DNA of 64,000 nucleotides from Phormidium tenue FACHB-1050 (lineage in GTDB: Bacteria; Cyanobacteriota; Cyanobacteriia; Pseudanabaenales; Pseudanabaenaceae), in NCBI RefSeq assembly GCF_014696925.1, contig NZ_JACJQY010000010.1:1-64000 (forward strand), written 5' to 3'. Position numbers and translations under genes: made by a program. The notes below the pieces were generated by a model. The model had not been told where the DNA came from. It saw only the letters and a list, made by a program, of their open reading frames with translations, and searched no databases. Of this stretch, positions 1-64,000 are shown piece after piece. The first letter of the stretch is position 1. Each line of letters opens with the position of its first letter.

Positions 1-117
1 ATTGTCAATACTGGAAAAAGAAAAGGCTTTTCCGCTTTTGAGTCCATTCTTATCGCTTTGAATCCTCTCAAATCATTGTTTGCTATAGGTTGAGCAATTA
101 CAAAAAATGATTGTAAT

Positions 118-765
118 TTACCAACCATTTTCCGTGAGAAATGCTGGAGTTATTGCAGGAGTAGCGAGATTGCGTGAAGCAATATGACTTGACTTAAGAA
201 ATTTCTCCACATACTTACCTAGCAAATCACCCTCTAGATGCACTGAACTACCTATATCCAGATATTTTAAAGTGGTGTTGTCGTAAGTATGGGGGATGAC
301 AGCTACCCGAAAATTTGAGCCTGAGTCATTGCAATAGGAAACAGTCAGGCTAATCCCATTAATCGTAATACTGCCTTTAAAGACAACGTAACGCGCCACT
401 TCAGGAATTGCCTCAAAGCTTAACTCCCATGAATTTCCGACTAAAGCGCGATCGCTTAGTTTTCCCACCCCATCGATATGCCCAGACACAAAATGTCCGC
501 CAATGCGATCGCCCACTGCCAGAGCCATTTCCAAATTGACATACTTTAATTTGCGATCGCCTAAATTAGTTCTTCCTAAAGTTTCAGGTGAGACATCAGC
601 CACAAAGTTGGTCTCAGAGACATGTGTTGCAGTCAGACATACTCCATTGACAGCAACACTATCGCCGATCGCAATTTTGGCAACGATGTCAGGACAATGA
701 ATGACCAGACGCGCATGATCGCGTTGCTCAATAAGTCCGATAGTTTGAATGAGTCCTGTAAACAT
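118..765 (-). CDS. ribE: Riboflavin synthase, alpha subunit type
   Basis: Catalyses dismutation of two 6,7-dimethyl-8-ribityllumazine molecules to riboflavin, the last step of the pathway, in the cytosol. The N-terminus MFTGLI is the family signature, and two lumazine-binding barrels follow (about residues 1-97 and 98-195; the second opens with HFVSGHIDGVG). The 215-residue length is normal. It begins 10 bp after the stop of the HAD gene upstream on the same strand, so the two are probably co-transcribed. The ATG start matches the family. ribF lies far away at 26.5 kb, so riboflavin genes are dispersed. The call is near certain. Confidence 0.96.
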   Translation of the reverse strand: MFTGLIQTIGLIEQRDHARLVIHCPDIVAKIAIGDSVAVNGVCLTATHVSETNFVADVSPETLGRTNLGDRKLKYVNLEMALAVGDRIGGHFVSGHIDGVGKLSDRALVGNSWELSFEAIPEVARYVVFKGSITINGISLTVSYCNDSGSNFRVAVIPHTYDNTTLKYLDIGSSVHLEGDLLGKYVEKFLKSSHIASRNLATPAITPAFLTENGW

Positions 766-775
766 AGATTTTAGT

Positions 776-1531
776 TTACGACAGGGAGCGCAAAGCGCTA
801 TCTGTAGCGAGATCTGTTATGAGAGAAGTCAACTTATCAATGGTACGTGCGGCTTGTTTCGCTGGATTAGTCGTAGGTTGGCGATCTCGATCTAGCCAGA
901 AAGCCGTAATTCCCGCAGTAGTCGCCCCCATATAATCTTCACCAAAACTATCGCCAATATGCCATGCCAAGTCAGGCGATCGCTCAATTTGATGTTTCGT
1001 TAGAGCCGCTTCAAATATTAGGCAATCAGGCTTAGCAGCCCCAATTTCAGTAGATATAGTAATCGTAGTGAAGTAATCTTCGAGTCTTAAAGCTTTCATG
1101 ACCGCATAAATCCGACTATCAAAATTGGATAAGACACCCAAAGTTATACCCTGCTGTTTCCATGAATCCAGTGCTAGCCAAGTATCTTCGTAAATAAACC
1201 AAGGCTCAGCCGAAGCAAAGTAGGCATATAGACGTTTAAAGAAAGCTTCAAAATCCAAAAAATTTATCAAATCACCTGTTTGGCTAAAGGTCTGCTGGGC
1301 AAGCGATCGCCACCATTGATACTCAGCAAGGGGGATGTCAGACTGGGGCAAATTTGGAAAAGCGATTTTGGGTGCTGCTTGAAAAGCTTGGTAAAAAGCG
1401 CGGTTAATTAACTGAGGATCGAGACTGACATTAAATTCTGCCGCAACTTTGGCATATTGTTCACCAACGCTACCTCTCACCCCAAATAAAGTACCAACTG
1501 CATCTACAAAAATAACCTGAGGCGATCGCAT
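776..1531 (-). CDS. HAD-superfamily hydrolase, REG-2-like
   Basis: A 251-residue haloacid-dehalogenase-like protein. Motif I is FVDAVGTLFG (D11), motif II is around VLSNFDSR, the motif III lysine is in AAKPDCLIFE and motif IV is HIGDSFGEDYMGA. The second aspartate of the classical DxD motif is replaced by valine, as I recall for some REG-2/HDHD3-like members, so ordinary phosphatase activity is not assured. It is the upstream gene of a probable operon with ribE, which raises the idea of a flavin-pathway phosphatase role; that is inference. The ATG sits inside a HIP1 site (GCGATCGCAT). Family assignment is firm, substrate unknown. Confidence 0.85.
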   Translation of the reverse strand: MRSPQVIFVDAVGTLFGVRGSVGEQYAKVAAEFNVSLDPQLINRAFYQAFQAAPKIAFPNLPQSDIPLAEYQWWRSLAQQTFSQTGDLINFLDFEAFFKRLYAYFASAEPWFIYEDTWLALDSWKQQGITLGVLSNFDSRIYAVMKALRLEDYFTTITISTEIGAAKPDCLIFEAALTKHQIERSPDLAWHIGDSFGEDYMGATTAGITAFWLDRDRQPTTNPAKQAARTIDKLTSLITDLATDSALRSLS

Positions 1532-1665
1532 TATATTTCGGGGAAATTACTGAGATAAACTATTGAATGTACTGATACAATGACTGCCAAATCTTGTAAA
1601 AGCTGACTCTATTATTGTATTAAAACTACATTTATTATGACAGATGTTCAGTTTCTAATGATGAG

Positions 1666-3195
1666 ATGGTTGGATTAGGGAGTCCTTTTATGCACATATC
1701 TCAATTTAGCAAATTAATTCTATTAACATTAATTGCCTGTACTCCTTTACCTGCTTTGGCGCAGACTACTACAATTGAAAAGCCATCTCCGTCAGAGTCT
1801 TCAAATTCTAATCTCAAACCTTTCGTTAACCTTAATGATGGTAAACGGTCGTTAAATGTCAGTGAATCTCAAAATACATTTCGCTACACTCTAGGCGCAG
1901 GTGACAATATTAGGGTTGAAGTTTTTAATGTACCAGAACTATCAGGTCCTCAAACGATCGCTCCCGATGGAACGATCAACATTTCCTTAATTGGAGCAGT
2001 CAAATTAGAAGGACTGGGACTAGATGAGGCAAACACTTTGCTGCGCGAAAAATTAAACCCTTTTCTGGTGCGTAACATTGTTAATGTATCTTTGATTACT
2101 CCCCGTCCACTGAATATTGCGATCGTCGGTGAAGTAAATCGCCCCGGTCCCCGTTTTTTGACCTATGTAGGAACGGCGGGCTTAGGTAGTAATGCGGCGA
2201 CCTTAACCAGAGCATTAGAATCAGCAGCAGGAATTACCTCAAGAGCAGATATTAGTAATATTCAAATTTCACGTCGTGAGGGGACTCTTGGTCGCCGCAT
2301 CATTAAGGTCAATCTCCAAGACTTATTAGAGAAAGGTGATATTAGCCAAGATATTCGTATTCTTGACGGTGATTCAATTCTTGTACCACCACTTTCTGAA
2401 GCAAGTGCTTCACAGAGCCGTACCGTCAGTAATTCTACTTTTTCCCCTGATACGTTCACGATTCAGGTCGCGATCGTCGGAGAAGTCAATCGAGTTGGAC
2501 CACAAACTCTGGTTTACTCCAGAACAGGTGTTACCCCCACTGGGCTTACTGGCGAAACTAGATCGGCTGGCACTGCATCAGGTGGAGGTCCAGTCACCCT
2601 CAGTCGCGCATTACAAGCGGCAAATGGAGTCACTGAAGTTGCCGATATTCGCAATGTCCAGATTTCCCGTTTGAATGATCAGGGGCAACGCACAATTGTT
2701 AAAGCAAATTTGCTGGATCTGATTACCAAGGCTGACCTAAGTCAAGATATTACTCTGACAGATGGCGATTTAATTACCGTTCCTCGTCTTGAGAAAACAA
2801 ATCCCGCAGAGTATCTACAAGTTGCTAAGGCAACTTTTTCACCTACAGTAATTACAGTGCAAGTAGTTGGAGAAGCGGTTCGACCAGGCCCGTTACAACT
2901 GAGACCCAATAGTTCGTTTACCGAAGCTATTTCCTTTGCAGGGGGTCTGACGAATGATGCTGATTGGCGAGCCGTTGAGCTTTATCGGGTCAATCCCGAT
3001 GGTTCGATTATGCGCCGCAATCTAGTTGCTGATTTGAATCTTCCATTAAGTGAAGAGTCGAATCCGGGATTACGCGATCGCGATGTAATTGTGGTTCGCC
3101 CATCCTTTGGAGCAGGCATTCTCAACTCAGCTACTAGATTTCTCGGAAACATTGTTGCTCCTTTCACATTAATTGATAACCTCTTTAGAAGATAA
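1666..3195 (+). CDS. Polysaccharide export protein with SLBB domains (Wza-like)
   Basis: Outer-membrane or periplasmic component for exopolysaccharide export. An N-terminal signal sequence (about residues 9-32, ending PLPALAQ) suggests Met9 (position 1690) as an alternative start. A Poly_export domain (about 70-155) is followed by three SLBB-type units, each opening with [18 protein letters not shown] or VGEAVRPGP; the first two also share the downstream pattern ISR..G..(R)IIKVNL.DL and look like an internal duplication. It lies 2 bp upstream of the UDP-glucuronate decarboxylase gene and heads a capsule/EPS operon. No co-polymerase (Wzc) gene is present locally. Confidence 0.93.
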
Positions 3196-3197
3196 AC

Positions 3198-4139
3198 ATG
3201 AAAATTGTAGTTACTGGCGGTGCAGGCTTTATAGGATCACACTTAGTTGATCGACTGATGAATTCTGGACATGAAGTTATTTGTATTGACAATCTATATA
3301 CAGGACGAAAATCAAATAATGCTCTATGGAGCGAAAACCCGAATTTTCAATTCATTGAGCATGATGTTGTTAATTCGATAGAGATTGATAATGTTGATCA
3401 AATCTATCACCTTGCTTGTCCAGCTTCGCCCGTGCATTATCAATCCGATCCCATTAAAACTGCTAAAACCAACTTTTTAGGAACTCTAAATATGTTGGAA
3501 TTGGCAAAGAAATGCAAAGCACGGATTTTGCTTGCCTCAACTTCAGAAGTATATGGTGATCCTCTAATTCATCCACAGGTCGAAAGCTATTGGGGAAACG
3601 TCAACTGCACAGGTATTCGTAGCTGCTACGATGAAGGGAAACGTATTTCCGAGACTATAACTTTTGACTATCACCGTCAGTTCAATGTTGAGGTGCGCGT
3701 TGCGCGAATTTTCAACACACACGGGGAGCGAATGCTAGAAAATGACGGGCGTGTAGTTAGTAATTTTGTGGTTCAAGCCCTCAAAGGAATTCCACTGACC
3801 GTCTATGGAGATGGCGCTCAAACCCGCAGCTTCTGCTATGTCTCAGATCTTGTTGAAGGATTGATGCGTCTGATGAATGGAAGTTATATTGGACCTGTTA
3901 ATTTGGGCAATCCTGGGGAATATACAATTTTACAATTGGCTCAAACTATTCAGCACATGATTGATCCCACGACAGAATTGATTTTTAAGCCTTTACCGCA
4001 AGATGATCCCCAACGTCGTCAGCCTGACATCTCGCAAGCAAAGGTTCATTTAGATTGGGAGCCAAAAGTTCCCTTAAAAGAGGGGCTTTTGAAGACGATC
4101 GCTTATTTCCGCGATTATCTCAATACCAATCAATTATAA
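3198..4139 (+). CDS. uxs: UDP-glucuronate decarboxylase (UDP-xylose synthase), extended SDR family
   Basis: NAD-dependent conversion of UDP-glucuronate to UDP-xylose. The Rossmann signature [12 protein letters not shown] is at the N-terminus, and the catalytic Tyr-Lys lies in SCYDEGKR (about residues 136-143) after the Ser/Thr strand [12 protein letters not shown]. The motifs [11 protein letters not shown] and [15 protein letters not shown] are typical of the UXS group. The 313-residue length is normal. It starts 2 bp after the export gene and is followed by UGD, which makes its substrate, so context supports the assignment. A plain dTDP-glucose dehydratase is less likely because the UXS-type motifs match better. 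Confidence 0.9.
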
Positions 4140-4219
4140 AATCTCAACTCAATTTTATAAGCTCTGCTAATCAAACTGAGTTTTGCTTCTGAACAGTCAA
4201 AAGTTATAGGTAATAGAAC

Positions 4220-5566
4220 ATGCGTGTTTGTGTAATTGGAACTGGTTATGTGGGTTTAGTCACAGGTGCTTGCCTTGCCTACATTGGGCATGACGTGATT
4301 TGTGTCGATAATAACGAAGAAAAAGTCAAGCTGATGAAGTCGGGACAATCACCAATCCATGAGCCAGGATTGCCTGAAGTGATCGCTGAGTCAATTCGTC
4401 AAGGGAGGCTCGAATTTACAACGGATATTGCGGCAGGTGTCCAGCATGGTGAGATTTTATTTATTGCTGTGGGTACGCCATCTCTGGCTGATGGACGTAG
4501 TGATATGCGCTATGTAGAAGCCGTTGCACGCAGTATTGGCGAAAGTCTCATCGAAGGATATCGTGTAATTGTGAATAAGTCCACAGTGCCGATTGGTTCT
4601 GGTGACTGGGTACGCATGATCGTAATGGATGGAATGTCGGGCAAGAGCAATATCGATCAGATTCAGTTTGATGTGGTGAGTAACCCTGAATTTCTCCGTG
4701 AGGGTGTTGCGGTTTTTGACACCTTTAATCCCGATCGCATTGTAGTTGGTAGTGGCAGCGATCGCGCTCTGAAATTGATGCAAGAGCTTTATCAACCAAT
4801 TATTGATCGTTCTTTTGCTGAAAACAAAACTTTGCCGCCAGTGCCTGTGGTTGTTACCGATCTGAACTCTGCGGAGATGATTAAATATGCTGCGAATGCA
4901 TTTCTCGCCACTAAGATCAGTTTTGTGAATGAAGTTGCGAATATCTGCGATCGCGTCGGTGCAGATGTGAAAGAAGTTGCTAAGGGAATTGGATTAGATT
5001 CGCGCATTGGCTCAAAATTCTTGCAAGCGGGTATTGGCTGGGGCGGATCCTGCTTTGGCAAAGATGTTTCGGCTCTGATCTATACTGCCGAGGACTATGG
5101 ATACTCCACAGAGATATTGAAAGCTTGTGTACGGGTGAATGAATTACAACGCACTTTGGTAGTTGAGAAGTTGCAACAAGCTCTAAAAATCCTGAAGGGT
5201 AAAACCATTGGTTTATTAGGAATGACCTTTAAGCCTGATACTGATGACATGCGTGATGCACCTGCTTTAACTCTAATTGATCAGCTTAGTCGTTTGGGAG
5301 CCAGAGTTAAAGCCTACGATCCCCTAGTTTCTCAATCGGGATTGCGTCAAGGTTTCTCTAATGTGATTGTCGAAACCGATCTAGAGCGTCTAGCCGATGG
5401 CTGTGATGCAGTGGTTTTGGTGACAGATTGGCAAGAATTTTTGACGATTGACTATACTAAGATGTTGACACTGATGGCGCATCCCGTCATTATCGATGCC
5501 CGTAACTTCCTTGATGGCAAGGAGCTAAAAGCGTTGGGATATCATTATATTGGTATTGGACGATAA
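4220..5566 (+). CDS. ugd: UDP-glucose 6-dehydrogenase
   Basis: Oxidises UDP-glucose to UDP-glucuronate with two NAD+. The N-terminal NAD-binding motif is GTGYVGLVTGACLA. The central domain carries NPEFLREG and the dimer-core helix KYAANAFLATKISFVNE. The catalytic cysteine is in GWGGSCFGKDV (about residue 279). The C-terminal UDP-binding domain begins near LGMTFKPDTDDMRDAP. The 448-residue length is typical. It follows UXS by 80 bp and supplies its substrate, so the three genes at 1.7-5.6 kb act together in acidic or pentose sugar precursor supply and polymer export. A hairpin immediately downstream is a likely terminator. Confidence 0.96.
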   Translation: MRVCVIGTGYVGLVTGACLAYIGHDVICVDNNEEKVKLMKSGQSPIHEPGLPEVIAESIRQGRLEFTTDIAAGVQHGEILFIAVGTPSLADGRSDMRYVEAVARSIGESLIEGYRVIVNKSTVPIGSGDWVRMIVMDGMSGKSNIDQIQFDVVSNPEFLREGVAVFDTFNPDRIVVGSGSDRALKLMQELYQPIIDRSFAENKTLPPVPVVVTDLNSAEMIKYAANAFLATKISFVNEVANICDRVGADVKEVAKGIGLDSRIGSKFLQAGIGWGGSCFGKDVSALIYTAEDYGYSTEILKACVRVNELQRTLVVEKLQQALKILKGKTIGLLGMTFKPDTDDMRDAPALTLIDQLSRLGARVKAYDPLVSQSGLRQGFSNVIVETDLERLADGCDAVVLVTDWQEFLTIDYTKMLTLMAHPVIIDARNFLDGKELKALGYHYIGIGR

Positions 5567-5574
5567 TCTTTTCC

Positions 5575-5606
5575 TTTCTAGGGTGCGTTTTCACGCATCC
5601 TAGAAA
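5575..5606 (+). terminator. Hairpin terminator after ugd
   Basis: Inverted repeat TTTCTAGGGTGCGT / ACGCATCCTAGAAA (one G-T pair) with a 4-nt loop, 8 bp after the ugd stop. There is no long U-tract, so it may be a stabiliser rather than a strict intrinsic terminator. Confidence 0.6.
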
Positions 5607-5655
5607 GAACATAAAAGCCTTTAACGTTTATATTCTTTAGTCAGGAGATCGAGCT

Positions 5656-6585
5656 ATGTCTAAATCAAAAAAAGATAAAGGCGATAAGTCCAAAAAATCG
5701 AAAATTAAAATCGAAGAGACTTTCGTGGAATCAGATTTAGGCGATCGCTCCGAAGATACTACTGATGATAGCTTGAACGCTAAATTAACTGACTTGCCCC
5801 AACTGTCGAAGAAAAGTTATGAAAAGGAACTAAAGCACATACAAGTTGAACTTGTTAAACTGCAAGAATGGGTCAAACATCAAGGGCTAAAAGTAGTTGT
5901 TGTGTTTGAAGGAAGAGATGCTGCTGGCAAGGGTGGTGCAATCAAAAGTATTACTCAATCTCTAAATCCGCGTATTTGTCGAATTGTTGCGCTGGGTAAA
6001 CCTTCAGATCAAGAGCGCACTCAGTGGTATTTTCAACGCTACGCAGCCGAATTACCTGCGGCGGGTGAAATCGTACTATTTGATCGCAGTTGGTACAACC
6101 GTGCAGGTGTCGAACATGTGATGGGCTATTGTACCCATGAGGAGTATGTGGAGTTTCTGCGTTCCTGTCCTGAGTTTGAAAATATGCTTCAGCGATCGGG
6201 AATTATTTTGATTAAATATTGGTTTTCAGTCAATGATACTGAACAGGAAAAACGCTTTCAAGATCGGATTAAAGATCCCCGCAAGCGTTGGAAGTTTAGT
6301 CCCATGGATTTAGAGGCAAGGACTAGATGGGTGGAATATTCTAAAGCGAAGGATGACATGTTTAATGCCACCGATACTGAGCTATCTCCTTGGTATGTGA
6401 TTGATGGCGATGATAAGCGTAGGGCGCGTCTCAACTGTGTTAATCATTTATTATCCAAAATCCCCTATGAGGACGTTCTGCCCAAGCCTTTTGACTTACC
6501 TCCGTTACAAAATAAAATGGTCTATGTTCGCCCTCCAATGCATTTACAGAAATTTATTCCCGATGTAACAGCCCATTTAAAATAA
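5656..6585 (+). CDS. ppk2: Polyphosphate kinase 2 (PPK2 family)
   Basis: Transfers phosphate between polyphosphate and nucleotides in the cytosol. Walker A is FEGRDAAGKGGAIK (about residues 84-97) and the Walker B/lid region is FDRSWYNRAGVEHVMGYC, as in class I PPK2. The first 50 residues are a Lys/Ser/Asp-rich, probably disordered extension. The 309 residues fit the single-domain class. An AGGAG ribosome site lies about 9 nt before the ATG. It is a single-gene unit between two hairpins. Substrate preference (ADP or AMP) cannot be decided from sequence alone. Confidence 0.93.
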   Translation: MSKSKKDKGDKSKKSKIKIEETFVESDLGDRSEDTTDDSLNAKLTDLPQLSKKSYEKELKHIQVELVKLQEWVKHQGLKVVVVFEGRDAAGKGGAIKSITQSLNPRICRIVALGKPSDQERTQWYFQRYAAELPAAGEIVLFDRSWYNRAGVEHVMGYCTHEEYVEFLRSCPEFENMLQRSGIILIKYWFSVNDTEQEKRFQDRIKDPRKRWKFSPMDLEARTRWVEYSKAKDDMFNATDTELSPWYVIDGDDKRRARLNCVNHLLSKIPYEDVLPKPFDLPPLQNKMVYVRPPMHLQKFIPDVTAHLK

Positions 6586-6614
6586 AAAAAGCGGTGCTTT
6601 GCACCGCTTTTTTT
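6584..6614. terminator. Bidirectional intrinsic terminator
   Basis: A-tract, GCGGTGC, TTT loop, GCACCGC and T-tract, overlapping the ppk2 stop codon. It lies between the convergent ppk2 and the small gene at 6618-6857, and can serve both. Confidence 0.88.
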
Positions 6615-6617
6615 TTA

Positions 6618-6857
6618 TTATGACATCCGACAAAATTGACCTGAATGTAATTTAATTTCCCCAAAATCAGGAATCCAAGCCGCCCAATGTCCGTCAGGAT
6701 ATTGACACATCAACAATGCTTCATCGTAACAATTAGGAGTCGGGGGCTCTAACAAAGTTACCCAAGTAGATGGCATAGGAGTAAGGCACTGAGGAGCAGA
6801 GTTATGACGAATATTTTTAGTTGTTTGGACTGTGCGTTGACGTGTGGTGGTTTTCAT
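6618..6857 (-). CDS. Small hypothetical protein (79 aa)
   Basis: A 79-residue protein I do not recognise. The first 25 residues are Thr/Gln/Arg-rich. The rest contains WVTLLEPPTPNCYDEALLMCQYPDGHWAAWIPDFGE, split here by its two halves: a proline-rich turn, then a Tyr-Pro-Asp-Gly-His-Trp segment that looks like a small folded beta unit. It has no membrane segment. It ends 4 bp from the shared terminator and has its own upstream region. Composition resembles ordinary chromosomal coding sequence, so it is probably real. Confidence 0.55.
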   Translation of the reverse strand: MKTTTRQRTVQTTKNIRHNSAPQCLTPMPSTWVTLLEPPTPNCYDEALLMCQYPDGHWAAWIPDFGEIKLHSGQFCRMS

Positions 6858-7171
6858 AGCTTTATTTCTGAAATTTTTTGAGTAACTTTATCAATTAACT
6901 TTTAAAGCAATTTTTTATACTGCAAGCTCTAGGGGTAACAAGAAAAGTATGTCACGAAGCTATTATATATGTAAGTTTTAGTATTAAAAGATACAGAAAT
7001 ATTATTAAAAGTTAAAGCTTTAACCAAAAACATAGAGGCAGCACTTTGCGCTGCCTCTATGTTTTTGGTTTTTATAGAGGATGTAAAGTGTTTTTGATCG
7101 AAATTAGGGTTTTATTAGTGGCAAAATACGGTTAAAATCTTGCCCTAGTTTGTGAATTTCTGGTGGACTGA
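6858..7171. other. Intergenic region, AT-rich, one large palindrome
   Basis: A 314-bp divergent promoter region between the small gene (minus) and the M23 peptidase (plus). It is AT-rich and has no open frame of note. The only structure seen is the 21-bp-arm palindrome at 7022-7070, listed separately. Confidence 0.6.
7022..7070. repeat. Perfect palindrome, 21-bp arms
   Basis: Left arm begins AACCAAAAACATAGAGGC, the 7-nt loop is ACTTTGC, and the right arm is the exact complement. It lies in a divergent promoter region, so it is not the terminator of either adjacent gene. It belongs to the palindrome set discussed in the findings. Confidence 0.8.
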
Positions 7172-8353
7172 ATGCGCGATCGCCATTACTGGCAAATAAC
7201 TAGCAAGCCTTGGTGGATGTACTTAGGCATGGTGATTGTGGCGATCGCAATCATCTATTGCTTAATTTTAGGAAGGATTGCACCAGCACAAGCCCAGTCC
7301 GTAGAGGAACTAAAAAACTATCAAAATTTTGTCGATCAACAGCGTCAAATCATCCAGAAGCAACAAGAACAAATTAACGCGCTCACCAAACCTGCCCAGT
7401 CTCGACTCGATGCTTTAAGAAAAAATGTGCGCGTTACTGATACTCAAATTAAAGACAACGAGAAAAAAATTCGTCAGGCAAGAGAACAACTCCAAAAGCT
7501 CAGCACTAAACTGCAAGAACTAGAGTATGACCTCAATAAAAGGCGGGATGCGACTACGGCACGATTGCGCTATTTGCAGAGGCAACAACTACAGCGTTGG
7601 TGGGTAACACTGCTCAGCAGTCAAGATCTCAATCAATTCGCCGATCGCCGTCGTCAAATTGAGCGTATTTACGCTAGAGATCGTAAGCTACTTGCAGATT
7701 TGACCCAAAGATCTAATCAGGTTGAAAAGCAGCGTAATCAAATAACTGCTCAAAGAAATGAGGTTGAACTGTTAACCCAAAAGTTGAAATACCAAAAAGC
7801 CAATATTGAAGCTGAGGTGGTTGCTCAACAAAATACGATCGAACGACTTAAGAGCGATAATCAAGCCTTATCTCAAGCCGAAGATCGTCTTGCGGAAGAT
7901 TCACGTCGTTTGTCGCAAATTATTTTGGCAAAAGTCCAGCCCTATGATGGACTGATTCTCCCGCCTGGGACTGGACAGCTAATGTATCCCACAATTGGGC
8001 CAGTTACTAGTAACTTTGGCTGGCGCACCCATCCCATTCTGGGCACTGAGCGATTTCATGCAGGTATTGACTTTGGTGCAGATTACGGCAGTCTTATCTA
8101 TGCCAGCGAGCAAGGTCGGGTGATTTATGCGGACTGGTATGGGGGTTATGGTAATGCTGTGATTATTGATCATGGCAATGGTATGACGACGCTGTACGCT
8201 CACTGTAGTGACTTATATGTTAAGGATGGTGATGTCGTCGTTAAAGGGCAACCGATCGCTGCTGTTGGTTCAACAGGCTTTTCAACGGGACCACATTTGC
8301 ACTTTGAGTTACGAGCTAATGGTGAGCCTATTGATCCTGCCGCATATTTATAA
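7172..8353 (+). CDS. Murein hydrolase activator / M23 peptidase with coiled coil (EnvC-like)
   Basis: Periplasmic cell-wall hydrolase or amidase activator. Residues 14-42 form a signal/anchor segment ending APAQAQ. A long Gln/Lys/Arg-rich coiled coil covers about 45-255. A LytM domain (about 270-393) has metal-site motifs FHAGIDFG (His about 296, Asp about 299) and GPHLHFELR, so it appears catalytically competent, unlike degenerate EnvC. The order matches EnvC/NlpD-type proteins. It is a single gene followed by a bidirectional terminator. The start overlaps a HIP1 site in codons 2-4. Confidence 0.92.
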   Translation: MRDRHYWQITSKPWWMYLGMVIVAIAIIYCLILGRIAPAQAQSVEELKNYQNFVDQQRQIIQKQQEQINALTKPAQSRLDALRKNVRVTDTQIKDNEKKIRQAREQLQKLSTKLQELEYDLNKRRDATTARLRYLQRQQLQRWWVTLLSSQDLNQFADRRRQIERIYARDRKLLADLTQRSNQVEKQRNQITAQRNEVELLTQKLKYQKANIEAEVVAQQNTIERLKSDNQALSQAEDRLAEDSRRLSQIILAKVQPYDGLILPPGTGQLMYPTIGPVTSNFGWRTHPILGTERFHAGIDFGADYGSLIYASEQGRVIYADWYGGYGNAVIIDHGNGMTTLYAHCSDLYVKDGDVVVKGQPIAAVGSTGFSTGPHLHFELRANGEPIDPAAYL

Positions 8354-8361
8354 AAGCCCAT

Positions 8362-8395
8362 AAAAAAAGACGGCGCGTAGCGCCGTCTTTTTTTT
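8362..8395. terminator. Bidirectional intrinsic terminator
   Basis: A-tract, GACGGCG, CGTAG loop, CGCCGTC and T-tract, between the convergent M23 peptidase and pentapeptide genes. The stop of the minus-strand gene lies at its edge. Confidence 0.9.
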
Positions 8396-9254
8396 ACCAA
8401 ACATCTGGCAAAATTGCGTCTTGAAAGTCAGTAGTTTCAGTATTTGCGCCACTAAAATTAGCTTTACTGAGATTGGCGCTGGTAAACTCAGCCCGATTGA
8501 GATCGGCGCGACTTAAGTCGGCTCCAATAAAATAGGCTTCACTACAATTGGTCCCACGGAGATCGGCTCCTATGAGATCGCATCCACAGAGATTAGCTCG
8601 ATAAAGGTTTGCACCAATTAGATTTGCCCTAGATAGATTGGACTCACTTAGATCAATATCCACCAGAGTTGCACCGATCAGATCTGTCCCGACCAAGGTC
8701 GAAACATTAAGATTGCTGTGGGATAGATCAGCTTCGCTTAAATTAGCGCGACTAAAATCAGTTCCTGCAAGATTAGCTTCCCTTAACTCTGCTCGGCTTA
8801 AATTTGAACCAATCAAAATTGCGCCAACCATGCTAGCTCCATTTAAGCTAGACATATTGAGCTTAGTGGTTGATAGGTCAGCAAGATCAAGTTTAGCTAA
8901 ACGCAGATTGGAACCGCGTAGATCTGCCCCACTTAAATTGGCTTGACTAAGATTAGCTTCACTCAAACAAACCATACTCAGATGAGCTGCACTGAGATTA
9001 GCCTGTTTTAGCTCGATACCTCTTAGATTTGCCATACTTAAGTCTGCACCGCGCAAGTTTGCCGATGATAGATTTACGTCATGTAATTTTGCCCCACGCA
9101 AGTTAACCATGCTCAGGTCAATCCCTGTCAGATTGAGTCCCTCTAGCTGAATTTCACTAAGATCAACGCCACGCATATCAGGAGCGGATTCTCTCCACTT
9201 GTTCCAGACTTCTACGCCTTGATGAAGCAGTTTTATAAATTCTTCTTTCGCCAC
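8394..9254 (-). CDS. Pentapeptide repeat protein
   Basis: A 286-residue protein that, after a 35-residue head, consists almost entirely of A(D/N)LXX pentapeptides to near the C-terminus (examples ADLSMANLRG, ANLSQANLSGADLRG). This predicts a right-handed quadrilateral beta-helix. There is no signal peptide or membrane helix, so it is probably cytosolic. Such proteins are abundant in cyanobacteria and mostly uncharacterised; no partner domain hints at function. The start codon is GTG (MAKEEF). The opposite strand has misleading open frames caused by the repeat. Confidence 0.92.
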   Translation of the reverse strand: MAKEEFIKLLHQGVEVWNKWRESAPDMRGVDLSEIQLEGLNLTGIDLSMVNLRGAKLHDVNLSSANLRGADLSMANLRGIELKQANLSAAHLSMVCLSEANLSQANLSGADLRGSNLRLAKLDLADLSTTKLNMSSLNGASMVGAILIGSNLSRAELREANLAGTDFSRANLSEADLSHSNLNVSTLVGTDLIGATLVDIDLSESNLSRANLIGANLYRANLCGCDLIGADLRGTNCSEAYFIGADLSRADLNRAEFTSANLSKANFSGANTETTDFQDAILPDVW

Positions 9255-9289
9255 AGTTACTTTACTCGTACAGTTAGTACAGTTTTACA

Positions 9290-9344
9290 TTTACAACTTA
9301 TTTTGTAAGGGCTGCGAAGCAGCCCTTACAAAATAAGTTGTAAA
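9290..9344. repeat. Perfect palindrome, 26-bp arms, 3-nt loop
   Basis: Left arm starts TTTACAACTTATTTTGTAAG, the loop is GAA within GGGCTGC-GAA-GCAGCCC, and the right arm is exact. It sits directly after the sdhA stop (minus strand) and before the pentapeptide gene reading. It could terminate sdhA, but there is no separate U-tract. Confidence 0.85.
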
Positions 9345-9346
9345 CA

Positions 9347-11098
9347 TTAATATTTTCGTTCTTGGGGGGTAAAACGATCGCGATCAAGCAATTGTAAACT
9401 CATATCAACTGCACGATCACTAGTCTTTACATTACCACTTTCCAGATATCCGAGAGTATGTTTGAGACAATTCGCATCATCCCGTTGAGGATAGTCTTCA
9501 CGGGAATGTGCGCCACGACTTTCTTGACGTGATAAAGCACTAGACATGATGATTTCGCCTACCGTGAGCAAGCTTTTTAATTCGATCGCTTGCATGAGTT
9601 CCATATTAAATACAGAACTGCGATCATCCACTAATAGGTCATGCTCATAGCGATCGCGAATAGTTTGTAATTTTTGTAAGCCATCTTTTAAGCGTTGATC
9701 ATCCCGAAAAATGCCACAATGCTCTGTCATCGTGTCTTGCAATTGTTGGCGAATATCGGCAATACGCGAATTGCCTTGTTTCGATAATACGCCTTTTAGC
9801 TTAGCTTCAGCTTTAATTAGATAGGGGCGAGGATCAACCTTGGGCATGGTGCGATCGCTGACATACTCACCCAGTTTTTCTCCCGCACGCTTGCCAAAGA
9901 CTACACACTCTAAAAGCGAATTTGCCCCTAAACGGTTTGCGCCATGGACGGATACACAGGCACATTCACCTGCGGCAAAAAATCCTGCGATCGCTCTGCT
10001 ATCCGTACCAATTACTTGACAGTCAATATTTGTGGGAATCCCACCCATAGAGTAATGGGCGGTTGGACGGACTGGCAAGGGATGATCGATGCAGTCCACA
10101 CCTGCTAAACGCAAACCTTCTTCACGGGCAAAGGGAATCCGACTTAAGATTTTCTCTCTTCCTAAATGACGCACATCTAAATGCACATAGTTACCGCCAT
10201 TGATGCCACGTCCTTCCATAATTTCACAGGCAATATTGCGTGAAGTAATATCACGGGGTGAGAGTTCCATCCGATTCTTGCTAATCGGATAATTTGCCAT
10301 AAAGCGATCGCCTAAATCATTAATTAAATAAGCTCCTTCCCCACGCACTGCCTCGGAAATTAGTACGCCCACAGGATATAGTCCCGTGGGATGGAACTGC
10401 ACAAATTCCATGTCTTGTAACGGTAAGCCAATATTTGCAGTCAAACATAAGCCATCACCCGTTGAGGCTAAATCATTAGAAGTAGTATTAAAAACTCGTC
10501 CATAGCCACCTGTGGCTAGTAATACAGCTTTAGCACGAAATACTTCAATCTCCGAAGTTTCCAAACTATAAGCAACAACGCCTTTTACTTCTTTCCCATT
10601 TGTGCCATCTTCATAAATTAACTGCATGACATACCATTCTTGATAAATCGTGCCGCCCAATCGCTTGAGGTTCATCACTAATTCGTGCAGAATTGCATGT
10701 CCTGTCTTGTCAGCAGCATAGCAAGCGCGACTGTAGGTATGCCCACCAAAGGGACGTTGAGCAATCCGTCCATCTTCAGCACGGGAGAATAAAACTCCTA
10801 AATGCTCTAAATCAATAATTACTTCGGGGGCTGATTGGGTCAAAACCTGCACGGCATTCTGATCGGCAAGGTAATCTGATCCTTTGATGGTATCGAAGGC
10901 ATGGGTGAGCCAGTCGTCATTATCGACATTTTTTAGTGATGCGGCAATGCCTCCTTGAGCCGCGACGGAGTGCGATCGAATCGGATGTACCTTGGAAATG
11001 AGTCCCACACTGAGATGGGGATAATTTTGGGCGACAGCTAGCGCGGCTCTAGAACCTGCCAATCCACCACCAATAATCAATACATCATGCTCAATCAT
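9347..11098 (-). CDS. sdhA: Succinate dehydrogenase/fumarate reductase flavoprotein subunit
   Basis: FAD-containing catalytic subunit that oxidises succinate to fumarate. The FAD-binding motif is [16 protein letters not shown] at the N-terminus. [12 protein letters not shown] covers the covalent-FAD histidine region. The active-site segment is [20 protein letters not shown] and [13 protein letters not shown] is conserved. The C-terminal domain has [15 protein letters not shown], characteristic of SdhA/FrdA rather than L-aspartate oxidase. I chose the ATG at 11098 (MIEHDV), preceded by GAGGG at about 10 nt; an in-frame TTG lies 9 bp upstream. No SdhB or SdhC gene is adjacent, as often in cyanobacteria. 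Confidence 0.93.
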
Positions 11099-11313
11099 CA
11101 AACTCAAGCCCTCTTACGCAAGTTCTAGAATTTTACCGCCGATATCGCGATCGCCGAACTATACAGCAATTATCGCTCAAACAAACCACCAGAGATTGAG
11201 TGCAAAGCGCTTTAAGAATTACTAGAGAGGTTACTCTGACTAATATTTTTTGTTTAGCGATCGCGATACAATTTAATTTGAAGTAAAAACTATGCGATCA
11301 GGAGTTGATTTTG

Positions 11314-11763
11314 ATGATGTCAACACTACTATATGATTCAGACTTTTATCGTTGGACGGTTGAACAGGTAGAGCGTTTGCGCTTAGGTAAATGGGAGGGA
11401 TTAGATATAGAGAATTTAGCTGAGGAAATTGAAGCTTTGGGAAGCCAAAAAAGATCTGAGTTGGAAAATCGTTTAGCAATTTTATTGGGACATTTAATTA
11501 AGTGGGATTTGCAGCCGAGGTTACGCGGTAAAAGTTGGCGATTGACTATCAAAGAGCAAAGAATTCAAATAAAAAAGCTGATCCGAAAAAATCCTAGCCT
11601 AAAGTCTTATCTATCGGAAGCGATCGCTGATGGCTTCGAGTTAGCTTTAGTTTTGGCAGAAAAAGAAACCCGCCTTAAACCAAAGGATTTACCGAAAGAA
11701 TGTCCTTACTCTGTTGAACAAATTTTTGATGAGAACTTTCCTAGTGGTATTCAAAACGTTTAA
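11314..11763 (+). CDS. DUF29 family protein
   Basis: About 150 residues with the family pattern LYDSDFYRWTVEQVERLR near the N-terminus, then IENLAEEIEALG and a helix with LLGHLIKWDLQP, which match DUF29 proteins abundant in cyanobacteria. Function is unknown; it is helical and soluble, and shows no recognisable catalytic motif. The ATG at 11314 is preceded by AGGAG at about 9 nt; a TTG at 11305 is the longest alternative. A stand-alone gene with its own upstream region. Confidence 0.85.
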   Translation: MMSTLLYDSDFYRWTVEQVERLRLGKWEGLDIENLAEEIEALGSQKRSELENRLAILLGHLIKWDLQPRLRGKSWRLTIKEQRIQIKKLIRKNPSLKSYLSEAIADGFELALVLAEKETRLKPKDLPKECPYSVEQIFDENFPSGIQNV

Positions 11764-11832
11764 ACTTATATTCAGTAGATGTTTTTGAAATTTAGACTTT
11801 CTTAATCTTTGATGCTTATGGGAGGCGTTGTT

Positions 11833-12564
11833 TTAACCACAACTACCACAATCACCACCACAATCTAGCGCTCCACAGTCTAAACCACTGCAATCCATAC
11901 CCGATAGACAGTCAGCATTACCACAATTTAAATCAGGACAACTCAAATCGGGACAACTTAGATCGGGACAATCCATCGCTTCAAAGGGATTATTGCAATT
12001 CTGATCATCTCCACAATCCGATGGAATTAGATCAAGTCCATGTCCGCAGTCAGTACAGTCAACATAATCGCAGCGATCGCAGTTATTATTTCCTCCCCCA
12101 CTATCGTTGTTGTTAGCCTGTCTTTGTTTGCGCTTCCATTGTGAACCACCTAATTTCTGCTTGCTTGATTCATTGGTTTCTTCAGAATCTTCAGATATAG
12201 CAGGAGTTTCCTGTTCCCCTGACTCAATGGCTAGGGTGTTTGTGGGCAAACGACTTGCATAATACTTTTTTCTAGTTCTACATTTAGTTCTACGACTCTT
12301 TAAAATCTCATTAGCCTCACGACATTCTTGAAATCGTCCCTTGGCATTTGCGATCGCCTGTATAATTCCCTCCTCTGCAATCACGCGCTTAAAATATTGT
12401 GAACAGGAATCACAGCCATACAATACACGATGGGCGCAAGAAAAACCTTTATGGGGTGAGATAAATTTTTGATAGCCACTAATGGCAGTTACTGCTAACC
12501 CGCGCGTTGCCCCGTTAATGATATTGGTGATAATTGGTAGCTTGACAGGGATTCTCTTCTGCAT
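11833..12564 (-). CDS. YidD-like membrane insertion factor with Cys/Asp-rich C-terminal tail
   Basis: Residues 1-80 resemble the YidD family (SGYQKFISPHKGFSC..., SCSQYFKRVI, then a Gly-Ile helix), proteins that assist YidC-dependent membrane insertion. Canonical YidD is about 70-90 residues; this one has 243. Residues 85-165 are a charged linker. Residues 165-243 are extremely rich in Cys, Asp, Asn and Gly, with a tandem unit CPDLS repeated (CPDLSCPDLSCPDLNC) and endings GLDCGALDCGGDCGSCG. About 20 cysteines in roughly 80 residues suggest metal binding or heavy disulphide formation. The tail function is not known to me. Confidence 0.8.
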   Translation of the reverse strand: MQKRIPVKLPIITNIINGATRGLAVTAISGYQKFISPHKGFSCAHRVLYGCDSCSQYFKRVIAEEGIIQAIANAKGRFQECREANEILKSRRTKCRTRKKYYASRLPTNTLAIESGEQETPAISEDSEETNESSKQKLGGSQWKRKQRQANNNDSGGGNNNCDRCDYVDCTDCGHGLDLIPSDCGDDQNCNNPFEAMDCPDLSCPDLSCPDLNCGNADCLSGMDCSGLDCGALDCGGDCGSCG

Positions 12565-12592
12565 TTGTCGCCATTATTGAGTCAATTACGCC

Positions 12593-12625
12593 AAAATACA
12601 AAATGGCTATGCCACTTTATGTTTT
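12593..12625. repeat. Imperfect palindrome of the ATGGC-TAT-GCCA type
   Basis: Arms AAAATACAAAATGGC and GCCACTTTATGTTTT with a TAT loop, followed at 12646 by TAATACCAA, a sequence that recurs at other palindromes in this window. It is probably a degenerate member of that family, upstream of the YidD gene. Confidence 0.5.
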
Positions 12626-12823
12626 TAAAACTCTCACTTGGGTTTAATACCAACTTGGTCATGATACAAGAGCCATTGGTGTAGTCTCCACAAATCTTAA
12701 TATTTCTTCCTATTAAAACTATAAAGAGATGATCACCGATCCTCTCTTTCTGGTTTGTTACAAACAGCATTTTTTGAACTCGCGTTAAAATAGGTAAAGA
12801 AAACTACATAAAGGAGTCTAGCC

Positions 12824-13858
12824 GTGATCGTAGTAACCAAGATTGGTACACCCGCAGAAGAAGTTGCGAGGATCTGCGAAGAACTATCTAGTTGGGGATT
12901 ATCACCAGAAAAAATTGTGGGAAAGCATAAAGTTGTGTTAGGACTAGTGGGTGAAACAGCCGATCTCGATCGCCATCGCATCGAAGAACTAAGCCCTTGG
13001 ATTGAGGCTGTGTTGCGCGTAGAACGCCCCTTTAAACGTGCTAGTCGCGAATATCGCCAAAATGAATCGAGCGTGGTAATTGTACCTACGCCTAATGGTG
13101 ATATTGCGATCGGTGAAAATCATCCCTTAGTGACAGTTGCGGGTCCATGCTCTGTTGAAAATGAAGAAATGATTGTGGAAACTGCCATACGTGTGAAAGC
13201 AGCAGGGGCACAGTTTTTGCGGGGTGGAGCTTATAAGCCACGGACTTCTCCCTATGCCTTTCAGGGACATGGTGAGAGTGCTTTATCTCTATTGGCGGCG
13301 GCGAGAGAGGCTAGCGGCTTAGGGATTATTACCGAAGTTATGGATACTGCCGATATTGATAAAATTGCCGAAGTTGCGGATGTGTTGCAAATCGGTGCTA
13401 GGAACATGCAGAACTTCTCATTGTTGAAGCAGGTGGGAAAACAGAACAAGCCGATTCTTCTTAAGCGTGGATTAGCGGCTACGATTGATGATTGGTTAAT
13501 GGCGGCAGAATATATTCTCGCTGAGGGCAATCCTAATGTGATTCTTTGCGAACGCGGAATTAGAACTTTTGATCGTGAATATACTCGCAACACTCTGGAT
13601 TTAGCGGCAATTCCTGTATTGCGGAAGTTAACGCATTTGCCGATCATGATCGATCCTAGTCATGGTACAGGCTGGTCGGAGTATGTACCATCAATGAGTT
13701 TGGCGGCGATCGCTGCGGGTGTTGACTCCCTAATGATCGAAGTTCATCCTAATCCTAAGAGAGCTTTATCTGATGGACCACAGTCACTCACTTTCGATGA
13801 TTTCGATAAGCTCATGATTAAAATCAATCGTATGGCACAAGTAATGGAGCGTGCATAA
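12824..13858 (+). CDS. aroF: 3-deoxy-7-phosphoheptulonate synthase (DAHP synthase, type I beta)
   Basis: First step of the shikimate pathway: phosphoenolpyruvate plus erythrose 4-phosphate gives DAHP. An N-terminal ferredoxin-like regulatory domain (about residues 1-70) precedes the TIM barrel, which has [55 protein letters not shown] and DPSHGTG. The layout is that of the I-beta class, often inhibited through the N-terminal domain. The start is GTG with AAAGGAG 7 nt upstream. A hairpin follows the stop at once, 40 bp before the thioesterase gene. Confidence 0.96.
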
Positions 13859-13888
13859 ACAAAGAAGGCGCTTTGAGCCTTCTTTGTT
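13858..13888 (+). terminator. Hairpin after aroF
   Basis: Arms AACAAAGAAGGC and GCCTTCTTTGTT with a 7-nt loop, overlapping the end of the aroF stop codon. Likely terminator or attenuator before the thioesterase gene. Confidence 0.7.
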
Positions 13889-13897
13889 AAGAGAACT

Positions 13898-14317
13898 ATG
13901 AATCAACCATTTATTTACGATCGCACAATTCATTTTCGCGATACCGATGCAGCAGGAGTAGTCTATTTTGCTAATGGATTATCTATTTGTCATGAAGCCT
14001 ACGAAGCTTCGTTAGCAGCATCGGGAATTGAGCTTAAATCTTTTTTTAGAGGTGGGGCGATCGCAGTGCCGATTACCCATGCAAGTATTGATTTTTTTAA
14101 GCCAATGTTCTGTGGCGATCGCATTGTGGTTTCTTTAGTAAAAACTTTGCTAAGTCCTGATTCTTTTCAAATTGAATATCAATTATTTCTTGGTCTAGAA
14201 AGTGACGAGAAAAAGGCGATCGCTAGTGCCTTAACTAAACATGTTTGTATTAATCCTACAACTAGAAAGCGGTGTAATCTATCTCAAGACCTCATAAAAT
14301 GGATTGAATTGAATTAA
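13898..14317 (+). CDS. 1,4-dihydroxy-2-naphthoyl-CoA thioesterase, 4HBT hotdog fold
   Basis: Probable phylloquinone-pathway thioesterase that hydrolyses DHNA-CoA. The 139 residues form one hotdog domain with the 4HBT signature DRTIHFRDTDAAGVVYFANG, where the Asp is the expected catalytic residue; the region resembles cyanobacterial Slr0204. It overlaps the methyltransferase gene by TAATGA, so the two are translationally coupled. Other 4-hydroxybenzoyl-CoA-like substrates cannot be excluded. Confidence 0.83.
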   Translation: MNQPFIYDRTIHFRDTDAAGVVYFANGLSICHEAYEASLAASGIELKSFFRGGAIAVPITHASIDFFKPMFCGDRIVVSLVKTLLSPDSFQIEYQLFLGLESDEKKAIASALTKHVCINPTTRKRCNLSQDLIKWIELN

Positions 14318-14940
14318 TGACAACGATTTTACGTGATTGGAGCTATCGCTATCAATGGTTTTATGACACTGTGTCGGCTCTTGCCGCAATTAGTGTTGGT
14401 GGGGAAAAGCGATTTCATCGTTTATTTTTAAAGGATTTATCTATTAATCCAGACGCAAAAGTTCTTGACCTTTGTTGTGGAGCAGGACAGGCGACAAGGG
14501 AACTAGTTGAGCATTTTCATGATGTGACGGGCTTAGATGCCTCACCGATCGCGATTAAACGCGCCAAGCAAAATGTGCCCCAAGCTAATTATGTAGAGTC
14601 TTTCGCGGAAAAAATGCCATTTAGCGATCGCATCTTTGATCTGGTACTCACGAATACAGCTATGCATGAGATGGACTCAGAACAGTTGCAGCAAATCATT
14701 CAAGAAGTGCATCGGATTTTGACACCTGAAGGACAATTTATCATTATTGATTTTCATCGTCCGATTAATCCCTTGTTTTGGCTACCTATTGCGACTTTCC
14801 TCTGGCTATTTGAGACAGAAACTGCATGGCAATTAATTAAAACTGATTTGTCACAGCTTTTGAGTAAATCTGGATTTAAAGTTGAGTCTTGCCAACTTTA
14901 TGCGGGTGGTAGTTTACAAGTTTTGCGATCGAGCAAATAA
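14317..14940 (+). CDS. Class I SAM-dependent methyltransferase
   Basis: A 207-residue methyltransferase with motif I VLDLCCGAGQATREL (about residues 47-61), an acidic residue after VTGLDASP, motif LVLTNTAMHEM and post-motif IIIDFHRP. It overlaps the DHNA-CoA thioesterase gene by one base pair. That coupling hints at a quinone-related substrate, but it is shorter than typical MenG/UbiE and lacks clear UbiE signatures, so this is only inference. A 17-bp-arm hairpin overlaps the stop. Confidence 0.8.
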   Translation: MTTILRDWSYRYQWFYDTVSALAAISVGGEKRFHRLFLKDLSINPDAKVLDLCCGAGQATRELVEHFHDVTGLDASPIAIKRAKQNVPQANYVESFAEKMPFSDRIFDLVLTNTAMHEMDSEQLQQIIQEVHRILTPEGQFIIIDFHRPINPLFWLPIATFLWLFETETAWQLIKTDLSQLLSKSGFKVESCQLYAGGSLQVLRSSK

Positions 14941-14986
14941 ACTTATGAGGATGTCCCGCTCAGCGAGATATCCTCATAAGTTTATT
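14936..14986 (+). terminator. Palindromic terminator, 17-bp arms
   Basis: Arms AATAAACTTATGAGGAT and ATCCTCATAAGTTTATT with an internal sub-stem. The left arm overlaps the stop codon of the methyltransferase. Confidence 0.75.
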
Positions 14987-15054
14987 TATGCGTAGCTACT
15001 TAGTTAAAGAAAATGCGATAATTCTTTGCTATCAGTTATTAGCTTTATGACATC

Positions 15055-16254
15055 GTGACTTCAATACCAAAACGAGTTTTATTCATTAGTAACGGTCACG
15101 GTGAAGACCTAAATGCTTGTGAAGTTCTCAAAGCCTTGCGTCAAAAATATCCAGAGGTAGAGACGAGCGCATTGCCGATTGTTGGTGAAGGTAATGCTTA
15201 TCGTCGGGCTGGTGTGCTGATCGCTACTCAGACAAAGATCTTACCGTCGGGGGGATTTGCTTATATGAGTGTGCAGAAACAGATTGCAGATTTTCAATCT
15301 GGATTGATTAATCTGACTTGGCAACAAATTAAGGCGGCGAGAGAATGTGGTAAAACCTGTGATTTTGTGTTTGCGACGGGTGATGTTGTGCCTGCGCTAT
15401 TTGCTTATCTGACGGGGTTGCCCTATGCCATGTTTTTAGTGTCATCATCGGCATTTTACGAAAATCGTTATGTTCCGCGTTGGTTGCAAGCTCTAATGAT
15501 GCGATCGCCACGATGTCGCCAGATTTTGACCCGTGATGCCTATAGTGCGGAACTAATTAGAAAAAGAGGCTATCCAAATACGAGCTTTGTCGGTTATCCA
15601 ATTATGGATGTGTTGGAACCGTCGGGCAAAGATTTGGCTTTGAGTCCTGATGTGCCTGCGATCGCTTTACTCTCAGGAAGTCGCTTGCCTGAAGCTGCTG
15701 AAAATCTTGTATTGCAATTGCATTTATGCGAAAAGATTGCTCAAGAATATGCGCCTCACCCTGTCCAATTTCGTGCGGCGATCGTCCCAAGTGTTACTCC
15801 TCAATTACCTGAACTAGCCGCCAAAGCAGGTTGGCAATATGCTGATGGCAAGATGTATCATGCAAAAACAAATATCAGTGTTCTTTGTTTTAGTGATGCG
15901 TTTGCGGATATTTTGCATTGTTGTGATTTGGCGATCGGTATGGCGGGAACTGCTGTCGAGCAGATGGTCGGTTTGGGGAAACCTGTGATTCAAATCATGG
16001 GAAATGGTCCCCAATTTTCCTATCGCTTTGCGAATGCTCAGGAACGTTTGTTAGGTTTATCAGTACAAACGATTGGGAAGGAACCAGCTACTCCCAAAAT
16101 TTTGCAGGAAGCGGCGCAATGTGTAAAGCGAACTCTCAGCGATCGCGATTATTTGGAACGTTGCAAACAAAATGGAATGGAACGGGTTGGCGCAAAAGGT
16201 GGTTCTGAGAGATTAGCTGATGCGATCGTGCAAATATTGGCAAAGTCTTGTTAA
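15055..16254 (+). CDS. Lipid-A-disaccharide synthase-related protein
   Basis: A 399-residue glycosyltransferase-like protein whose N-terminus VLFISNGHGEDLNA matches the cyanobacterial LpxB-related family rather than LpxB itself. A second conserved block is IGMAGTAVEQMVGLGKPVIQ near residue 300, typical of nucleotide-sugar binding in GT-B folds. The substrate is not known; the family is widespread in oxygenic phototrophs. The start codon is GTG. It is monocistronic, and the accessory island begins about 90 bp downstream. The HIP1 site at 16139 in its 3' end is the last for 2.6 kb. Confidence 0.85.
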   Translation: MTSIPKRVLFISNGHGEDLNACEVLKALRQKYPEVETSALPIVGEGNAYRRAGVLIATQTKILPSGGFAYMSVQKQIADFQSGLINLTWQQIKAARECGKTCDFVFATGDVVPALFAYLTGLPYAMFLVSSSAFYENRYVPRWLQALMMRSPRCRQILTRDAYSAELIRKRGYPNTSFVGYPIMDVLEPSGKDLALSPDVPAIALLSGSRLPEAAENLVLQLHLCEKIAQEYAPHPVQFRAAIVPSVTPQLPELAAKAGWQYADGKMYHAKTNISVLCFSDAFADILHCCDLAIGMAGTAVEQMVGLGKPVIQIMGNGPQFSYRFANAQERLLGLSVQTIGKEPATPKILQEAAQCVKRTLSDRDYLERCKQNGMERVGAKGGSERLADAIVQILAKSC

Positions 16255-16608
16255 CCTTTAAAAGTTTTAGCATCAAGAAAGTATTGCTTAATGTGGATTG
16301 CGATCAGGCTAGAAGTTTTTTTAGCTTTTTCTCTGTCGCGTTAACCTGCATTTTTCTGTATAACTCACCTATATGGGATGTTATCCAGAAAGGCTCCGTA
16401 TAATACGCTAAATAGTTGTGTTATCCAGAAACTTTCTGTATAATCATTACAATTAAGGTAGTTATGCAGAAAGTTTCAGTATAATTATTAGTTATGCGGC
16501 TCAGTCTATCGGTGACGGCATCGTTGCAAGGTTGCTTGTCAGGCACAGTAGTCTATATCCCTTTTCTGAAATACAATTTAACGAAGTTGAGCCGTCCTAC
16601 TAATTCCT
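16255..16608. other. Repeat-bearing intergenic region upstream of the CHAT gene
   Basis: 354 bp without a supported gene. It holds four degenerate 24-bp repeats at 40-41 bp spacing (16341-16485) and GTTATGC at 16461 and 16491, the second of which may be a recombination boundary. A 70-codon frame at 16494-16706 overlaps the CHAT gene and is rejected. Confidence 0.6.
16341..16485. repeat. Four direct repeats, 40-41 bp period
   Basis: Units start at 16341, 16381, 16421 and 16462. Each starts TTA(A/T)CC or TTATGC, has a CAGAAA..TTCTG-like centre (unit 3 contains the palindrome CAGAAACTTTCTG) and ends GTATAAT or GTATAAC. Identity rises toward the later units. Spacers are unrelated in sequence. 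The TATAAT ends look like -10 elements and the palindromic centres like operator sites, so a regulatory array for the CHAT gene is possible; an attI-like role is the alternative. Confidence 0.75.
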
Positions 16609-17739
16609 ATGAACGACAGTTCTACCTTGAAGTCAATCCTACTGTTAGCTGCCAATCCGAAAGGAACAGTGAGTTTGCGTTTGCAAGAAGAGGAACGGGA
16701 AATTAAGGAACGGTTGCGTTTAGCGGGATATGGCAAAGTTCCTATCAACTCAACTGGAGCAACCCGAACAAGGGATATCCAGCAGGCAATGCTGGACTTT
16801 AAGCCGCAGATTGTGCATTTTACGGGTCATGGGGCGGGGGAAAATGGTTTAGCGTTTGAAGATGGGACAGGACAACCCAAACTGGTTGACTCAGACGCAT
16901 TAGCTGATCTATTCAAGCTTTTCTCTAGGCATGTAGAATGCGTTGTCTTGAATGCTTGTTACTCACAGGTTCAAGCTGAGGCAATCGCACAACATATTGA
17001 CTACGTGATTGGAATGAGTCAGGAGATTGGAGATCGTGCTGCAATTGAGTTTTCCGTTGGCTTCTACACGGCTTTGGGTGCTGGAGAGCCGATTGAGTTT
17101 GCATATAAATTAGGTTGTAATGCGATCCAGTTAGAGGGTATTCTAGAACATCTAACCCCAATTCTTTTTTTAGGAAAAAAAGAGCTAGCTGGTGTGACTT
17201 TCACACTAGAAAACGCCAAGTATGAAAACTTCTATACTACCGGAGGGGGTGGGTTTGCTTTTTTGAGCGATAGCAAGCTAGCAGTTATTGGGGAACCATG
17301 GCACCGTATTTATCTAAATCAACCTTTGCCTAGTGATTTCAAGGCTGTAGTTCAATTTAGAACTGAAAACCTTGAAGCTCAATTCATTCTGGGTTTAGGT
17401 GATGGTAGCGCAATAGGCGAAAACTATTGTTTTGTTATGCATCCTGAATGGACTGCTTTTAAGCATACACTGGCAATGCGAGAAAACATAACTGATGATT
17501 GGGATAAATACGTCTCTGTTACAAAAATTGCACATTTCCTAATCAAACCTAATATCGCTTATCAAGTTGTATTTGAACGCAGAGATGGGAACATAAATGT
17601 TTTGGTAAATAACTTCTTGGTGTTTAGATTGAAATCTGAGGATGTTCGAGATATTAACCAATTCAATTACTTGTATCTAGCTGAGGTAACACAGCAACGA
17701 CTAATCATTGAAAGTTTAATAATTGAGGAACTTAACTGA
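16609..17739 (+). CDS. CHAT-domain (caspase-like) protease with C-terminal beta-sandwich
   Basis: Residues 8-185 form a CHAT peptidase domain with the catalytic histidine in IVHFTGHG (about 71-75) and the cysteine in VLNACYS (about 114-118). Residues 188-376 are a different, beta-rich region (GVTFTLENAKYENFY..., GGGGFAF, FNYLYLAEV) that resembles a carbohydrate-binding or concanavalin-like sandwich; this is inferred from the strand pattern. The CHAT part is clearly related to that of the 36272-38701 protein. No HIP1 site occurs in the gene. An attC-like palindrome starts 14 bp after the stop. It is probably an effector protease in a conflict or cell-death pathway. Confidence 0.85.
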   Translation: MNDSSTLKSILLLAANPKGTVSLRLQEEEREIKERLRLAGYGKVPINSTGATRTRDIQQAMLDFKPQIVHFTGHGAGENGLAFEDGTGQPKLVDSDALADLFKLFSRHVECVVLNACYSQVQAEAIAQHIDYVIGMSQEIGDRAAIEFSVGFYTALGAGEPIEFAYKLGCNAIQLEGILEHLTPILFLGKKELAGVTFTLENAKYENFYTTGGGGFAFLSDSKLAVIGEPWHRIYLNQPLPSDFKAVVQFRTENLEAQFILGLGDGSAIGENYCFVMHPEWTAFKHTLAMRENITDDWDKYVSVTKIAHFLIKPNIAYQVVFERRDGNINVLVNNFLVFRLKSEDVRDINQFNYLYLAEVTQQRLIIESLIIEELN

Positions 17740-17752
17740 GTTCCATAAATCC

Positions 17753-17840
17753 GCCTAACAATCGTGCTGAACCGAAACGTATCAAAATGGTCGGATTAGT
17801 TACAGAGTTTATCTGCGTCCGGTGAGCACGACCGTTATGC
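17753..17840. repeat. attC-like recombination site (candidate)
   Basis: An 88-bp imperfect palindrome. The 5' box GCCTAAC fits the R'' consensus RYYYAAC. The 3' box GTTATGC fits R' GTTRRRY at six of seven positions. Two bases inside each box are the perfectly complementary heptamers TCGTGCT (17762) and AGCACGA (17825), then a weaker stem. GCCTAACAATCGTGCT closely resembles the start of many gene-cassette attC sites. It lies 14 bp after an ORF stop, the classical position. No integron integrase gene is in the window. Confidence 0.55.
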
Positions 17841-17864
17841 CAAAACTATAAGTCGATTGATGTT

Positions 17865-17934
17865 ATTGGGTTTTACTGGATAAATGTAAAATCTTTTACT
17901 AGCATTCTTGAGACGAGAATACCGCCAAGCGATC
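17865..17934 (-). pseudogene. Displaced copy of the tldE 3' end
   Basis: 70 bp, 59 identical to 18828-18897, which is the 3' end of the intact tldE gene in the same orientation. Read on the minus strand it encodes SLGGILVSRMLVKDFTFIQ then a stop, against SLGGILVPGMLVKDFTFTL in tldE. Homology ends at GATC. It is a gene-end scar left by insertion of the segment between. Confidence 0.85.
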
Positions 17935-18087
17935 AGAGGCGCATCACCTAATAGATCGCACAATTTTAGTAAGCCTCATCTTGAAAAAAGGTAAAATTAT
18001 AGGAGTATACCAACCTCGTTGTAGCAATTGTCTAACGTGGAAGTACGCCTATATACAGCTTAGTTCTAACACTCTGGTAACATCTCA

Positions 18088-18441
18088 ATGCAACTAGAAG
18101 ACTACTTTACCTTTCTCGCTACCAATGATATTCGCCTAAAAAATACGCGAATTGGTATTGAAACAATTTTATATGACTACATTTATCGCAGTCGCACACC
18201 TGAAGAAATTGCCAAAACGTACCTATCATTAAGTTTGGAGCAGGTTTATGCTACAGTTCTCTACTATCTTCATAACAAGCAAGAGATTGGTGAATACATC
18301 ACTAATTGGCTAGAGTGGGGACATAAAATGCGAGAAGAGCAAAAACATAATCCACCGCCAATTTCTGAAAAATTGCGTCAACTTCGAGCCGAACGAATAA
18401 CACTAGGAAAGTCCTATGCAAATCAAGTATTTGATGGATGA
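18088..18441 (+). CDS. DUF433-type protein, putative antitoxin
   Basis: A 117-residue helical protein with a DUF433-like core: a strand-turn with RIGIETILYDYI, then a winged-helix-like SRTPEEIAKTYLSLSLEQVYATVLYYL. DUF433 proteins commonly precede a PIN-like DUF5615 gene and are regarded as antitoxins. The tail (about 85-117) is charged with PPISEKLRQLRAERI, a plausible toxin-binding arm. It overlaps the next gene by 26 bp. Both lie inside the segment flanked by duplicated tldE 3' ends. Confidence 0.78.
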   Translation: MQLEDYFTFLATNDIRLKNTRIGIETILYDYIYRSRTPEEIAKTYLSLSLEQVYATVLYYLHNKQEIGEYITNWLEWGHKMREEQKHNPPPISEKLRQLRAERITLGKSYANQVFDG

Positions 18442-18778
18442 AAATCTCCCTCCTATTTATCAAATACAGCTACGACGGAAAGAACCTGATTTAGTGGTCT
18501 GGGCAATTGGAGATCCCAACACACCGCCAAAAGGCACTTTAGATCCAGATATTTTGCTTTGGTGTGAAAAATACGACTTTATTCTTGTAACGAATAATCG
18601 GAGTTCTATGCCCGTCCATCTAATCGATCATCTCGCTCAAGGGCAGCACATTCCTGGGATATTCCAAATCAATCCCAGTATGAGCTTGGGTGAAACAATT
18701 GAAGAATTAGTATTAGCTGCTCTTGCTTCGCTGGATGACGAGTATCGCGATCGCATTTCATACTTGCCATTGCAATAA
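18416..18778 (+). CDS. DUF5615 PIN-like protein, putative toxin
   Basis: 120 residues with the family start IKYLMDENLPP (acidic pair at residues 8-9) and the second acidic block GTLDPDILLWCEKYDFILVTNN, typical of Mut7-C/DUF5615 PIN-like nucleases. The likely activity is metal-dependent RNA cleavage, inferred from the PIN fold. The ATG at 18416 lies within the DUF433 gene, which is the usual coupled arrangement. It contains one HIP1 site (about 18747), so the pair has either been resident for some time or came from another cyanobacterium. Confidence 0.78.
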   Translation: MQIKYLMDENLPPIYQIQLRRKEPDLVVWAIGDPNTPPKGTLDPDILLWCEKYDFILVTNNRSSMPVHLIDHLAQGQHIPGIFQINPSMSLGETIEELVLAALASLDDEYRDRISYLPLQ

Positions 18779-18835
18779 CGTATCGAGAAGATCGAGTTTG
18801 GATAATCAGCGCACGAGAGGTAAACTGATTGAGTT

Positions 18836-20191
18836 TTAGAGAGTGAATGTAAAGTCTTTGACTAGCATACCTGGGACGAGAATACCGCCAAGCGATCGCG
18901 TTTCATAGGTTCCTGTATTAGGAATAAATTCGCGAAAATCGGTAAAAGCTTCGAGATTTTCACCGAGAAAGTCATAGATACTATCATCAAAACGTAGATT
19001 CTCAATGGGAGCGATAAACTCACCATTCTCAACCCAGAAACAAGCATAGCGAGTCATCCCAGTAATTCTACCGCCACTGCGATCGCTCCAATTGAGATAA
19101 TGTAAATTGGATAGATAGAGTCCCGTATCTAACTGTTTGAGAATGTTAGACTCAGCTAAACTTCCTGCGGCAACTTCAGGCGATCGCATCGACTCACCTT
19201 CATCCGCACCATTGGCAACCTTGCCATATTCCTTCGCACTGCGCGAACTCACCAATGTATTAACAAGCTTCCCTTCAGCAATAATTGGTAAATATTCAGG
19301 AGCAACCTCGCCTAAATCATTAAAACGCGGTACATTCCCATAGGTAAAGTTTTCACTAATGGATAGCAAAGGAGAAAGAGTTCTTTCTTGATTTTTTAAT
19401 TTCAATAGAGCGCTACTACTCTGTTGTAAACCTGATTCTCCCGCACTCCAAGTCAAAAAGCCCAATAACTCCGATGAAGCCGCAGGTGCAAAATAAGTAC
19501 GGTACTGACCACGCTCTAAAGTTCTACTAGGCTTTTGCAAAGCTACTAATTGTTGCTGAGATCGATTAATCTGCAATTTATAAGCCTGTGGTTCCCAATC
19601 TTTGCCAGCATAAATACCTTTGACTGCTTTTTCTCCTGAATCAGTCTGGACAAACATCGAATAATCCACAAAAAAAGAATCCGTCGCAAACCAATGTCTT
19701 TGACCTGCGGAATTCGCATTAGCCCGAATTATAGAACCTGAGGCATAGAAGCCCGTAAAGTCAACATTATTCACTGGCGCGAGAATTGTCGCGATCGCCT
19801 CTTCTGGATTTAACAAATTGCCTTGATAAACCTCGCGACTGGAGCCTTGGTTCTCAGGAAGGACTAGATAAGGATTTTCGGGGATCTGAGCAACTTCTTG
19901 CCTGAGATATTCAAGATTAGCGATCGCATAAGCTATATCAATTTCGCGATCGCCTGTAAATGGAAACTTAGCAAAAGCTTCACGCTGATTATAAATTAGC
20001 AAAATGGTCACATTCCCATCGGCGACCACTCCTGACTGTCGGACTTTAGCATGGTTAAATCTGGTGAATTGACTACGCTCACTCTCTAAATTAATCGTTA
20101 AATGTTCTCCATGATGCAGACTATCAATCAAGCGATCGGCGAGTTGATAAAATGCCTTTTCTAGAGATTGTTCTTCTAGATGTCTGCTCAT
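18836..20191 (-). CDS. tldE: TldD/PmbA family metalloprotease-like protein (TldE type)
   Basis: 451 residues related to PmbA/TldE, which with TldD forms a heterodimeric metalloprotease acting on unfolded peptides, or shapes peptide natural products. The N-terminal segment with SGVVADGNVTILLIYNQ and the C-terminal block RSGGRITGMTRYACFWVENGEF resemble the family. The HExxxH zinc motif of TldD is absent, as expected for the E partner. I chose the ATG at 20191; a TTG lies 3 bp upstream. Its last 70 bp are duplicated at 17865-17934. No tldD gene is adjacent. Confidence 0.85.
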   Translation of the reverse strand: MSRHLEEQSLEKAFYQLADRLIDSLHHGEHLTINLESERSQFTRFNHAKVRQSGVVADGNVTILLIYNQREAFAKFPFTGDREIDIAYAIANLEYLRQEVAQIPENPYLVLPENQGSSREVYQGNLLNPEEAIATILAPVNNVDFTGFYASGSIIRANANSAGQRHWFATDSFFVDYSMFVQTDSGEKAVKGIYAGKDWEPQAYKLQINRSQQQLVALQKPSRTLERGQYRTYFAPAASSELLGFLTWSAGESGLQQSSSALLKLKNQERTLSPLLSISENFTYGNVPRFNDLGEVAPEYLPIIAEGKLVNTLVSSRSAKEYGKVANGADEGESMRSPEVAAGSLAESNILKQLDTGLYLSNLHYLNWSDRSGGRITGMTRYACFWVENGEFIAPIENLRFDDSIYDFLGENLEAFTDFREFIPNTGTYETRSLGGILVPGMLVKDFTFTL

Positions 20192-20224
20192 CAAAAAATT
20201 AACTCCAAATAAATTAATTACAGC

Positions 20225-20279
20225 CTACAGAAAATTTTTGAAAGCCCCGCTTTGCGGCGCTTTCAAAAATTTTCTGTAG
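20225..20279. repeat. Palindrome, 26-bp arms, one mismatch
   Basis: Left arm starts CTACAGAAAATTTTTGAAAG, the core is CCCCGC-TTT-GCGGCG, and the right arm is complementary except at one base. It lies between tldE and the DevA-like gene, both on the minus strand, and is likely the terminator of the latter. It shares the TGAAAGCG-type core with 26293-26343 and 27594-27674. Confidence 0.85.
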
Positions 20280-20317
20280 ATTAAGTATAGGCGGCGCGAA
20301 GTGCCAACCATACTTAT

Positions 20318-21112
20318 CTACAGCATAAATGTTCGCGAATCAACACCTGAAGTATCGCGATTCGCCAGAAAATCATTCATCACATTGTCAGATTCTAAAT
20401 TGCCATCCACCAAGTTAATAATGCGATCAGCCACATCAAGGATACGGTTATCATGGGTCACCATCAAAATGGTAATGTTTTCCTCCTTTGCCATTTTTTG
20501 CATAAGAGTCACCACATCACGCCCAGATTTTTTATCTAGCGCCGCCGTTGGCTCATCGGCAAGGATTAAATTCGGACGATTGACCAAAGCTCTTGCGATC
20601 GCCACTCGTTGTTTTTGTCCACCCGATAGAGCATGGGGCTTATAGTCAACTCTTTCCCCTAGCCCAAGCTGCGTCAAAATATCCGCCGCTTTATTCGCTG
20701 CCATCGCATTACCACCCTCATGGGTAAATAGATCCGTGGACATCATCACATTTTGTCTAGCCGTCAAAGAATGAAAGAGGTTATGCGCCTGAAATATAAA
20801 GCCAATATTTTTACGTATTTGCACCAATTTTTTAGGATTTAGCCCTTTTAGTTCCTGACCCAAGACTTTCAGACTACCATCTTGGATTGTCCGTAAAGCC
20901 CCTATTAAAGTTAGAAGTGTGGTTTTACCTGAGCCAGATGGTCCTGTAAGGATCACAATTTGCCCAGGGTAGATCTCTAGATTGATGTCAAATAAAACCT
21001 GCTTAAATAAATCTCCTTCACCGTAATGAAAATTTAAATTGCGGATTCGGACTGATGGCTCGAAGTTCGGAGATAAAGACTGTGGCGTAGAATCTAGATA
21101 GGTATCGAGCAT
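20318..21112 (-). CDS. devA: ABC transporter ATP-binding protein, DevA/LolD type
   Basis: A 264-residue ATPase. Walker A is LTGPSGSGKTTLL, the signature is LSGGQKQRVAIARAL, Walker B is NLILADEPTAALD, and the H-loop is ILMVTHD. The sequence IYPGQIVILTGPSGSGKTTL is typical of the DevA subfamily, which powers the DevBC glycolipid exporter in heterocyst formers or MacB-like efflux. No devB or devC gene lies next to it, so it is an orphan ATPase here, and the cargo is unknown. The first 22 residues are a variable extension. Confidence 0.88.
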   Translation of the reverse strand: MLDTYLDSTPQSLSPNFEPSVRIRNLNFHYGEGDLFKQVLFDINLEIYPGQIVILTGPSGSGKTTLLTLIGALRTIQDGSLKVLGQELKGLNPKKLVQIRKNIGFIFQAHNLFHSLTARQNVMMSTDLFTHEGGNAMAANKAADILTQLGLGERVDYKPHALSGGQKQRVAIARALVNRPNLILADEPTAALDKKSGRDVVTLMQKMAKEENITILMVTHDNRILDVADRIINLVDGNLESDNVMNDFLANRDTSGVDSRTFML

Positions 21113-21259
21113 AAGCTATGTCCTGTGAGCAAAATAAATAAAAAATATAAGATTTATTCAAACTATCAATGAAGCTCTCAGACTATATTAATTATGGCAG
21201 GTACATTTGTTACCTGTGCAGTCAAATCTACTTAATTATTCATTAAAGGTTCTAAAATT

Positions 21260-21808
21260 ATGGCATCACGAACCTTAGTCAAAAATTATGTTGCACAATG
21301 GATGCAGATGGGCAAAACCGTAACTTTGTCTACTCAAGGTGAACAAGTTCGTGTCTACAAGATTTTACAAGGGGAAAAATACTCACCTGCATTTAACCAA
21401 CTCTGGGACGACATTAGCACTATTAAAGCCCAAGAAGCCTATTTAAGTGGTACTGATCAAACTGTTAGTGACTTACTCAGCAATAAATGGGAAATTATAG
21501 CTTGCGCCCGTTGCAATTTGCTTGTACCATCCATCGACATTGGTCCAAGAGTTCCTGTTTGCTGCCCCTGTAGTGATTTACCCACTCATCCCAACCTTGA
21601 CTTAGTTTCTCCCCATAGACCAGTTACATTGGTATCGCATCTTGACGATCTATGCGACCGCCTAGCACAAAAGTCAGAAACTCAAGATCAAGAATCCTAT
21701 GCAGCATCTGACGAAGATACCTACACGTCTGACGAAGAAAATACTCAAGCTATCCATAATCTCAGAACTTCAATGCTAAAACTCGTCAAATCTGGTCAAT
21801 TGGAATAA
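21260..21808 (+). CDS. Conserved hypothetical protein with Cys-rich knuckle
   Basis: 182 residues, not recognised as a named family. The N-terminal half (about 1-75) is a compact basic domain with KTVTLSTQGEQVRVYKI. The middle has two cysteine pairs, CARC and CCPC (about residues 82-105), spaced like a zinc ribbon. The C-terminal third is acidic and probably disordered with TYTSDEENTQ, ending in a helix. There is no signal or membrane segment. It is upstream of the Wzt-like gene but 145 bp apart with a palindrome between, so probably a separate unit. Confidence 0.65.
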   Translation: MASRTLVKNYVAQWMQMGKTVTLSTQGEQVRVYKILQGEKYSPAFNQLWDDISTIKAQEAYLSGTDQTVSDLLSNKWEIIACARCNLLVPSIDIGPRVPVCCPCSDLPTHPNLDLVSPHRPVTLVSHLDDLCDRLAQKSETQDQESYAASDEDTYTSDEENTQAIHNLRTSMLKLVKSGQLE

Positions 21809-21861
21809 TTTTTAGACTGATGATATTATTAGTAGCCATCACTAAGGAGCTTAAGATAAGG

Positions 21862-21910
21862 AACCAGATTTTTGATGGCGCGGCGAAGCCGCACCATCAA
21901 AAATCTAGTT
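21862..21910. repeat. Palindrome of the AACC(A)GATTTT...GGCGCGGC family
   Basis: Arms AACCAGATTTTTGATGGCGC... and the near-complement around a GAA loop. It shares its outer sequence (AAGGAACCAGATTTT) and core (ATGGCGCGGC-GAA-GCCGC) with copies at 43934-43997, 44858-44913 and 59700-59747. A multicopy MITE-like element. Confidence 0.75.
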
Positions 21911-21952
21911 TAAATTGCAGAATTCTTACCGATACCATTTAAGAACTTACAA

Positions 21953-23239
21953 ATGTCTGATGTCGTAATTCGGGTCGAAAATTTAAGTAAGAAGTACATT
22001 ATTGGTCACCAAAAGCAAGAACGCTACACCGCTTTACGTGATGTGATCGCTAATGGAGCCATGTCTTTGTGGCAGGGATTAACTGGCTATCGCCAAGCAA
22101 AGCATGATGATCTTAGTGAGGAGTTCTGGGCGCTCAAAGATGTGTCCTTTGAAATTAAGCAAGGTGATCGCGTTGGCATCATCGGACGCAATGGTGCAGG
22201 TAAATCCACTCTCCTTAAAATCCTCAGTCGCATCACCGAACCCACCTCGGGCAGAATCTCCATCAAAGGTCGAGTTGCCAGTCTTCTAGAAGTTGGCACA
22301 GGTTTTCATCCAGAGTTAACTGGTCGAGAGAATATATATCTCAATGGCGCAATTTTGGGAATGGATAGATATGAGATCAAGAATAAATTTGATGAAATAG
22401 TTGCCTTTGCAGAAGTAGAAAAGTTTTTAGATACACCAGTGAAGCATTATTCTTCAGGAATGTATGTAAGGCTTGCTTTTGCAGTAGCCGCACATCTAGA
22501 ACCAGAGATTTTGATTGTCGATGAAGTATTAGCGGTAGGAGATGCTCAGTTTCAGAAGAGGTGTTTAGGGAAGATGGAAGATGTGGCAATTAGGGAAGGA
22601 AGAACGGTTATATTTGTAAGTCACAATATGGGAGCGATTGAGAACTTATGTACACAGTCCATTTTCCTTAAACAAGGATCAATAGAACGACTAGGCAAAA
22701 CTCAAGAAGTACTCGATTTTTATCTAGGGTCGTTGTCTAGTGATTCTTCTAGTAATAGTATTGATAAAATTACAGAGCGTCAAGGACTAGGAGAAGTCCA
22801 ATTTAAAAAAATTGAATATTTTATAGATGGGAAACCATTCAATAGATTGGTTACAGGACAAGATACAACTATTAAATTGTATTTTCAAAGTTCAAATATT
22901 TACAAAATATTTAAATCCTGTAGAATTGGTATAGCTATTAAGAGTTTATGGTCAGAGCTGATTGTTATGTCAACCGAAATGGTTTATCAAGAAGCTCTAG
23001 ATATCAATATAAATAATTCTATTTGTTTTCATATAAAAAGACTTCCACTGTCTCCAGGGACTTACAACTTTGTGCTATTTTTAGAATCCAACAAGGTTAT
23101 TCAAGACTGGATTAAAGATGGACTGAGTGTTGAAGTTGAACATGGTGATTATTATGGTAATAATAAGAACTACCCCGAAGGATACGCTGGAAAAACTGTA
23201 CTAATCGAATTTTGTTGTGAAAAATTCCATGATTCTTAA
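21953..23239 (+). CDS. Polysaccharide/teichoic acid-type ABC transporter ATPase (Wzt-like)
   Basis: Residues 1-265 form an ABC ATPase of the KpsT/Wzt class: Walker A GIIGRNGAGKSTLLKIL, signature YSSGMYVRLAFAVAAH, Walker B ILIVDEVLAVGD and switch VIFVSHNMGAI. Residues 270-428 form an extra beta-rich domain like Wzt-C, which in known systems recognises the modified end of the exported glycan. No Wzm permease is encoded in the window, so the partner is elsewhere or encoded out of cluster. From about 22.7 kb the sequence becomes strongly AT-rich. First gene of the glycan cluster. Confidence 0.9.
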   Translation: MSDVVIRVENLSKKYIIGHQKQERYTALRDVIANGAMSLWQGLTGYRQAKHDDLSEEFWALKDVSFEIKQGDRVGIIGRNGAGKSTLLKILSRITEPTSGRISIKGRVASLLEVGTGFHPELTGRENIYLNGAILGMDRYEIKNKFDEIVAFAEVEKFLDTPVKHYSSGMYVRLAFAVAAHLEPEILIVDEVLAVGDAQFQKRCLGKMEDVAIREGRTVIFVSHNMGAIENLCTQSIFLKQGSIERLGKTQEVLDFYLGSLSSDSSSNSIDKITERQGLGEVQFKKIEYFIDGKPFNRLVTGQDTTIKLYFQSSNIYKIFKSCRIGIAIKSLWSELIVMSTEMVYQEALDININNSICFHIKRLPLSPGTYNFVLFLESNKVIQDWIKDGLSVEVEHGDYYGNNKNYPEGYAGKTVLIEFCCEKFHDS

Positions 23240-23984
23240 CTTGAAGGTTAAAATAGGTAATATCTTTTACAGAATCTCAAATAAAATACTAAGTCGCTTT
23301 AGATATACATTAGTTCCTAACAAGAATATAGAGATATATAGAAATTTATTTAAAAAGTATAGTTGGGAAATAACATACACCGAGCATAAACCAATTAACA
23401 TGAATAGGGAAGAACTCCCATGGTTCACTTTTCCAGCTATAGAATACTTATCTCAAATTGACCTGACTCAATTTAAAATATATGAGTGGGGTTCGGGAAA
23501 CTCATCAAAATATTTTGCTAGACGTTGTCATTCCATTGTCAGCATTGAAAGTGACAAAGAATGGTATGACTATGGAATTAAGGAATTAGAAAAAAACCAG
23601 AAGATTGTTTTATGTTCACCGAGAGAATATGCAGCTTCTATTGATACTAATAATCAACTATATGATCTGATCATCATTGATTCTTTGTATCGCTATGAGT
23701 GTGCTAAATATGCACTTAAGCATCTTAAGTCTGGAGGTATAATTATTTTGGATAATTCAGACTGGCATCCTAATACTTGTAAATTTTTGAGAGAATCTTC
23801 TCGTTTTATCCAAGTTGACTTTCATGGTTTTGGACCAATCAACCAATACTCATGGACTACATCTCTATTTTTTGATAAATATGCAGAAATAAAGCCCTTA
23901 AATAATGTCCAACCCCATTATTCTCAAGCCGCTATAATCCAAGTTAGTGAATATGATCAAGCTGACCCTAGTACCGAGGTTTAG
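23217..23984 (+). CDS. SAM-dependent methyltransferase-like protein
   Basis: 255 residues. The central domain has motif I IYEWGSGNSSKYFARR, an acidic IVSIESDKEWY, and YDLIIIDSLYR with LKSGGIIILDNSDW, the pattern of class I methyltransferases. The first 60 residues are basic and hydrophobic-rich. It overlaps the Wzt-like gene by 23 bp when the GTG is used; the ATG at 23229 (MILNLK) is an alternative. Placed after a Wzt with a C-terminal recognition domain, it might terminate or decorate glycan chains; this is inference. The base composition is AT-rich like its neighbours. Confidence 0.75.
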   Translation: MKNSMILNLKVKIGNIFYRISNKILSRFRYTLVPNKNIEIYRNLFKKYSWEITYTEHKPINMNREELPWFTFPAIEYLSQIDLTQFKIYEWGSGNSSKYFARRCHSIVSIESDKEWYDYGIKELEKNQKIVLCSPREYAASIDTNNQLYDLIIIDSLYRYECAKYALKHLKSGGIIILDNSDWHPNTCKFLRESSRFIQVDFHGFGPINQYSWTTSLFFDKYAEIKPLNNVQPHYSQAAIIQVSEYDQADPSTEV

Positions 23985-23987
23985 ATT

Positions 23988-24710
23988 ATGATTTTCAATA
24001 AAATTTTAAGAAGATTGAAAAAATTACTAGGTGTTCTTCTTGACAAATATTATACTTATTCAATTGACCAATATAATTATCATTGCGTCGCATTTAGTCA
24101 GGAGGGGGAGGACTTAATACTGGCTCGATTTTTTGAAGGGCAAGCTAAAGGATTTTATGTGGATATTGGTGCACATCATCCTCAAAGATTTTCTAATACA
24201 TATTATTTCTATTTAAAAGGATGGAAAGGAATTAATATTGATGCAAGACCTAATAGTATGAAAGTCTTTAATATACTACGCCCTAATGATATTAATTTAG
24301 AAATACCTATCTCTGACAAATCAGAAGTATTGACTTACTATGAGTTTGATGATCCAGCACTAAATAGCTTCTCCTATGATTTATCTCAGCAAAGGGTTAA
24401 TGATACTAATTACAAAATAGTCTCTAAACTTCAACTAAAAGTGCAGACATTAGCTGAAGTTTTAGATAAACATCTTCCGCTTGACCAAAAGATTGACTTT
24501 TTAAGTATTGATGTTGAGGGACTAGACTATCAAGTTCTAGCTTCTAACAACTGGGAGAAATACAAACCTAAAGTAGTTTTAGTGGAGGATTTAGAATTAA
24601 GTTCTTTGGAAAATATTAATATTTCTAAAATATATTTTTTATTAGAAAAAAAAGGCTATATATTAATCGCTAAAACTATTAGAACTTTGATTTTTAGATT
24701 GCAAAATTAG
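23988..24710 (+). CDS. FkbM family methyltransferase
   Basis: 240 residues with the family blocks FSQEGEDLILARFFE, GFYVDIGAHHPQRFSNT, then GINIDARPNS and DFLSIDVEGLDYQVL. FkbM members methylate hydroxyl groups of sugars or polyketides and are frequent in O-antigen and EPS clusters. It begins 3 bp after the previous gene, so the four genes from 21953 to 25738 look like one operon. The region is AT-rich and has no HIP1 site. Confidence 0.88.
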   Translation: MIFNKILRRLKKLLGVLLDKYYTYSIDQYNYHCVAFSQEGEDLILARFFEGQAKGFYVDIGAHHPQRFSNTYYFYLKGWKGINIDARPNSMKVFNILRPNDINLEIPISDKSEVLTYYEFDDPALNSFSYDLSQQRVNDTNYKIVSKLQLKVQTLAEVLDKHLPLDQKIDFLSIDVEGLDYQVLASNNWEKYKPKVVLVEDLELSSLENINISKIYFLLEKKGYILIAKTIRTLIFRLQN

Positions 24711-24742
24711 CTCCAAATAAGTTTTGGATATTTGACGTTGTT

Positions 24743-25738
24743 ATGACTAGCCTAAATACTCCAGTTGTTTTTATTATCTTCAATCGCCCAGATCTGACCC
24801 AAATAGTATTTGATGCTATTCGACAAGCAAAACCTACACAATTATTCGTTATTGCTGATGGAGCTAGATTTCCAGAAGAATCTGAAAGATGTCAACAATC
24901 TAGGCGGATTATTAAACAAGTAGATTGGGATTGTCAAGTTCTAACTAATTATGCTGACACTAATTTAGGATGTCGCAAAAGAGTGTCGAGTGGCATCGAC
25001 TGGGTATTTGAACATGTTGAAGAAGCAATTATCTTAGAAGATGACTGTTTACCGCATCCTTCATTTTTTAGATATTGTCAAGAGTTGCTAGATTATTACC
25101 GTGAAGATAAAAGAATTTGGTGTATTAGTGGCAATAACTTCCAAGATGGACAATGTCGAGGTAATGGAAGTTATTATTTCTCTAACTATAACCATTGTTG
25201 GGGTTGGGCAAGTTGGCGGCGAGCTTGGCAACAATATGACCATGCCCTATCTAACTGGCAAACAGTTAGAGATGGTCACTATCTAAAAAGCATTTTAGAT
25301 AGTGAGTTAGAAATAAAATATTGGGGTGATATCTTTGAGAGATTAGCTACATTAGGTCAGCCTAATTCTTGGGCTTATCCTTGGACTTTTACCTGCTGGC
25401 AAAATAGTGGACTAACAGTATTACCAAATGTCAACTTAGTCTCCAATATTGGCTGTCGTAGTGATGGTACTCATATTAAAGAGGATTCAAAACTTGCTAA
25501 TTTACCTGTCCAAAATATTGGTGAAATTTGTCATCCATCTTTATTTGTACGCGATCGCGGAGCTGATGAATATACTTTTAACCATGTTTTTGATGGGATA
25601 GCGATGAAAGAAGCGAATAGTTTTACTGGTAAGCTACGTTCTTACCTTTCAACATTTAAACGTAGAATTATTCGCTTGGTTACCGACCCAATAGGTCTTT
25701 ACCTTTCAGTAATTAAAAAATTTGCCCATAGTAATTGA
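24743..25738 (+). CDS. Glycosyltransferase, GT-A/family 2-like
   Basis: 331 residues. The N-terminus VVFIIFNRPDLTQIVFDAI is typical of family-2-like glycosyltransferases of the so-called HlpA type. The metal-binding acidic motif is EDDCLPHPSFF (about residues 97-107). A conserved aromatic block is CWGWASWRRAW. The tail is basic and may associate with the membrane. It is the last gene of the cluster; a 17-bp-arm palindrome lies about 110 bp downstream. One HIP1 site near 25551 is the first since about 20.6 kb. Confidence 0.85.
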   Translation: MTSLNTPVVFIIFNRPDLTQIVFDAIRQAKPTQLFVIADGARFPEESERCQQSRRIIKQVDWDCQVLTNYADTNLGCRKRVSSGIDWVFEHVEEAIILEDDCLPHPSFFRYCQELLDYYREDKRIWCISGNNFQDGQCRGNGSYYFSNYNHCWGWASWRRAWQQYDHALSNWQTVRDGHYLKSILDSELEIKYWGDIFERLATLGQPNSWAYPWTFTCWQNSGLTVLPNVNLVSNIGCRSDGTHIKEDSKLANLPVQNIGEICHPSLFVRDRGADEYTFNHVFDGIAMKEANSFTGKLRSYLSTFKRRIIRLVTDPIGLYLSVIKKFAHSN

Positions 25739-25850
25739 TAAAATATAATATTTTTTAACGGCTATCAGTTCCTTAATTCATTCTCAAAAATATAACTTTA
25801 TTAAAATATTTAATACTACTTCCTTCCTAGTCTAAAAATAGACATTAAAT

Positions 25851-25899
25851 CCCTAAGATTAGTGATGCTGAGCTAATCTCCACATCACTAATCTTAGGG
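25851..25899 (+). terminator. Perfect palindrome, 17-bp arms
   Basis: Arms CCCTAAGATTAGTGATG and CATCACTAATCTTAGGG around a 15-nt loop. It is about 110 bp after the glycosyltransferase stop and could end that operon. Confidence 0.6.
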
Positions 25900-26017
25900 G
25901 TGATGAGAGTAATCAATTGATCACAGGGATTCAGAAAAGTTGGTTTGGGTCAATTAAATCTTGATCGATATGTTTGCATCTTTATTTATTGGTAAGTACT
26001 TGTGCAAAATAAATTCT

Positions 26018-26063
26018 AAAACCCGTAAAGTTGCGCCCCTCATAGGTGAAACTTTACGGGTTT
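26018..26063. repeat. Perfect palindrome, 15-bp arms
   Basis: Arms AAAACCCGTAAAGTT and AACTTTACGGGTTTT around a 16-nt loop, followed by G-C-T-T-T. It could terminate an unannotated transcript entering from the left. Confidence 0.6.
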
Positions 26064-26139
26064 TGCTTTGTAATTAATTACCTAGATACTCATCAAATAG
26101 GCGTTTTAGCACCCATCTCCATTACAGCGCGGCTCTGGA

Positions 26140-26256
26140 TAGCTAATTAGTGATAGACCGATGAAGTCGTTGATTGGCGAGGCTTTACAAGCAAATCGCA
26201 GCTAAAGCCTAGGAGCGCTATCAGGTATAGATTACAGATTGATATCACTAATTAGT
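26140..26256. repeat. Nested inverted-repeat element, possible structured RNA
   Basis: Outer arms CTAATTAGTGATA (26140) and TATCACTAATTAG enclose about 90 nt; inside, AGGCTTTA (26180-26187) pairs with TAAAGCCT (26203-26210). The element is not coding. It could be a small RNA, a MITE remnant or a regulatory structure ahead of ribF. Confidence 0.4.
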
Positions 26257-26292
26257 GAGCCAGTGCCCAGCGCTTTGCGCTGACTTAAAACC

Positions 26293-26343
26293 CAGAAATA
26301 ATATTGAAAGCGCCGCAAAGCGCCGCTTTCAATATTATTTCTG
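26293..26343. repeat. Perfect palindrome, 20-bp arms
   Basis: Arms CAGAAATAATATTGAAAGCG and its complement around CCGCAAAGCGC. It shares the TTGAAAGCG core with 20225-20279 and 27594-27674. Confidence 0.8.
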
Positions 26344-26436
26344 TACTACTTAAAGCCTCAATAATCTGTAGCTGACCATTGCTCTATCTGTCGCGTCTCG
26401 TTTGAGAATTGAAAACCAAACCCAGTAAGGGTTTTT

Positions 26437-26469
26437 AAATCAAGAAATGGCTACGCCATTTCTTGATTT
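26437..26469. repeat. Perfect palindrome, 15-bp arms, TAC loop
   Basis: Arms AAATCAAGAAATGGC and GCCATTTCTTGATTT, 38 bp before the ribF ATG. It shares AGAAATGGC with the palindrome at 27511-27567 on the other side of ribF. It lies in the ribF leader, so it might influence ribF expression. Confidence 0.8.
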
Positions 26470-26506
26470 AGTATGAATACTATTTTTGGGTTTCTATTGT
26501 GTCAAA

Positions 26507-27529
26507 ATGTTAAGCGTGAGAGTAATTTTTGACCCAACCCAAATTTCTCGTCCCACTGCGATCGCCCTCGGTAACTTTGATGGCGTACATGTGGGGCATC
26601 GGCAGGTGATTGCGCCTATTTTGCCGACATCTTTGAGTGATCGCTACCCAAATTTAACTAGTACTGTCGTTTCTTTTTCGCCGCATCCCCAAGAATTTTT
26701 TAGTCAAAAACAGCGATCGCTACTTGCCCCTTTGGATGAAAAAGTAGCCTTGTTCAAAGCCCTTGGTGTGGAGCAGTTAGTTTTGCTGCCCTTTGATGCG
26801 GATCTTGCCAAGCTAACTGCTGCCGAATTTATCCAGCAAATTTTAATTGACTCCCTCCAAGTCGAATTAATCAGTGTTGGCTTTGATTTTCACTTTGGGC
26901 AGAAACGACAAGGTAATGTCACTGACTTACAAAATATTTGGGGCGATCGCCTTACGGTGGTTCCAGAGCAGACGATGAGATTCGGGGAGGGAGAGCAGCC
27001 TCCCGTAAGGATCAGTAGCTCGAATATTCGGACAGCCCTAGCCCAAGGTGAAATTGATTTAGCTAATTCGCTGCTCGGTCGTCCTTATAACCTAGTTGGT
27101 AGGGTTGTCCAAGGTAAGCAATTGGGACGGACGATAGGCTTCCCCACCGCAAATTTAGAACTGCCTACACAAAAGTGTTTGCCGCGTGATGGGGTGTACG
27201 CAGTGCAAGCAACGGTCAATCATCCTGATGTAGAAACACAGTCACAAATATTAGGGGTGATGAATATTGGATTGCGTCCAACTGTAGATGGCGATCAGCG
27301 ATCGGTTGAGGTGCATTTATTTAATTGGCAGGGTGATCTTTATGACCAGATGCTTAGTGTAAACCTTATCCAATTTATTCGACCTGAGAGAAAATTTGAT
27401 TCACTAGATGCGCTCAAATCTCAAATTCAGTCTGATTGTCAATCAGCACTAAACTATCTTCCCCCCTATCGCCAACAGATGGTAATGTCTTTTCCTCGTA
27501 ACTTATATGGCAATGTAATACCAAGTTAA
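26507..27529 (+). CDS. ribF: Bifunctional riboflavin kinase/FAD synthetase
   Basis: Phosphorylates riboflavin to FMN and adenylates FMN to FAD. The N-terminal nucleotidyltransferase domain has ALGNFDGVHVGHRQV, with the HxGH motif, and VSFSPHPQEFF, VGFDFHFGQKRQG and ISSSNIRTAL. The C-terminal kinase domain has GRVVQGKQLGRTIGFPTANL and GVMNIGLRPTVDG. The ATG at 26507 (MLSVRV) is chosen; the frame extends upstream to a TTG at 26486. The last codons and the stop (GNVIPS) are encoded inside a 27-bp-arm palindrome, so a repeat element supplies the C-terminus. Confidence 0.94.
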   Translation: MLSVRVIFDPTQISRPTAIALGNFDGVHVGHRQVIAPILPTSLSDRYPNLTSTVVSFSPHPQEFFSQKQRSLLAPLDEKVALFKALGVEQLVLLPFDADLAKLTAAEFIQQILIDSLQVELISVGFDFHFGQKRQGNVTDLQNIWGDRLTVVPEQTMRFGEGEQPPVRISSSNIRTALAQGEIDLANSLLGRPYNLVGRVVQGKQLGRTIGFPTANLELPTQKCLPRDGVYAVQATVNHPDVETQSQILGVMNIGLRPTVDGDQRSVEVHLFNWQGDLYDQMLSVNLIQFIRPERKFDSLDALKSQIQSDCQSALNYLPPYRQQMVMSFPRNLYGNVIPS

Positions 27530-27567
27530 GAAATGGCATAGCCATTTCTTAACTTGGTATTACATTG
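27511..27567 (+). repeat. Perfect palindrome, 27-bp arms, overlapping the ribF stop
   Basis: Left arm starts CAATGTAATACCAAGTTAAG, loop ATA, right arm exact. The ribF stop is inside the left arm. GCAATGTAATACCAA also borders the purD stop (42.55 kb) and TAATACCAA the GNAT stop (48.89 kb). Confidence 0.92.
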
Positions 27568-27593
27568 CTGGGTTGGGACTTTACAGTAATTGC

Positions 27594-27674
27594 CGCTCAA
27601 AACCAAACCAAGAAAAAAATTGAAAGCGTTGCTTTGCAACGCTTTCAATTTTTTTCTTGGTTTGGTTTTGAGCG
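27594..27674. repeat. Perfect palindrome, 39-bp arms, 3-nt loop
   Basis: Left arm starts CGCTCAAAACCAAACCAAG and ends TTGAAAGCGTTGC; loop TTT; right arm exact. It is the longest perfect inverted repeat I found. It lies between ribF and the exonuclease gene, which are convergent. Confidence 0.93.
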
Positions 27675-27731
27675 CAAAGCGTTGTAATTCACAAAAGTGT
27701 AGCTACATTTTCGTGAATTGGGATAAGAGAA

Positions 27732-27778
27732 AGCTAGATAAAAGTGGCGGCGCATTGCGCCGCCACTTTTATCTAGTT
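27732..27778. repeat. Palindrome, 20-bp perfect arms, AGTGGCGGCGC family
   Basis: CTAGATAAAAGTGGCGGCGC - ATT - exact complement; it overlaps the stop codon of the exonuclease gene (27773-27775). The core AGTGGCGGCGC recurs at 28616 and 42370 and, in variant form, at 42475. Confidence 0.9.
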
Positions 27779-28552
27779 AGAGGATGGCATGATTGTCTTT
27801 GCCAATTCTTCAACTCCTCTACGTTGGTACAGATTGATTTGTCTACGATTTGAGAACCTTGATTTGATTGTGGAGTCTGTCAAAATCTCTTCAACTTGAT
27901 TAAGAGGAAGTTGTAAAATTATGGCAATGTCTTCTCCAGAGAGCCATTGTTGACCAAATAGATTCAAGATTTCTTCATCTTTGGCACTGAGTAGTTCGTT
28001 TAGTAGCTTCTCTAAAAGCAACCAACAGGCGATCGCATCCGATTCGGCTCGATGGGACTTACCGACATCAAAGTTGTAGTGTTTGACTAACTTAGGTAGC
28101 GATCGCGATGGCAAGTGTGGCAGTAACAACCTTGAGAGTTTGACCGTACAAAGTTGCTTAGGAGCGCTAAATTCAATACCGAGTCTTTGATATTCAGCTT
28201 TGAGGAAGGAGTAATCAAACCCAATATTGTGAGCAGTCAAAATTCCCGTTTGCAACATTGGTAAATATTTTGGCAAAATCTGATCGCTGCCATCAACATC
28301 AGTAACCATGCTCTGTGAGATACCTGTAAATCTAACGATTTGTTCAGGTATGGGGATGTGAGGATTAATTAGGTCGGTAAGTATCTGCTGAATTCCATCT
28401 TTAAGTGTGGCTTGAAGAACTGAAATTTCGATAATGCGATCGCGATCGCCTTTTCCTCCTGTTGTTTCTAGGTCAACTACTGTAAACACCTCTGTACTAA
28501 GCTGGCGATAGTAGGTGAGTAATTCCGTAGAGAGATTGGCATTAATTTTCAT
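27773..28552 (-). CDS. DEDDh 3'-5' exonuclease (DNA polymerase III epsilon-like)
   Basis: 259 residues. Exo I is VVDLETTGGKGDRDRIIEIS (Asp-Glu pair), Exo II is TAHNIGFDYSFLKAEY and Exo III is HRAESDA, so all catalytic acids and the histidine of the DnaQ superfamily are present. Residues 195-259 are an extra helical region with LSGEDIAIILQLPLNQVEEIL, which resembles a helix-turn-helix; its role is unknown. It is probably a repair or processing nuclease, not necessarily the replicative proofreader. The stop lies within a palindrome. Confidence 0.85.
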   Translation of the reverse strand: MKINANLSTELLTYYRQLSTEVFTVVDLETTGGKGDRDRIIEISVLQATLKDGIQQILTDLINPHIPIPEQIVRFTGISQSMVTDVDGSDQILPKYLPMLQTGILTAHNIGFDYSFLKAEYQRLGIEFSAPKQLCTVKLSRLLLPHLPSRSLPKLVKHYNFDVGKSHRAESDAIACWLLLEKLLNELLSAKDEEILNLFGQQWLSGEDIAIILQLPLNQVEEILTDSTIKSRFSNRRQINLYQRRGVEELAKTIMPSSN

Positions 28553-28615
28553 TGATTCTAATTAGTTAAACGGCTAATGCGTCAGTCTTAAAGCTGTCAT
28601 CAGCCTAGGAAATAA

Positions 28616-28640
28616 AGTGGCGGCGCAAAGCGCCGCCACT
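28616..28640. repeat. Perfect palindrome, AGTGGCGGCGC-AAA
   Basis: Eleven-base arms with an AAA loop, downstream of the RibD-like gene stop (minus strand) and upstream of the exonuclease gene. A minimal core of the family that is extended at 27732 and 42355. Confidence 0.8.
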
Positions 28641-28652
28641 CGATTCTTGGGT

Positions 28653-29177
28653 TTAATGCAAGTGGCTACAGCCATATAAAGCTTGATAAGTAAGCTGCAC
28701 CAAACCTGTATCAAAGGTTTGAGAATTTTCTAACTTTAAATTGAGAGTAGGTAGAAATAAAGGAATACCTTCACCTAAAATGATGGGGTGGATCAACAAA
28801 ATAAATTTATCAACGAGATTACTTTCTAAACAGGTTTTGGCGATCGCTGCGCCACCAACTAGCCAAATGTGTTTACCATCTTGAGATTTAAGATTTTTCA
28901 CAAAGCTAGCTAGATCGACACCTACAAAAGTCACATTTTCATCTTGCTCTTGCTGAATAGTACGTGAAAATACAAAACCTTGCTTATCAGGATAGGGATA
29001 TTCGCCCCAAGATTGGATCTGCTCATAGGTGTTACGTCCCATGATTAGGCGATCGCAGGTCACATAAAAATCCTCATATCCATAATCCTGATCTGTAAAA
29101 AGCCAGTCCACCGCTCCAGAACTACGCGCAACATAGCCATCTAAACTTGAGGCAATATACAAAATCAATTGTCCCAT
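28653..29177 (-). CDS. RibD C-terminal/dihydrofolate reductase-like protein
   Basis: 174 residues in the dihydrofolate-reductase-like fold of the RibD C-terminal family (YyaP/YwjB type). The N-terminus LILYIASSLDGYVARSSGAVDWL, the nucleotide-binding IMGRNTYEQI and HIWLVGGAAIAKTCL are conserved. It probably reduces a pteridine- or pyrimidine-like substrate with NADPH, but the true substrate is unknown for this subgroup. It is not physically linked to other rib genes. Confidence 0.88.
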   Translation of the reverse strand: MGQLILYIASSLDGYVARSSGAVDWLFTDQDYGYEDFYVTCDRLIMGRNTYEQIQSWGEYPYPDKQGFVFSRTIQQEQDENVTFVGVDLASFVKNLKSQDGKHIWLVGGAAIAKTCLESNLVDKFILLIHPIILGEGIPLFLPTLNLKLENSQTFDTGLVQLTYQALYGCSHLH

Positions 29178-29387
29178 AGCAGAAAATCTAGTCGTTTTCG
29201 GTAAACCAGCGATCTTTCGATCCCCATTAAATGATATTTTGAGAAGCGGTTAGCTTTATATGTGAGTGCAAAAAAGTTAAACTCTTAGAGTTTGATCCTA
29301 TTGATATGTTGCATTTTCTTGCATATATCTTCTTGCACGTCATTTCATTGCAAATTTTTTAGATTCTGAGTTAAGAGGCTGGAGTAA

Positions 29388-30830
<1,443 letters not shown>

Positions 30831-30842
30831 GCATTTTTGCTA

Positions 30843-30908
30843 TTAGCGTTTAGCTGTTAGCTGTTAGCCTTTCAAAAAGCTAAGCGCTAACAGCTAACAG
30901 CTAACAGC
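30843..30908. repeat. Heptamer-repeat hairpin between atpD and atpC
   Basis: Two blocks of tandem heptamers: TTAGCTG units (about 30849-30868), and the reverse complement CAGCTAA units (30886-30908). Together they form a 16-20 bp stem. It is a heptanucleotide tandem-repeat sequence that has been inverted, and could attenuate or stabilise the transcript between beta and epsilon genes. Confidence 0.8.
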
Positions 30909-30951
30909 CCAAAAGCTAAAACTTAAAACCTATTACCAAATATTTTAAAAA

Positions 30952-31356
30952 ATGACCCTAACTGTAAAAGTAATTTCCCCAGATACCACAATTCTGGATA
31001 CTGTCGCAGAGGAAGTGATTTTACCTAGTTCCACAGGGCAATTGGGTATTTTGACCGATCACGCCCCTCTAATTTCGGCTCTCGAAACAGGCGTGCTACG
31101 TTTTCGCAAAGATAAAGCTTGGGCTGCGATCGCTCTTACGGGTGGTTTTGCTGAAGTCGAAGAAAACGAAGTAACCGTTTTGGTTCGTAGTGGCGAATTA
31201 GGCAGCACGATCAATGCTGAAGAAGCACGCAAAAAACTTGAAGATGCGGAGCAAGCTTTGGCTGGTATCAAGTCTGAAGATAAGCAAGGTAAGATTCAAG
31301 CTGAGCAAAATTTGCGGATAGCTCGCGCTAGATTGCAAGCAACTACTCCTATCTAG
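30952..31356 (+). CDS. atpC: F1F0 ATP synthase subunit epsilon
   Basis: 134 residues. The beta-barrel N-domain begins LTVKVISPDTTILD and includes LPSSTGQLGILTDHAPLISAL. The C-terminal helical hairpin is EEARKKLEDAEQALAG. It links the rotor to the catalytic head and modulates ATP hydrolysis. It is the second gene of the atpD-atpC pair and is followed by two hairpins, the second shared with the convergent sigma factor gene. Confidence 0.97.
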   Translation: MTLTVKVISPDTTILDTVAEEVILPSSTGQLGILTDHAPLISALETGVLRFRKDKAWAAIALTGGFAEVEENEVTVLVRSGELGSTINAEEARKKLEDAEQALAGIKSEDKQGKIQAEQNLRIARARLQATTPI

Positions 31357-31357
31357 T

Positions 31358-31384
31358 AAAGATTTTCGCTTGACGAAAATCTTT
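31358..31384 (+). terminator. Hairpin after atpC
   Basis: Arms AAAGATTTTCG and CGAAAATCTTT around CTTGA, overlapping the 3' end of the atpC region. Likely terminator. Confidence 0.7.
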
Positions 31385-31388
31385 ATCG

Positions 31389-31429
31389 AATCAAAAAAGC
31401 GATCGCCATAGGCGATCGCTTTTTTGATT
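31389..31429. terminator. Bidirectional terminator built on a HIP1 site
   Basis: AATCAAAAAAGCGATCGCC - ATA - exact complement. It carries A- and T-tracts and GCGATCGC twice. It lies between the convergent atpC and sigma factor genes and touches the latter's stop. Confidence 0.88.
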
Positions 31430-32633
31430 ATTCAATGGGCGTAGCTAAAATCTTTTTGAGGGCAATTAAGCCTTTTTTGAGTTGTCGTGAAACAGTAACA
31501 GCACTGATGCCTAAAGTCTCAGCAACCTCACGATGAGTAAACTCTTTTAAAAATACAAACTCCACCACTTCACGGGTGCGATCTTCTAGGAGGTCAAGGG
31601 CTTGCTGGAGACGAATATTGGCTTCTTGGGCAAGCTGAAAACTTTGGTATTTCTGATCAGTAACTAGATCACCGATCGAAGTGGAATTATCTTCGCTTTG
31701 ATCAATGGGTGTATCTAGACTAATCGGCGATCGGTTTTGACAGGCTAGTTTAATGTCATACCACTCACTAACAGTAATGCCTAGCTCATTCGCTATCTCT
31801 TGACTTGATGGTTCCCGACCAGTCTCCGTACGCCTATTACGAATGATTTTACAGCCTTGGTTATAGGTGGCTAGCCACGCACGCGGCATTCTCACCGTTG
31901 GGCTTTTGTCGCGTAAATAATGCTGGATTTCGCCCTTGATATATGGCACGGCAAAGGAGCTAAAAGCATTACCTTTGCTCACATCAAATCTCTCGATCGC
32001 ATTAATTAACCCAATTGAGCCGACCTGCATGAGGTCTTCAAAACTTTCTTGGCATTGATTTTTCCAGTGATAGGCTTCACGACGCACTAAGCCAATATTT
32101 AAATTTACGAGTTTATTGCGTAGCTTGATTGTGGGATTAGCACGATAGGCTTGCAAAATTTCCAGACTTTCTTGTTTGCGGGTGATGGTAGTTTGCGGAT
32201 CAGATTCTTCGGCTTCGTGAGGTTCGTTACGATTGTCAAGATATTGTCTTTGCAAAAAATTCTCTAGATGCTTGTGAATATGAGATCGCGCAAATTCAGA
32301 AAAATTTGAATCTGTTTCAGGATTAAATTGGAGCAAGGCTTTTTTTAATCCTTGTTTACCAACTTCGAGTAGTTCACGATCGCTGGATCTGCGTTCCCCA
32401 ACCCGACGATTTGAGACTCGACGCTCGTTTACATTTGGTCGATCACTAGATCGGCGATCGCCAATATTTCTTTGATTAATTAATGAGATGGGTAAAGCCG
32501 CGATCGTTTCACGAATTAATCCCATGTGAATTTCAATTAGCTGTTGCTGCAAAGGATCAGAGGGAGAAACTCTATAACCTCTTAAAAGTGTGGCTACATT
32601 TTCATTAGTTAAATTATTTTCATCTAATGGCAT
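31428..32633 (-). CDS. Group 3 sigma-70 factor, SigF-like, with duplicated region 2
   Basis: About 401 residues from the ATG at 32633, chosen because GAGG lies about 10 nt upstream; the open frame extends 29 codons further. In the longest-frame numbering, residues 188-275 are sigma region 2 (LMQVGSIGLINAIERFD...), 292-350 region 3 and about 372-425 region 4, with a helix-turn-helix HREVAETLGISAVTVSRQLK. Residues 45-160 are a degenerate copy of region 2 (LLEVGKQGLKKALLQFN...), interrupted at 85-115 by Arg-rich repeats like GDRRSSDR and GERRSSDR. Region 4 resembles cyanobacterial SigF, which controls motility and stress genes. Confidence 0.85.
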   Translation of the reverse strand: MPLDENNLTNENVATLLRGYRVSPSDPLQQQLIEIHMGLIRETIAALPISLINQRNIGDRRSSDRPNVNERRVSNRRVGERRSSDRELLEVGKQGLKKALLQFNPETDSNFSEFARSHIHKHLENFLQRQYLDNRNEPHEAEESDPQTTITRKQESLEILQAYRANPTIKLRNKLVNLNIGLVRREAYHWKNQCQESFEDLMQVGSIGLINAIERFDVSKGNAFSSFAVPYIKGEIQHYLRDKSPTVRMPRAWLATYNQGCKIIRNRRTETGREPSSQEIANELGITVSEWYDIKLACQNRSPISLDTPIDQSEDNSTSIGDLVTDQKYQSFQLAQEANIRLQQALDLLEDRTREVVEFVFLKEFTHREVAETLGISAVTVSRQLKKGLIALKKILATPIE

Positions 32634-32926
32634 AAGACGAACATCCTCAATGATGCCAGCAGCCAGAAAATATGCCCAATACATTAGGGGAGAGCTTTGC
32701 ATACATGTGCTTGATACCAATAGCTGTCAATGGCACATAGAGTTTCGTTGTTTTAGCTTGACCCAAAGCCTTGCAAGACTTAACTAAAACCTAATGAAAA
32801 TCATAGGATCTATGTTTGCATGTTCAAGTTCTTTGATTGTCTAAGACAACTACAGAATTTTCATGTTATTCATAGTCCATAGATTATACCTTTAACAATG
32901 ATTTAGTGCCATGATGGAAATTATGA

Positions 32927-34180
32927 TTAGACTAACATGATCATCACTTCATCTCCCATTGGTACATAGGTTTGGTTTATATGCATTACTGCTAGGGCAT
33001 TTGAGCTAATCGCACTGATCAAATTTCCCGAACTATAATTCTGCACAGGTTGAAAAATAGGCTTTCCTTTTTGATAGGTTAAATTTCCCCATAAGTAGGT
33101 TTCGCGCCGCCCTTGTGAGTGTAAATCCTTCATTGTGACGGCTTTAATAAATTGTGGATACCAGTAAGTTTGATTACTTCCATTTAATTTAGCGATCGCA
33201 CCACGAATAAATCGCCAAAAGCTAGTCATGGCTGACATGGGATTTCCGGGAACTCCGAAATAGAGAATTTTATCCTCACTTTTGTTCACATTAAAAGAGG
33301 GAGAGAGGGATGCGACTGTAAGCGGTTTTCCTGGTTTAATCGCCACTGATTGCACATGAATATCCGCTCCCATTTTTTCTAGGATTTGATCCACATAATC
33401 GTAATCACCGACAGAAACGCCGCCTGAAGAGATAACGATATCCGCTGAAGCGAGCGCCTGTTGCATGACGGCTTCTAGTTCTGTTTTGTCATCGCGGACA
33501 TTGCCAAAAGGAATAGCGATCGCCCCTACTTGATGAATTAATGCTGATAATGCATAGAGATTGGAATCGATAATTTGACCCACTTGAAGCGGCTGCGAAC
33601 TGTCAAGGCTCAACAATTCGTTGCCTGTAGAAATAATTGCTATTTTCGGTTGACGGTAGATTTTCACTTGCTGACATCTTGCGGAAGCTAAAGCACCGAT
33701 TTCTGTTGCGCTTAATTTGGTTCCTGCTTTGACTAGAGTTGTCCCAGTCTGAATAAATTCACCTTTGCGGCGTACATATTCACCTTGGCTTGGCTTGACC
33801 TTAAGCTGTAAAAAATTATCAGTGCGTTCAGTATCTTCCTGCATGATTACCGTATCTGCACCATGCGGCAACATTCCACCCGTAAATATGCGGATACATT
33901 CACCTTTTTGTAAGGGTTTTGCGATCGCTGTCCCTGCGGGTATTTCATCAGAGGCGATCATGAGTTTTAGTTCAGGCAAATCGGCTAAGTCTGCATAACG
34001 CAAAGCATAGCCATCCATTGCTGAGTTGTCCCAATGGGGAAAGTCCATAGTGCTGTTAATGTCTTCAGCAAGAATTCGAGCGATCGCCTGCGACAACGGC
34101 AAGATTTCACTATCGATTTCTGGATCGAAAGGTTTGACTAAATCTAAAATTATTTTTTCGACTTCAGAGACAGGTAGCAT
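32927..34180 (-). CDS. moeA: Molybdopterin molybdotransferase
   Basis: 417 residues. Inserts molybdate into adenylylated molybdopterin. The N-terminus AIARILAEDINSTMDFPHWDNSAMDGYALR contains the conserved DNSAMDGYA, IFTGGMLPHGADTVIMQEDT is conserved, and the central MogA-like domain has VGQIIDSNLYAL and ISSGGVSVGDYDYV, with LYFGVPGNPMSAM near the end of that domain. It is divergent from trmD with only 58 bp between. No other molybdenum cofactor gene is in the window. Confidence 0.96.
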   Translation of the reverse strand: MLPVSEVEKIILDLVKPFDPEIDSEILPLSQAIARILAEDINSTMDFPHWDNSAMDGYALRYADLADLPELKLMIASDEIPAGTAIAKPLQKGECIRIFTGGMLPHGADTVIMQEDTERTDNFLQLKVKPSQGEYVRRKGEFIQTGTTLVKAGTKLSATEIGALASARCQQVKIYRQPKIAIISTGNELLSLDSSQPLQVGQIIDSNLYALSALIHQVGAIAIPFGNVRDDKTELEAVMQQALASADIVISSGGVSVGDYDYVDQILEKMGADIHVQSVAIKPGKPLTVASLSPSFNVNKSEDKILYFGVPGNPMSAMTSFWRFIRGAIAKLNGSNQTYWYPQFIKAVTMKDLHSQGRRETYLWGNLTYQKGKPIFQPVQNYSSGNLISAISSNALAVMHINQTYVPMGDEVMIMLV

Positions 34181-34194
34181 AAGGACATTAAAGA

Positions 34195-34223
34195 TAGAGG
34201 GCAGCGCTTAGGGCTGCCCTCTA
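34195..34223. repeat. Hairpin in the moeA-trmD divergent promoter
   Basis: Arms TAGAGGGCAGC and GCTGCCCTCTA around a 7-nt loop. The site lies between two divergent start codons, so it cannot be a terminator of either gene; it could be an operator or a common repeat. Confidence 0.7.
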
Positions 34224-34238
34224 CTATAGAATTTATTT

Positions 34239-34907
34239 ATGCGTATAGATATTGTCACTCTCTTTCCTGAATTTTTCACTTCGCCATTGCAGACAAGTTT
34301 GCTCGGTAAGGCGATCGCGAATCAAATTGCGGAAGTACATCTCACCAATCCTAGAGATTTCACCACCGATAAGCATCATCGTGTCGATGATGAACCCTAT
34401 GGCGGCGGTGTAGGCATGTTAATGAAGCCCGATCCCATTTTTGCGGCAGTGGAATCACTCCCAATTTTGCCTAAGCGTGAAATCATTTACATGACTCCGC
34501 AGGGGGAACCAATGAAGCAGGAGATGTTTAAAGAACTCGCTAATTACAATCAGTTAGTTCTCATTTGTGGAAGTTATGAAGGTGTGGATGAGCGCGTATG
34601 TGAACATCTCGTAACTCGTGAAGTTTCCCTCGGTGATTTTGTACTGACCTGTGGCGAAATTCCTGCGCTGGCACTAATTAACGGAGTCGTGCGTTTGCGT
34701 CCAGGGACAGTTGGGAAGGAAGACTCGCTCAAGTTTGAGAGCTTTGAAGATGGATTGTTAGATTATCCACAATATACAAGACCACCCGTATTTCGTGGTT
34801 GGGAAGTTCCTGAAGTATTGCGATCGGGTAATCATAAGTTGATAGCGGAATGGAGAAAGGAACAACAAATTTTAAGAACAAAAGAACGTCGTCCTGATAT
34901 GCTTTAG
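34239..34907 (+). CDS. trmD: tRNA (guanine37-N1)-methyltransferase
   Basis: 222 residues. Methylates G37 of certain tRNAs. The SPOUT knot includes LTNPRDFTTDKHHRVDDEPYGGG, with its two halves under twenty residues each, GMLMKPDP, LICGSYEGVDERVCEH and GDFVLTCGEIPALALINGVVRL. The C-terminal helix is RGWEVPEVLRSGNH. Length and motifs match bacterial TrmD. It is not linked to rpsP or rplS here. The stop overlaps a HIP1 site. Confidence 0.97.
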   Translation: MRIDIVTLFPEFFTSPLQTSLLGKAIANQIAEVHLTNPRDFTTDKHHRVDDEPYGGGVGMLMKPDPIFAAVESLPILPKREIIYMTPQGEPMKQEMFKELANYNQLVLICGSYEGVDERVCEHLVTREVSLGDFVLTCGEIPALALINGVVRLRPGTVGKEDSLKFESFEDGLLDYPQYTRPPVFRGWEVPEVLRSGNHKLIAEWRKEQQILRTKERRPDML

Positions 34908-35013
34908 CGATCGCCTAGTAGTAGCATGTGTTAGCGCAGCGTAACGCATGTATAACATGTATTGAAAATCTGCGTTACATTTCATTAATGCACGCTACAA
35001 GATAGGCGATCGC
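34907..35013. repeat. Intergenic element bounded by inverted HIP1 sites
   Basis: GCGATCGCCTA (34907) and TAGGCGATCGC (35003) form the ends; GTAGCATG... and GCTACAAG extend the pairing. The inside has GCGCAGCGTAACGCATG, similar to the loop region of the palindrome at 48981-49033 (GCGCAGCGTGCATTAC). It lies between the convergent trmD and phosphoesterase genes. Confidence 0.5.
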
Positions 35014-35028
35014 ACTCAAAGTATAGGG

Positions 35029-35925
35029 TTAGGGAGTTACTCTGATGTCGATTACCCAAGGACGGAAGCCTTCTTTCATAACATAATCCCCTCCCTGCTT
35101 AATGACGTTTTGATCGCCATTTACTGCTGCTGCGTTGACAAAGAGAATCCCTAACTCCTCATCCCAAAATACACCTCTAGCGTCATGCTCATGCCCAAAA
35201 ATATGTAGTCGGGGGCGCTCATCTGGGAGCATTACGCGCAGACGCTCCCGCAGAGCCACACTACCAATTGCAATCGGCTTTTCCCGTAGAACTCCACCAT
35301 ACTGCACACTGGAGTCGAGAATTCCCAAAGGAGGGCTATGCGTGATCAGCACATCTAGTCGAGAGGGGATATCTGCGTAAAGTTCTATTAAACGCTGAGG
35401 GTCGCGAGCAAAACCCTCGTAGCGCAGAGGATTACCTTGGGTCATCGCCTGTCGGCGAGGTGTCAAACCTATGTATGGTGAACCAAAGAATTTCAACCCT
35501 GCTATCTCTTCCGCAGAATGCTGAAGTAGACGCATGGGAGCGCAGAGATTATCAATTTCGTTGTCCTTGAACAAGTCCTGTGCAGTAGTCATCAATTCAC
35601 TGCTCCATTGTTCTTCTGGATGCGAAAGGGAGGCAACTTGGAGCCATGTTTCTACGTCTAGTGGCTTGTCATGATTTCCCGCGATCGCTACAACGCCATA
35701 GGTGAAACGAGCCGCTAGCGAACGTAGCCATGTTGCCGCATCAGTAAGCTCAGTAAGAAGTCCATTCTTTGTATGGTCTCCTGCATGAATCAACAAATCC
35801 CCTTCAGGGAAAAGAGAAATAGGTATATCAACATTATGGGTGTCAGAAACAATCACTAACCGCAACCATCCTAGAGTACGGGGTGCATCAGCAGACACTA
35901 TCGCTATATCTCTCATTTCCACCAT
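35029..35925 (-). CDS. Calcineurin-like metallophosphoesterase
   Basis: 298 residues with the metallophosphatase motifs LVIVSDTHN (DxH), LLIHAGDHT (GDxx), VVAIAGNHDKPLD (GNHD), ITHSPP and HIFGHEHDAR (GHxH). All metal ligands are present. The family resembles MPPED1/239AB-like phosphoesterases. The substrate is not determined. The start MVEMRD is chosen; Met4 is an alternative. It is the last core gene before the second accessory island, whose left repeat begins 80 bp upstream. Confidence 0.88.
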   Translation of the reverse strand: MVEMRDIAIVSADAPRTLGWLRLVIVSDTHNVDIPISLFPEGDLLIHAGDHTKNGLLTELTDAATWLRSLAARFTYGVVAIAGNHDKPLDVETWLQVASLSHPEEQWSSELMTTAQDLFKDNEIDNLCAPMRLLQHSAEEIAGLKFFGSPYIGLTPRRQAMTQGNPLRYEGFARDPQRLIELYADIPSRLDVLITHSPPLGILDSSVQYGGVLREKPIAIGSVALRERLRVMLPDERPRLHIFGHEHDARGVFWDEELGILFVNAAAVNGDQNVIKQGGDYVMKEGFRPWVIDIRVTP

Positions 35926-36271
35926 GACTCGTTCTTGGGCAGTTATCCTATTTCTTCTTGATGACGATTAGCATATTTTGATAGCTAAACTATGGATTAG
36001 ACCAAAAAATTCAGTCTAGTCTAACTATAAAGTGTATAGGCTGAAAGTCAAGTTTCGAGACTCTTACTCTACATCGCTAGAGATTTTAATATGTGGTTAG
36101 AAAAATGCGCGATCGCCTAACAGATATATACCCGCAATTGGCTAAAGCAACAAACGATATGCAGAAATAATCTTTCAATCTAACGCCTTGGGTTACTCCT
36201 GAATATATTGCCTTTCAATCCTAACCAAGATTATTTCTCATCGGGTGCAATTGGATAAATTTAGACTGCAC
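35926..36271. other. Left boundary of the CHAT-trypsin island
   Basis: 346 bp. It contains the left 49-bp direct repeat (36005-36053). At 36105-36221 two short in-frame stretches separated by a stop (MRDRLTDIYPQLAKATNDMQK-like, then FNLTPWVTPEYIAF) may be a decayed gene fragment. A HIP1 site at about 36111 is the last for 4.9 kb. Confidence 0.5.
36005..36053. repeat. Left 49-bp direct repeat flanking the CHAT-trypsin module
   Basis: 40 of 49 positions match 40479-40527 in the same orientation; shared blocks include AAAAATT, TAACTATA and GCTGAAA. It suggests the boundary of an inserted segment. Confidence 0.75.
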
Positions 36272-38701
36272 TCACAAGTCAATCAATTCTCCCTGTGATA
36301 CTTTCCGTTTCAGCACAGGCGCAAGATGTTCTGGGATACCTTGCATTTGGATAGCATTACAACCAAGTTTGTAAGCTTTCTCAATGGTTAAGCCTGCCAG
36401 GATACCATCGTAAAAGCCTATGGAAAATTCGATAGCAGCGTGGTCTTCGATCGCATTACTCATCCCAATCACAAAAGGAATATGCTGTGCAATCGCCTTT
36501 GCCTGCGTCTCAGAGTAGCAAGCATTCAGTACCACACAAGCTATCTCGTCTGAAAACTGTTCAAACAAACCTGCTATGGCTTCTGTACTGACTATTTTTG
36601 CCATACCCGTCATATCTTCTAGAACCAACCCTTCTGACCCACTGCCATGTCCAGAGAAATGGACAATCCTAGGATGCTCGTCTAACAAAGCTCTCCGAAT
36701 ATCACGAGGACGTACTGCCCAACGTTGCTTCAAAGTAAAATGGCTTCGGAGTTGTGCGCGTTGCAAACCTTCATCAATTTCACGAACTTCATTATCCAGT
36801 TGCAAGCGCTCTGTATTTTTAGGGTTTGCAGATAAAAATAAGATGACCGTTTGACCTTTTGGAGGATAATCATCAATTTTCGTTTCGATTGCTAACACCT
36901 GTTGTTTCAAACCTAAAACATCGCTCAGAATACTCTCTAACATTGGGCGCGATAAACTATAATTTTCTGAGTAGTTACCTGCTGTTCTTGGCATATTTGA
37001 GCCAAAAAAATTCTGTAAGAAGGCTTGAATTTCTGGATTGTGAACGTTAACGAGTTCACATATTTCTTCGTACACTTTCTGGAACGAATTTTCTACTATA
37101 GCTGATATAACTGTTTGATGATGGCGGATTTGTACGAATGCACCTTGACTCAAGTTACCTGCATCTTGAATGCTAAAGTCAAACTTTGGATGCTCCCTTC
37201 GCAATTTTGCCAATACTAGATCAAGAACCATCCAGTTTAATTTGTCTTCTAACATTACTTCAGTTAGACTACTGTCTGGATTCTGCTGGTATCGAACCTC
37301 AAACTTCCCAGGAGCAAAATAACGCTGCTGAAAGGGTTCACCAGCTTGATCTATTTTTAGGTAAATATAATCACATTCAACACCTTGGAGATTTGTATTG
37401 TGTAAATTCCAATCAGCAATGCAGATTCCTGTTAGCTTAGCTCCAGCTAGACTAACGTTTACTAACTGTGCACGGGCTAAAATTGCCTCTCGCAAATCTG
37501 CTCCTTTTAGAATAGTCTGGTTAAGATTTGCGTTGGTCAGATTTGCCCCTCGAAGATTAGCCTGCTGCAAATTAGCTCCACTTAGATTGGCTGTGATCAA
37601 GATACTATTACAGAGATCTGCTCCCTGTAAATCTGCCTCAGTCAAATCTGCTCCAGTGAAATCTAAAGTCTGTAATTTAGCATCTCGCAAATAGACTCCT
37701 CTCAAGTTCACTCGCCTAAAATCAGGATTTGTAGAATAATTGGTTGTTAGCAATTTCTGCACTTTAGGCTGATCTAAATCTAGATATCTGTTATCAACGT
37801 GTGCTCGTGATAGTCCCTCAACGCCTATCCAACAGGTACGATAGAATTTACAAGCTCTCAAGTCAGTATTCGCTAAAATAGAGTTGCGAAAATCAACATA
37901 GCTAAGATCCAAACCATAATAGGAGGTGCCTCTTAAGGTTCCTAAGTAAGTAGACCAAATCTTCAGATAAGGGAAATTCTTTTCTCCCTCTAAAGGTTGT
38001 TGTAGAACTTGTGACTGAGTAAAAACAACATTCAAACAACCAAAACATAATCCTGAAAAAGCCAATGTTTGCAAAAAGTATTCTGGCAAACTGTTAGTAG
38101 CCCTTAGCTCATTGAATCTTTGAGTGTTCAGAGCACTATAGAACATAGCCTTTGCGATCAAGCCAGCAGTACAAATATTGATTCCATAAATAGGATATTT
38201 CAAGACTTTTAGATAAGGATATTCTTTGTTTAAGGAAAAAACAGCAAAATACAGCATTATTACACTGAGAAATGCTATCGTCCCTCCCAAAGCTAGTATC
38301 ACTAGAAGTTTTAGTAACAGATCAACTGTGTCTTGGCTAAAGAAAACGACAAGATGTCGATTGAAACCAACAGCTATCAGCATCGAAAATAGCGCTATTA
38401 ATGACGACAAACAAGCACCTTTTATCGCCCCGAATATTGATGTTGTTATCCCCCAAGCAATAATAAATATTCCTAAGCAAGAAAATACGATTTTCGATCC
38501 TGCAAAATCCTGTAAAATCCCTGCAACAACTAGTTCAGCAATTAATCCTTCCCCACAGCCAGAAACAATAGAGATTAGGATTAAGAATAAAAGTATCAAT
38601 CCAACAGTGGCATCTGTTTGACCAGCTATAATGCCTCGTTGGTCAAATGTTAAATTATTTTGAGATATTTTTAGCCCTCGAACGTCTTTGTTACTTTTCA
38701 C
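36272..38701 (-). CDS. Membrane pentapeptide-repeat CHAT protease
   Basis: 809 residues, GTG start. Residues about 25-235 contain several hydrophobic membrane helices (VGLILLFLILISIVSG, LLVILALGGTIAFLSVIM). Residues 260-450 hold pentapeptide repeats (ADLTEADLQGADL). Residues 470-570 are a mixed region with DKLNWMVLDLVLAKLRRE, not recognised. The C-terminal CHAT domain (about 620-805) has the catalytic His in IVHFSGHG and Cys in VLNACYS. It is thus a membrane-tethered caspase-like protease with a sensor-like middle. It is divergent from the trypsin-like gene, 211 bp apart. The CHAT part is close to that of 16609-17739. Confidence 0.85.
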   Translation of the reverse strand: MKSNKDVRGLKISQNNLTFDQRGIIAGQTDATVGLILLFLILISIVSGCGEGLIAELVVAGILQDFAGSKIVFSCLGIFIIAWGITTSIFGAIKGACLSSLIALFSMLIAVGFNRHLVVFFSQDTVDLLLKLLVILALGGTIAFLSVIMLYFAVFSLNKEYPYLKVLKYPIYGINICTAGLIAKAMFYSALNTQRFNELRATNSLPEYFLQTLAFSGLCFGCLNVVFTQSQVLQQPLEGEKNFPYLKIWSTYLGTLRGTSYYGLDLSYVDFRNSILANTDLRACKFYRTCWIGVEGLSRAHVDNRYLDLDQPKVQKLLTTNYSTNPDFRRVNLRGVYLRDAKLQTLDFTGADLTEADLQGADLCNSILITANLSGANLQQANLRGANLTNANLNQTILKGADLREAILARAQLVNVSLAGAKLTGICIADWNLHNTNLQGVECDYIYLKIDQAGEPFQQRYFAPGKFEVRYQQNPDSSLTEVMLEDKLNWMVLDLVLAKLRREHPKFDFSIQDAGNLSQGAFVQIRHHQTVISAIVENSFQKVYEEICELVNVHNPEIQAFLQNFFGSNMPRTAGNYSENYSLSRPMLESILSDVLGLKQQVLAIETKIDDYPPKGQTVILFLSANPKNTERLQLDNEVREIDEGLQRAQLRSHFTLKQRWAVRPRDIRRALLDEHPRIVHFSGHGSGSEGLVLEDMTGMAKIVSTEAIAGLFEQFSDEIACVVLNACYSETQAKAIAQHIPFVIGMSNAIEDHAAIEFSIGFYDGILAGLTIEKAYKLGCNAIQMQGIPEHLAPVLKRKVSQGELIDL

Positions 38702-38912
38702 AGAAAAAACCTTAGCTAATTTAACAGTAGATTGTAACGATTATTTACTATACCAAATCTAAGCAATAAGACCTTTTACAATCATCTTATAATACTTATA
38801 TTCGTTCTTGCTCTTAGTTTTAAGCTACTTAGCTTATCATCTAAGCAGTTAAGTAGTTAAACAGTTTAGATAGCCTGAAAAAGTTTACACACATTGTACA
38901 TACAGAAATTAT
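38702..38912. promoter_or_regulatory. Divergent promoter region of the CHAT-trypsin module
   Basis: 211 bp, strongly AT-rich. Direct near-repeats AAGCTACTTAGCTTATC, AAGCAGTTAAGTAGTTAAAC occur at about 38821-38865. Shared control of both proteases is likely from the arrangement; the regulator is unknown. Confidence 0.45.
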
Positions 38913-40244
38913 ATGACCTTAAAAAGAATTGTCACTCAAGGGTTAATTGATGGTTTTTTAGGGAGTGTACTCGCCAGCTTAGAAGTAGTTAATGATGAGC
39001 AAGATTTGGAATACTATAAAAAAGAAGCGCAAAGTTTCATTCCAATACCAAAACCAAAAGTCGAGGAGATTGATCTGGCATTAAAAACGACACGCATTAA
39101 GGATGACAAAGATTTTATTCGGATTATTAATAAAGTTTATAAGGAGAAACACAAGCGGTCGTCACGATTCACAACTGCTGTAGGAATACCAGATTTCCTA
39201 GATTTTTCTTTTTTTAGTCGGGGTATTGGCTCTGGTAAAGCTGTTTGTCGAATTTTACGAAGAATTGACCATGAAGACGATGCAGCAGCTTTATCAGAGC
39301 TTGTGAAAACCGCGATTGAGGGTAGATGTAGGATAGGAAATCCATTTTCTATAGAAGAGATGGCAGAACTACTTCTCTTCAATGATCAACGGAGGGATGG
39401 TTTCTTTAAAGGCTGTAATGATACAAATTTCGATCAAGCGTTTACTCTACAGAACATCAAAGAATATTTGGGTGGTATGTTACCTGCTGGAACAGGCTTT
39501 TTAGTTTCAGAAAACTATCTCTTAACTGCTAATCACGTCATAAAAGAAATAAATCTTGATAAACTCGTGTGCGAATTTCTTTATGAACAAAATTATCAGG
39601 AAGAAAATAAAACCTCTCAACAAATAAATGTTGAGAGGTTGGTGACCAGCGATGATAATTTGGATTATGCCCTGATAAAATTGAAGGATTCTGCTGAAGA
39701 AATAGGAGAAAAGCTCCAAATTTCAGCAGAGGAATATCCTCGACTAACAGAAGATGATGCAACGATCTCGCCACCTTTATCCTTTAAAAGCGAACAAGAA
39801 TTAAAAAAGAAGCATTCTAACTTCCTATTTGAACCTGCGGTGGAAGAAATGTTGGAGAAAGCAAGACTGCTAAAAACTTATAAAGATGGGGTAGATGGCT
39901 TAGATGGAGAACCTGTTACTGTCATTCAACATCCTAGAGGAGATTACAAAAAAATTGTTGTTTCGAGTAATCGGGTTATCAACATGAGTGATGATTTTAT
40001 TTATTACGAAGCGGATGCTGAACAAGGTTCATCGGGAAGCCCTCTTTTTAATCAGGCATGGCAATTGGTTGGACTGCATCGAGCCTATATCGCTGAAAAC
40101 AATATAGTTGTTGGGTATGAAGGAGTTAGAACTTGTAAAATCGCCAAACATATACGAGGTAAAGCTCTAAACGGTGAGTTAGATTCAGGACTAGTTAATA
40201 TTCTTTTAGGTGACGGCTTGAAAAGTTTCGAATCTAGCATATAA
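38913..40244 (+). CDS. Trypsin-like serine protease with N-terminal adaptor-like domain
   Basis: 443 residues. The C-terminal trypsin fold (about 185-425) has His in YLLTANHV (about 206), Asp in DNLDYALIKL (about 249) and Ser in EQGSSGSPLF (about 374), a full triad. No signal peptide is present, so it acts in the cytosol. The N-terminal 175 residues are helical and may be an effector-associated adaptor domain of the type found in cyanobacterial conflict systems; that is inference. It pairs with the membrane CHAT protease on the opposite strand. The region has no HIP1 site, unlike its neighbours. Confidence 0.83.
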   Translation: MTLKRIVTQGLIDGFLGSVLASLEVVNDEQDLEYYKKEAQSFIPIPKPKVEEIDLALKTTRIKDDKDFIRIINKVYKEKHKRSSRFTTAVGIPDFLDFSFFSRGIGSGKAVCRILRRIDHEDDAAALSELVKTAIEGRCRIGNPFSIEEMAELLLFNDQRRDGFFKGCNDTNFDQAFTLQNIKEYLGGMLPAGTGFLVSENYLLTANHVIKEINLDKLVCEFLYEQNYQEENKTSQQINVERLVTSDDNLDYALIKLKDSAEEIGEKLQISAEEYPRLTEDDATISPPLSFKSEQELKKKHSNFLFEPAVEEMLEKARLLKTYKDGVDGLDGEPVTVIQHPRGDYKKIVVSSNRVINMSDDFIYYEADAEQGSSGSPLFNQAWQLVGLHRAYIAENNIVVGYEGVRTCKIAKHIRGKALNGELDSGLVNILLGDGLKSFESSI

Positions 40245-40352
40245 ATAATTCTATTTGCTGGTTATCAAGAAATTTACTATCTAAAAAGAGAGTGTACTTA
40301 TACTATATATACTGACTCAAATTCTGAAGAAAACTTTGGAGGAAAAATGCAA

Positions 40353-40406
40353 AGTAAGGGAGTGAGAATGAGTAATATCCTAATTACTCATTCTCACTCC
40401 CTTACT
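40353..40406 (+). terminator. Perfect palindrome, 24-bp arms
   Basis: Left arm starts AGTAAGGGAGTGAGAATGAG; loop ATCCTA; right arm exact. About 110 bp after the trypsin-like gene; possibly its terminator. Confidence 0.75.
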
Positions 40407-40478
40407 TACTCTTTGAAGCTTAGCGATTATCTCTTGATGTACTTCAATACGGTATAAACAGCCTAAATATAGTCTTGG

Positions 40479-40527
40479 AAAAATTTAGTCTAATGTAACT
40501 ATAGGGTATATAAGCTGAAATCCAAGT
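40479..40527. repeat. Right 49-bp direct repeat flanking the CHAT-trypsin module
   Basis: 82 percent identical by eye to 36005-36053, same orientation. The next HIP1 site lies downstream at about 41034. Confidence 0.75.
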
Positions 40528-40609
40528 ATTTGTCTAATCGACCTATATGAGATCTCAATACAGCAAAACGCTGCCTAAAACTATATTTTGGAATATTTAT
40601 GCAGAAAAA

Positions 40610-40641
40610 TTTGACTAATCACCTAAATGAGGTGTTTAGTC
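40610..40641. repeat. Imperfect inverted repeat GACTAATCACCT / AGGTGTTTAGTC
   Basis: Twelve-base arms with one mismatch around a short AAATG loop; the left arm resembles GTCTAATCGACC located 77 bp upstream. Possibly an operator. Confidence 0.45.
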
Positions 40642-40893
40642 TGACAATACATGTATTACCTTAGGTTAGTTGCCTTACTGATTTCACTATATAAACTTAG
40701 TCACTACCTCGGAAATTGCTAGATAGATTACAGGATTAAATACTTCTTAAGCTCTTACTGCATAGAGGAGGACTACATGCATTGGAGTAAACGATTTATT
40801 TTATTTCATAACAAACCATACTTAGCAAAATGGAACATGATGAGGTGAATACTTTAGCCCAAAATCTCATTTAGCCTTTTATATATTTAAACA

Positions 40894-42327
40894 ATGGCAA
40901 AAGCAAAAAGTCGATATGTTTGTAATAACTGCGGAGAAGACTTCCCGCAGATGTATGGGAAATGTCCCGCTTGCTCCAGTTGGGGATCATTGCAAGAGGA
41001 AATAATTCCTGTCATCTCCACAAATACCAATGCGATCGCCACATTCTCGCATCTCGGTACAGCCAAATCTACAGGCAAGGCAAAATCTAGAGAATCCTTA
41101 ACCCTCTCGCAAATTACGGACAACGACCAAGCGCGATCGCCTTCTGGTTATGAAGAACTTGATCGCGTTTTGGGTGGAGGTATTGTCGCAGGCTCCCTTG
41201 TGCTGATTGGTGGTGAACCGGGGATTGGCAAAAGTACCCTATTATTGGGCATGGCGCAAAAACTGATGAGCCGCTATCCTACGCTCTATGTCTGTGCCGA
41301 GGAGTCAGCACAACAGGTAAAACTGCGATCGCAAAGATTAGGAATCTTAGAAGAGAACTCTGAAGATCTCTATTTGTTAGCGGAAACAGATTTAGAAACT
41401 GTTTTGAGAGAACTGCAATCTCTCCGTCCCAAGGTTGTCGTCATCGATAGTATTCAAGCCCTCTACTTCTCAAACTTAAATGCTGCCCCGGGTTCAGTTT
41501 CGCAAGTGCGGGAATGTACGGCGGCACTGATGCGGGTGGCGAAGCGCGAGAATATCTCTTTATTTATCGTTGGACATGTGACAAAAGAAGGCTCGATCGC
41601 GGGGCCAAAAGTTTTAGAACATATGGTGGATACAGTTCTTTACTTTGAAGGCGATCGCTTTGCTACTCATAGATTATTGCGATCGGTCAAAAATAGATTT
41701 GGGGCAACACAAGAAATCGGTGTATTTGAAATGATTGATCGCGGTTTGCGTGAGGTTTCCAATCCTTCGGAGTTATTTCTCGGCAATCGTGATGAATCTG
41801 TCCCCGGAACCGCCACAATTGTCGCCTGTGAGGGAACACGCCCGATTGTCGTGGAATTACAAGCCCTTGTCAGCCCTACCAGTTATTCTTCTCCACGCCG
41901 CACGACAACGGGTATTGAAACCAATCGCTTTCTGCAAATTCTCGCAGTTCTCGAAAAAAGAATTGGCATTCCCCTATCAAAACTTGATGCCTATGTTGCC
42001 GCAGCAGGTGGCTTAAATGTGGCGGAACCTGCGGTGGATTTGGGAGTAGCGATCGCTGTTGCTGCAAGTTTTCGCGATCGCACGGTCGATCCGCGCACAG
42101 TGATGATTGGTGAAGTGGGACTAGGCGGACAGGTGCGCCCAGTTTCTCAATTAGATTTACGATTAAAAGAAGCAGCAAAGCTAGGCTTTAAACGGGCAAT
42201 TATTCCTAGTATGCAGGTGATGCAGGACTATGGAATGGAGATCATTCCTGTGAGTAAAGTTCTCGATGCGATCGTGGCGGCTCTGCCACGAACTAAGTTT
42301 GAAGTTGCTAAGCCAAGTGATGAATAA
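40894..42327 (+). CDS. radA: DNA repair protein RadA (Sms)
   Basis: 477 residues. The N-terminal zinc finger is CNNCGEDFPQMYGKCPAC. The RecA-like ATPase has Walker A LIGGEPGIGKSTLL, and the RadA-specific KNRFG motif is in SVKNRFGATQEIGVFEM. The Lon-like C-domain has PLSKLDAYVAAAGGLNV and IMIGEVGLGGQV-like sequence (MIGEVGLGGQVRPVSQLD). It drives branch migration in recombination. It marks the return of HIP1-rich core sequence after the island. Terminated by a strong palindrome. Confidence 0.97.
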   Translation: MAKAKSRYVCNNCGEDFPQMYGKCPACSSWGSLQEEIIPVISTNTNAIATFSHLGTAKSTGKAKSRESLTLSQITDNDQARSPSGYEELDRVLGGGIVAGSLVLIGGEPGIGKSTLLLGMAQKLMSRYPTLYVCAEESAQQVKLRSQRLGILEENSEDLYLLAETDLETVLRELQSLRPKVVVIDSIQALYFSNLNAAPGSVSQVRECTAALMRVAKRENISLFIVGHVTKEGSIAGPKVLEHMVDTVLYFEGDRFATHRLLRSVKNRFGATQEIGVFEMIDRGLREVSNPSELFLGNRDESVPGTATIVACEGTRPIVVELQALVSPTSYSSPRRTTTGIETNRFLQILAVLEKRIGIPLSKLDAYVAAAGGLNVAEPAVDLGVAIAVAASFRDRTVDPRTVMIGEVGLGGQVRPVSQLDLRLKEAAKLGFKRAIIPSMQVMQDYGMEIIPVSKVLDAIVAALPRTKFEVAKPSDE

Positions 42328-42354
42328 TTTCATTCCCTCCAAGCTATAGCAACC

Positions 42355-42409
42355 AAAACCCCAGAATCAAGTGGCGGCGCGAAGCGCCGCCACTTGATTC
42401 TGGGGTTTT
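42355..42409 (+). terminator. Perfect palindrome, 26-bp arms, AGTGGCGGCGC family
   Basis: Left arm starts AAAACCCCAGAATCAAGTGG, core GGCGC-GAA-GCGCC, right arm exact and ending in TTTT. Located 28 bp after radA. Confidence 0.9.
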
Positions 42410-42465
42410 ATGTCCTAAGCAAAACTTGCTTTGCTATATGGCTGTAGTCACTTGCATTACAAAAC

Positions 42466-42507
42466 ACAAAAGACGAGTGGCGCTTCGCGCCGCCACTCGT
42501 CTTTTGT
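42466..42507. repeat. Palindrome, 15-bp outer arms, AGTGGCG core
   Basis: ACAAAAGACGAGTGG and CCACTCGTCTTTTGT enclose CGCTTCGCGCCG. One of three palindromes packed between the convergent radA and purD. Confidence 0.82.
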
Positions 42508-42509
42508 CG

Positions 42510-42552
42510 ATACCAAAGCACAAAATAGCTACGCCATTTTGTGCTTTGGTAT
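42510..42552 (-). repeat. Palindrome bordering the purD stop
   Basis: Arms ATACCAAAGCACAAAATAGC and near-complement with TAC loop (one G-T pair). The purD stop codon TAA lies in GCAATGTAATACCAA at its edge, the same 15-mer as at ribF. The core AATGGC is shared with 26437 and 27511. Confidence 0.85.
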
Positions 42553-43823
42553 TACATTGCTTTACTCGCAATATCCTTGCGGTAATACATCCCGTCATAG
42601 GCAATAAAGTCAACGGCGCTATAAACATTGGTGATAGCATTACGAATGTCATCGCCCAAAGCCGTTACCCCCAGCACTCGACCGCCATTGGTCACGATGG
42701 CATTGTTCTTGAGTTTTGTTCCTGACTGAAATACAAAGGCTCCTATGTCTTCGGCTTTACCGATACCTGTAATAAACTGCCCTGTCTCTACCTTGTCTGG
42801 GTAACCACCTGCGGCCATTACCACACATACGGATGACTGGTTTTTCCATTTAATTTGGGGGAAGTCAGCGAGGTTACCTTCGACACAAGCCATAAGCAAA
42901 TCATCCAGATTTGTGTCCAGTAATGGCAAGACGGCTTGGGTCTCAGGATCGCCCAACCGACAGTTGAACTCCACAACTTTTGGTTCGCCTTCGGGAGTAA
43001 TCATTAGCCCCGCATAGAGACAACCACGATAATCAATGCCTCTAGCATTTAAAGCGGCGATCGCAGGTTCTAGAACTTGAGTTTGCACTTTTGCCATCAA
43101 CTCAGGTGTAGCGATCGGCGCGGGTGCATAGGCTCCCATACCGCCTGTGTTTGGTCCTGTATCACCATCACCGAGGCGTTTGTGATCTTGAGCAGGACTT
43201 AAGGGGCGAATGGTTTTACCATCGGTGACCGCAAGGACAGATACTTCTTGCCCTGTCATAAATTCTTCGATGACTACGGTTTCGCCTGCGGAGCCGAACT
43301 GTCCTGCGAAAATGCGATCGATCGCTTCGTTAGCTTCTTCGAGGGTCATCGCTACGGTGACACCCTTACCGCTAGCTAGACCATCAGCCTTAATCACAAT
43401 GGGTGCGCCTTGTTGCTGCACATAGGCTTGAGCCGCATTGAGACTCTGGAAAGTAGCACTGGCGGCGGTGGGGATATTGGCTTCTTGCATCAGTGCTTTT
43501 GCCCAAGATTTACTAGCTTCAATCTGTGCGCCTTCTCGTGTTGGGCCAAAAATTAATGCTTCGGCTGCTTGAAAATAATCAACAATGCCAAGTGCTAGGG
43601 GCAGTTCGGGACCAACTATTGTAAAACCAACACCTTGCACTTGGGCAAACCTTAAAATCCCCTCAAAATCATCAATGCTCAGAGAAACGTTCTGGCAATT
43701 GGGCATGGTTGCCGTACCGCCATTTCCTGGAATACAAAAGACGCGATCAATATTGGGGGATTGCAGAAGTTTCCAAGCTAAGGCGTGTTCTCTACCGCCA
43801 CTACCAACTACGAGGACTTTCAA
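42552..43823 (-). CDS. purD: Phosphoribosylamine-glycine ligase
   Basis: 423 residues. ATP-grasp ligase of purine synthesis. The N-terminus MKVLVVGSGGREHALAWKL is diagnostic; VGPELPLALGIVDYF, PIVIKADGLASGKGV, GDGDTGPNTGGMGAYAP and VVEFNCRLGDPETQ mark the remaining domains. The start codon is TTG with AAAGGTG just upstream, a rare but well-placed start because no ATG fits the family N-terminus. The stop is contributed by a palindromic element. Confidence 0.97.
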   Translation of the reverse strand: MKVLVVGSGGREHALAWKLLQSPNIDRVFCIPGNGGTATMPNCQNVSLSIDDFEGILRFAQVQGVGFTIVGPELPLALGIVDYFQAAEALIFGPTREGAQIEASKSWAKALMQEANIPTAASATFQSLNAAQAYVQQQGAPIVIKADGLASGKGVTVAMTLEEANEAIDRIFAGQFGSAGETVVIEEFMTGQEVSVLAVTDGKTIRPLSPAQDHKRLGDGDTGPNTGGMGAYAPAPIATPELMAKVQTQVLEPAIAALNARGIDYRGCLYAGLMITPEGEPKVVEFNCRLGDPETQAVLPLLDTNLDDLLMACVEGNLADFPQIKWKNQSSVCVVMAAGGYPDKVETGQFITGIGKAEDIGAFVFQSGTKLKNNAIVTNGGRVLGVTALGDDIRNAITNVYSAVDFIAYDGMYYRKDIASKAM

Positions 43824-43933
43824 ATTACACCTTTAATACTCACACTAGTTTTGCTTTCTGATTTACAGCAGCTTACGATTTGAGCAAATCCCAATCAAAG
43901 TTTGAGCAGCGTTACATAAGGTTTTTGCAATTT

Positions 43934-43997
43934 AGTAAAGAACCAGATTTTTTTATAGCGCGGCTTTGCTGTGCCATAAAAAAATCAGTTCTTTACT
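43934..43997. repeat. MITE-like palindrome, AAAGAACCAGATTTT family
   Basis: About 30-bp imperfect arms around CGGC-TTT-GCTG. Outer sequence AGTAAAGAACCAGATTTT and the following CCCCTTAGCAAG match copies at 44858, 59381 and 59700. Confidence 0.75.
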
Positions 43998-44079
43998 GTA
44001 TGCCCCTTAGCAAGGCTTTTAAAACATTATTTAGCATTTAGTCAATGGCAAATTACGATCCAGAAAGCGCCGATTGATC

Positions 44080-44133
44080 AGATTTTGGGCATCTAAATAC
44101 TGGTTGATCAGTATATTAGATGCCCAAAAATCT
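44080..44133 (-). terminator. Palindrome after cpcT, about 23-bp arms
   Basis: AGATTTTGGGCATCTAAATA and its near-complement around GTTGAT, with a one-base offset in the A-tract. It is 7 bp from the cpcT stop and likely terminates it. Confidence 0.75.
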
Positions 44134-44139
44134 AATTTG

Positions 44140-44775
44140 TCAGGAAGCTATTATACCTTGAGGAGTAGAACCTAGAGAAATTTCGTCGCCAAAGCTGATT
44201 TTTTTGGTGAATTGAAAGGCTCCTGCGATCGAACCCCACACCCGTTCATCGGTGACCAAATCATAGCCACGATCAAGGCTGCTATAGCTATTCTCAGTCA
44301 CTTCAAACTCAATCGAGAGATAGGTATCGACACCCTTGCGATTAATGCAGCACTTTTTCCCAGGCTCGACAGTGCCTTTAAAAGTAAGCTGATCGGCGCG
44401 ATGTACCCATTGCGTACAGCCTTGCAATTGGGCGATCGCATTTGCATCCATCTCCTTGAGCTGATCGCGATCGCGACTAGCACCAAAGAATTTTTCGGCA
44501 TCTGTAAGACGATAGTTGATGATTTCAATGCGATCGTTTTGAAAGATCAGGTGTAAGACTGCTGTGCGATAGGGATGATGTAGCTCATAGTCGTAAGCTT
44601 GCTCAAGAAATAGCCATACTCCATCCTCAGTAATCGGGTTGGGCAAGGTACGGATACCAACGCGGATATGGGCAAAAAATGGGGGGTTATCGATCGCTTG
44701 TTCCCAATTACTATGATCGCCTGCTAGCCATTGAGCAAGGACATATACATCATTGGGATGGGTAAGTACTGTCAT
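44140..44775 (-). CDS. cpcT: Phycobiliprotein lyase, CpcT/CpeT type
   Basis: 211 residues. T-type lyases attach phycocyanobilin (or phycoerythrobilin) to the beta-subunit Cys-153 position of phycobiliproteins. Conserved features are LAQWLAGDHSNWEQA near the N-terminus, PFFAHIRVGIRTLP, VWLFLEQAYDYELHHPYR and GCTQWVHRADQLTFKG. A 10-stranded beta-barrel is expected. It proves a phycobilisome-bearing cyanobacterium. Whether it is the CpcT or CpeT subtype cannot be fixed without comparison; no phycobiliprotein genes are adjacent. Confidence 0.88.
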   Translation of the reverse strand: MTVLTHPNDVYVLAQWLAGDHSNWEQAIDNPPFFAHIRVGIRTLPNPITEDGVWLFLEQAYDYELHHPYRTAVLHLIFQNDRIEIINYRLTDAEKFFGASRDRDQLKEMDANAIAQLQGCTQWVHRADQLTFKGTVEPGKKCCINRKGVDTYLSIEFEVTENSYSSLDRGYDLVTDERVWGSIAGAFQFTKKISFGDEISLGSTPQGIIAS

Positions 44776-44857
44776 AGATTGTTAAATTAAGATAATTAAA
44801 TGAATTAAATATTAAGTAAAAGAGATGTGAATAGAGCTTAGGGTTCTGCGATTTGAT

Positions 44858-44913
44858 AAGGAACCCGATTTTCGATGGCGCGGCGAAGCCGCGCCATCGA
44901 AAATCGGTTCTTT
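44858..44913. repeat. MITE-like palindrome, GGAACCCGATTTT family
   Basis: About 26-bp arms AAGGAACCCGATTTTCGATG.. around GGC-GAA-GCC. Flanks TTAGGGTTCTGCGATTTGAT and TTTACGGTGAAGCCCTTAG match the deleted copy at 59381-59440. In the cpcT-desaturase divergent region. Confidence 0.8.
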
Positions 44914-45012
44914 ATTTTACGGTGAAGCCCTTAGAGCAAGCAAAATCAAAATAATTGATCCTGCTAATGATCCTAAAAGTGAGCCTTTAACACAAAGCAA
45001 ATCTGGCATCTT

Positions 45013-45047
45013 TATGTTGTGAAGCAACTTCGCTACTCCACAACATA
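45013..45047. repeat. Inverted repeat TATGTTGTG / CACAACATA
   Basis: Nine-base arms around 17 nt that include GAAGC..GCTAC, about 25 bp before the desaturase start. It may be an operator for the biosynthetic cluster or another common hairpin. Confidence 0.5.
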
Positions 45048-45073
45048 TTGGCTCTTAGCGATCGCAATTATAT

Positions 45074-46096
45074 ATGACCTACTCTGTGGGAATCCCTAAG
45101 TCTATGAAAACACAACAATTCTCAGACAAGGACAATTTTAGACTTGAGCAATCTGCTCATGATGGCGAGACAGCAAAACCAAAACTTGCTCCCGAACTTC
45201 TTAAACAATTACATAGCCTCGATCAACATCCGCACCGTTTGCCCATTTTCATTGCTTTGTACATAGTTTCGGCATTGGCAGCCTATGCGTTAGTACAGGC
45301 GATCGCTACACCTTGGTCTTATGTATTCTGTTTACCCCTGTATCTTTTGGCAGCAGCTTCTTTGCATGGTATTAGCCTGTTTACCCATGAGGGAGTGCAT
45401 GGCGTACTCAGTCGCAATCTGCAATGGAATCGGTGGCTGAGTATTCTTTGTGCTTTACCCGTTGGGCAAAATTTCTCCGCTTATAAAGTCTTACATCTTA
45501 AGCATCATCAACACTTAGGTGTAGAGGGAGATCCCGATCATTACAAAAACTATACAAAATGGAACTGGTTAACCTTTTTGATGCATTGGGGAAGATTGAT
45601 AATTGGTTATCCTGTCTATATTGTGGCGATTCCGATTCTTGGCTTTTGGCAGGGAAATCATAGCGATCGCCTTTGGATTGCGATCGAAGTGGGCTTGCTA
45701 GGCTTATTAGTTACGACTGTGTTACTTTCCCCTCTACCTCCAGCTTTGCTAATTCATGGTTGGCTAATTCCGATGCTGTGGATTAACACGATGGTGAATA
45801 TTCGCGGCATGAGTCAGCACACACTCCTCGAACATGAAGCAGATTTAATTCGCGGAACTCGCACGATTCTGACAGTTCCCTTAGTGCGATTCTTTATGTG
45901 TAATGAGAACTATCATCTAGAACATCATCTCTATCCAGCCGTGCCTTGGCATCATTTACCACGCTTGCATCAAGAGTTGAAATCAGATCTGATCCAACGG
46001 GGTGCACCTTATATTCCTTCCTATTTTTCTTTTGTGCAAGACTTCATCTCGGCAAGCTGGCAGCGTCGGCAAGTCGGTTCCGTTGTGATTAATTGA
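45074..46096 (+). CDS. Membrane fatty-acid-desaturase-like di-iron enzyme
   Basis: 340 residues with several membrane helices (about 55-110, 175-240) and the three histidine boxes HEGVH, HLKHHQH and ENYHLEHHLYP. These define the integral-membrane desaturase/hydroxylase superfamily, which uses oxygen and ferredoxin-type electrons. It is not a close match to DesA/B/C signatures that I recall; a hydroxylase or ketolase reaction is possible. First gene of the cluster with the HDO, DUF3419 and GNAT genes. Its last codons VVIN-stop lie within a 10-bp target-site duplication of a small inserted element. Confidence 0.8.
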   Translation: MTYSVGIPKSMKTQQFSDKDNFRLEQSAHDGETAKPKLAPELLKQLHSLDQHPHRLPIFIALYIVSALAAYALVQAIATPWSYVFCLPLYLLAAASLHGISLFTHEGVHGVLSRNLQWNRWLSILCALPVGQNFSAYKVLHLKHHQHLGVEGDPDHYKNYTKWNWLTFLMHWGRLIIGYPVYIVAIPILGFWQGNHSDRLWIAIEVGLLGLLVTTVLLSPLPPALLIHGWLIPMLWINTMVNIRGMSQHTLLEHEADLIRGTRTILTVPLVRFFMCNENYHLEHHLYPAVPWHHLPRLHQELKSDLIQRGAPYIPSYFSFVQDFISASWQRRQVGSVVIN

Positions 46097-46244
46097 TGTT
46101 ACGTGGAACTCAGATGGTGAATCTCTTGCTAGTAAAGAAGCAGGGCAACCACAGGGGATTGCCCATACCCATTTCCGTAGGGGCTGTGCCCCCGTGCCAG
46201 CCCCCAACCTATGCTATTGCAGGAATTCCTTCCATGTAACGTCA
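46095..46244. mobile_element. 150-bp MITE-like element with 10-bp target duplication
   Basis: Ends GA(T/C)GTTAC(G/A)TGGAA in inverted orientation (14 bp, two mismatches). GTGATTAATT occurs immediately outside both ends (46085-46094 and 46245-46254), a clear target-site duplication. The inside holds GGGCAACCACAGGGGATTGCCC and GTAGGGGCTGTGCCCCCGTG in two hairpins, a pattern common in cyanobacterial intergenic repeats. It sits between the first two genes of the putative biosynthetic operon. Confidence 0.85.
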
Positions 46245-46270
46245 GTGATTAATTAAGTAGAGAGAGAAAT

Positions 46271-47005
46271 ATGCAAACTTTAATCAGAAAACCGATCGCT
46301 AATCCTAGAATTCGGCAATATCCTGAATTGGCTATAGCTGATTTGAGCAAATTACCATCTTTGCAGTCAGCAGTTTTACGGGTAGCAGAAGTTTATGACT
46401 TTAATTTCCATCCCTATATCCTTTGGATGGAAGATCCTCTGACCGATCGCGATGCTTTTCGGCAAAGTCAAGTTCCCTTTCGGTTTGCAGTAGAGTCATT
46501 CTCTCAGCCATTGGCGGCAGTATTAGCCAGAACCACAACCCTAGAATATCGATTGCCTCTGCTTGCAAATATCACTGAAGAACATGGACATGGCGATCGC
46601 TGGCGATCGCATAAATATACGTTTCAGCAATATCTTCGCGCCTTGGGCGTAACTGATCGCGAACTAGATGCTACCTGCACGATGCCAGTATTAGCCTTTA
46701 ACCAATCGATTTTGACATATTGCTTAATGCAGTCGGGTGAATCAGGAGCGGCGATGCTTGGCATGATCGAGTATCTCTATGTCGGGATTAGCACCGCTAT
46801 CGCTAGGACTTTGCAACAACGTGGTTGGACGGCTACTGGCAGTCAGTCCCACTATGCAGTGCATGAGAAGTTAGATACCGAACATGCCAGAGACTTGCTG
46901 CATTTAGCAGAAATGGGTTGGATGAATCCCTGTTCTCGAGAGCAAGTTGTCCAAGGATTAGCGCTGGGCGCTCACTATTTTTGGAGTTTGTATCGTGATT
47001 TGTAA
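46271..47005 (+). CDS. Haem-oxygenase-like di-iron protein (HDO/TenA fold)
   Basis: 244 residues, all-helical. Candidate metal ligands lie in NITEEHGHGDRW (about 95-105), MIEYLYVG (about 165) and HEKLDTEHARDLL (about 198-210), which fits the Glu/His/Asp pattern of iron-containing haem-oxygenase-like oxidases (UndA/BesC/SznF-like). Such enzymes cleave C-C bonds, hydroxylate or desaturate amino or fatty acids. Its substrate is unknown. It overlaps the DUF3419 gene by 11 bp, so the two proteins are translationally coupled. Part of the 45.1-48.9 kb cluster. Confidence 0.75.
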   Translation: MQTLIRKPIANPRIRQYPELAIADLSKLPSLQSAVLRVAEVYDFNFHPYILWMEDPLTDRDAFRQSQVPFRFAVESFSQPLAAVLARTTTLEYRLPLLANITEEHGHGDRWRSHKYTFQQYLRALGVTDRELDATCTMPVLAFNQSILTYCLMQSGESGAAMLGMIEYLYVGISTAIARTLQQRGWTATGSQSHYAVHEKLDTEHARDLLHLAEMGWMNPCSREQVVQGLALGAHYFWSLYRDL

Positions 47006-48089
47006 CTTGAAGGCTAGCCCCGTCTCAGAAATTGCGTTCTCACAAGTACGCGAAGATCCTCGCATTGAATTACGGGTCATCCAAAAACTAGCAAAGTATC
47101 AGCGACCACTCAGAATCCTTTTGGTGGCTTCAGGTGGTTGTACAGCCCTCAGTTTACTAACTAGCCCTGCGATCGCCAAAATCGAAGCCGTAGATCTCAA
47201 TCCCGCCCAACTACATCTTGTGGAATTGCGCCGACAAGCCCTATTGCATTTGCCGCTAGATGCACAATTACGATTGATTGGAGCCGATCAAGCTGCTAGC
47301 GATCGCGATCGCCTCAGCATCTATGCCAACTTACGAGCCTATTTGCCGAAACCCACCCAAGCATTTTGGGATGCTAGACAGGAGCAAATCGCCTTTGGAG
47401 TCAATCGAGTGGGACGATTTGAGCAGCTATTTCGCGAACTTGCTACAAAATTTGCTCAGCTTGGGATTGCTCCTTTAAAAGAACCCTTAACCGCAATTCA
47501 ACATCCACAATGGCGCAATCTGTTTGAGCAGGTATTTGAACGGGAGAGACTTGTCCTAACTTTCGGTGAAGCGGCAGTTAACTATTCGATGGATCGCAGT
47601 TTTGGCGAACATTTTGCTGATGTATTTGCCCAAGCTTTGCAGCGTTTCAATCCCAGAGAAAATTATTTTTTAACCCAAGTCTGGGGCGATCGCTACACCA
47701 ACGATCTTGCAGGTGAAGGATTACCTCTATATCTCCAAGACTCCTCTCAGAAAGATATTCGGGAACTAGGAACAGAAAGATTACAATTGCATCAGGGGGC
47801 ATTTGTCGATCGCCTTCAGCAACTTGCCGAAGTGGAAAAATTCGATTTGATTCAGTTTTCTAATATTTCCGACTGGATGCCTTTGAGCGATCTTCATCAA
47901 ATGTTGACGGATGCGATCGCTTGCTTGAAATTAGGAGGAGCGATCATTGGGCGGCGGCTCAATGGCGATCATCATTTAGCCGCAGTCATGGCGGAGCGTA
48001 TAGCCGTTGATCACAATCTTAGTCAGGAATTATTATCAAGCGATCGCTCATTTTTCTATCGTGAAGTTGTAGTAGGTTTTCAGTCATGA
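46995..48089 (+). CDS. DUF3419 protein, BtaA-like aminocarboxypropyl transferase
   Basis: 364 residues, GTG start inside the preceding gene. It resembles DUF3419/BtaA proteins, SAM-dependent enzymes that transfer the 3-amino-3-carboxypropyl group (BtaA acts on diacylglycerol for betaine lipids). The SAM-binding region is ILLVASGGCTALSLL with VDLNPAQLHLVELRRQALLHLP split here; the C-terminal half has LIQFSNISDWMPLSD and GGAIIGRRLNGD. No BtaB methyltransferase is nearby, so ordinary betaine-lipid synthesis is not indicated. It overlaps the GNAT gene by 4 bp. Confidence 0.75.
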   Translation: MICNLKASPVSEIAFSQVREDPRIELRVIQKLAKYQRPLRILLVASGGCTALSLLTSPAIAKIEAVDLNPAQLHLVELRRQALLHLPLDAQLRLIGADQAASDRDRLSIYANLRAYLPKPTQAFWDARQEQIAFGVNRVGRFEQLFRELATKFAQLGIAPLKEPLTAIQHPQWRNLFEQVFERERLVLTFGEAAVNYSMDRSFGEHFADVFAQALQRFNPRENYFLTQVWGDRYTNDLAGEGLPLYLQDSSQKDIRELGTERLQLHQGAFVDRLQQLAEVEKFDLIQFSNISDWMPLSDLHQMLTDAIACLKLGGAIIGRRLNGDHHLAAVMAERIAVDHNLSQELLSSDRSFFYREVVVGFQS

Positions 48090-48889
48090 AGTTTCATCGT
48101 GTTGAATTAGCCGAGCGTTCTTTATTTCAAGTCGGCATTGAGGCGATCGAGCAGACTGCGTTCTATCCATTGGGAAACGACTCGTTCCAAATTGATCATG
48201 GTGATAACTACTTTGCCTTTTTTGATCGCCTTGGCGATGTCAATTACTTTGTTGCCTTGGATGGTGAGAGGGTCGCCGCAGTTGGTGCTGGCATTCTTCG
48301 GCAAGTAACCGATCTCCAAGGAGAATCGTCGCGTTTAGCTTGGTATTTATGCGATTTAAAAGTGCATCCAGACTATCAGAGACAATATCTTTCGATGAGG
48401 CTCCTGCATTATGCTTTACAGTCCTGTGTGAGTAAATGCGATCGCGGTTATACGATTTCGATGAACACCAGCGATGGCAAGCCCAATCGGTTGGTGCGTA
48501 TTTATGAGAAGTTTAACCTTTTGCGATTCCGATGCTCATCGATATTAGGGATCTACAGTGTAGACGAGTCCACTATGCGATCGCTGGAACCGATACTAAT
48601 AAAATATCGCGGTAAGATTTCCTATCTATCTCTGCAAGGAATTAAGGATTTAAAGCTCCAAAGTAATGGAAAAATGCTGCCATTGCTGCATGTGCAGTGG
48701 GGCGAAAACATGCAACTAGAGATTGAGACTCCGCTAGCTGGATATACCCATATGTTTTGTGTACCTAGTGGCGATCAACTCGCGATCGCATTGGGAACCA
48801 AAGAGATTTTCCCCAATGCGACGGCTAGTTTGGTCAGTCATGGAATGAATCAATGTGATTGGCGATTTGTTTTAACTAGCGATATTTAA
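48086..48889 (+). CDS. GNAT family N-acetyltransferase
   Basis: 267 residues. The N-terminal 150 residues have the GNAT core: ALDGERVAAVGAGILR, CDLKVHPDYQRQYLSMRLLH (the acetyl-CoA pyrophosphate loop) and MNTSDGKPNRLVRIYEKF. The remaining 115 residues are an additional domain of unknown role. ATGA-type overlap with DUF3419 makes it part of the same operon. It may acylate an amine such as the 3-amino-3-carboxypropyl product; this is inference. Its stop codon TAA is the first part of TAATACCAA, the palindrome-associated sequence. Confidence 0.8.
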   Translation: MKFHRVELAERSLFQVGIEAIEQTAFYPLGNDSFQIDHGDNYFAFFDRLGDVNYFVALDGERVAAVGAGILRQVTDLQGESSRLAWYLCDLKVHPDYQRQYLSMRLLHYALQSCVSKCDRGYTISMNTSDGKPNRLVRIYEKFNLLRFRCSSILGIYSVDESTMRSLEPILIKYRGKISYLSLQGIKDLKLQSNGKMLPLLHVQWGENMQLEIETPLAGYTHMFCVPSGDQLAIALGTKEIFPNATASLVSHGMNQCDWRFVLTSDI

Positions 48890-48894
48890 TACCA

Positions 48895-48951
48895 AGCGAA
48901 GTATGGGTTTGTTTCCCCGCCGAAGGCGGGGAAACAAACCCATACTTCGCT
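48895..48951 (+). terminator. Perfect palindrome, 27-bp arms
   Basis: Left arm starts AGCGAAGTATGGGTTTGTTT, core CCGCC-GAA-GGCGG, right arm exact. It begins 6 bp after the GNAT stop and probably ends the cluster transcript. Confidence 0.9.
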
Positions 48952-48980
48952 AGATTGATAAACGATATAAGGATTTTAAA

Positions 48981-49033
48981 AACCTCAAAAAGATGTAATA
49001 CAAGCGCAGCGTGCATTACATCTTTTTGAGGTT
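48981..49033 (-). terminator. Palindrome after the sensor operon, 19-bp arms
   Basis: AACCTCAAAAAGATGTAAT and its exact complement around a 15-nt loop. It overlaps the stop codon of the histidine kinase (49032-49034). Confidence 0.85.
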
Positions 49034-52000
49034 ATTGTAAAGACGAAACTACGCGCATGATTTCTTGGATATTAATCGGTTTACTGACGTAATCATTCAT
49101 ACCTGCATCGATGCAAGCTTGGCGATCGGCGGGCATTACATCAGCAGTCATGGCAACAATCTTAACTTGACTCATTAACTCATTACGAATAATTTTTGTA
49201 GTTGTTAAGCCATCCATTCCTGGCATCTGCAAATCCATTAGTATCAAATCATAGGTATGATTTCTTAAAGCTTGTAGTGCTTCTAATCCATTGGTAGCAA
49301 TATTAGCGACTTCGTAACCAAGTTTTTTGAGCAACGCGCAAGCAACCATTTGATTAACCTGATTATCTTCTACTAAGAGAATCCTCAAGGGTAATTTCTC
49401 GGCAAATTGTTGATCGATCGCTATTTTCTTTATAGAAGATTCTAGAGGCTGTCTAATTTTTTCACTAGTTGAGAAGATGATCGCAAAGTGAAAGGTTGAG
49501 CCTTGGTTCTCCAGCGATGGTTGCCAGTCTGCGGGAGGATAGCCACCCACTTGACCAAAGCTTTCTACCCAAATTGTGCCATCCATTAACTCGACGAGAC
49601 GTTTGCTGATCGCCAGTCCTAATCCAGTGCCACCATATTTCCGACTAACGGAAGCATCAGCTTGGGTGAAGGGTTGAAATAACTGATTAATGCGATCGCC
49701 TTTGATGCCAATACCTGTATCCGTGATCGCAAACTTTAGCTGATACTTTTCCCTTACTCCTAACCCCTCTCGCTCTGGGGAGTCAGGAGATTTTGCTTCT
49801 TTTCCTTTTAGGAGGGAGTATTTGATACCGAGGGGCTGACCAGTGACTGAAATTAAGACCCGCCCCTGTTTGGTAAATTTCACCGCATTACCGACAATAT
49901 TTAACAAAATCTGGCGTAGACGAATGTAGTCGCCAATCACGATGATGGGTATTTCAGGGGTGATCGCATACTGGAGTGTAATATTTTTATCATTGGCTTG
50001 GTTTTCTAGTAGCTTACAAACGCCACTCACCACATCTTCTAATACAAATTCCCATTCTTCGAGTTCTAACCTTCCTGATTCAATTTTAGAGAAGTCTAGA
50101 ATGTCATTGATCACGGTTAACAGAGCTTCACCACTATCTCTAATTGTTTGCACAAAATCCGCTTGTTCTTCTGTCAGATCAGTGGTTTCTAGAAGCTCTG
50201 CCATTCCAAGTACACCATTCATCGGGGTACGAATTTCATGACTCATATTCGCTAAAAATATACTCTTTGCTTTGGTATCAGCCTCTGCTTTATCCTTAGC
50301 CTTGGCTAGTTCTGTTGCAAATTGTTTGCGCTCGGTAATGTCCAAGTTTGTCCCAAACAGCCGCACGACTTGCCCTTGGTCGTTGATTTCTACTTCAGCA
50401 CGTCCTTCATGGTAGCGAATAGAGCCATCAGGGCTAATGATCCGATAGTCGATGCTGTAGGGAGTCCCATCTGCGATCGCGCGTTCAATATATTTCTGTA
50501 AGGTAACTCGATCATCAGCATAAATTAGCTGAAGATAGTCTGCATAGCTAGGTTCTGGCTGGTTAGGGTCAAGCCCAAACATATGGAAAAGTTCCTTTGA
50601 CCAAGTAATTTTCTGACTTTGAATATCAAATGACCAGTTGCCAATATGGGCGATCCTTTGAGCTTCAATCAAGGCAGTTTCACTTTTTTGTAATAATTCT
50701 TCAGTTTGTTTACGTGCAGTAACATCTAAAATCACTCCATGCCAAGCAATATCTCCATTTTCTTGTAGGACTGGGCGCGAATTTGCCTGCAACCATTTCA
50801 GTTTGCCAGATGGTGTGATAATTCTCCATTCATGATGAAATGGTTGTAAGTTCGCCTTACTATCGGCGGAAGCTTTGTAGTAGCCATCACGATCTTGAGG
50901 ATGGATTTGATCGAGGTAAATGGATGCATTGTTAAGTATTAGCTCCGTCTTGATCTCATGAATTTCCTCAAATATCGCACTCATATATTCAAATTTTATA
51001 GAACCATCAACACAGGCGAGCAAGATATAGATTGCTCCTGGTGAAGATGCTGCTATTTCTCTGAATCGAGATTCGCTAACTTGAAGGGCTATTTCAGCTT
51101 GTTTGCGAGCGCTAATGTCAATCACTACTCCATACCAAGCAATATCGCCATTGTCTCGCATTTTAGGGCGAGAGCTTCCCTTAATCCATTTAATTACTCC
51201 TGATGGGTTGATAATTCGCCACTCATGAAAGAATGGCTGTAATGTTTCGAAACTGTGTTGTACTGCGTCTTGATAGCCAGCAACATCATCTGGATGAATA
51301 CAATTAAGGAGAATGGAAGCGTCGGCTAGAACTTCTTCCACCGTTAGCTCATGAATCACTTCGATCGCTCGACTCATATGTTCAAAATAAAAGAAACCAT
51401 CAACCCGCATCACGAGAATGTAAATGTTAGCAGGTGAGGATTCAGAAATTTCCAGAAATCGGGTTTCGCTTTGCTTTAAGGCAATTTCAACTTGTTTGCG
51501 ATCGCTAATATCGGTAATTGTGCCAACTAACTTAATCACCTGCCCCTGTTCATCACAAATTGCCTCGCCTCGGCTGATGATGTAACAAATGGAACCATCG
51601 GGTCGAATAATGCCATGCTCGACAGTGTAAGGTGTGCCATGCGCGATCGCCTCTTCTACAACTTCACGGAGCTTAGGCTGATCATCGGGAGGAAGCAAGT
51701 CAAAAAAGTTGGCATAGTTCGGCAGTGGCACATTAGGATCAAATCCTAGAATCTGAAATTGCTGAGCTGACCAAGTACTTATCCCCGTCGCTACGTCAAA
51801 TTCCCAACTGCCAATCCGCGCAATGCGTTGGGCTTCTGTCAATGCGATCGTTTTTTCAGCAACTTTTCGTTCTAAATCAAGCTCATAATTCAATCGCATT
51901 TGATCTGCACTACGAAGATCAAGCATCATCTGATGTAAAGCCTCTTTCAGAATCTGCACTTCCGTAATGTGTGTATCTGGAATTGGTTGATCGAGACGTT

Positions 52001-53261
52001 TTTCAGCAAAAGATTTGGTGGCTTGAGTCAGATGAGACAGCGATCGCCCAATGCGTCGAGATGTCCAAATGCCAATTCCTACAGAAACTATTAGAGCAGA
52101 AATACATAAAAATCCTGTACGGTAAGCATTTGCCTGAATTTCGGTGATGAAGTCAGATTCAGGAATAATGGTCACTACCTGCCAGTTCAATCCATATTTG
52201 TCCTGATAAGGCGTAATCTGCACAAATTGACGATATCCTTCAATATTCAGATCAAACTGTCTAGATTCTTTGAGACTATCGAAACTACCAAATTGCTGAA
52301 GTAGTTGTTTAGAAACTTCCCTTGTCAATCTATCTTGACTGTTGATCGCCGTTAGTCGAGTAAATTTTCCATTAAACTGTTTCAATCCTGAAGCTTCCGC
52401 AGCCACAGATGTCGCCACAAGCTCGCCCGATCGCTCGATGATAAATATCTGTCCAGTGGTCGTAAATTTTAACTGAGAGAGAAACAGGCTGATATCTGAC
52501 AAGAAATAGTTAGCTGTGAAAAAGCCATAAAATTTGCCATTGTCATCAATGACTGGAGCAACCGCAACTATTTGTAGCATTGGGATAACTCTTGCTAAAG
52601 ATATTGGTGTCCATGATTGTCTTCCAATAGCTCTTGCTTGCTTGTACCAAGCACTATTGCGAAAGTCATCGTTAAATTGTAAAAACAGTTGAGAGGGCTT
52701 GCCTTGAGCATCAACTGTATAATATCGACGCTGATTGGGAATTATTTCGTTAAAGAAAATGGAGCCAAGAGGAATGGTTTTGCCTGTGACTTTTTCGGCA
52801 AGTTGTAGTACTTCTTTTGAGGCAATTCGCAAGTAGCCATCCACTGTACCTGCTTCACTCCAAAAACTACTTGCTAGAAGAGATGGATTTAAAATGATTT
52901 GTTGCCAAAGTTGTTCCCGCAGTTGTTCTTGGTTTTCAAGATTTAGGGTTCCTTGTTTCACTGCTAACTGATTAGCTGCCACAATCTGTTGCGATCGCTG
53001 CAAATAGTTGTCGAGGCGATCGCTTACCCTCTCTGAGGTTTGGCGCAATAGCTGATGAGCCAAATTCGCGATCGCTTGCTGTCCACTTTGATATGACAAA
53101 TAGCTAACTAATGTAACAGTCCCCACAACTAACGTCACAAATGGAACAGTTAGCACCAAGCTAAGTGGAACTTTGGAGAATAGCGTTCGCTTGTGGGAAA
53201 TGCTCATCAAGAATATTTTAAGATTAGTGTCTATTATATCGAAAAATAGCCTTGTATGCAT
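49032..53261 (-). CDS. Hybrid histidine kinase with Cache, HAMP, four PAS and receiver domains
   Basis: 1409 residues; Met19 (53207) is an alternative start. Order: membrane helix (about 34-56), extracytoplasmic Cache-like sensor (57-375), second helix (382-403), HAMP (404-455), four PAS domains (about 475-975), HisKA with [10 protein letters not shown] (His about 1005), HATPase, and receiver (1292-1405) with phospho-acceptor [12 protein letters not shown] 1 and 4 ([26 protein letters not shown]) and PAS 2 and 3 ([18 protein letters not shown]) are pairwise similar, so internal duplication is evident. It begins 3 bp after the paralogous kinase gene. No output DNA-binding protein is adjacent. 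Confidence 0.93.
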
Positions 53262-53264
53262 TTG

Positions 53265-56200
53265 TTAGCATAGAGAGAAAACTAGATTCATAATTGCTTG
53301 GATGTTAACGGGTTTACTGATGTAATCATCCATACCTGCCTCAAAACAAGCTTGGCGATCTTCGGGCATAGCATCGGCAGTCATGGCAATAATCCGCACA
53401 TTACTTCTTAACTCAGTGCGAATTATCTTTGTAGCAGTTAACCCATCCATGATCGGCATTTGGACATCCATTAGAACTAGATCATAATCATAATTTTTCA
53501 CTGCTTGTACTGCTTCTAATCCATTGGTGGCGATCGCATCAAGATGATAGCCAAGTCTGGCAAACATCAATTTAGCAATTTTTTGATTGACGAGGTTGTC
53601 GTCTACCAGCAGAATTCGTAAGGGATGTTTTTCTGCCATTTTGTCGTCAACCTCAAACACTTGCGCTGAGATGGCTTGAGGCTGTTTGTGTGTCTGGTGA
53701 ATAGATAAAGTAACGGTGAAGTAGAAAGTTGCTCCTTGAGGTGAATTACGAGGTTGTGACTTCCAAACTATGGGTGGTTTACCACCAACTTGACCGAGAC
53801 TCTCTACCCAAATTGTGCCGCCCATCAGTTCTGTTAGACGTTTGCTGATGGCTAAGCCCAGTCCAGTACCACCATAGTTCCGACTAATTGAAGCATTGGC
53901 TTGGGTGAAGGGTTGAAATAGTTGGTCAAGGCGATCGCTCTGAATGCCAATACCTGTATCAGCGATCGCAAAACTTAGCTCATAGTCTTCCCTATCTTCA
54001 GCCATATCTTGTTCTCCTCTTTCTCTGGGAGAGTAGCTAGGAGTGAGGGCTTTCCCGCTAACTGTGATCATAACTTGACCATTTTGAGTGAATTTAACCG
54101 CATTCCCAACTAGATTGAGGAGGATTTGACGCAGACGGGCGCGATCGCCGATTACATGCTGGGGGATATTAGGGGCGATCAGATATTGAAGATTAATTTG
54201 TCTCGCGATCGCTTGATTTTCTAATAACTTGCAAACTCCTCTGATCACTTCTTCTAGGACAAAATCTTTAGATTCTATCTCTAACATTCCTGATTCGATT
54301 TTTGAGAAGTCGAGAATGTCATTGATAATCGTTAAGAGAGCTTCACCACTATCTTTGATGGTTTGGACAAATTCCTGTTGATCGGTTGTCATCGAGGTCA
54401 TTTCCAGAAGTTGCGTCATACCAATCACCCCATTCATCGGGGTGCGAATTTCATGGCTCATACTTGCCAAAAAGGAACTCTTTGCTCTAGTAGCTTCTTC
54501 TGCGGCAGCTTTTGCTTCAGTTAAGGCTATTTGGGTTTGTTTGCGGGTGGTGATATCCACTACGCGCACTAGATTGAAACGATTTGAACCAAAGGTAATT
54601 TGTTTAGCAGAAAGATCCCCCCAAAATTCACGTCCTTTGCGAGTGATATATTCAACTTCTAAGCTCCAGAATCCTTTTTGATTTATCTCTTGGTCTATTT
54701 GAGCAAGTTCTTGTGGTGTGAATTGTCGTTTTTGGAGAATATGACCTTCAATATTAATCAAATCATCTTTGCGATCTACTTCAAAAAGCCTCACCGCTTC
54801 CTGATTGCAATCGATGGTACGCATAGTCTCACTATCGACTAGAAACAGTGCATCACTTGATTCATTAAAGATTACTTCTCGCAAATCTCGGCTTTGAATT
54901 AGTTCTTGTTCCAGTTGTTGGCGATCGCTAATGTCATGAACAAGAGAAAACATTGATCTCAAATCCCCTGACTGATCAACTAGTGCGGTGTTATACCATT
55001 CACAGTAGATGATCGAGCCATCTTTGTGATAGTTGCGATTTTGACAGGTTATGCTAACTCCACTCATTAATTGCGTTGCAGCCTGATTCACTTGTTCAAG
55101 ATCATCTTCAAAGATAAAAGACAACTCATACATGGTCTTACCCAAGACTTCTTCAGGACTCCAGCCAAATATTTCTTCAGCTTGTTTAGACCAATAGGTG
55201 ATCCGAAATTCTTGATCCCAACGGATAGTTGCTAGAGGTGAGTTTTCAATGTGGTAGTTTAATTGATCAAGGGTTTGCTGCAAGCTTCTTTTAGCTTGTT
55301 TGCGATCGCTAATATCGATATGAATTAGCATCACGCCATAATATTCGGAAGCGATCGGCGCAGCACTGACGCTAAACCAACGTAAAATCCCATCAGCACA
55401 TGCAATTCCCGTTTCTACATCGTAAATAGGAACCTGATTTCTTAAAGCCTGAATACAAGCATATTCATTGATAGGCATCATGGAACCATCAGGACGAATT
55501 ACATCAGGACTTGGCTCACGCTTTTCCCACTCTAATTGTGGCAATGGCTGAGGCTTGCCAAGCCAGCTTTCCGCAAGGTCATTGCTCTCAAGGATGAAGC
55601 CATTTTTATCGGTAATGGAAATGCCGATCGGTGCTGTTTTGAAGAGAACTTTGTACTTTTCCTCTGATTCTTTCAGGGCGATTTCCCCGCGATCTAAGGA
55701 TTGCCGTACCTGTTCTGTCATTTGGTTGAAAGACTTAGATAATGTGCGAATCTCCGCGATCGCGTGATTTTCTGGTAAAGCCTCTTGCCACTCTCCATTA
55801 GCGATCGCTTTACTAGACTGACTCAATCGCAAGATCGGCTTAGTAATCCAACGAGTTGTGATGATACTAAGCCCTACGGAGATAATTAACGTTATTCCAC
55901 ATAACAGGACTGTCCAGACTCTATCGGCTTGGAGCTCAGTCATCAAGTCTGACTCAGGTATAACCACCACAACTAACCAATCCAGACCATTGCGATCGCG
56001 GATTGGCACAGCTTGGGCAAGTTGCAGCTCGCCATTGATCTCAAAATTAAATGACTCTACTTGAAGAATATTAGCTAGATTGCCAAAGCGATCGCGCAAA
56101 TATTTCACTGATCCATGAATCTGAGGATTTTGGCTATCACTTGCCTTTAGTAATTTCTGTTCCTTTAAATTTTGAGAAAGTTGGTAAGTTTTTTGAGCCT

Positions 56201-56969
56201 TTGATGAAGTTGCCACCAAGGTCTCATCACGCTCCATGATAAAAACTGACCCTGTTTTAATATCAATGCTTCTCAGAAATTCACTGATAGCTTCAAGGCT
56301 GCGAAGCCCATAGGTGACTCCCAATAAATTTCCATTGTTGAGATCATAGATTGGCTCCGCAAGGGCTACTAATAGTTCTCCTGTGTAAATATGCGGATAT
56401 ACAGAAGTCCAAGCTGCTTTTTTTGACTGTACTGCTACTTGATACCAAGGACGCTGACGAGCATCAAAGTTAATCGATGTCTCGGTTACTTGCGCTGGTG
56501 AGCCATCAGGATTTGTGGTAAAGGTTCTATATCTGCCACCACCATCGGGAGCAGCCCGAATGTTAAATGTGCCATCTTTCAGCCGTTCTACGGCCCGATG
56601 CCCTCCCCTTGGTGTTCCAAATCCAACTATCGTAATCGGTGATAAAGAATGAAGTTGCATTTGTTCCCAAGCCTGTTGCTCTTGGCTAGAGAAGTCATCA
56701 AATCTCCATATATTCCGACGCAGTGCGCTAATATTGTTCTTGTTAACTTGGTCAATAGTTCCCAGATAGGTGGTTGTTTGCTCTATAGCACGGGTACTAA
56801 TTTCCCTGTTGAGCCTTTGAGATAGCTTATTAGCCGACTCTTGCCCCCGACGATCAGACAAATAAGCAACTAACCCTACAGCTCCAAAAGTTTGCACTGC
56901 AAACGCCAATAACATCAAACATTGGAGAGGGATGCTACGAAATTGAGACTTTTGGCAATCAATAATCAT
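53265..56969 (-). CDS. Hybrid histidine kinase with Cache, HAMP, three PAS and receiver domains
   Basis: 1234 residues. A membrane helix at about 15-37 (FRSIPLQCLMLLAFAVQTFG), Cache-like sensor to about 340, second helix and HAMP (about 355-425), three PAS domains (about 436-815), His[12 protein letters not shown] (His about 838), HATPase, and receiver (1116-1232) with VLMDVQMP. It shares the HisKA-receiver half closely with the next gene, so it is a paralogue. It follows the diguanylate cyclase gene by 57 bp on the same strand, so a sensor operon is likely. Confidence 0.93.
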   Translation of the reverse strand: MIIDCQKSQFRSIPLQCLMLLAFAVQTFGAVGLVAYLSDRRGQESANKLSQRLNREISTRAIEQTTTYLGTIDQVNKNNISALRRNIWRFDDFSSQEQQAWEQMQLHSLSPITIVGFGTPRGGHRAVERLKDGTFNIRAAPDGGGRYRTFTTNPDGSPAQVTETSINFDARQRPWYQVAVQSKKAAWTSVYPHIYTGELLVALAEPIYDLNNGNLLGVTYGLRSLEAISEFLRSIDIKTGSVFIMERDETLVATSSKAQKTYQLSQNLKEQKLLKASDSQNPQIHGSVKYLRDRFGNLANILQVESFNFEINGELQLAQAVPIRDRNGLDWLVVVVIPESDLMTELQADRVWTVLLCGITLIISVGLSIITTRWITKPILRLSQSSKAIANGEWQEALPENHAIAEIRTLSKSFNQMTEQVRQSLDRGEIALKESEEKYKVLFKTAPIGISITDKNGFILESNDLAESWLGKPQPLPQLEWEKREPSPDVIRPDGSMMPINEYACIQALRNQVPIYDVETGIACADGILRWFSVSAAPIASEYYGVMLIHIDISDRKQAKRSLQQTLDQLNYHIENSPLATIRWDQEFRITYWSKQAEEIFGWSPEEVLGKTMYELSFIFEDDLEQVNQAATQLMSGVSITCQNRNYHKDGSIIYCEWYNTALVDQSGDLRSMFSLVHDISDRQQLEQELIQSRDLREVIFNESSDALFLVDSETMRTIDCNQEAVRLFEVDRKDDLINIEGHILQKRQFTPQELAQIDQEINQKGFWSLEVEYITRKGREFWGDLSAKQITFGSNRFNLVRVVDITTRKQTQIALTEAKAAAEEATRAKSSFLASMSHEIRTPMNGVIGMTQLLEMTSMTTDQQEFVQTIKDSGEALLTIINDILDFSKIESGMLEIESKDFVLEEVIRGVCKLLENQAIARQINLQYLIAPNIPQHVIGDRARLRQILLNLVGNAVKFTQNGQVMITVSGKALTPSYSPRERGEQDMAEDREDYELSFAIADTGIGIQSDRLDQLFQPFTQANASISRNYGGTGLGLAISKRLTELMGGTIWVESLGQVGGKPPIVWKSQPRNSPQGATFYFTVTLSIHQTHKQPQAISAQVFEVDDKMAEKHPLRILLVDDNLVNQKIAKLMFARLGYHLDAIATNGLEAVQAVKNYDYDLVLMDVQMPIMDGLTATKIIRTELRSNVRIIAMTADAMPEDRQACFEAGMDDYISKPVNIQAIMNLVFSLC

Positions 56970-57026
56970 TTAGGGCTAATTGCAGATCTCTAACATTTTT
57001 GCACTATTTTACGGATATTGCGGTGG

Positions 57027-59357
57027 CTAATCCGTGAATATCACGGATTGATTACGTCCTTTCTGTTTTGCATAATACAGGGCTTGATCGGCTTGATTGA
57101 TTAAGACATAAGGCGGTCGCTCCAGATTAGGAATGTCAGAGGCTATGCCCATACTGATCGTAACCACATCACTAACCTCTGAATCTTGGTGGGAAATTTG
57201 TAAAGCGGTGATCGCTTTATGTAAAATATGCGCTACAGCGATCGCCCCTTCTAGACTAGTATTTGGCAAAATTACAATAAATTCTTCTCCACCATACCGC
57301 GCTACTAGATCGGCGGGTCGGCAAACTGCCTGATCTACAGCTTGGGCGATTCTCAGCAAACATTCGTCCCCCAATTGATGTCCATAATGATCGTTATATC
57401 GTTTGAAATAATCCACATCAAACATGAGCAGAGATAAAGGCTGTTTCTCGCGATGGAGTCTTTGCCATTCATAGAGAATCCGCTCATCAAAACAACGGCG
57501 ATTGGCTATTTGTGTCAATCCATCCAGATTCACCAATCTTTGGAGTTCCTGATTCGCTTTTTTGAGGTCTGTTTCTACTTGAGCGAGGGCAATCTCTGAT
57601 TGTTTGCGATCGCTAATGTCAATAGCAAAACCATACCAAGCGACATCATCATTATCTCGACGTTCAGGAACTGCTTGAGATTTAATCCATTTTATCTGTC
57701 CTTGAGGTGTGATGATCCGCCACTCAAGATGAAATATTTGCATCGTTTTGAAGCTTTCTGCCATTGCTTGTTCATAGTCTGCTAAATCGTCGGGATGGAA
57801 TAGCTCTTGGCGAAGATTTGAACTATGCTTCAAATACTCAATGCTTACGCCTAACAATTCTTCAGTGGCAGGACTAGCATATTCAAAAAGCGTCCTACCA
57901 TCAGGACGACGCACCAAAATGTAGATAGCTTCAGGAGAAATAGTTGCGATTTTCTGAAATCTAGCTTCGCTCTCCTTGAGAGCCAGTGCGGCATATTTGC
58001 GATCGCTAATATCTGTAACCCTCACTAGATTCATCTCCTTACCAGCAACAGTGATCGGTTTAGCGGCAAGATTTCCCCAGAAATGTTGTCCCTTTTTGGT
58101 AATGTATTCTGTCTCTTGACTCCAATATCCAAACTTCTCAATATCATTGCCAATCGATTTTATTTCAACTTCTGTAAACTTGTTTTTTTGTAAGGTTTGT
58201 CCTTCAATCCCGATCAGTTCCTGTTTACTATCTGCTTCAAACATATCTACAGCACGTCGATTGCAGTCAAAAATCAACATACTAAAGGGATCAACCAAAA
58301 AGATGGCATCAGTTGATTCGTTATAAATGGCTTCTCGTAAATCATAGTTATAGGCTAGATCTAGTTCGGCACGTTTGCGATCGCTAATATCTATTGAAAT
58401 TGAGGCGATCGCACAGGGCTTATCATGATTATCCATAATTGGGAACTGCGTAACCCAAAAAGTCCGCATCCCATCAGGAAGTTGTAAACTTTGTTCAAAA
58501 TCAATTGCAAGCCCTTCAAAGATGGCTTGTAGTTCATATCGACGGATATTTTTGACAACTTCAGTAGAGAAAAAGTTGTAGTCATATTTGCCTAAAATTT
58601 CTGCTTCAGGAACTTGCATAAAATAGGCAAATTCCTGATTAACCGAGAGATATTTACCTTCTAAATCCTTAATAGCAATCAAAGTCGGAGCGTTATCTAA
58701 AAAAGCTTGTAATTTCAATTCGCTGCGGCGCATCGCTTGTTCGGCAAATTTGCGATCGCTAATATTGACGTGAACTAACACCACACCATATTGCTCTAAC
58801 GGAATCGGACTGGCACTCACACTAAACCAACGCAGAATTTCATCTTCACAGACAATACCTATTTCCACATCATCAACAGATTGACTGCTTTTCAAAGCCC
58901 TAACACAGGGATATTCCTCGACAGGCATGGGTGAGCCATCAGGACGAAGCACATTAGGATTAATTTTGCGTTGCTGAAGACATCCGCTTTCTGAGGGATT
59001 TGGAATTCCTAACCACTTTTCAGAGATAGCATTGCTTTCGAGAATACGGGCTTCCTTATCGGTTATCGAAACTCCTATTGGTAAAGTTTGAAAAAGAACT
59101 TTATATTTTTCTTGCGATTCTTTAAGAGCGATTTCGACCGCTTCATAGGACTGCCTCACCCAATATGCCATGACCAGCCCAAACCCAATCGATAGCACCA
59201 AAACCCATACATACATCCAGATCTGCCAGTTACGATCAGACAGATTATTAATCAGTCCGACAATCATCAGAGCTTGTACCACAAACGGCAATATCATCAC
59301 CAATTGTAGAGGGATGCTACGAAAGTGCTCATAAGATAAATAGGATTTGACAGGCAT
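57027..59357 (-). CDS. PAS-domain diguanylate cyclase (GGDEF), active-site intact
   Basis: 776 residues. Two closely spaced membrane helices (about 17-67), four PAS/PAC modules (about 85-590) and a C-terminal GGDEF domain (605-770). The active site is ARYGGEEFIVIL, and RPAD five residues upstream fits the RxxD product-inhibition site. It should make cyclic di-GMP. No EAL domain is present. The N-terminal FRSIPLQLVMILPFVVQAL resembles that of the downstream kinase, but no Cache domain lies between the helices, which suggests domain loss. First gene of the sensor operon. Confidence 0.93.
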   Translation of the reverse strand: MPVKSYLSYEHFRSIPLQLVMILPFVVQALMIVGLINNLSDRNWQIWMYVWVLVLSIGFGLVMAYWVRQSYEAVEIALKESQEKYKVLFQTLPIGVSITDKEARILESNAISEKWLGIPNPSESGCLQQRKINPNVLRPDGSPMPVEEYPCVRALKSSQSVDDVEIGIVCEDEILRWFSVSASPIPLEQYGVVLVHVNISDRKFAEQAMRRSELKLQAFLDNAPTLIAIKDLEGKYLSVNQEFAYFMQVPEAEILGKYDYNFFSTEVVKNIRRYELQAIFEGLAIDFEQSLQLPDGMRTFWVTQFPIMDNHDKPCAIASISIDISDRKRAELDLAYNYDLREAIYNESTDAIFLVDPFSMLIFDCNRRAVDMFEADSKQELIGIEGQTLQKNKFTEVEIKSIGNDIEKFGYWSQETEYITKKGQHFWGNLAAKPITVAGKEMNLVRVTDISDRKYAALALKESEARFQKIATISPEAIYILVRRPDGRTLFEYASPATEELLGVSIEYLKHSSNLRQELFHPDDLADYEQAMAESFKTMQIFHLEWRIITPQGQIKWIKSQAVPERRDNDDVAWYGFAIDISDRKQSEIALAQVETDLKKANQELQRLVNLDGLTQIANRRCFDERILYEWQRLHREKQPLSLLMFDVDYFKRYNDHYGHQLGDECLLRIAQAVDQAVCRPADLVARYGGEEFIVILPNTSLEGAIAVAHILHKAITALQISHQDSEVSDVVTISMGIASDIPNLERPPYVLINQADQALYYAKQKGRNQSVIFTD

Positions 59358-59380
59358 TGATTAAAGACCAGCAAATGCAA

Positions 59381-59440
59381 GTTTAGGGTTCTGAGATTTA
59401 ATAAGGACTTGATTTTACTGTGAGTCCCTTACGCAAATGC
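59381..59440. repeat. Family-A repeat with its hairpin missing
   Basis: GTTTAGGGTTCTGAGATTTA ATAAGGACTTGATTTTACTG TGAGTCCCTTACGCAAATG reads as the left and right ends of the element at 44837-44941 joined without the central palindrome. This shows that the outer ends and the palindrome form one unit in the other copies. Confidence 0.65.
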
Positions 59441-59472
59441 GCCAAGAACTCAAGTTTTTGGCTAAAAGCTCA

Positions 59473-59490
59473 AGTCCACTGAAGTGGACT
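59473..59490. repeat. Palindrome AGTCCACTGAAGTGGACT
   Basis: Eight-base arms with GA in the middle. I recall similar AGTCCACT-GAAGTGGACT palindromes as frequent in cyanobacterial intergenic DNA; not a terminator here. Confidence 0.6.
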
Positions 59491-59572
59491 AAAGAATACT
59501 TTCAAGCAGGGTTACTTTGGGAACCATTAAGAATTACTTTCTGCGGTCAAAAGTTCTAAGAGATCCCCCTCA

Positions 59573-59630
59573 TCAATCCTCCTTAGAAAGGGGAAGAATT
59601 TAATTCTCCCTCCTTTCTAAGGAGGATTGA
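59573..59630. repeat. Inverted repeat TCAATCCTCCTTAGAAAG type
   Basis: TCAATCCTCCTTAGAAAG and CTTTCTAAGGAGGATTGA, 18-bp arms, around an A/T-rich loop. Resembles the C/T-rich intergenic repeats of many cyanobacteria. Confidence 0.7.
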
Positions 59631-59699
59631 GAGGGTTCTAGCCAATTCTTAAATAGTTTCCTTAAGCTTACCCAATAAGGGTGATGTAATTTAATAAAA

Positions 59700-59747
59700 A
59701 ACTAGATTCTTAATGGGGCGGCATTGCCGCCCCATTAAGAATTGGTT
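59700..59747. repeat. Family-A palindrome near the DUF3352 gene
   Basis: AACTAGATTCTTAATGGGGC..., ATT loop, and near-complement GCCGCCCCATTAAGAATTGG. Followed by ATTTTGCGGCGAAGCCTTA, the family right end. Confidence 0.8.
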
Positions 59748-59771
59748 CCATATTTTGCGGCGAAGCCTTAA

Positions 59772-61427
59772 TCACTTTAGAATTAAGGAAAGTTCACCAT
59801 TTTGCATGACTGCATCACTACTGTTGCTAGCAAATCCAGCTACTTTAACATGTTGAAAAATTTGTGTAATGGGTAAATTGCTTATCTTTTCAGAAGTTTC
59901 ATTCACCACCTTGAGATTTAATAGGCTGGTCTGTAACCAAGACAGATCAAGATTTTTGTCAAGATATGCGTAGGTGAAGCGATCGCTAGGTAACTTCGCC
60001 AAAATAGTTTTAAAACTCTTGGATGCAGCGATCGAGTCATTATTTTTGAGTGTTAACGCTGACTCTAAAATTGGTAGTGAATTAGATAGATACACATAGT
60101 CTTTAGTTTGAGCATGTGCTGCGGCGACATTGCCTGACACCGCAAAGTTATCACTAGCTGAGAGCTTCGTCCAAATGGTCACAGGTTGTGACTTCAGAGA
60201 GATTTCTCCCACAGTCAGCTTGTTTCTTGCCATGTCATCAAGAGAACTGAGCGCTTCCTTAGCCCCATTCGCATCTTCCACCTTCGCAACTACTAACCAA
60301 TCAGGATCGCTGCTTGATTTGGGAAATAAGGCGATCGCATAGTCCTGTTGCGCCCATGCAAAAGCATTGCCATCCATAGGAATTGGGGCAATGCTTTTGA
60401 TCAGTGCTTGTTTCCATTCGGGGAGCATTGTATTTTGCAGCCCTTGCCAAGTTTGTGTGAGATTATTCCCAATGACTACGGAACTTCCTGAAGGAATCGC
60501 ATTAGCAATATTTCCTGAGGATTTTTTGGTGGTCTTGAGCTTCGTTTCTTGGAGAGCGATCGCAGTTTCTGTCTTGTCGCTGGCAGTTGCTAAGGTCAAG
60601 GCTGTTTTTACTCTGAGCCCAGTCTTATCGAAACCTAAGCCCATTAATAAGCTTTCTTTGGGTAACTCTTCACCGAACTCCGCAAGGTTTACATAAGCCA
60701 CACTGACCTTGCCAGTATTTTTACCTGTACTCAACTGAGCGAGGCGATCGCGATAGTTACTTAGACTTGCTAGAGCCAATTCAGGCTTTTGGATTGCATC
60801 GATCGCTTTGCGTAATACCCGCGCATCATTGGCAAACAATACAAATTGATCCAAAGTTGTCCCCGCGATCGCAGGTTTGTCATCTACAAAGCTCGTACTT
60901 AAAATCGATATACCTTGATATTGCTCAAAGCCCAAATCGGAGCCATTCACTGCCAACCTTTGCCAAAAAGCATCAATACTCGTTTTTGCGAGGTCAGCAT
61001 CTTTTGCCGCAAACGCTAATAAATAGCCTGTTTGCAAACCATTAGCGGGCTGAGCATCAAGATCAATATCAGTGACAGCTAAGGTAATTTCTTGATCGAG
61101 CCAAGGCTGGATATCGCGTTCGTAGTCTAATAACCAGTTTTGTTGCAATTGCTGTTTGAGGTTAGCCAATTCATGACGCACATCGCCGCGATCGCTTGGT
61201 TGGGCAGCTAACTGGGTGAATAGTCCCAATTTTTCTGGATTCACCAAAAACGATAAAAATAAAGGCGATCGCTGCGGCAAAAACTTCACAGCTAGTGGCT
61301 GAGTTTTGACTCCCGCCAAAACCTCACGGGGAATTGCGCCCAAAACTTTGCCCACGGCACTCAAGCTCAGCACCAGTAGCAAAATTCCAACTACCGCAAT
61401 CCCAACAAAAACAGGTTTTATTTTCAT
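59772..61427 (-). CDS. DUF3352 domain protein, membrane-anchored
   Basis: 551 residues from the ATG at 61427 (MKIKPVF); the frame extends 12 bp upstream to a TTG. An N-terminal hydrophobic helix (about 5-25 of the ATG form, VGIAVVGILLLVLSLSA) anchors or exports it. The rest is beta-rich and matches the cyanobacterial DUF3352 family (LPQRSPLFLSFLVNPEKLGLF, GLQTGYLLAFAAKDAD, YAYLDKNLDLSWLQ). Probably periplasmic. Function unknown. Not evidently in an operon with the RM genes, 50 bp away on the same strand. Confidence 0.8.
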   Translation of the reverse strand: MKIKPVFVGIAVVGILLLVLSLSAVGKVLGAIPREVLAGVKTQPLAVKFLPQRSPLFLSFLVNPEKLGLFTQLAAQPSDRGDVRHELANLKQQLQQNWLLDYERDIQPWLDQEITLAVTDIDLDAQPANGLQTGYLLAFAAKDADLAKTSIDAFWQRLAVNGSDLGFEQYQGISILSTSFVDDKPAIAGTTLDQFVLFANDARVLRKAIDAIQKPELALASLSNYRDRLAQLSTGKNTGKVSVAYVNLAEFGEELPKESLLMGLGFDKTGLRVKTALTLATASDKTETAIALQETKLKTTKKSSGNIANAIPSGSSVVIGNNLTQTWQGLQNTMLPEWKQALIKSIAPIPMDGNAFAWAQQDYAIALFPKSSSDPDWLVVAKVEDANGAKEALSSLDDMARNKLTVGEISLKSQPVTIWTKLSASDNFAVSGNVAAAHAQTKDYVYLSNSLPILESALTLKNNDSIAASKSFKTILAKLPSDRFTYAYLDKNLDLSWLQTSLLNLKVVNETSEKISNLPITQIFQHVKVAGFASNSSDAVMQNGELSLILK

Positions 61428-61476
61428 ATAAATCACCAATCACCAAAAATTAATTATGAGAATAATTGCAATATCT

Positions 61477-62265
61477 TTAACCTGATTGAGCAAGATTTTC
61501 ATTCGCAAAATCAATCAAGCTTGATAGTGGAGAAATAAAATCAGTAGCTTGAGGATCTATCGGCTTGCCAATAAATGCACGATCAAAAAATTTAAACATT
61601 CCTCTATGTTGAGGGTTATTAATCTCGTTATAAAAGTTAACTGTTACAAAGCAGACTAAGGGAATTGTCGGAGGATTATAAGAAATTTCGTATTTATCAC
61701 GAACTTCACAATCTGACATCGCAATTTCCATAAGGAGTTTCCATTTATATGTCTGACCAGCACGTTCTCTTAATGAAGTTTTAAGTGAAAGAATAATACA
61801 TTTATTTAGTTCTAAATTTTCTTTAAGAGAATAAATCACCAAATCCATATCTGGCTTTTGAGTTTCATCTCCAACATTAATAGTAGAGATTTTCTCGAAG
61901 CCTAAAATTTTAGCCTTCTTCGAGGTTATGTAGATACCTTCCGCAAGATTTCCAACTAACTTATTTTGGATAAAAATATAAACAATTATGTTCGAGAAAG
62001 CATTGCCAACAATACTTTTGCGAGTTTGAGACTTATCTTTAATTTTCCCTGTTGCCACTCTTGCATCTAAGAGATTTTCTACATCATTCTGTGCATCTCT
62101 TAGAATTTCATTCAAATGATTTAAAACTTCAATCCAGCCAATATTAGGATTTATTGCGGATGCAACCCAATCATCCACTTTCTGCTTACTTATTGGCATA
62201 TAGTAGATTTTTGGCAATTCTTTTAAAAAACTTGCTTCATCTTTACTAAGAACTATATTTGTCAT
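61477..62265 (-). CDS. Type II restriction endonuclease, BsaWI-like
   Basis: 262 residues. A PD-(D/E)xK-like catalytic core is visible: KPDMDLVIYS (about 136-145) followed by ILSLKTSLRERAGQTYKW (about 157-174). The SLKTSLRERAGQT segment resembles the BsaWI family, whose known members cut WCCGGW. The recognition site is a family-level guess. AT-rich composition and no HIP1 site point to transfer. It begins 4 bp after the stop of the methyltransferase gene on the same strand, so RM is one operon with the methyltransferase first, the expected order for safe establishment. Confidence 0.7.
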   Translation of the reverse strand: MTNIVLSKDEASFLKELPKIYYMPISKQKVDDWVASAINPNIGWIEVLNHLNEILRDAQNDVENLLDARVATGKIKDKSQTRKSIVGNAFSNIIVYIFIQNKLVGNLAEGIYITSKKAKILGFEKISTINVGDETQKPDMDLVIYSLKENLELNKCIILSLKTSLRERAGQTYKWKLLMEIAMSDCEVRDKYEISYNPPTIPLVCFVTVNFYNEINNPQHRGMFKFFDRAFIGKPIDPQATDFISPLSSLIDFANENLAQSG

Positions 62266-62269
62266 TAAA

Positions 62270-63301
62270 TCAACCTAAAGTGCCTGTTTTTTCATGGTAG
62301 GAAATATGGTTTTCAAAGAGTTTTAGTTGTATAGGCGATCTCGTAGGATAACTTAAAACTTTTTGTTTTTGTAGGGATGCCACTATCTCATTAGCGATCG
62401 CTTGTACTACAGGAACCACTATAGAATTACCAAACTGTTTGTATGCTCTTGTATCACTAGTAACGATTTTAAATGTCTCAGGAAATCCCATAAGTCGAGC
62501 GCATTCTCTTGGTGTCAATCGACGAGGATTTTTACCTACTTGTGGTATGAGAATTTCTGAGCCATCTTTGTAATATCTTGCGCTTAATGTACGTGATATT
62601 CCGTTAATATCAACTAATCCATAGCCAAATCCATTACCTTTAGCACGGTGTTTCTCTGCATAATTTTGTAGATACTTCCAAAGATTATCTGTAAGTGTAT
62701 ATTTGTCTTCAACATTAGGTTCCAAGATATCGATAATTTTGGGATTTCTACTTAGTAGAGTTGGAAATCTAAAAGAAATCGGCTCACGAAACCCAACAAT
62801 AAATATACGTTCTCGATGTTGTGGTACAAGTGCAGCAGCATCAAAAACTTGATAATAAATATAGTATCCAAGTTCTTCTAAAGTTTCTTTAATTACCGTG
62901 AATGTTTTACCACGATCATGACTTACTAGATTTTTAACATTTTCTAATAAAAATGCTTTAGGTCTTTTATCCTTAATTATTCTAGCAACCTCAAAAAATA
63001 GAGTTCCTTGAGTTGGATGTTCAAATCCATGTTCATTACCGAGAGAATTATGTTTACTAACTCCAGCAATACTAAATGGTTGACAAGGAAATCCGCCAAC
63101 TAAAATATCATGATCTGGAATTTGATCTGACATAATTTGCGTTATGTCGCCTTGAGGTTGCTCATCAAAGTTTGCACAATAAGTCAGTTGTGAAAATTTA
63201 TCCCATTCTGAAGAAAAATTACATTTTGCGCCTGCGCTCTCAAAAGCTAGCCGCATTCCACCAATACCAGCAAACAAGTCTATAAATTTAAGACAAGGCA
63301 T
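62270..63301 (-). CDS. DNA (cytosine-5)-methyltransferase
   Basis: 343 residues with all main m5C motifs: I IDLFAGIGGMRLAFE, IV GGFPCQPFSIAG (catalytic Cys about 73), VI ENVKNL, VIII QHRERIFIVGF, IX around RRLTPRECARLMGFP and X QFGNSIVVPVV. The target-recognition region between VIII and IX is about 80 residues, short, as in monospecific enzymes. It protects DNA against the adjacent endonuclease. It is less AT-biased than the nuclease and has a single HIP1 site at about 62397. Confidence 0.93.
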   Translation of the reverse strand: MPCLKFIDLFAGIGGMRLAFESAGAKCNFSSEWDKFSQLTYCANFDEQPQGDITQIMSDQIPDHDILVGGFPCQPFSIAGVSKHNSLGNEHGFEHPTQGTLFFEVARIIKDKRPKAFLLENVKNLVSHDRGKTFTVIKETLEELGYYIYYQVFDAAALVPQHRERIFIVGFREPISFRFPTLLSRNPKIIDILEPNVEDKYTLTDNLWKYLQNYAEKHRAKGNGFGYGLVDINGISRTLSARYYKDGSEILIPQVGKNPRRLTPRECARLMGFPETFKIVTSDTRAYKQFGNSIVVPVVQAIANEIVASLQKQKVLSYPTRSPIQLKLFENHISYHEKTGTLG

Positions 63302-63355
63302 ATTTGCAAGTCTCGATAAAAATATTATTTCGACATTATATAACTGCCACCAGAC

Positions 63356-63414
63356 TTATAAGGATCAAAAAGAGAGTTAGTGCTTAGCACTAACTCTCTT
63401 TTTGATCCTTATAA
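63356..63414. terminator. Perfect palindrome, 28-bp arms
   Basis: Left arm starts TTATAAGGATCAAAAAGAGA, loop TTA, right arm exact. It is 9 bp from the permease stop (minus strand) and separates it from the RM genes. Confidence 0.9.
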
Positions 63415-63422
63415 ATTCAAAA

Positions 63423-64000
63423 CTAATAACGAATCCTCGGATCAATCCAAGCATTGATAATGTCTACGAGAATACTTGCGATCGTGACGATGATTGCAAA
63501 AAATACGACGATTCCCTGTACCACTGGATAATCTCGTCCTGAGATCGCCTCAAATAAGCGATTGGCAAGCCCCGGCCAAGAGAAAGTAACTTCAGTCAAC
63601 ACAGCACCACCCAACATCGAAGCCAGTGTCAAACCTAAAATCGTAATTACGGGGATCATCGCGTTTTTGAGAGCATGGTTAAACAAAATTGCTCTGGGAT
63701 TAAGTCCTCTCGCCTTAGCTGCTTCCACATAGTCCGACTGCAAAGTTTGCCGCAAATTTACCCGCACAATCCGCTCAAAAATGCCGCTAATCACAATTCC
63801 TAAACTCGTCGCAGGCAAAATCAAATATTGAATACTTGTCCAAAAATTTTGCCAATCACCCTTAATCAAGGCATCAATCGTATATAGTCCAAACATCCGT
63901 ACAGGCGGCTCCACACTGGCTGGAAAGCGTGTCCCAATCGGCAACCATCCTAACTGCACTGAGAACACTAATTGCAAGATCATTCCTACCCAAAACAGTG
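63423..64000 (-). CDS. Peptide/nickel-type ABC transporter permease (DppB family), partial
   Basis: The C-terminal part of a DppB-like permease; the frame remains open to the window edge (LFWVGMILQLVFSVQLGWLP), so the 5' end is outside and the Met at 63983 is not the start. It has membrane helices and the cytoplasmic EAA loop YVEAAKARGLNPRAILFNH, and the typical ending IINAWIDPRIRY. It should import oligopeptides or similar with DppC, DppD and DppF, none of which is visible here. Confidence 0.93.
   Translation of the reverse strand, partial: LFWVGMILQLVFSVQLGWLPIGTRFPASVEPPVRMFGLYTIDALIKGDWQNFWTSIQYLILPATSLGIVISGIFERIVRVNLRQTLQSDYVEAAKARGLNPRAILFNHALKNAMIPVITILGLTLASMLGGAVLTEVTFSWPGLANRLFEAISGRDYPVVQGIVVFFAIIVTIASILVDIINAWIDPRIRY

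What the first reader, a model, noticed from the sequence alone, without database searches (positions are those of the whole stretch)
45074..48889. Putative biosynthetic operon: desaturase, HDO oxidase, DUF3419 transferase, GNAT
Last three genes overlap (11 bp and 4 bp) and the first is just upstream, separated by a recent MITE. Together they encode a membrane di-iron oxygenase, a haem-oxygenase-like di-iron oxidase, a SAM aminocarboxypropyl transferase-like protein and an acetyltransferase. A reasonable pathway is transfer of the aminocarboxypropyl group to a lipid or small acceptor, oxidative tailoring by two iron enzymes and N-acylation. The absence of BtaB argues for a product other than the known betaine lipid.
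Basis: inference. Interest (0 to 1): 0.8.

Follow-up and report, generated by a model that had tools for sequence, protein, structure and literature searches.

The report
Uncharacterised four-gene cyanobacterial biosynthetic cassette
Four neighbouring genes in a Pseudanabaena cyanobacterium, kept together as a unit in scattered cyanobacteria, probably make an unknown small molecule or lipid from the amino-acid part of S-adenosylmethionine, but no product is known yet.

Summary
Window 45074-48889 encodes a membrane desaturase/hydroxylase (DES), a haem-oxygenase-like di-iron protein (HDO), a DUF3419 protein and a GNAT, on one strand, with 11-bp and 4-bp overlaps and a recent MITE between DES and HDO. 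The set is a real unit: of 17 DUF3419 loci found in named genomes, 12 carry all four genes in the same order, 4 are cut by contig ends and 1 lacks DES and HDO. All four genes are under purifying selection. The HDO-DUF3419-GNAT core also lies, in another order, beside an MmpL transporter on a Mycobacterium riyadhense plasmid. DUF3419 belongs to the BtaA-containing family but forms its own clade, is no nearer to BtaA than to other DUF3419 groups, and the genome has no BtaB. HDO keeps a full 3H/3C di-iron ligand set but not CADD's sacrificial Tyr/Lys. DES is neither RtxC nor GntB. Best reading (0.40): a compact pathway in which DUF3419 transfers aminocarboxypropyl from SAM, HDO and DES oxidise the product, and GNAT acylates it. 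Chemistry and product are inferred; a lipid product, or a DUF3419 with other SAM chemistry, is not excluded. No description in print was found in the searches made.

The parts
45074..46096 (+). DES: membrane FA_desaturase-superfamily hydroxylase/desaturase (340 aa); histidine boxes HEGVH, HLKHH and HLEHH
   Evidence: The boxes' histidines are unchanged in all 14 aligned proteins; one row has HLDHH for HLKHH.
46094..46244 (.). MITE-like insertion at the DES stop codon; 15-bp terminal inverted repeats (13 of 15), 9-bp target duplication 46085-46093 / 46245-46253
   Evidence: 39 matches in own genome, window copy and partial copies included; spacers of relatives; repeat ends
46271..47005 (+). HDO: haem-oxygenase-like di-iron oxidase/oxygenase; 3H/3C ligands by alignment to CADD: E103 (or E104), H114, E167, H198, D202, H205
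   Evidence: best fold CADD, TM-score 0.76 by query and 0.86 by target
46995..48089 (+). DUF3419 (PF11899): SAM-dependent transferase of the BtaA-containing family, 364 aa, GTG start, 11-bp overlap with HDO
48086..48889 (+). GNAT-superfamily acyltransferase (267 aa), 4-bp ATGA overlap with DUF3419
48895..48951 (.). Perfect palindrome (27-bp stem, GAA loop) after the GNAT; one of a repeat family in the genome
44865..44907 (.). Perfect palindrome (20-bp stem, GAA loop) upstream of DES; its 13-bp core occurs 24 times in the genome; also scores as a terminator-like site

Best explanation
A compact biosynthetic cassette for an unknown metabolite, with no NRPS or PKS gene in it. SHOWN: a four-gene unit kept in order in scattered cyanobacteria, with an HDO/DUF3419/GNAT core also found on an actinobacterial plasmid. 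INFERRED: (1) DUF3419 moves the 3-amino-3-carboxypropyl (ACP) group from SAM onto an O or N nucleophile of an acceptor, as its family member BtaA does on diacylglycerol, giving a homoserine ether or diaminobutyrate-type amino acid. (2) HDO, with a 3H/3C di-iron site, oxidises that amino acid (N-oxygenation, desaturation or C-C cleavage). (3) DES, an accessory step, hydroxylates or desaturates a C-H. (4) GNAT acylates the free amine, to finish the product or to mask it in the producer. A small amino-acid-like product is slightly favoured over a membrane lipid.
For: Order kept: 12 of 17 genome-contig loci have all four genes; 4 are cut at a contig end (L016, L020, L022, L027); 1 (L017) has only DUF3419-GNAT. 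Three more cyanobacteria have all four and one has three. Flanking genes recur mainly within close relatives. DES at E<=1e-40 was found in 14 of the 31 genomes searched: 14 of the 16 with the GNAT at E<=1e-20, and 0 of the other 15. dN/dS 0.08-0.16 in all 16 comparisons (four genes, four Pseudanabaena relatives). M. riyadhense plasmid: DUF3419 25% (3e-20), HDO 34% (3e-39), GNAT 28% (1e-14), next to an MmpL transporter. DUF3419 matches PF11899 at 130.8 bits along nearly its length, and shares QxxED, SGGC, NYF, DWM and mostly DRSxxY with two BtaB-linked BtaAs. HDO ligands invariant in 18 of 18; the fold matches CADD, HrmI, BesC and UndA among others.
Against: No enzymology or product. DUF3419 is a separate clade (99/99), its relation to BtaA is unstable, and the residues it shares with BtaA are no more than it shares with other DUF3419 groups of unknown function (BtaA pair 45 of 156 columns, twelve other pairs 50-57). 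Its fold is that of SAM methyltransferases in general and says nothing of the group transferred. Three cyanobacteria carry an HDO relative with no DUF3419 or GNAT in the stretches read, so HDO need not act on a DUF3419 product. The GNAT has no close relative of known function in the searches made. The mycobacterial DUF3419 sits on a very long branch and lacks the QxxED region in the alignments. An MmpL neighbour would fit a lipid at least as well.
Confidence: 0.4

Rival explanations
1. DUF3419 is not an ACP transferase here but a methyltransferase or a SAM cyclase (azetidine-2-carboxylate or homoserine lactone type); HDO, DES and GNAT act on a different scaffold.
For: The fold is the general SAM-methyltransferase fold; the only sequence match in PDB for the profile is a methyltransferase (4isc, E 2e-4); separate clade from BtaA and no special residue likeness to BtaA.
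Against: Nearly full-length PF11899 match at 130.8 bits, whereas plain methyltransferase models match only partially and under cut-off; the one family member with known chemistry in the review read (BtaA) transfers ACP.
Confidence: 0.25
2. The product is a membrane lipid: DUF3419 adds ACP to diacylglycerol or another lipid alcohol, the membrane DES and HDO modify acyl chain or head group, and GNAT N-acylates the homoserine amine, giving a betaine-lipid relative that is not N-methylated.
For: DUF3419 family membership; DES is a membrane protein family; the M. riyadhense core lies beside an MmpL transporter, a family that often exports lipids (recalled); no BtaB in the genome.
Against: An N-terminal extension of about 30 residues in the R. 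leguminosarum BtaA is missing; neither DES nor HDO is nearest to a known lipid enzyme; patchy presence in 9 of 26 congeneric genomes is unusual for a core membrane lipid.
Confidence: 0.22
3. The four genes are a genomic neighbourhood of partly independent functions, for instance a stress oxidase (HDO) with a detoxifying GNAT, rather than one pathway.
For: Stand-alone HDO relatives in three cyanobacteria and in six Streptomyces plasmids (the three read have no DUF3419 or matching GNAT beside it); DES is missing in G523 and in the mycobacterial locus.
Against: Conserved order across several families, overlapping starts, and near-strict co-occurrence of DES and GNAT (exceptions G018 and G523).
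Confidence: 0.1

Closest known systems
BtaA (SAM:diacylglycerol 3-amino-3-carboxypropyl transferase), reference Rhizobium leguminosarum DUF3419 with adjacent BtaB (L058)
   Same: PF11899 family; shared QxxED, SGGC, D67/N69, NYF, DWM and mostly DRSxxY positions
   Different: 26% identity; about 30 residues of N-terminal extension missing; no BtaB; own clade; no closer to BtaA than to other DUF3419 groups
HDO superfamily, nearest structure CADD (self-sacrificing pABA synthase)
   Same: Fold (TM-score 0.76/0.86) and 3H/3C ligand set
   Different: CADD Tyr27 and Lys152 positions (papers) are not Tyr/Lys in any of 18 members (positions by the alignment)
RtxC (rhizobitoxine desaturase) and GntB (guanitoxin arginine hydroxylase)
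   Same: Same FA_desaturase superfamily; RtxC also has an HLEHH third box
   Different: Only 29% and 26% identity over parts, while RtxC and GntB are 35% identical to each other; far under the GntB model cut-off (68 vs 380 bits)
M. riyadhense plasmid locus DUF3419-HDO-GNAT-MmpL
   Same: The same three families, each a homologue of a cassette gene
   Different: Order DUF3419-HDO-GNAT, no DES in the stretch read, MmpL transporter beside it; annotated with family names only

Membership tests
BtaA | PF11899 over gathering score along nearly the full length | tested here: met
   130.8 bits vs 28.2, residues 12-360 of 364
BtaA | Groups with BtaB-linked BtaA in a tree | tested here: inconclusive
   cassette clade 99/99, separate from L058/L062; cassette+BtaA (with L054 and Mycobacterium) against the other 24 rows only 88/72, and lost in the rebuild
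BtaA | Residue likeness to BtaA above that to other DUF3419 groups | tested here: not met
   of 156 cassette-conserved columns the two BtaAs match 50 and 52; 14 of the other 26 non-cassette rows match 54-87
BtaA | BtaB partner in the operon or genome | tested here: not met
   None in the operon; own genome best match 22 bits
BtaA | Transfers ACP from SAM to diacylglycerol | not testable with these tools
   Needs an enzyme assay
HDO superfamily | HO-like helical fold with 3H/3C ligands | tested here: met
HDO superfamily | Dinuclear metal site and O2-dependent oxidation | not testable with these tools
   Needs spectroscopy and an assay
CADD/PabS pABA synthase | Sacrificial Tyr27 and Lys152 | tested here: not met
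   By the alignment they fall on positions 50 and 177, never Tyr and never Lys in the 18 rows; residues from papers
GntB arginine hydroxylase | NF041365 over curated cut-off | tested here: not met
   68 bits vs 380
RtxC desaturase | Clearly nearer to RtxC than to other desaturases | tested here: not met
   63 bits to RtxC, against 82 bits to an uncharacterised Streptomyces clavuligerus protein and 57-72 bits to several others
GNAT superfamily | Acetyltransferase Pfam model over cut-off | tested here: met
   PF13527 28.4 vs 25, PF00583 24.6 vs 20.7; narrow margins

The most novel reading that the evidence does not exclude
The cassette founds a class of SAM-derived 'homoserine-ether' (or diaminobutyrate) natural products made without NRPS or PKS, in which an ACP group put on by a BtaA relative is then desaturated or N-oxygenated, for example to an oxyvinylglycine- or hydroxamate-type antimetabolite. 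It would be shared by cyanobacteria and, in a three-gene form, an actinobacterium.
Probability: 0.13. Interest if true: 0.78.

Novelty: new variant of a known kind. Interest (0 to 1): 0.5.

Why it matters
Few ACP transferases acting on small molecules are known; the 2023 review read here in passages (PMC10491745) names BtaA among those not homologous to NAS, MtNAS, CntL and MccD. A DUF3419 protein in a compact, patchily distributed cassette with an HDO and a membrane oxygenase could extend that chemistry to a new product class, or show that DUF3419 does something else. Four genes, three of them with overlapping ends, are small enough to rebuild in one experiment, so the question is directly testable.

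Tried and rejected
RtxC/vinylglycine membership of DES: I fetched rtxC of P. phymatum pBPHY02 and compared it. DES is no nearer to it than to other desaturases, so the label was dropped and vinylglycine kept only as part of the novel case. GntB membership was rejected. CADD/pABA synthase was rejected. NCBIfam gave no family for DUF3419 or GNAT; PDB had no sequence match at E<=1 for DES or GNAT, and only three weak ones for the GNAT profile. Viral contigs: none of 50 and 73 candidate stretches confirmed. Streptomyces HDO plasmids: no DUF3419 or matching GNAT beside HDO in the three read of six. A Streptomyces 'BtaA family' plasmid hit has no annotated HDO beside it. Flanking genes gave no constant transporter or partner (nine genes from eight loci, four of them without a Pfam family).

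Dropped rows: the DUF3419 tree used 47 rows and left out 10 loci as duplicates, short or cut pieces (script), and L055 did not reach the profile search; the quick rebuild also left out L059 and L061. The desaturase comparison used partial or no reading frames for several of the host's other desaturases. Foldseek and VIA rows for DUF3419 list SAM-dependent enzymes in general, mostly methyltransferases with some spermidine synthases; that BtaA or another known ACP transferase is not among the 50 rows shown is no evidence against.

Papers: PMC5789663, PMC8064604, PMC10491745, PMC13185094, PMC13108848 and PMC11965152 were read in found passages only; all others were seen only as search listings. 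The absence of a description in print rests in the open library only; (DUF3419) gave four papers, none judged by its listing to describe such a cassette, and searches listed only the first 20 of 1,582 and 15 of 26 papers. CADD metal-ligand numbers (E81, H88, E142, H174, D178, H181) and 'MmpL often exports lipids' are recalled.
Full report
OBSERVATION. Pfam assigns FA_desaturase, Haem_oxygenas_2, DUF3419 and, narrowly, GNAT acetyltransferase models. Upstream and divergent is a CpeT-family gene, 44140-44775 (-). The window is the start of contig 2 of a 5.6-Mb genome. Its nearest named relatives are Pseudanabaena.

THE MITE. The 174-bp DES-HDO gap contains a repeat with 39 matches in the host genome, the window's own copy and partial copies included; the longer copies are about 71-81% identical. 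The element spans 46094-46244, with 15-bp terminal inverted repeats (13 of 15 match) and an exact 9-bp duplicated target, and it begins at the DES stop codon. Four Pseudanabaena relatives (L012-L015) have only a short purine-rich spacer there. The insertion is recent and leaves both reading frames intact.

IT IS A UNIT. A scan of genome contigs with DUF3419 gave 17 loci. Twelve have DES-HDO-DUF3419-GNAT in that order. L016 and L027 are two contigs of one assembly, each ending inside or beside the cassette; L020 and L022 begin just upstream of HDO; and L017 has DUF3419-GNAT only, with about 8 kb upstream in hand. So 12 of 17 are complete, 4 of 17 are undecidable because of contig ends, and 1 of 17 lacks DES and HDO. 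Further genomes add three complete cassettes (L090, L091, L092) and one without DES (L093); two other stretches (L096, L097) repeat L020 and L021. Flanking families recur mainly within close relatives (the Calothrix group; L014, L015 and L017; the window and L012), and a few recur more widely but not next to the cassette. In one search, DES at E<=1e-40 occurs in 14 of 31 genomes: in 14 of the 16 with the GNAT at E<=1e-20, and in none of the other 15. The two exceptions are G018 (HDO lost too) and G523 (three genes). In the genus, 9 of 26 genomes have cassette DUF3419 and the same 9 have the GNAT. In a class sample, 19 of 388 genomes have a GNAT match at E<=1e-3, of which 3 are weak. In another, 66 of 378 have an HDO match at E<=1e-3, most of them weak; 17 exceed 100 bits, and 14 of those 17 are genomes with the cassette GNAT. 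Pairwise dN/dS between the window and four Pseudanabaena relatives is 0.08-0.16 for every gene; synonymous sites are saturated against Symplocastrum in three of the four genes, and HDO gives 0.09 there.

BEYOND CYANOBACTERIA. A plasmid of Mycobacterium riyadhense carries DUF3419, HDO and GNAT in a row, followed by an MmpL transporter. The three proteins match the window's at 25% (3e-20), 34% (3e-39) and 28% (1e-14), and that plasmid is the only hit at E<=0.01 for the window GNAT among 72,556 plasmid records. No DES is annotated there. This makes HDO-DUF3419-GNAT the likely core and DES an accessory. Against a strict core, HDO relatives at 57%, 43% and 36% identity stand alone, in the stretches read, in three cyanobacteria, the last being nearer to the mycobacterial HDO (50%). 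Six Streptomyces plasmids have HDO relatives too, and the three I read show no DUF3419 beside them.

DUF3419. It matches PF11899 along nearly its full length. In a 47-row tree the 19 cassette rows form one side of a branch with 99/99 support, and two BtaAs with adjacent BtaB form another group (BtaB adjacency). Cassette plus BtaA, with L054 and the mycobacterial row, is separated from the other 24 rows only at 88/72, and this is lost when two long rows are removed. At 45 positions the cassette is at least 90% conserved and both BtaAs are identical to it, including QxxED, SGGC, D67 and N69, NYF (223-225), DWM (293-295) and most of DRSxxY (350-355). This is not special to BtaA: of 156 cassette-conserved columns the BtaAs match 50 and 52, while 14 of the other 26 non-cassette rows match 54-87, and twelve other pairs of comparable divergence share 50-57 against 45 for the BtaA pair. 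The R. leguminosarum BtaA has about 30 more residues before the shared ED. The AlphaFold model (pLDDT 79.6) has the general SAM-methyltransferase fold with no telling match. The host genome has no BtaB (best 22 bits). ACP transfer is therefore a family-level inference, and the usual betaine-lipid product is unlikely.

HDO. Ligand positions aligned to CADD (E103 or E104, H114, E167, H198, D202, H205) are invariant in 18 of 18 proteins, including the mycobacterial and one Streptomyces relative. The model (pLDDT 86.5) matches CADD best and then PqqC, TenA, HrmI, BesC and UndA among others. CADD's sacrificial Tyr27 and Lys152 (passages) fall on positions 50 and 177 by the alignment, which are never Tyr or Lys in the 18 rows. 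So by ligand set it looks like a substrate-oxidising HDO, not a pABA synthase.

DES AND GNAT. DES has HEGVH, HLKHH and HLEHH boxes, with the histidines unchanged in 14 of 14 aligned proteins. It is one of ten FA_desaturase matches in the genome. It is about equally far from RtxC (29%), GntB (26%), a Streptomyces clavuligerus protein (26%) and others, while RtxC and GntB are 35% identical to each other. The GNAT has conserved sequence through its C-terminal half and a degenerate acyl-CoA loop as I read; no close relative of known function was found.

MECHANISM. I commit, at 0.40, to a compact pathway: DUF3419 moves ACP from SAM to an O or N acceptor, HDO oxidises the resulting amino acid, DES adds a further C-H oxidation where present, and GNAT acylates the amine. 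The operon, its conservation and the di-iron ligand set are shown. The group transferred, the order of steps, the acceptor and the product are inferred. A DUF3419 that does not transfer ACP (0.25) and a lipid product (0.22) remain open. The first of these rose, and the main reading fell from 0.45, because of the control.

NOVELTY. Searches of the open library for DUF3419, for BtaA with ACP terms, for the family combination and for HDO with cyanobacterial terms showed no description of this cassette in their listings. All enzyme families are known, but the combination appears to be unreported within those limits. I rate it a new variant of a known kind (a small oxidative biosynthetic cassette), interest 0.5.

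Noticed in passing
48895-48951 and 44865-44907: Both ends of the operon carry long perfect palindromes with a GAA loop. The 3' one belongs to a repeat family (76 matches listed, both strands of palindromic copies counted); the 13-bp core of the 5' one occurs 24 times against 0 for the reversed pattern.
   Followed up: partly
L017 (G018, L142): A Pseudanabaena genome keeps DUF3419 (shortened 5' end) and GNAT but lacks HDO and DES, with the same flanking families as L014 and L015, which have the full cassette: a decaying copy.
   Followed up: partly
L094, 6571-6855 (-): Only a C-terminal GNAT remnant is seen in G435, a genome of the same genus as cassette-bearing G443.
   Followed up: no
L066, L067, L068: HDO relatives on three Streptomyces plasmids each lie 130 bp downstream of an EF-hand protein gene, a possible conserved pair.
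   Followed up: no
L140, 5375-6118: A stand-alone cyanobacterial HDO (G568) is 50% identical to the M. riyadhense HDO but only 36% to the window's, which suggests transfer between phyla.
   Followed up: no
L061 and L060: Other uncharacterised DUF3419 operons: one with a ketoacyl-ACP synthase III and a CoF synthetase-like gene (Rhizobium), one with UbiA, PEP-binding and AMP-binding genes (Roseinatronobacter).
   Followed up: no
L098, 5107-6177: A DUF3419 39% identical to the cassette type in a genome of the same phylum but not the same class, with no HDO, GNAT or DES match on its 7-kb contig; it shares the most cassette-conserved columns of any non-cassette row (87 of 156, as L054).
   Followed up: partly
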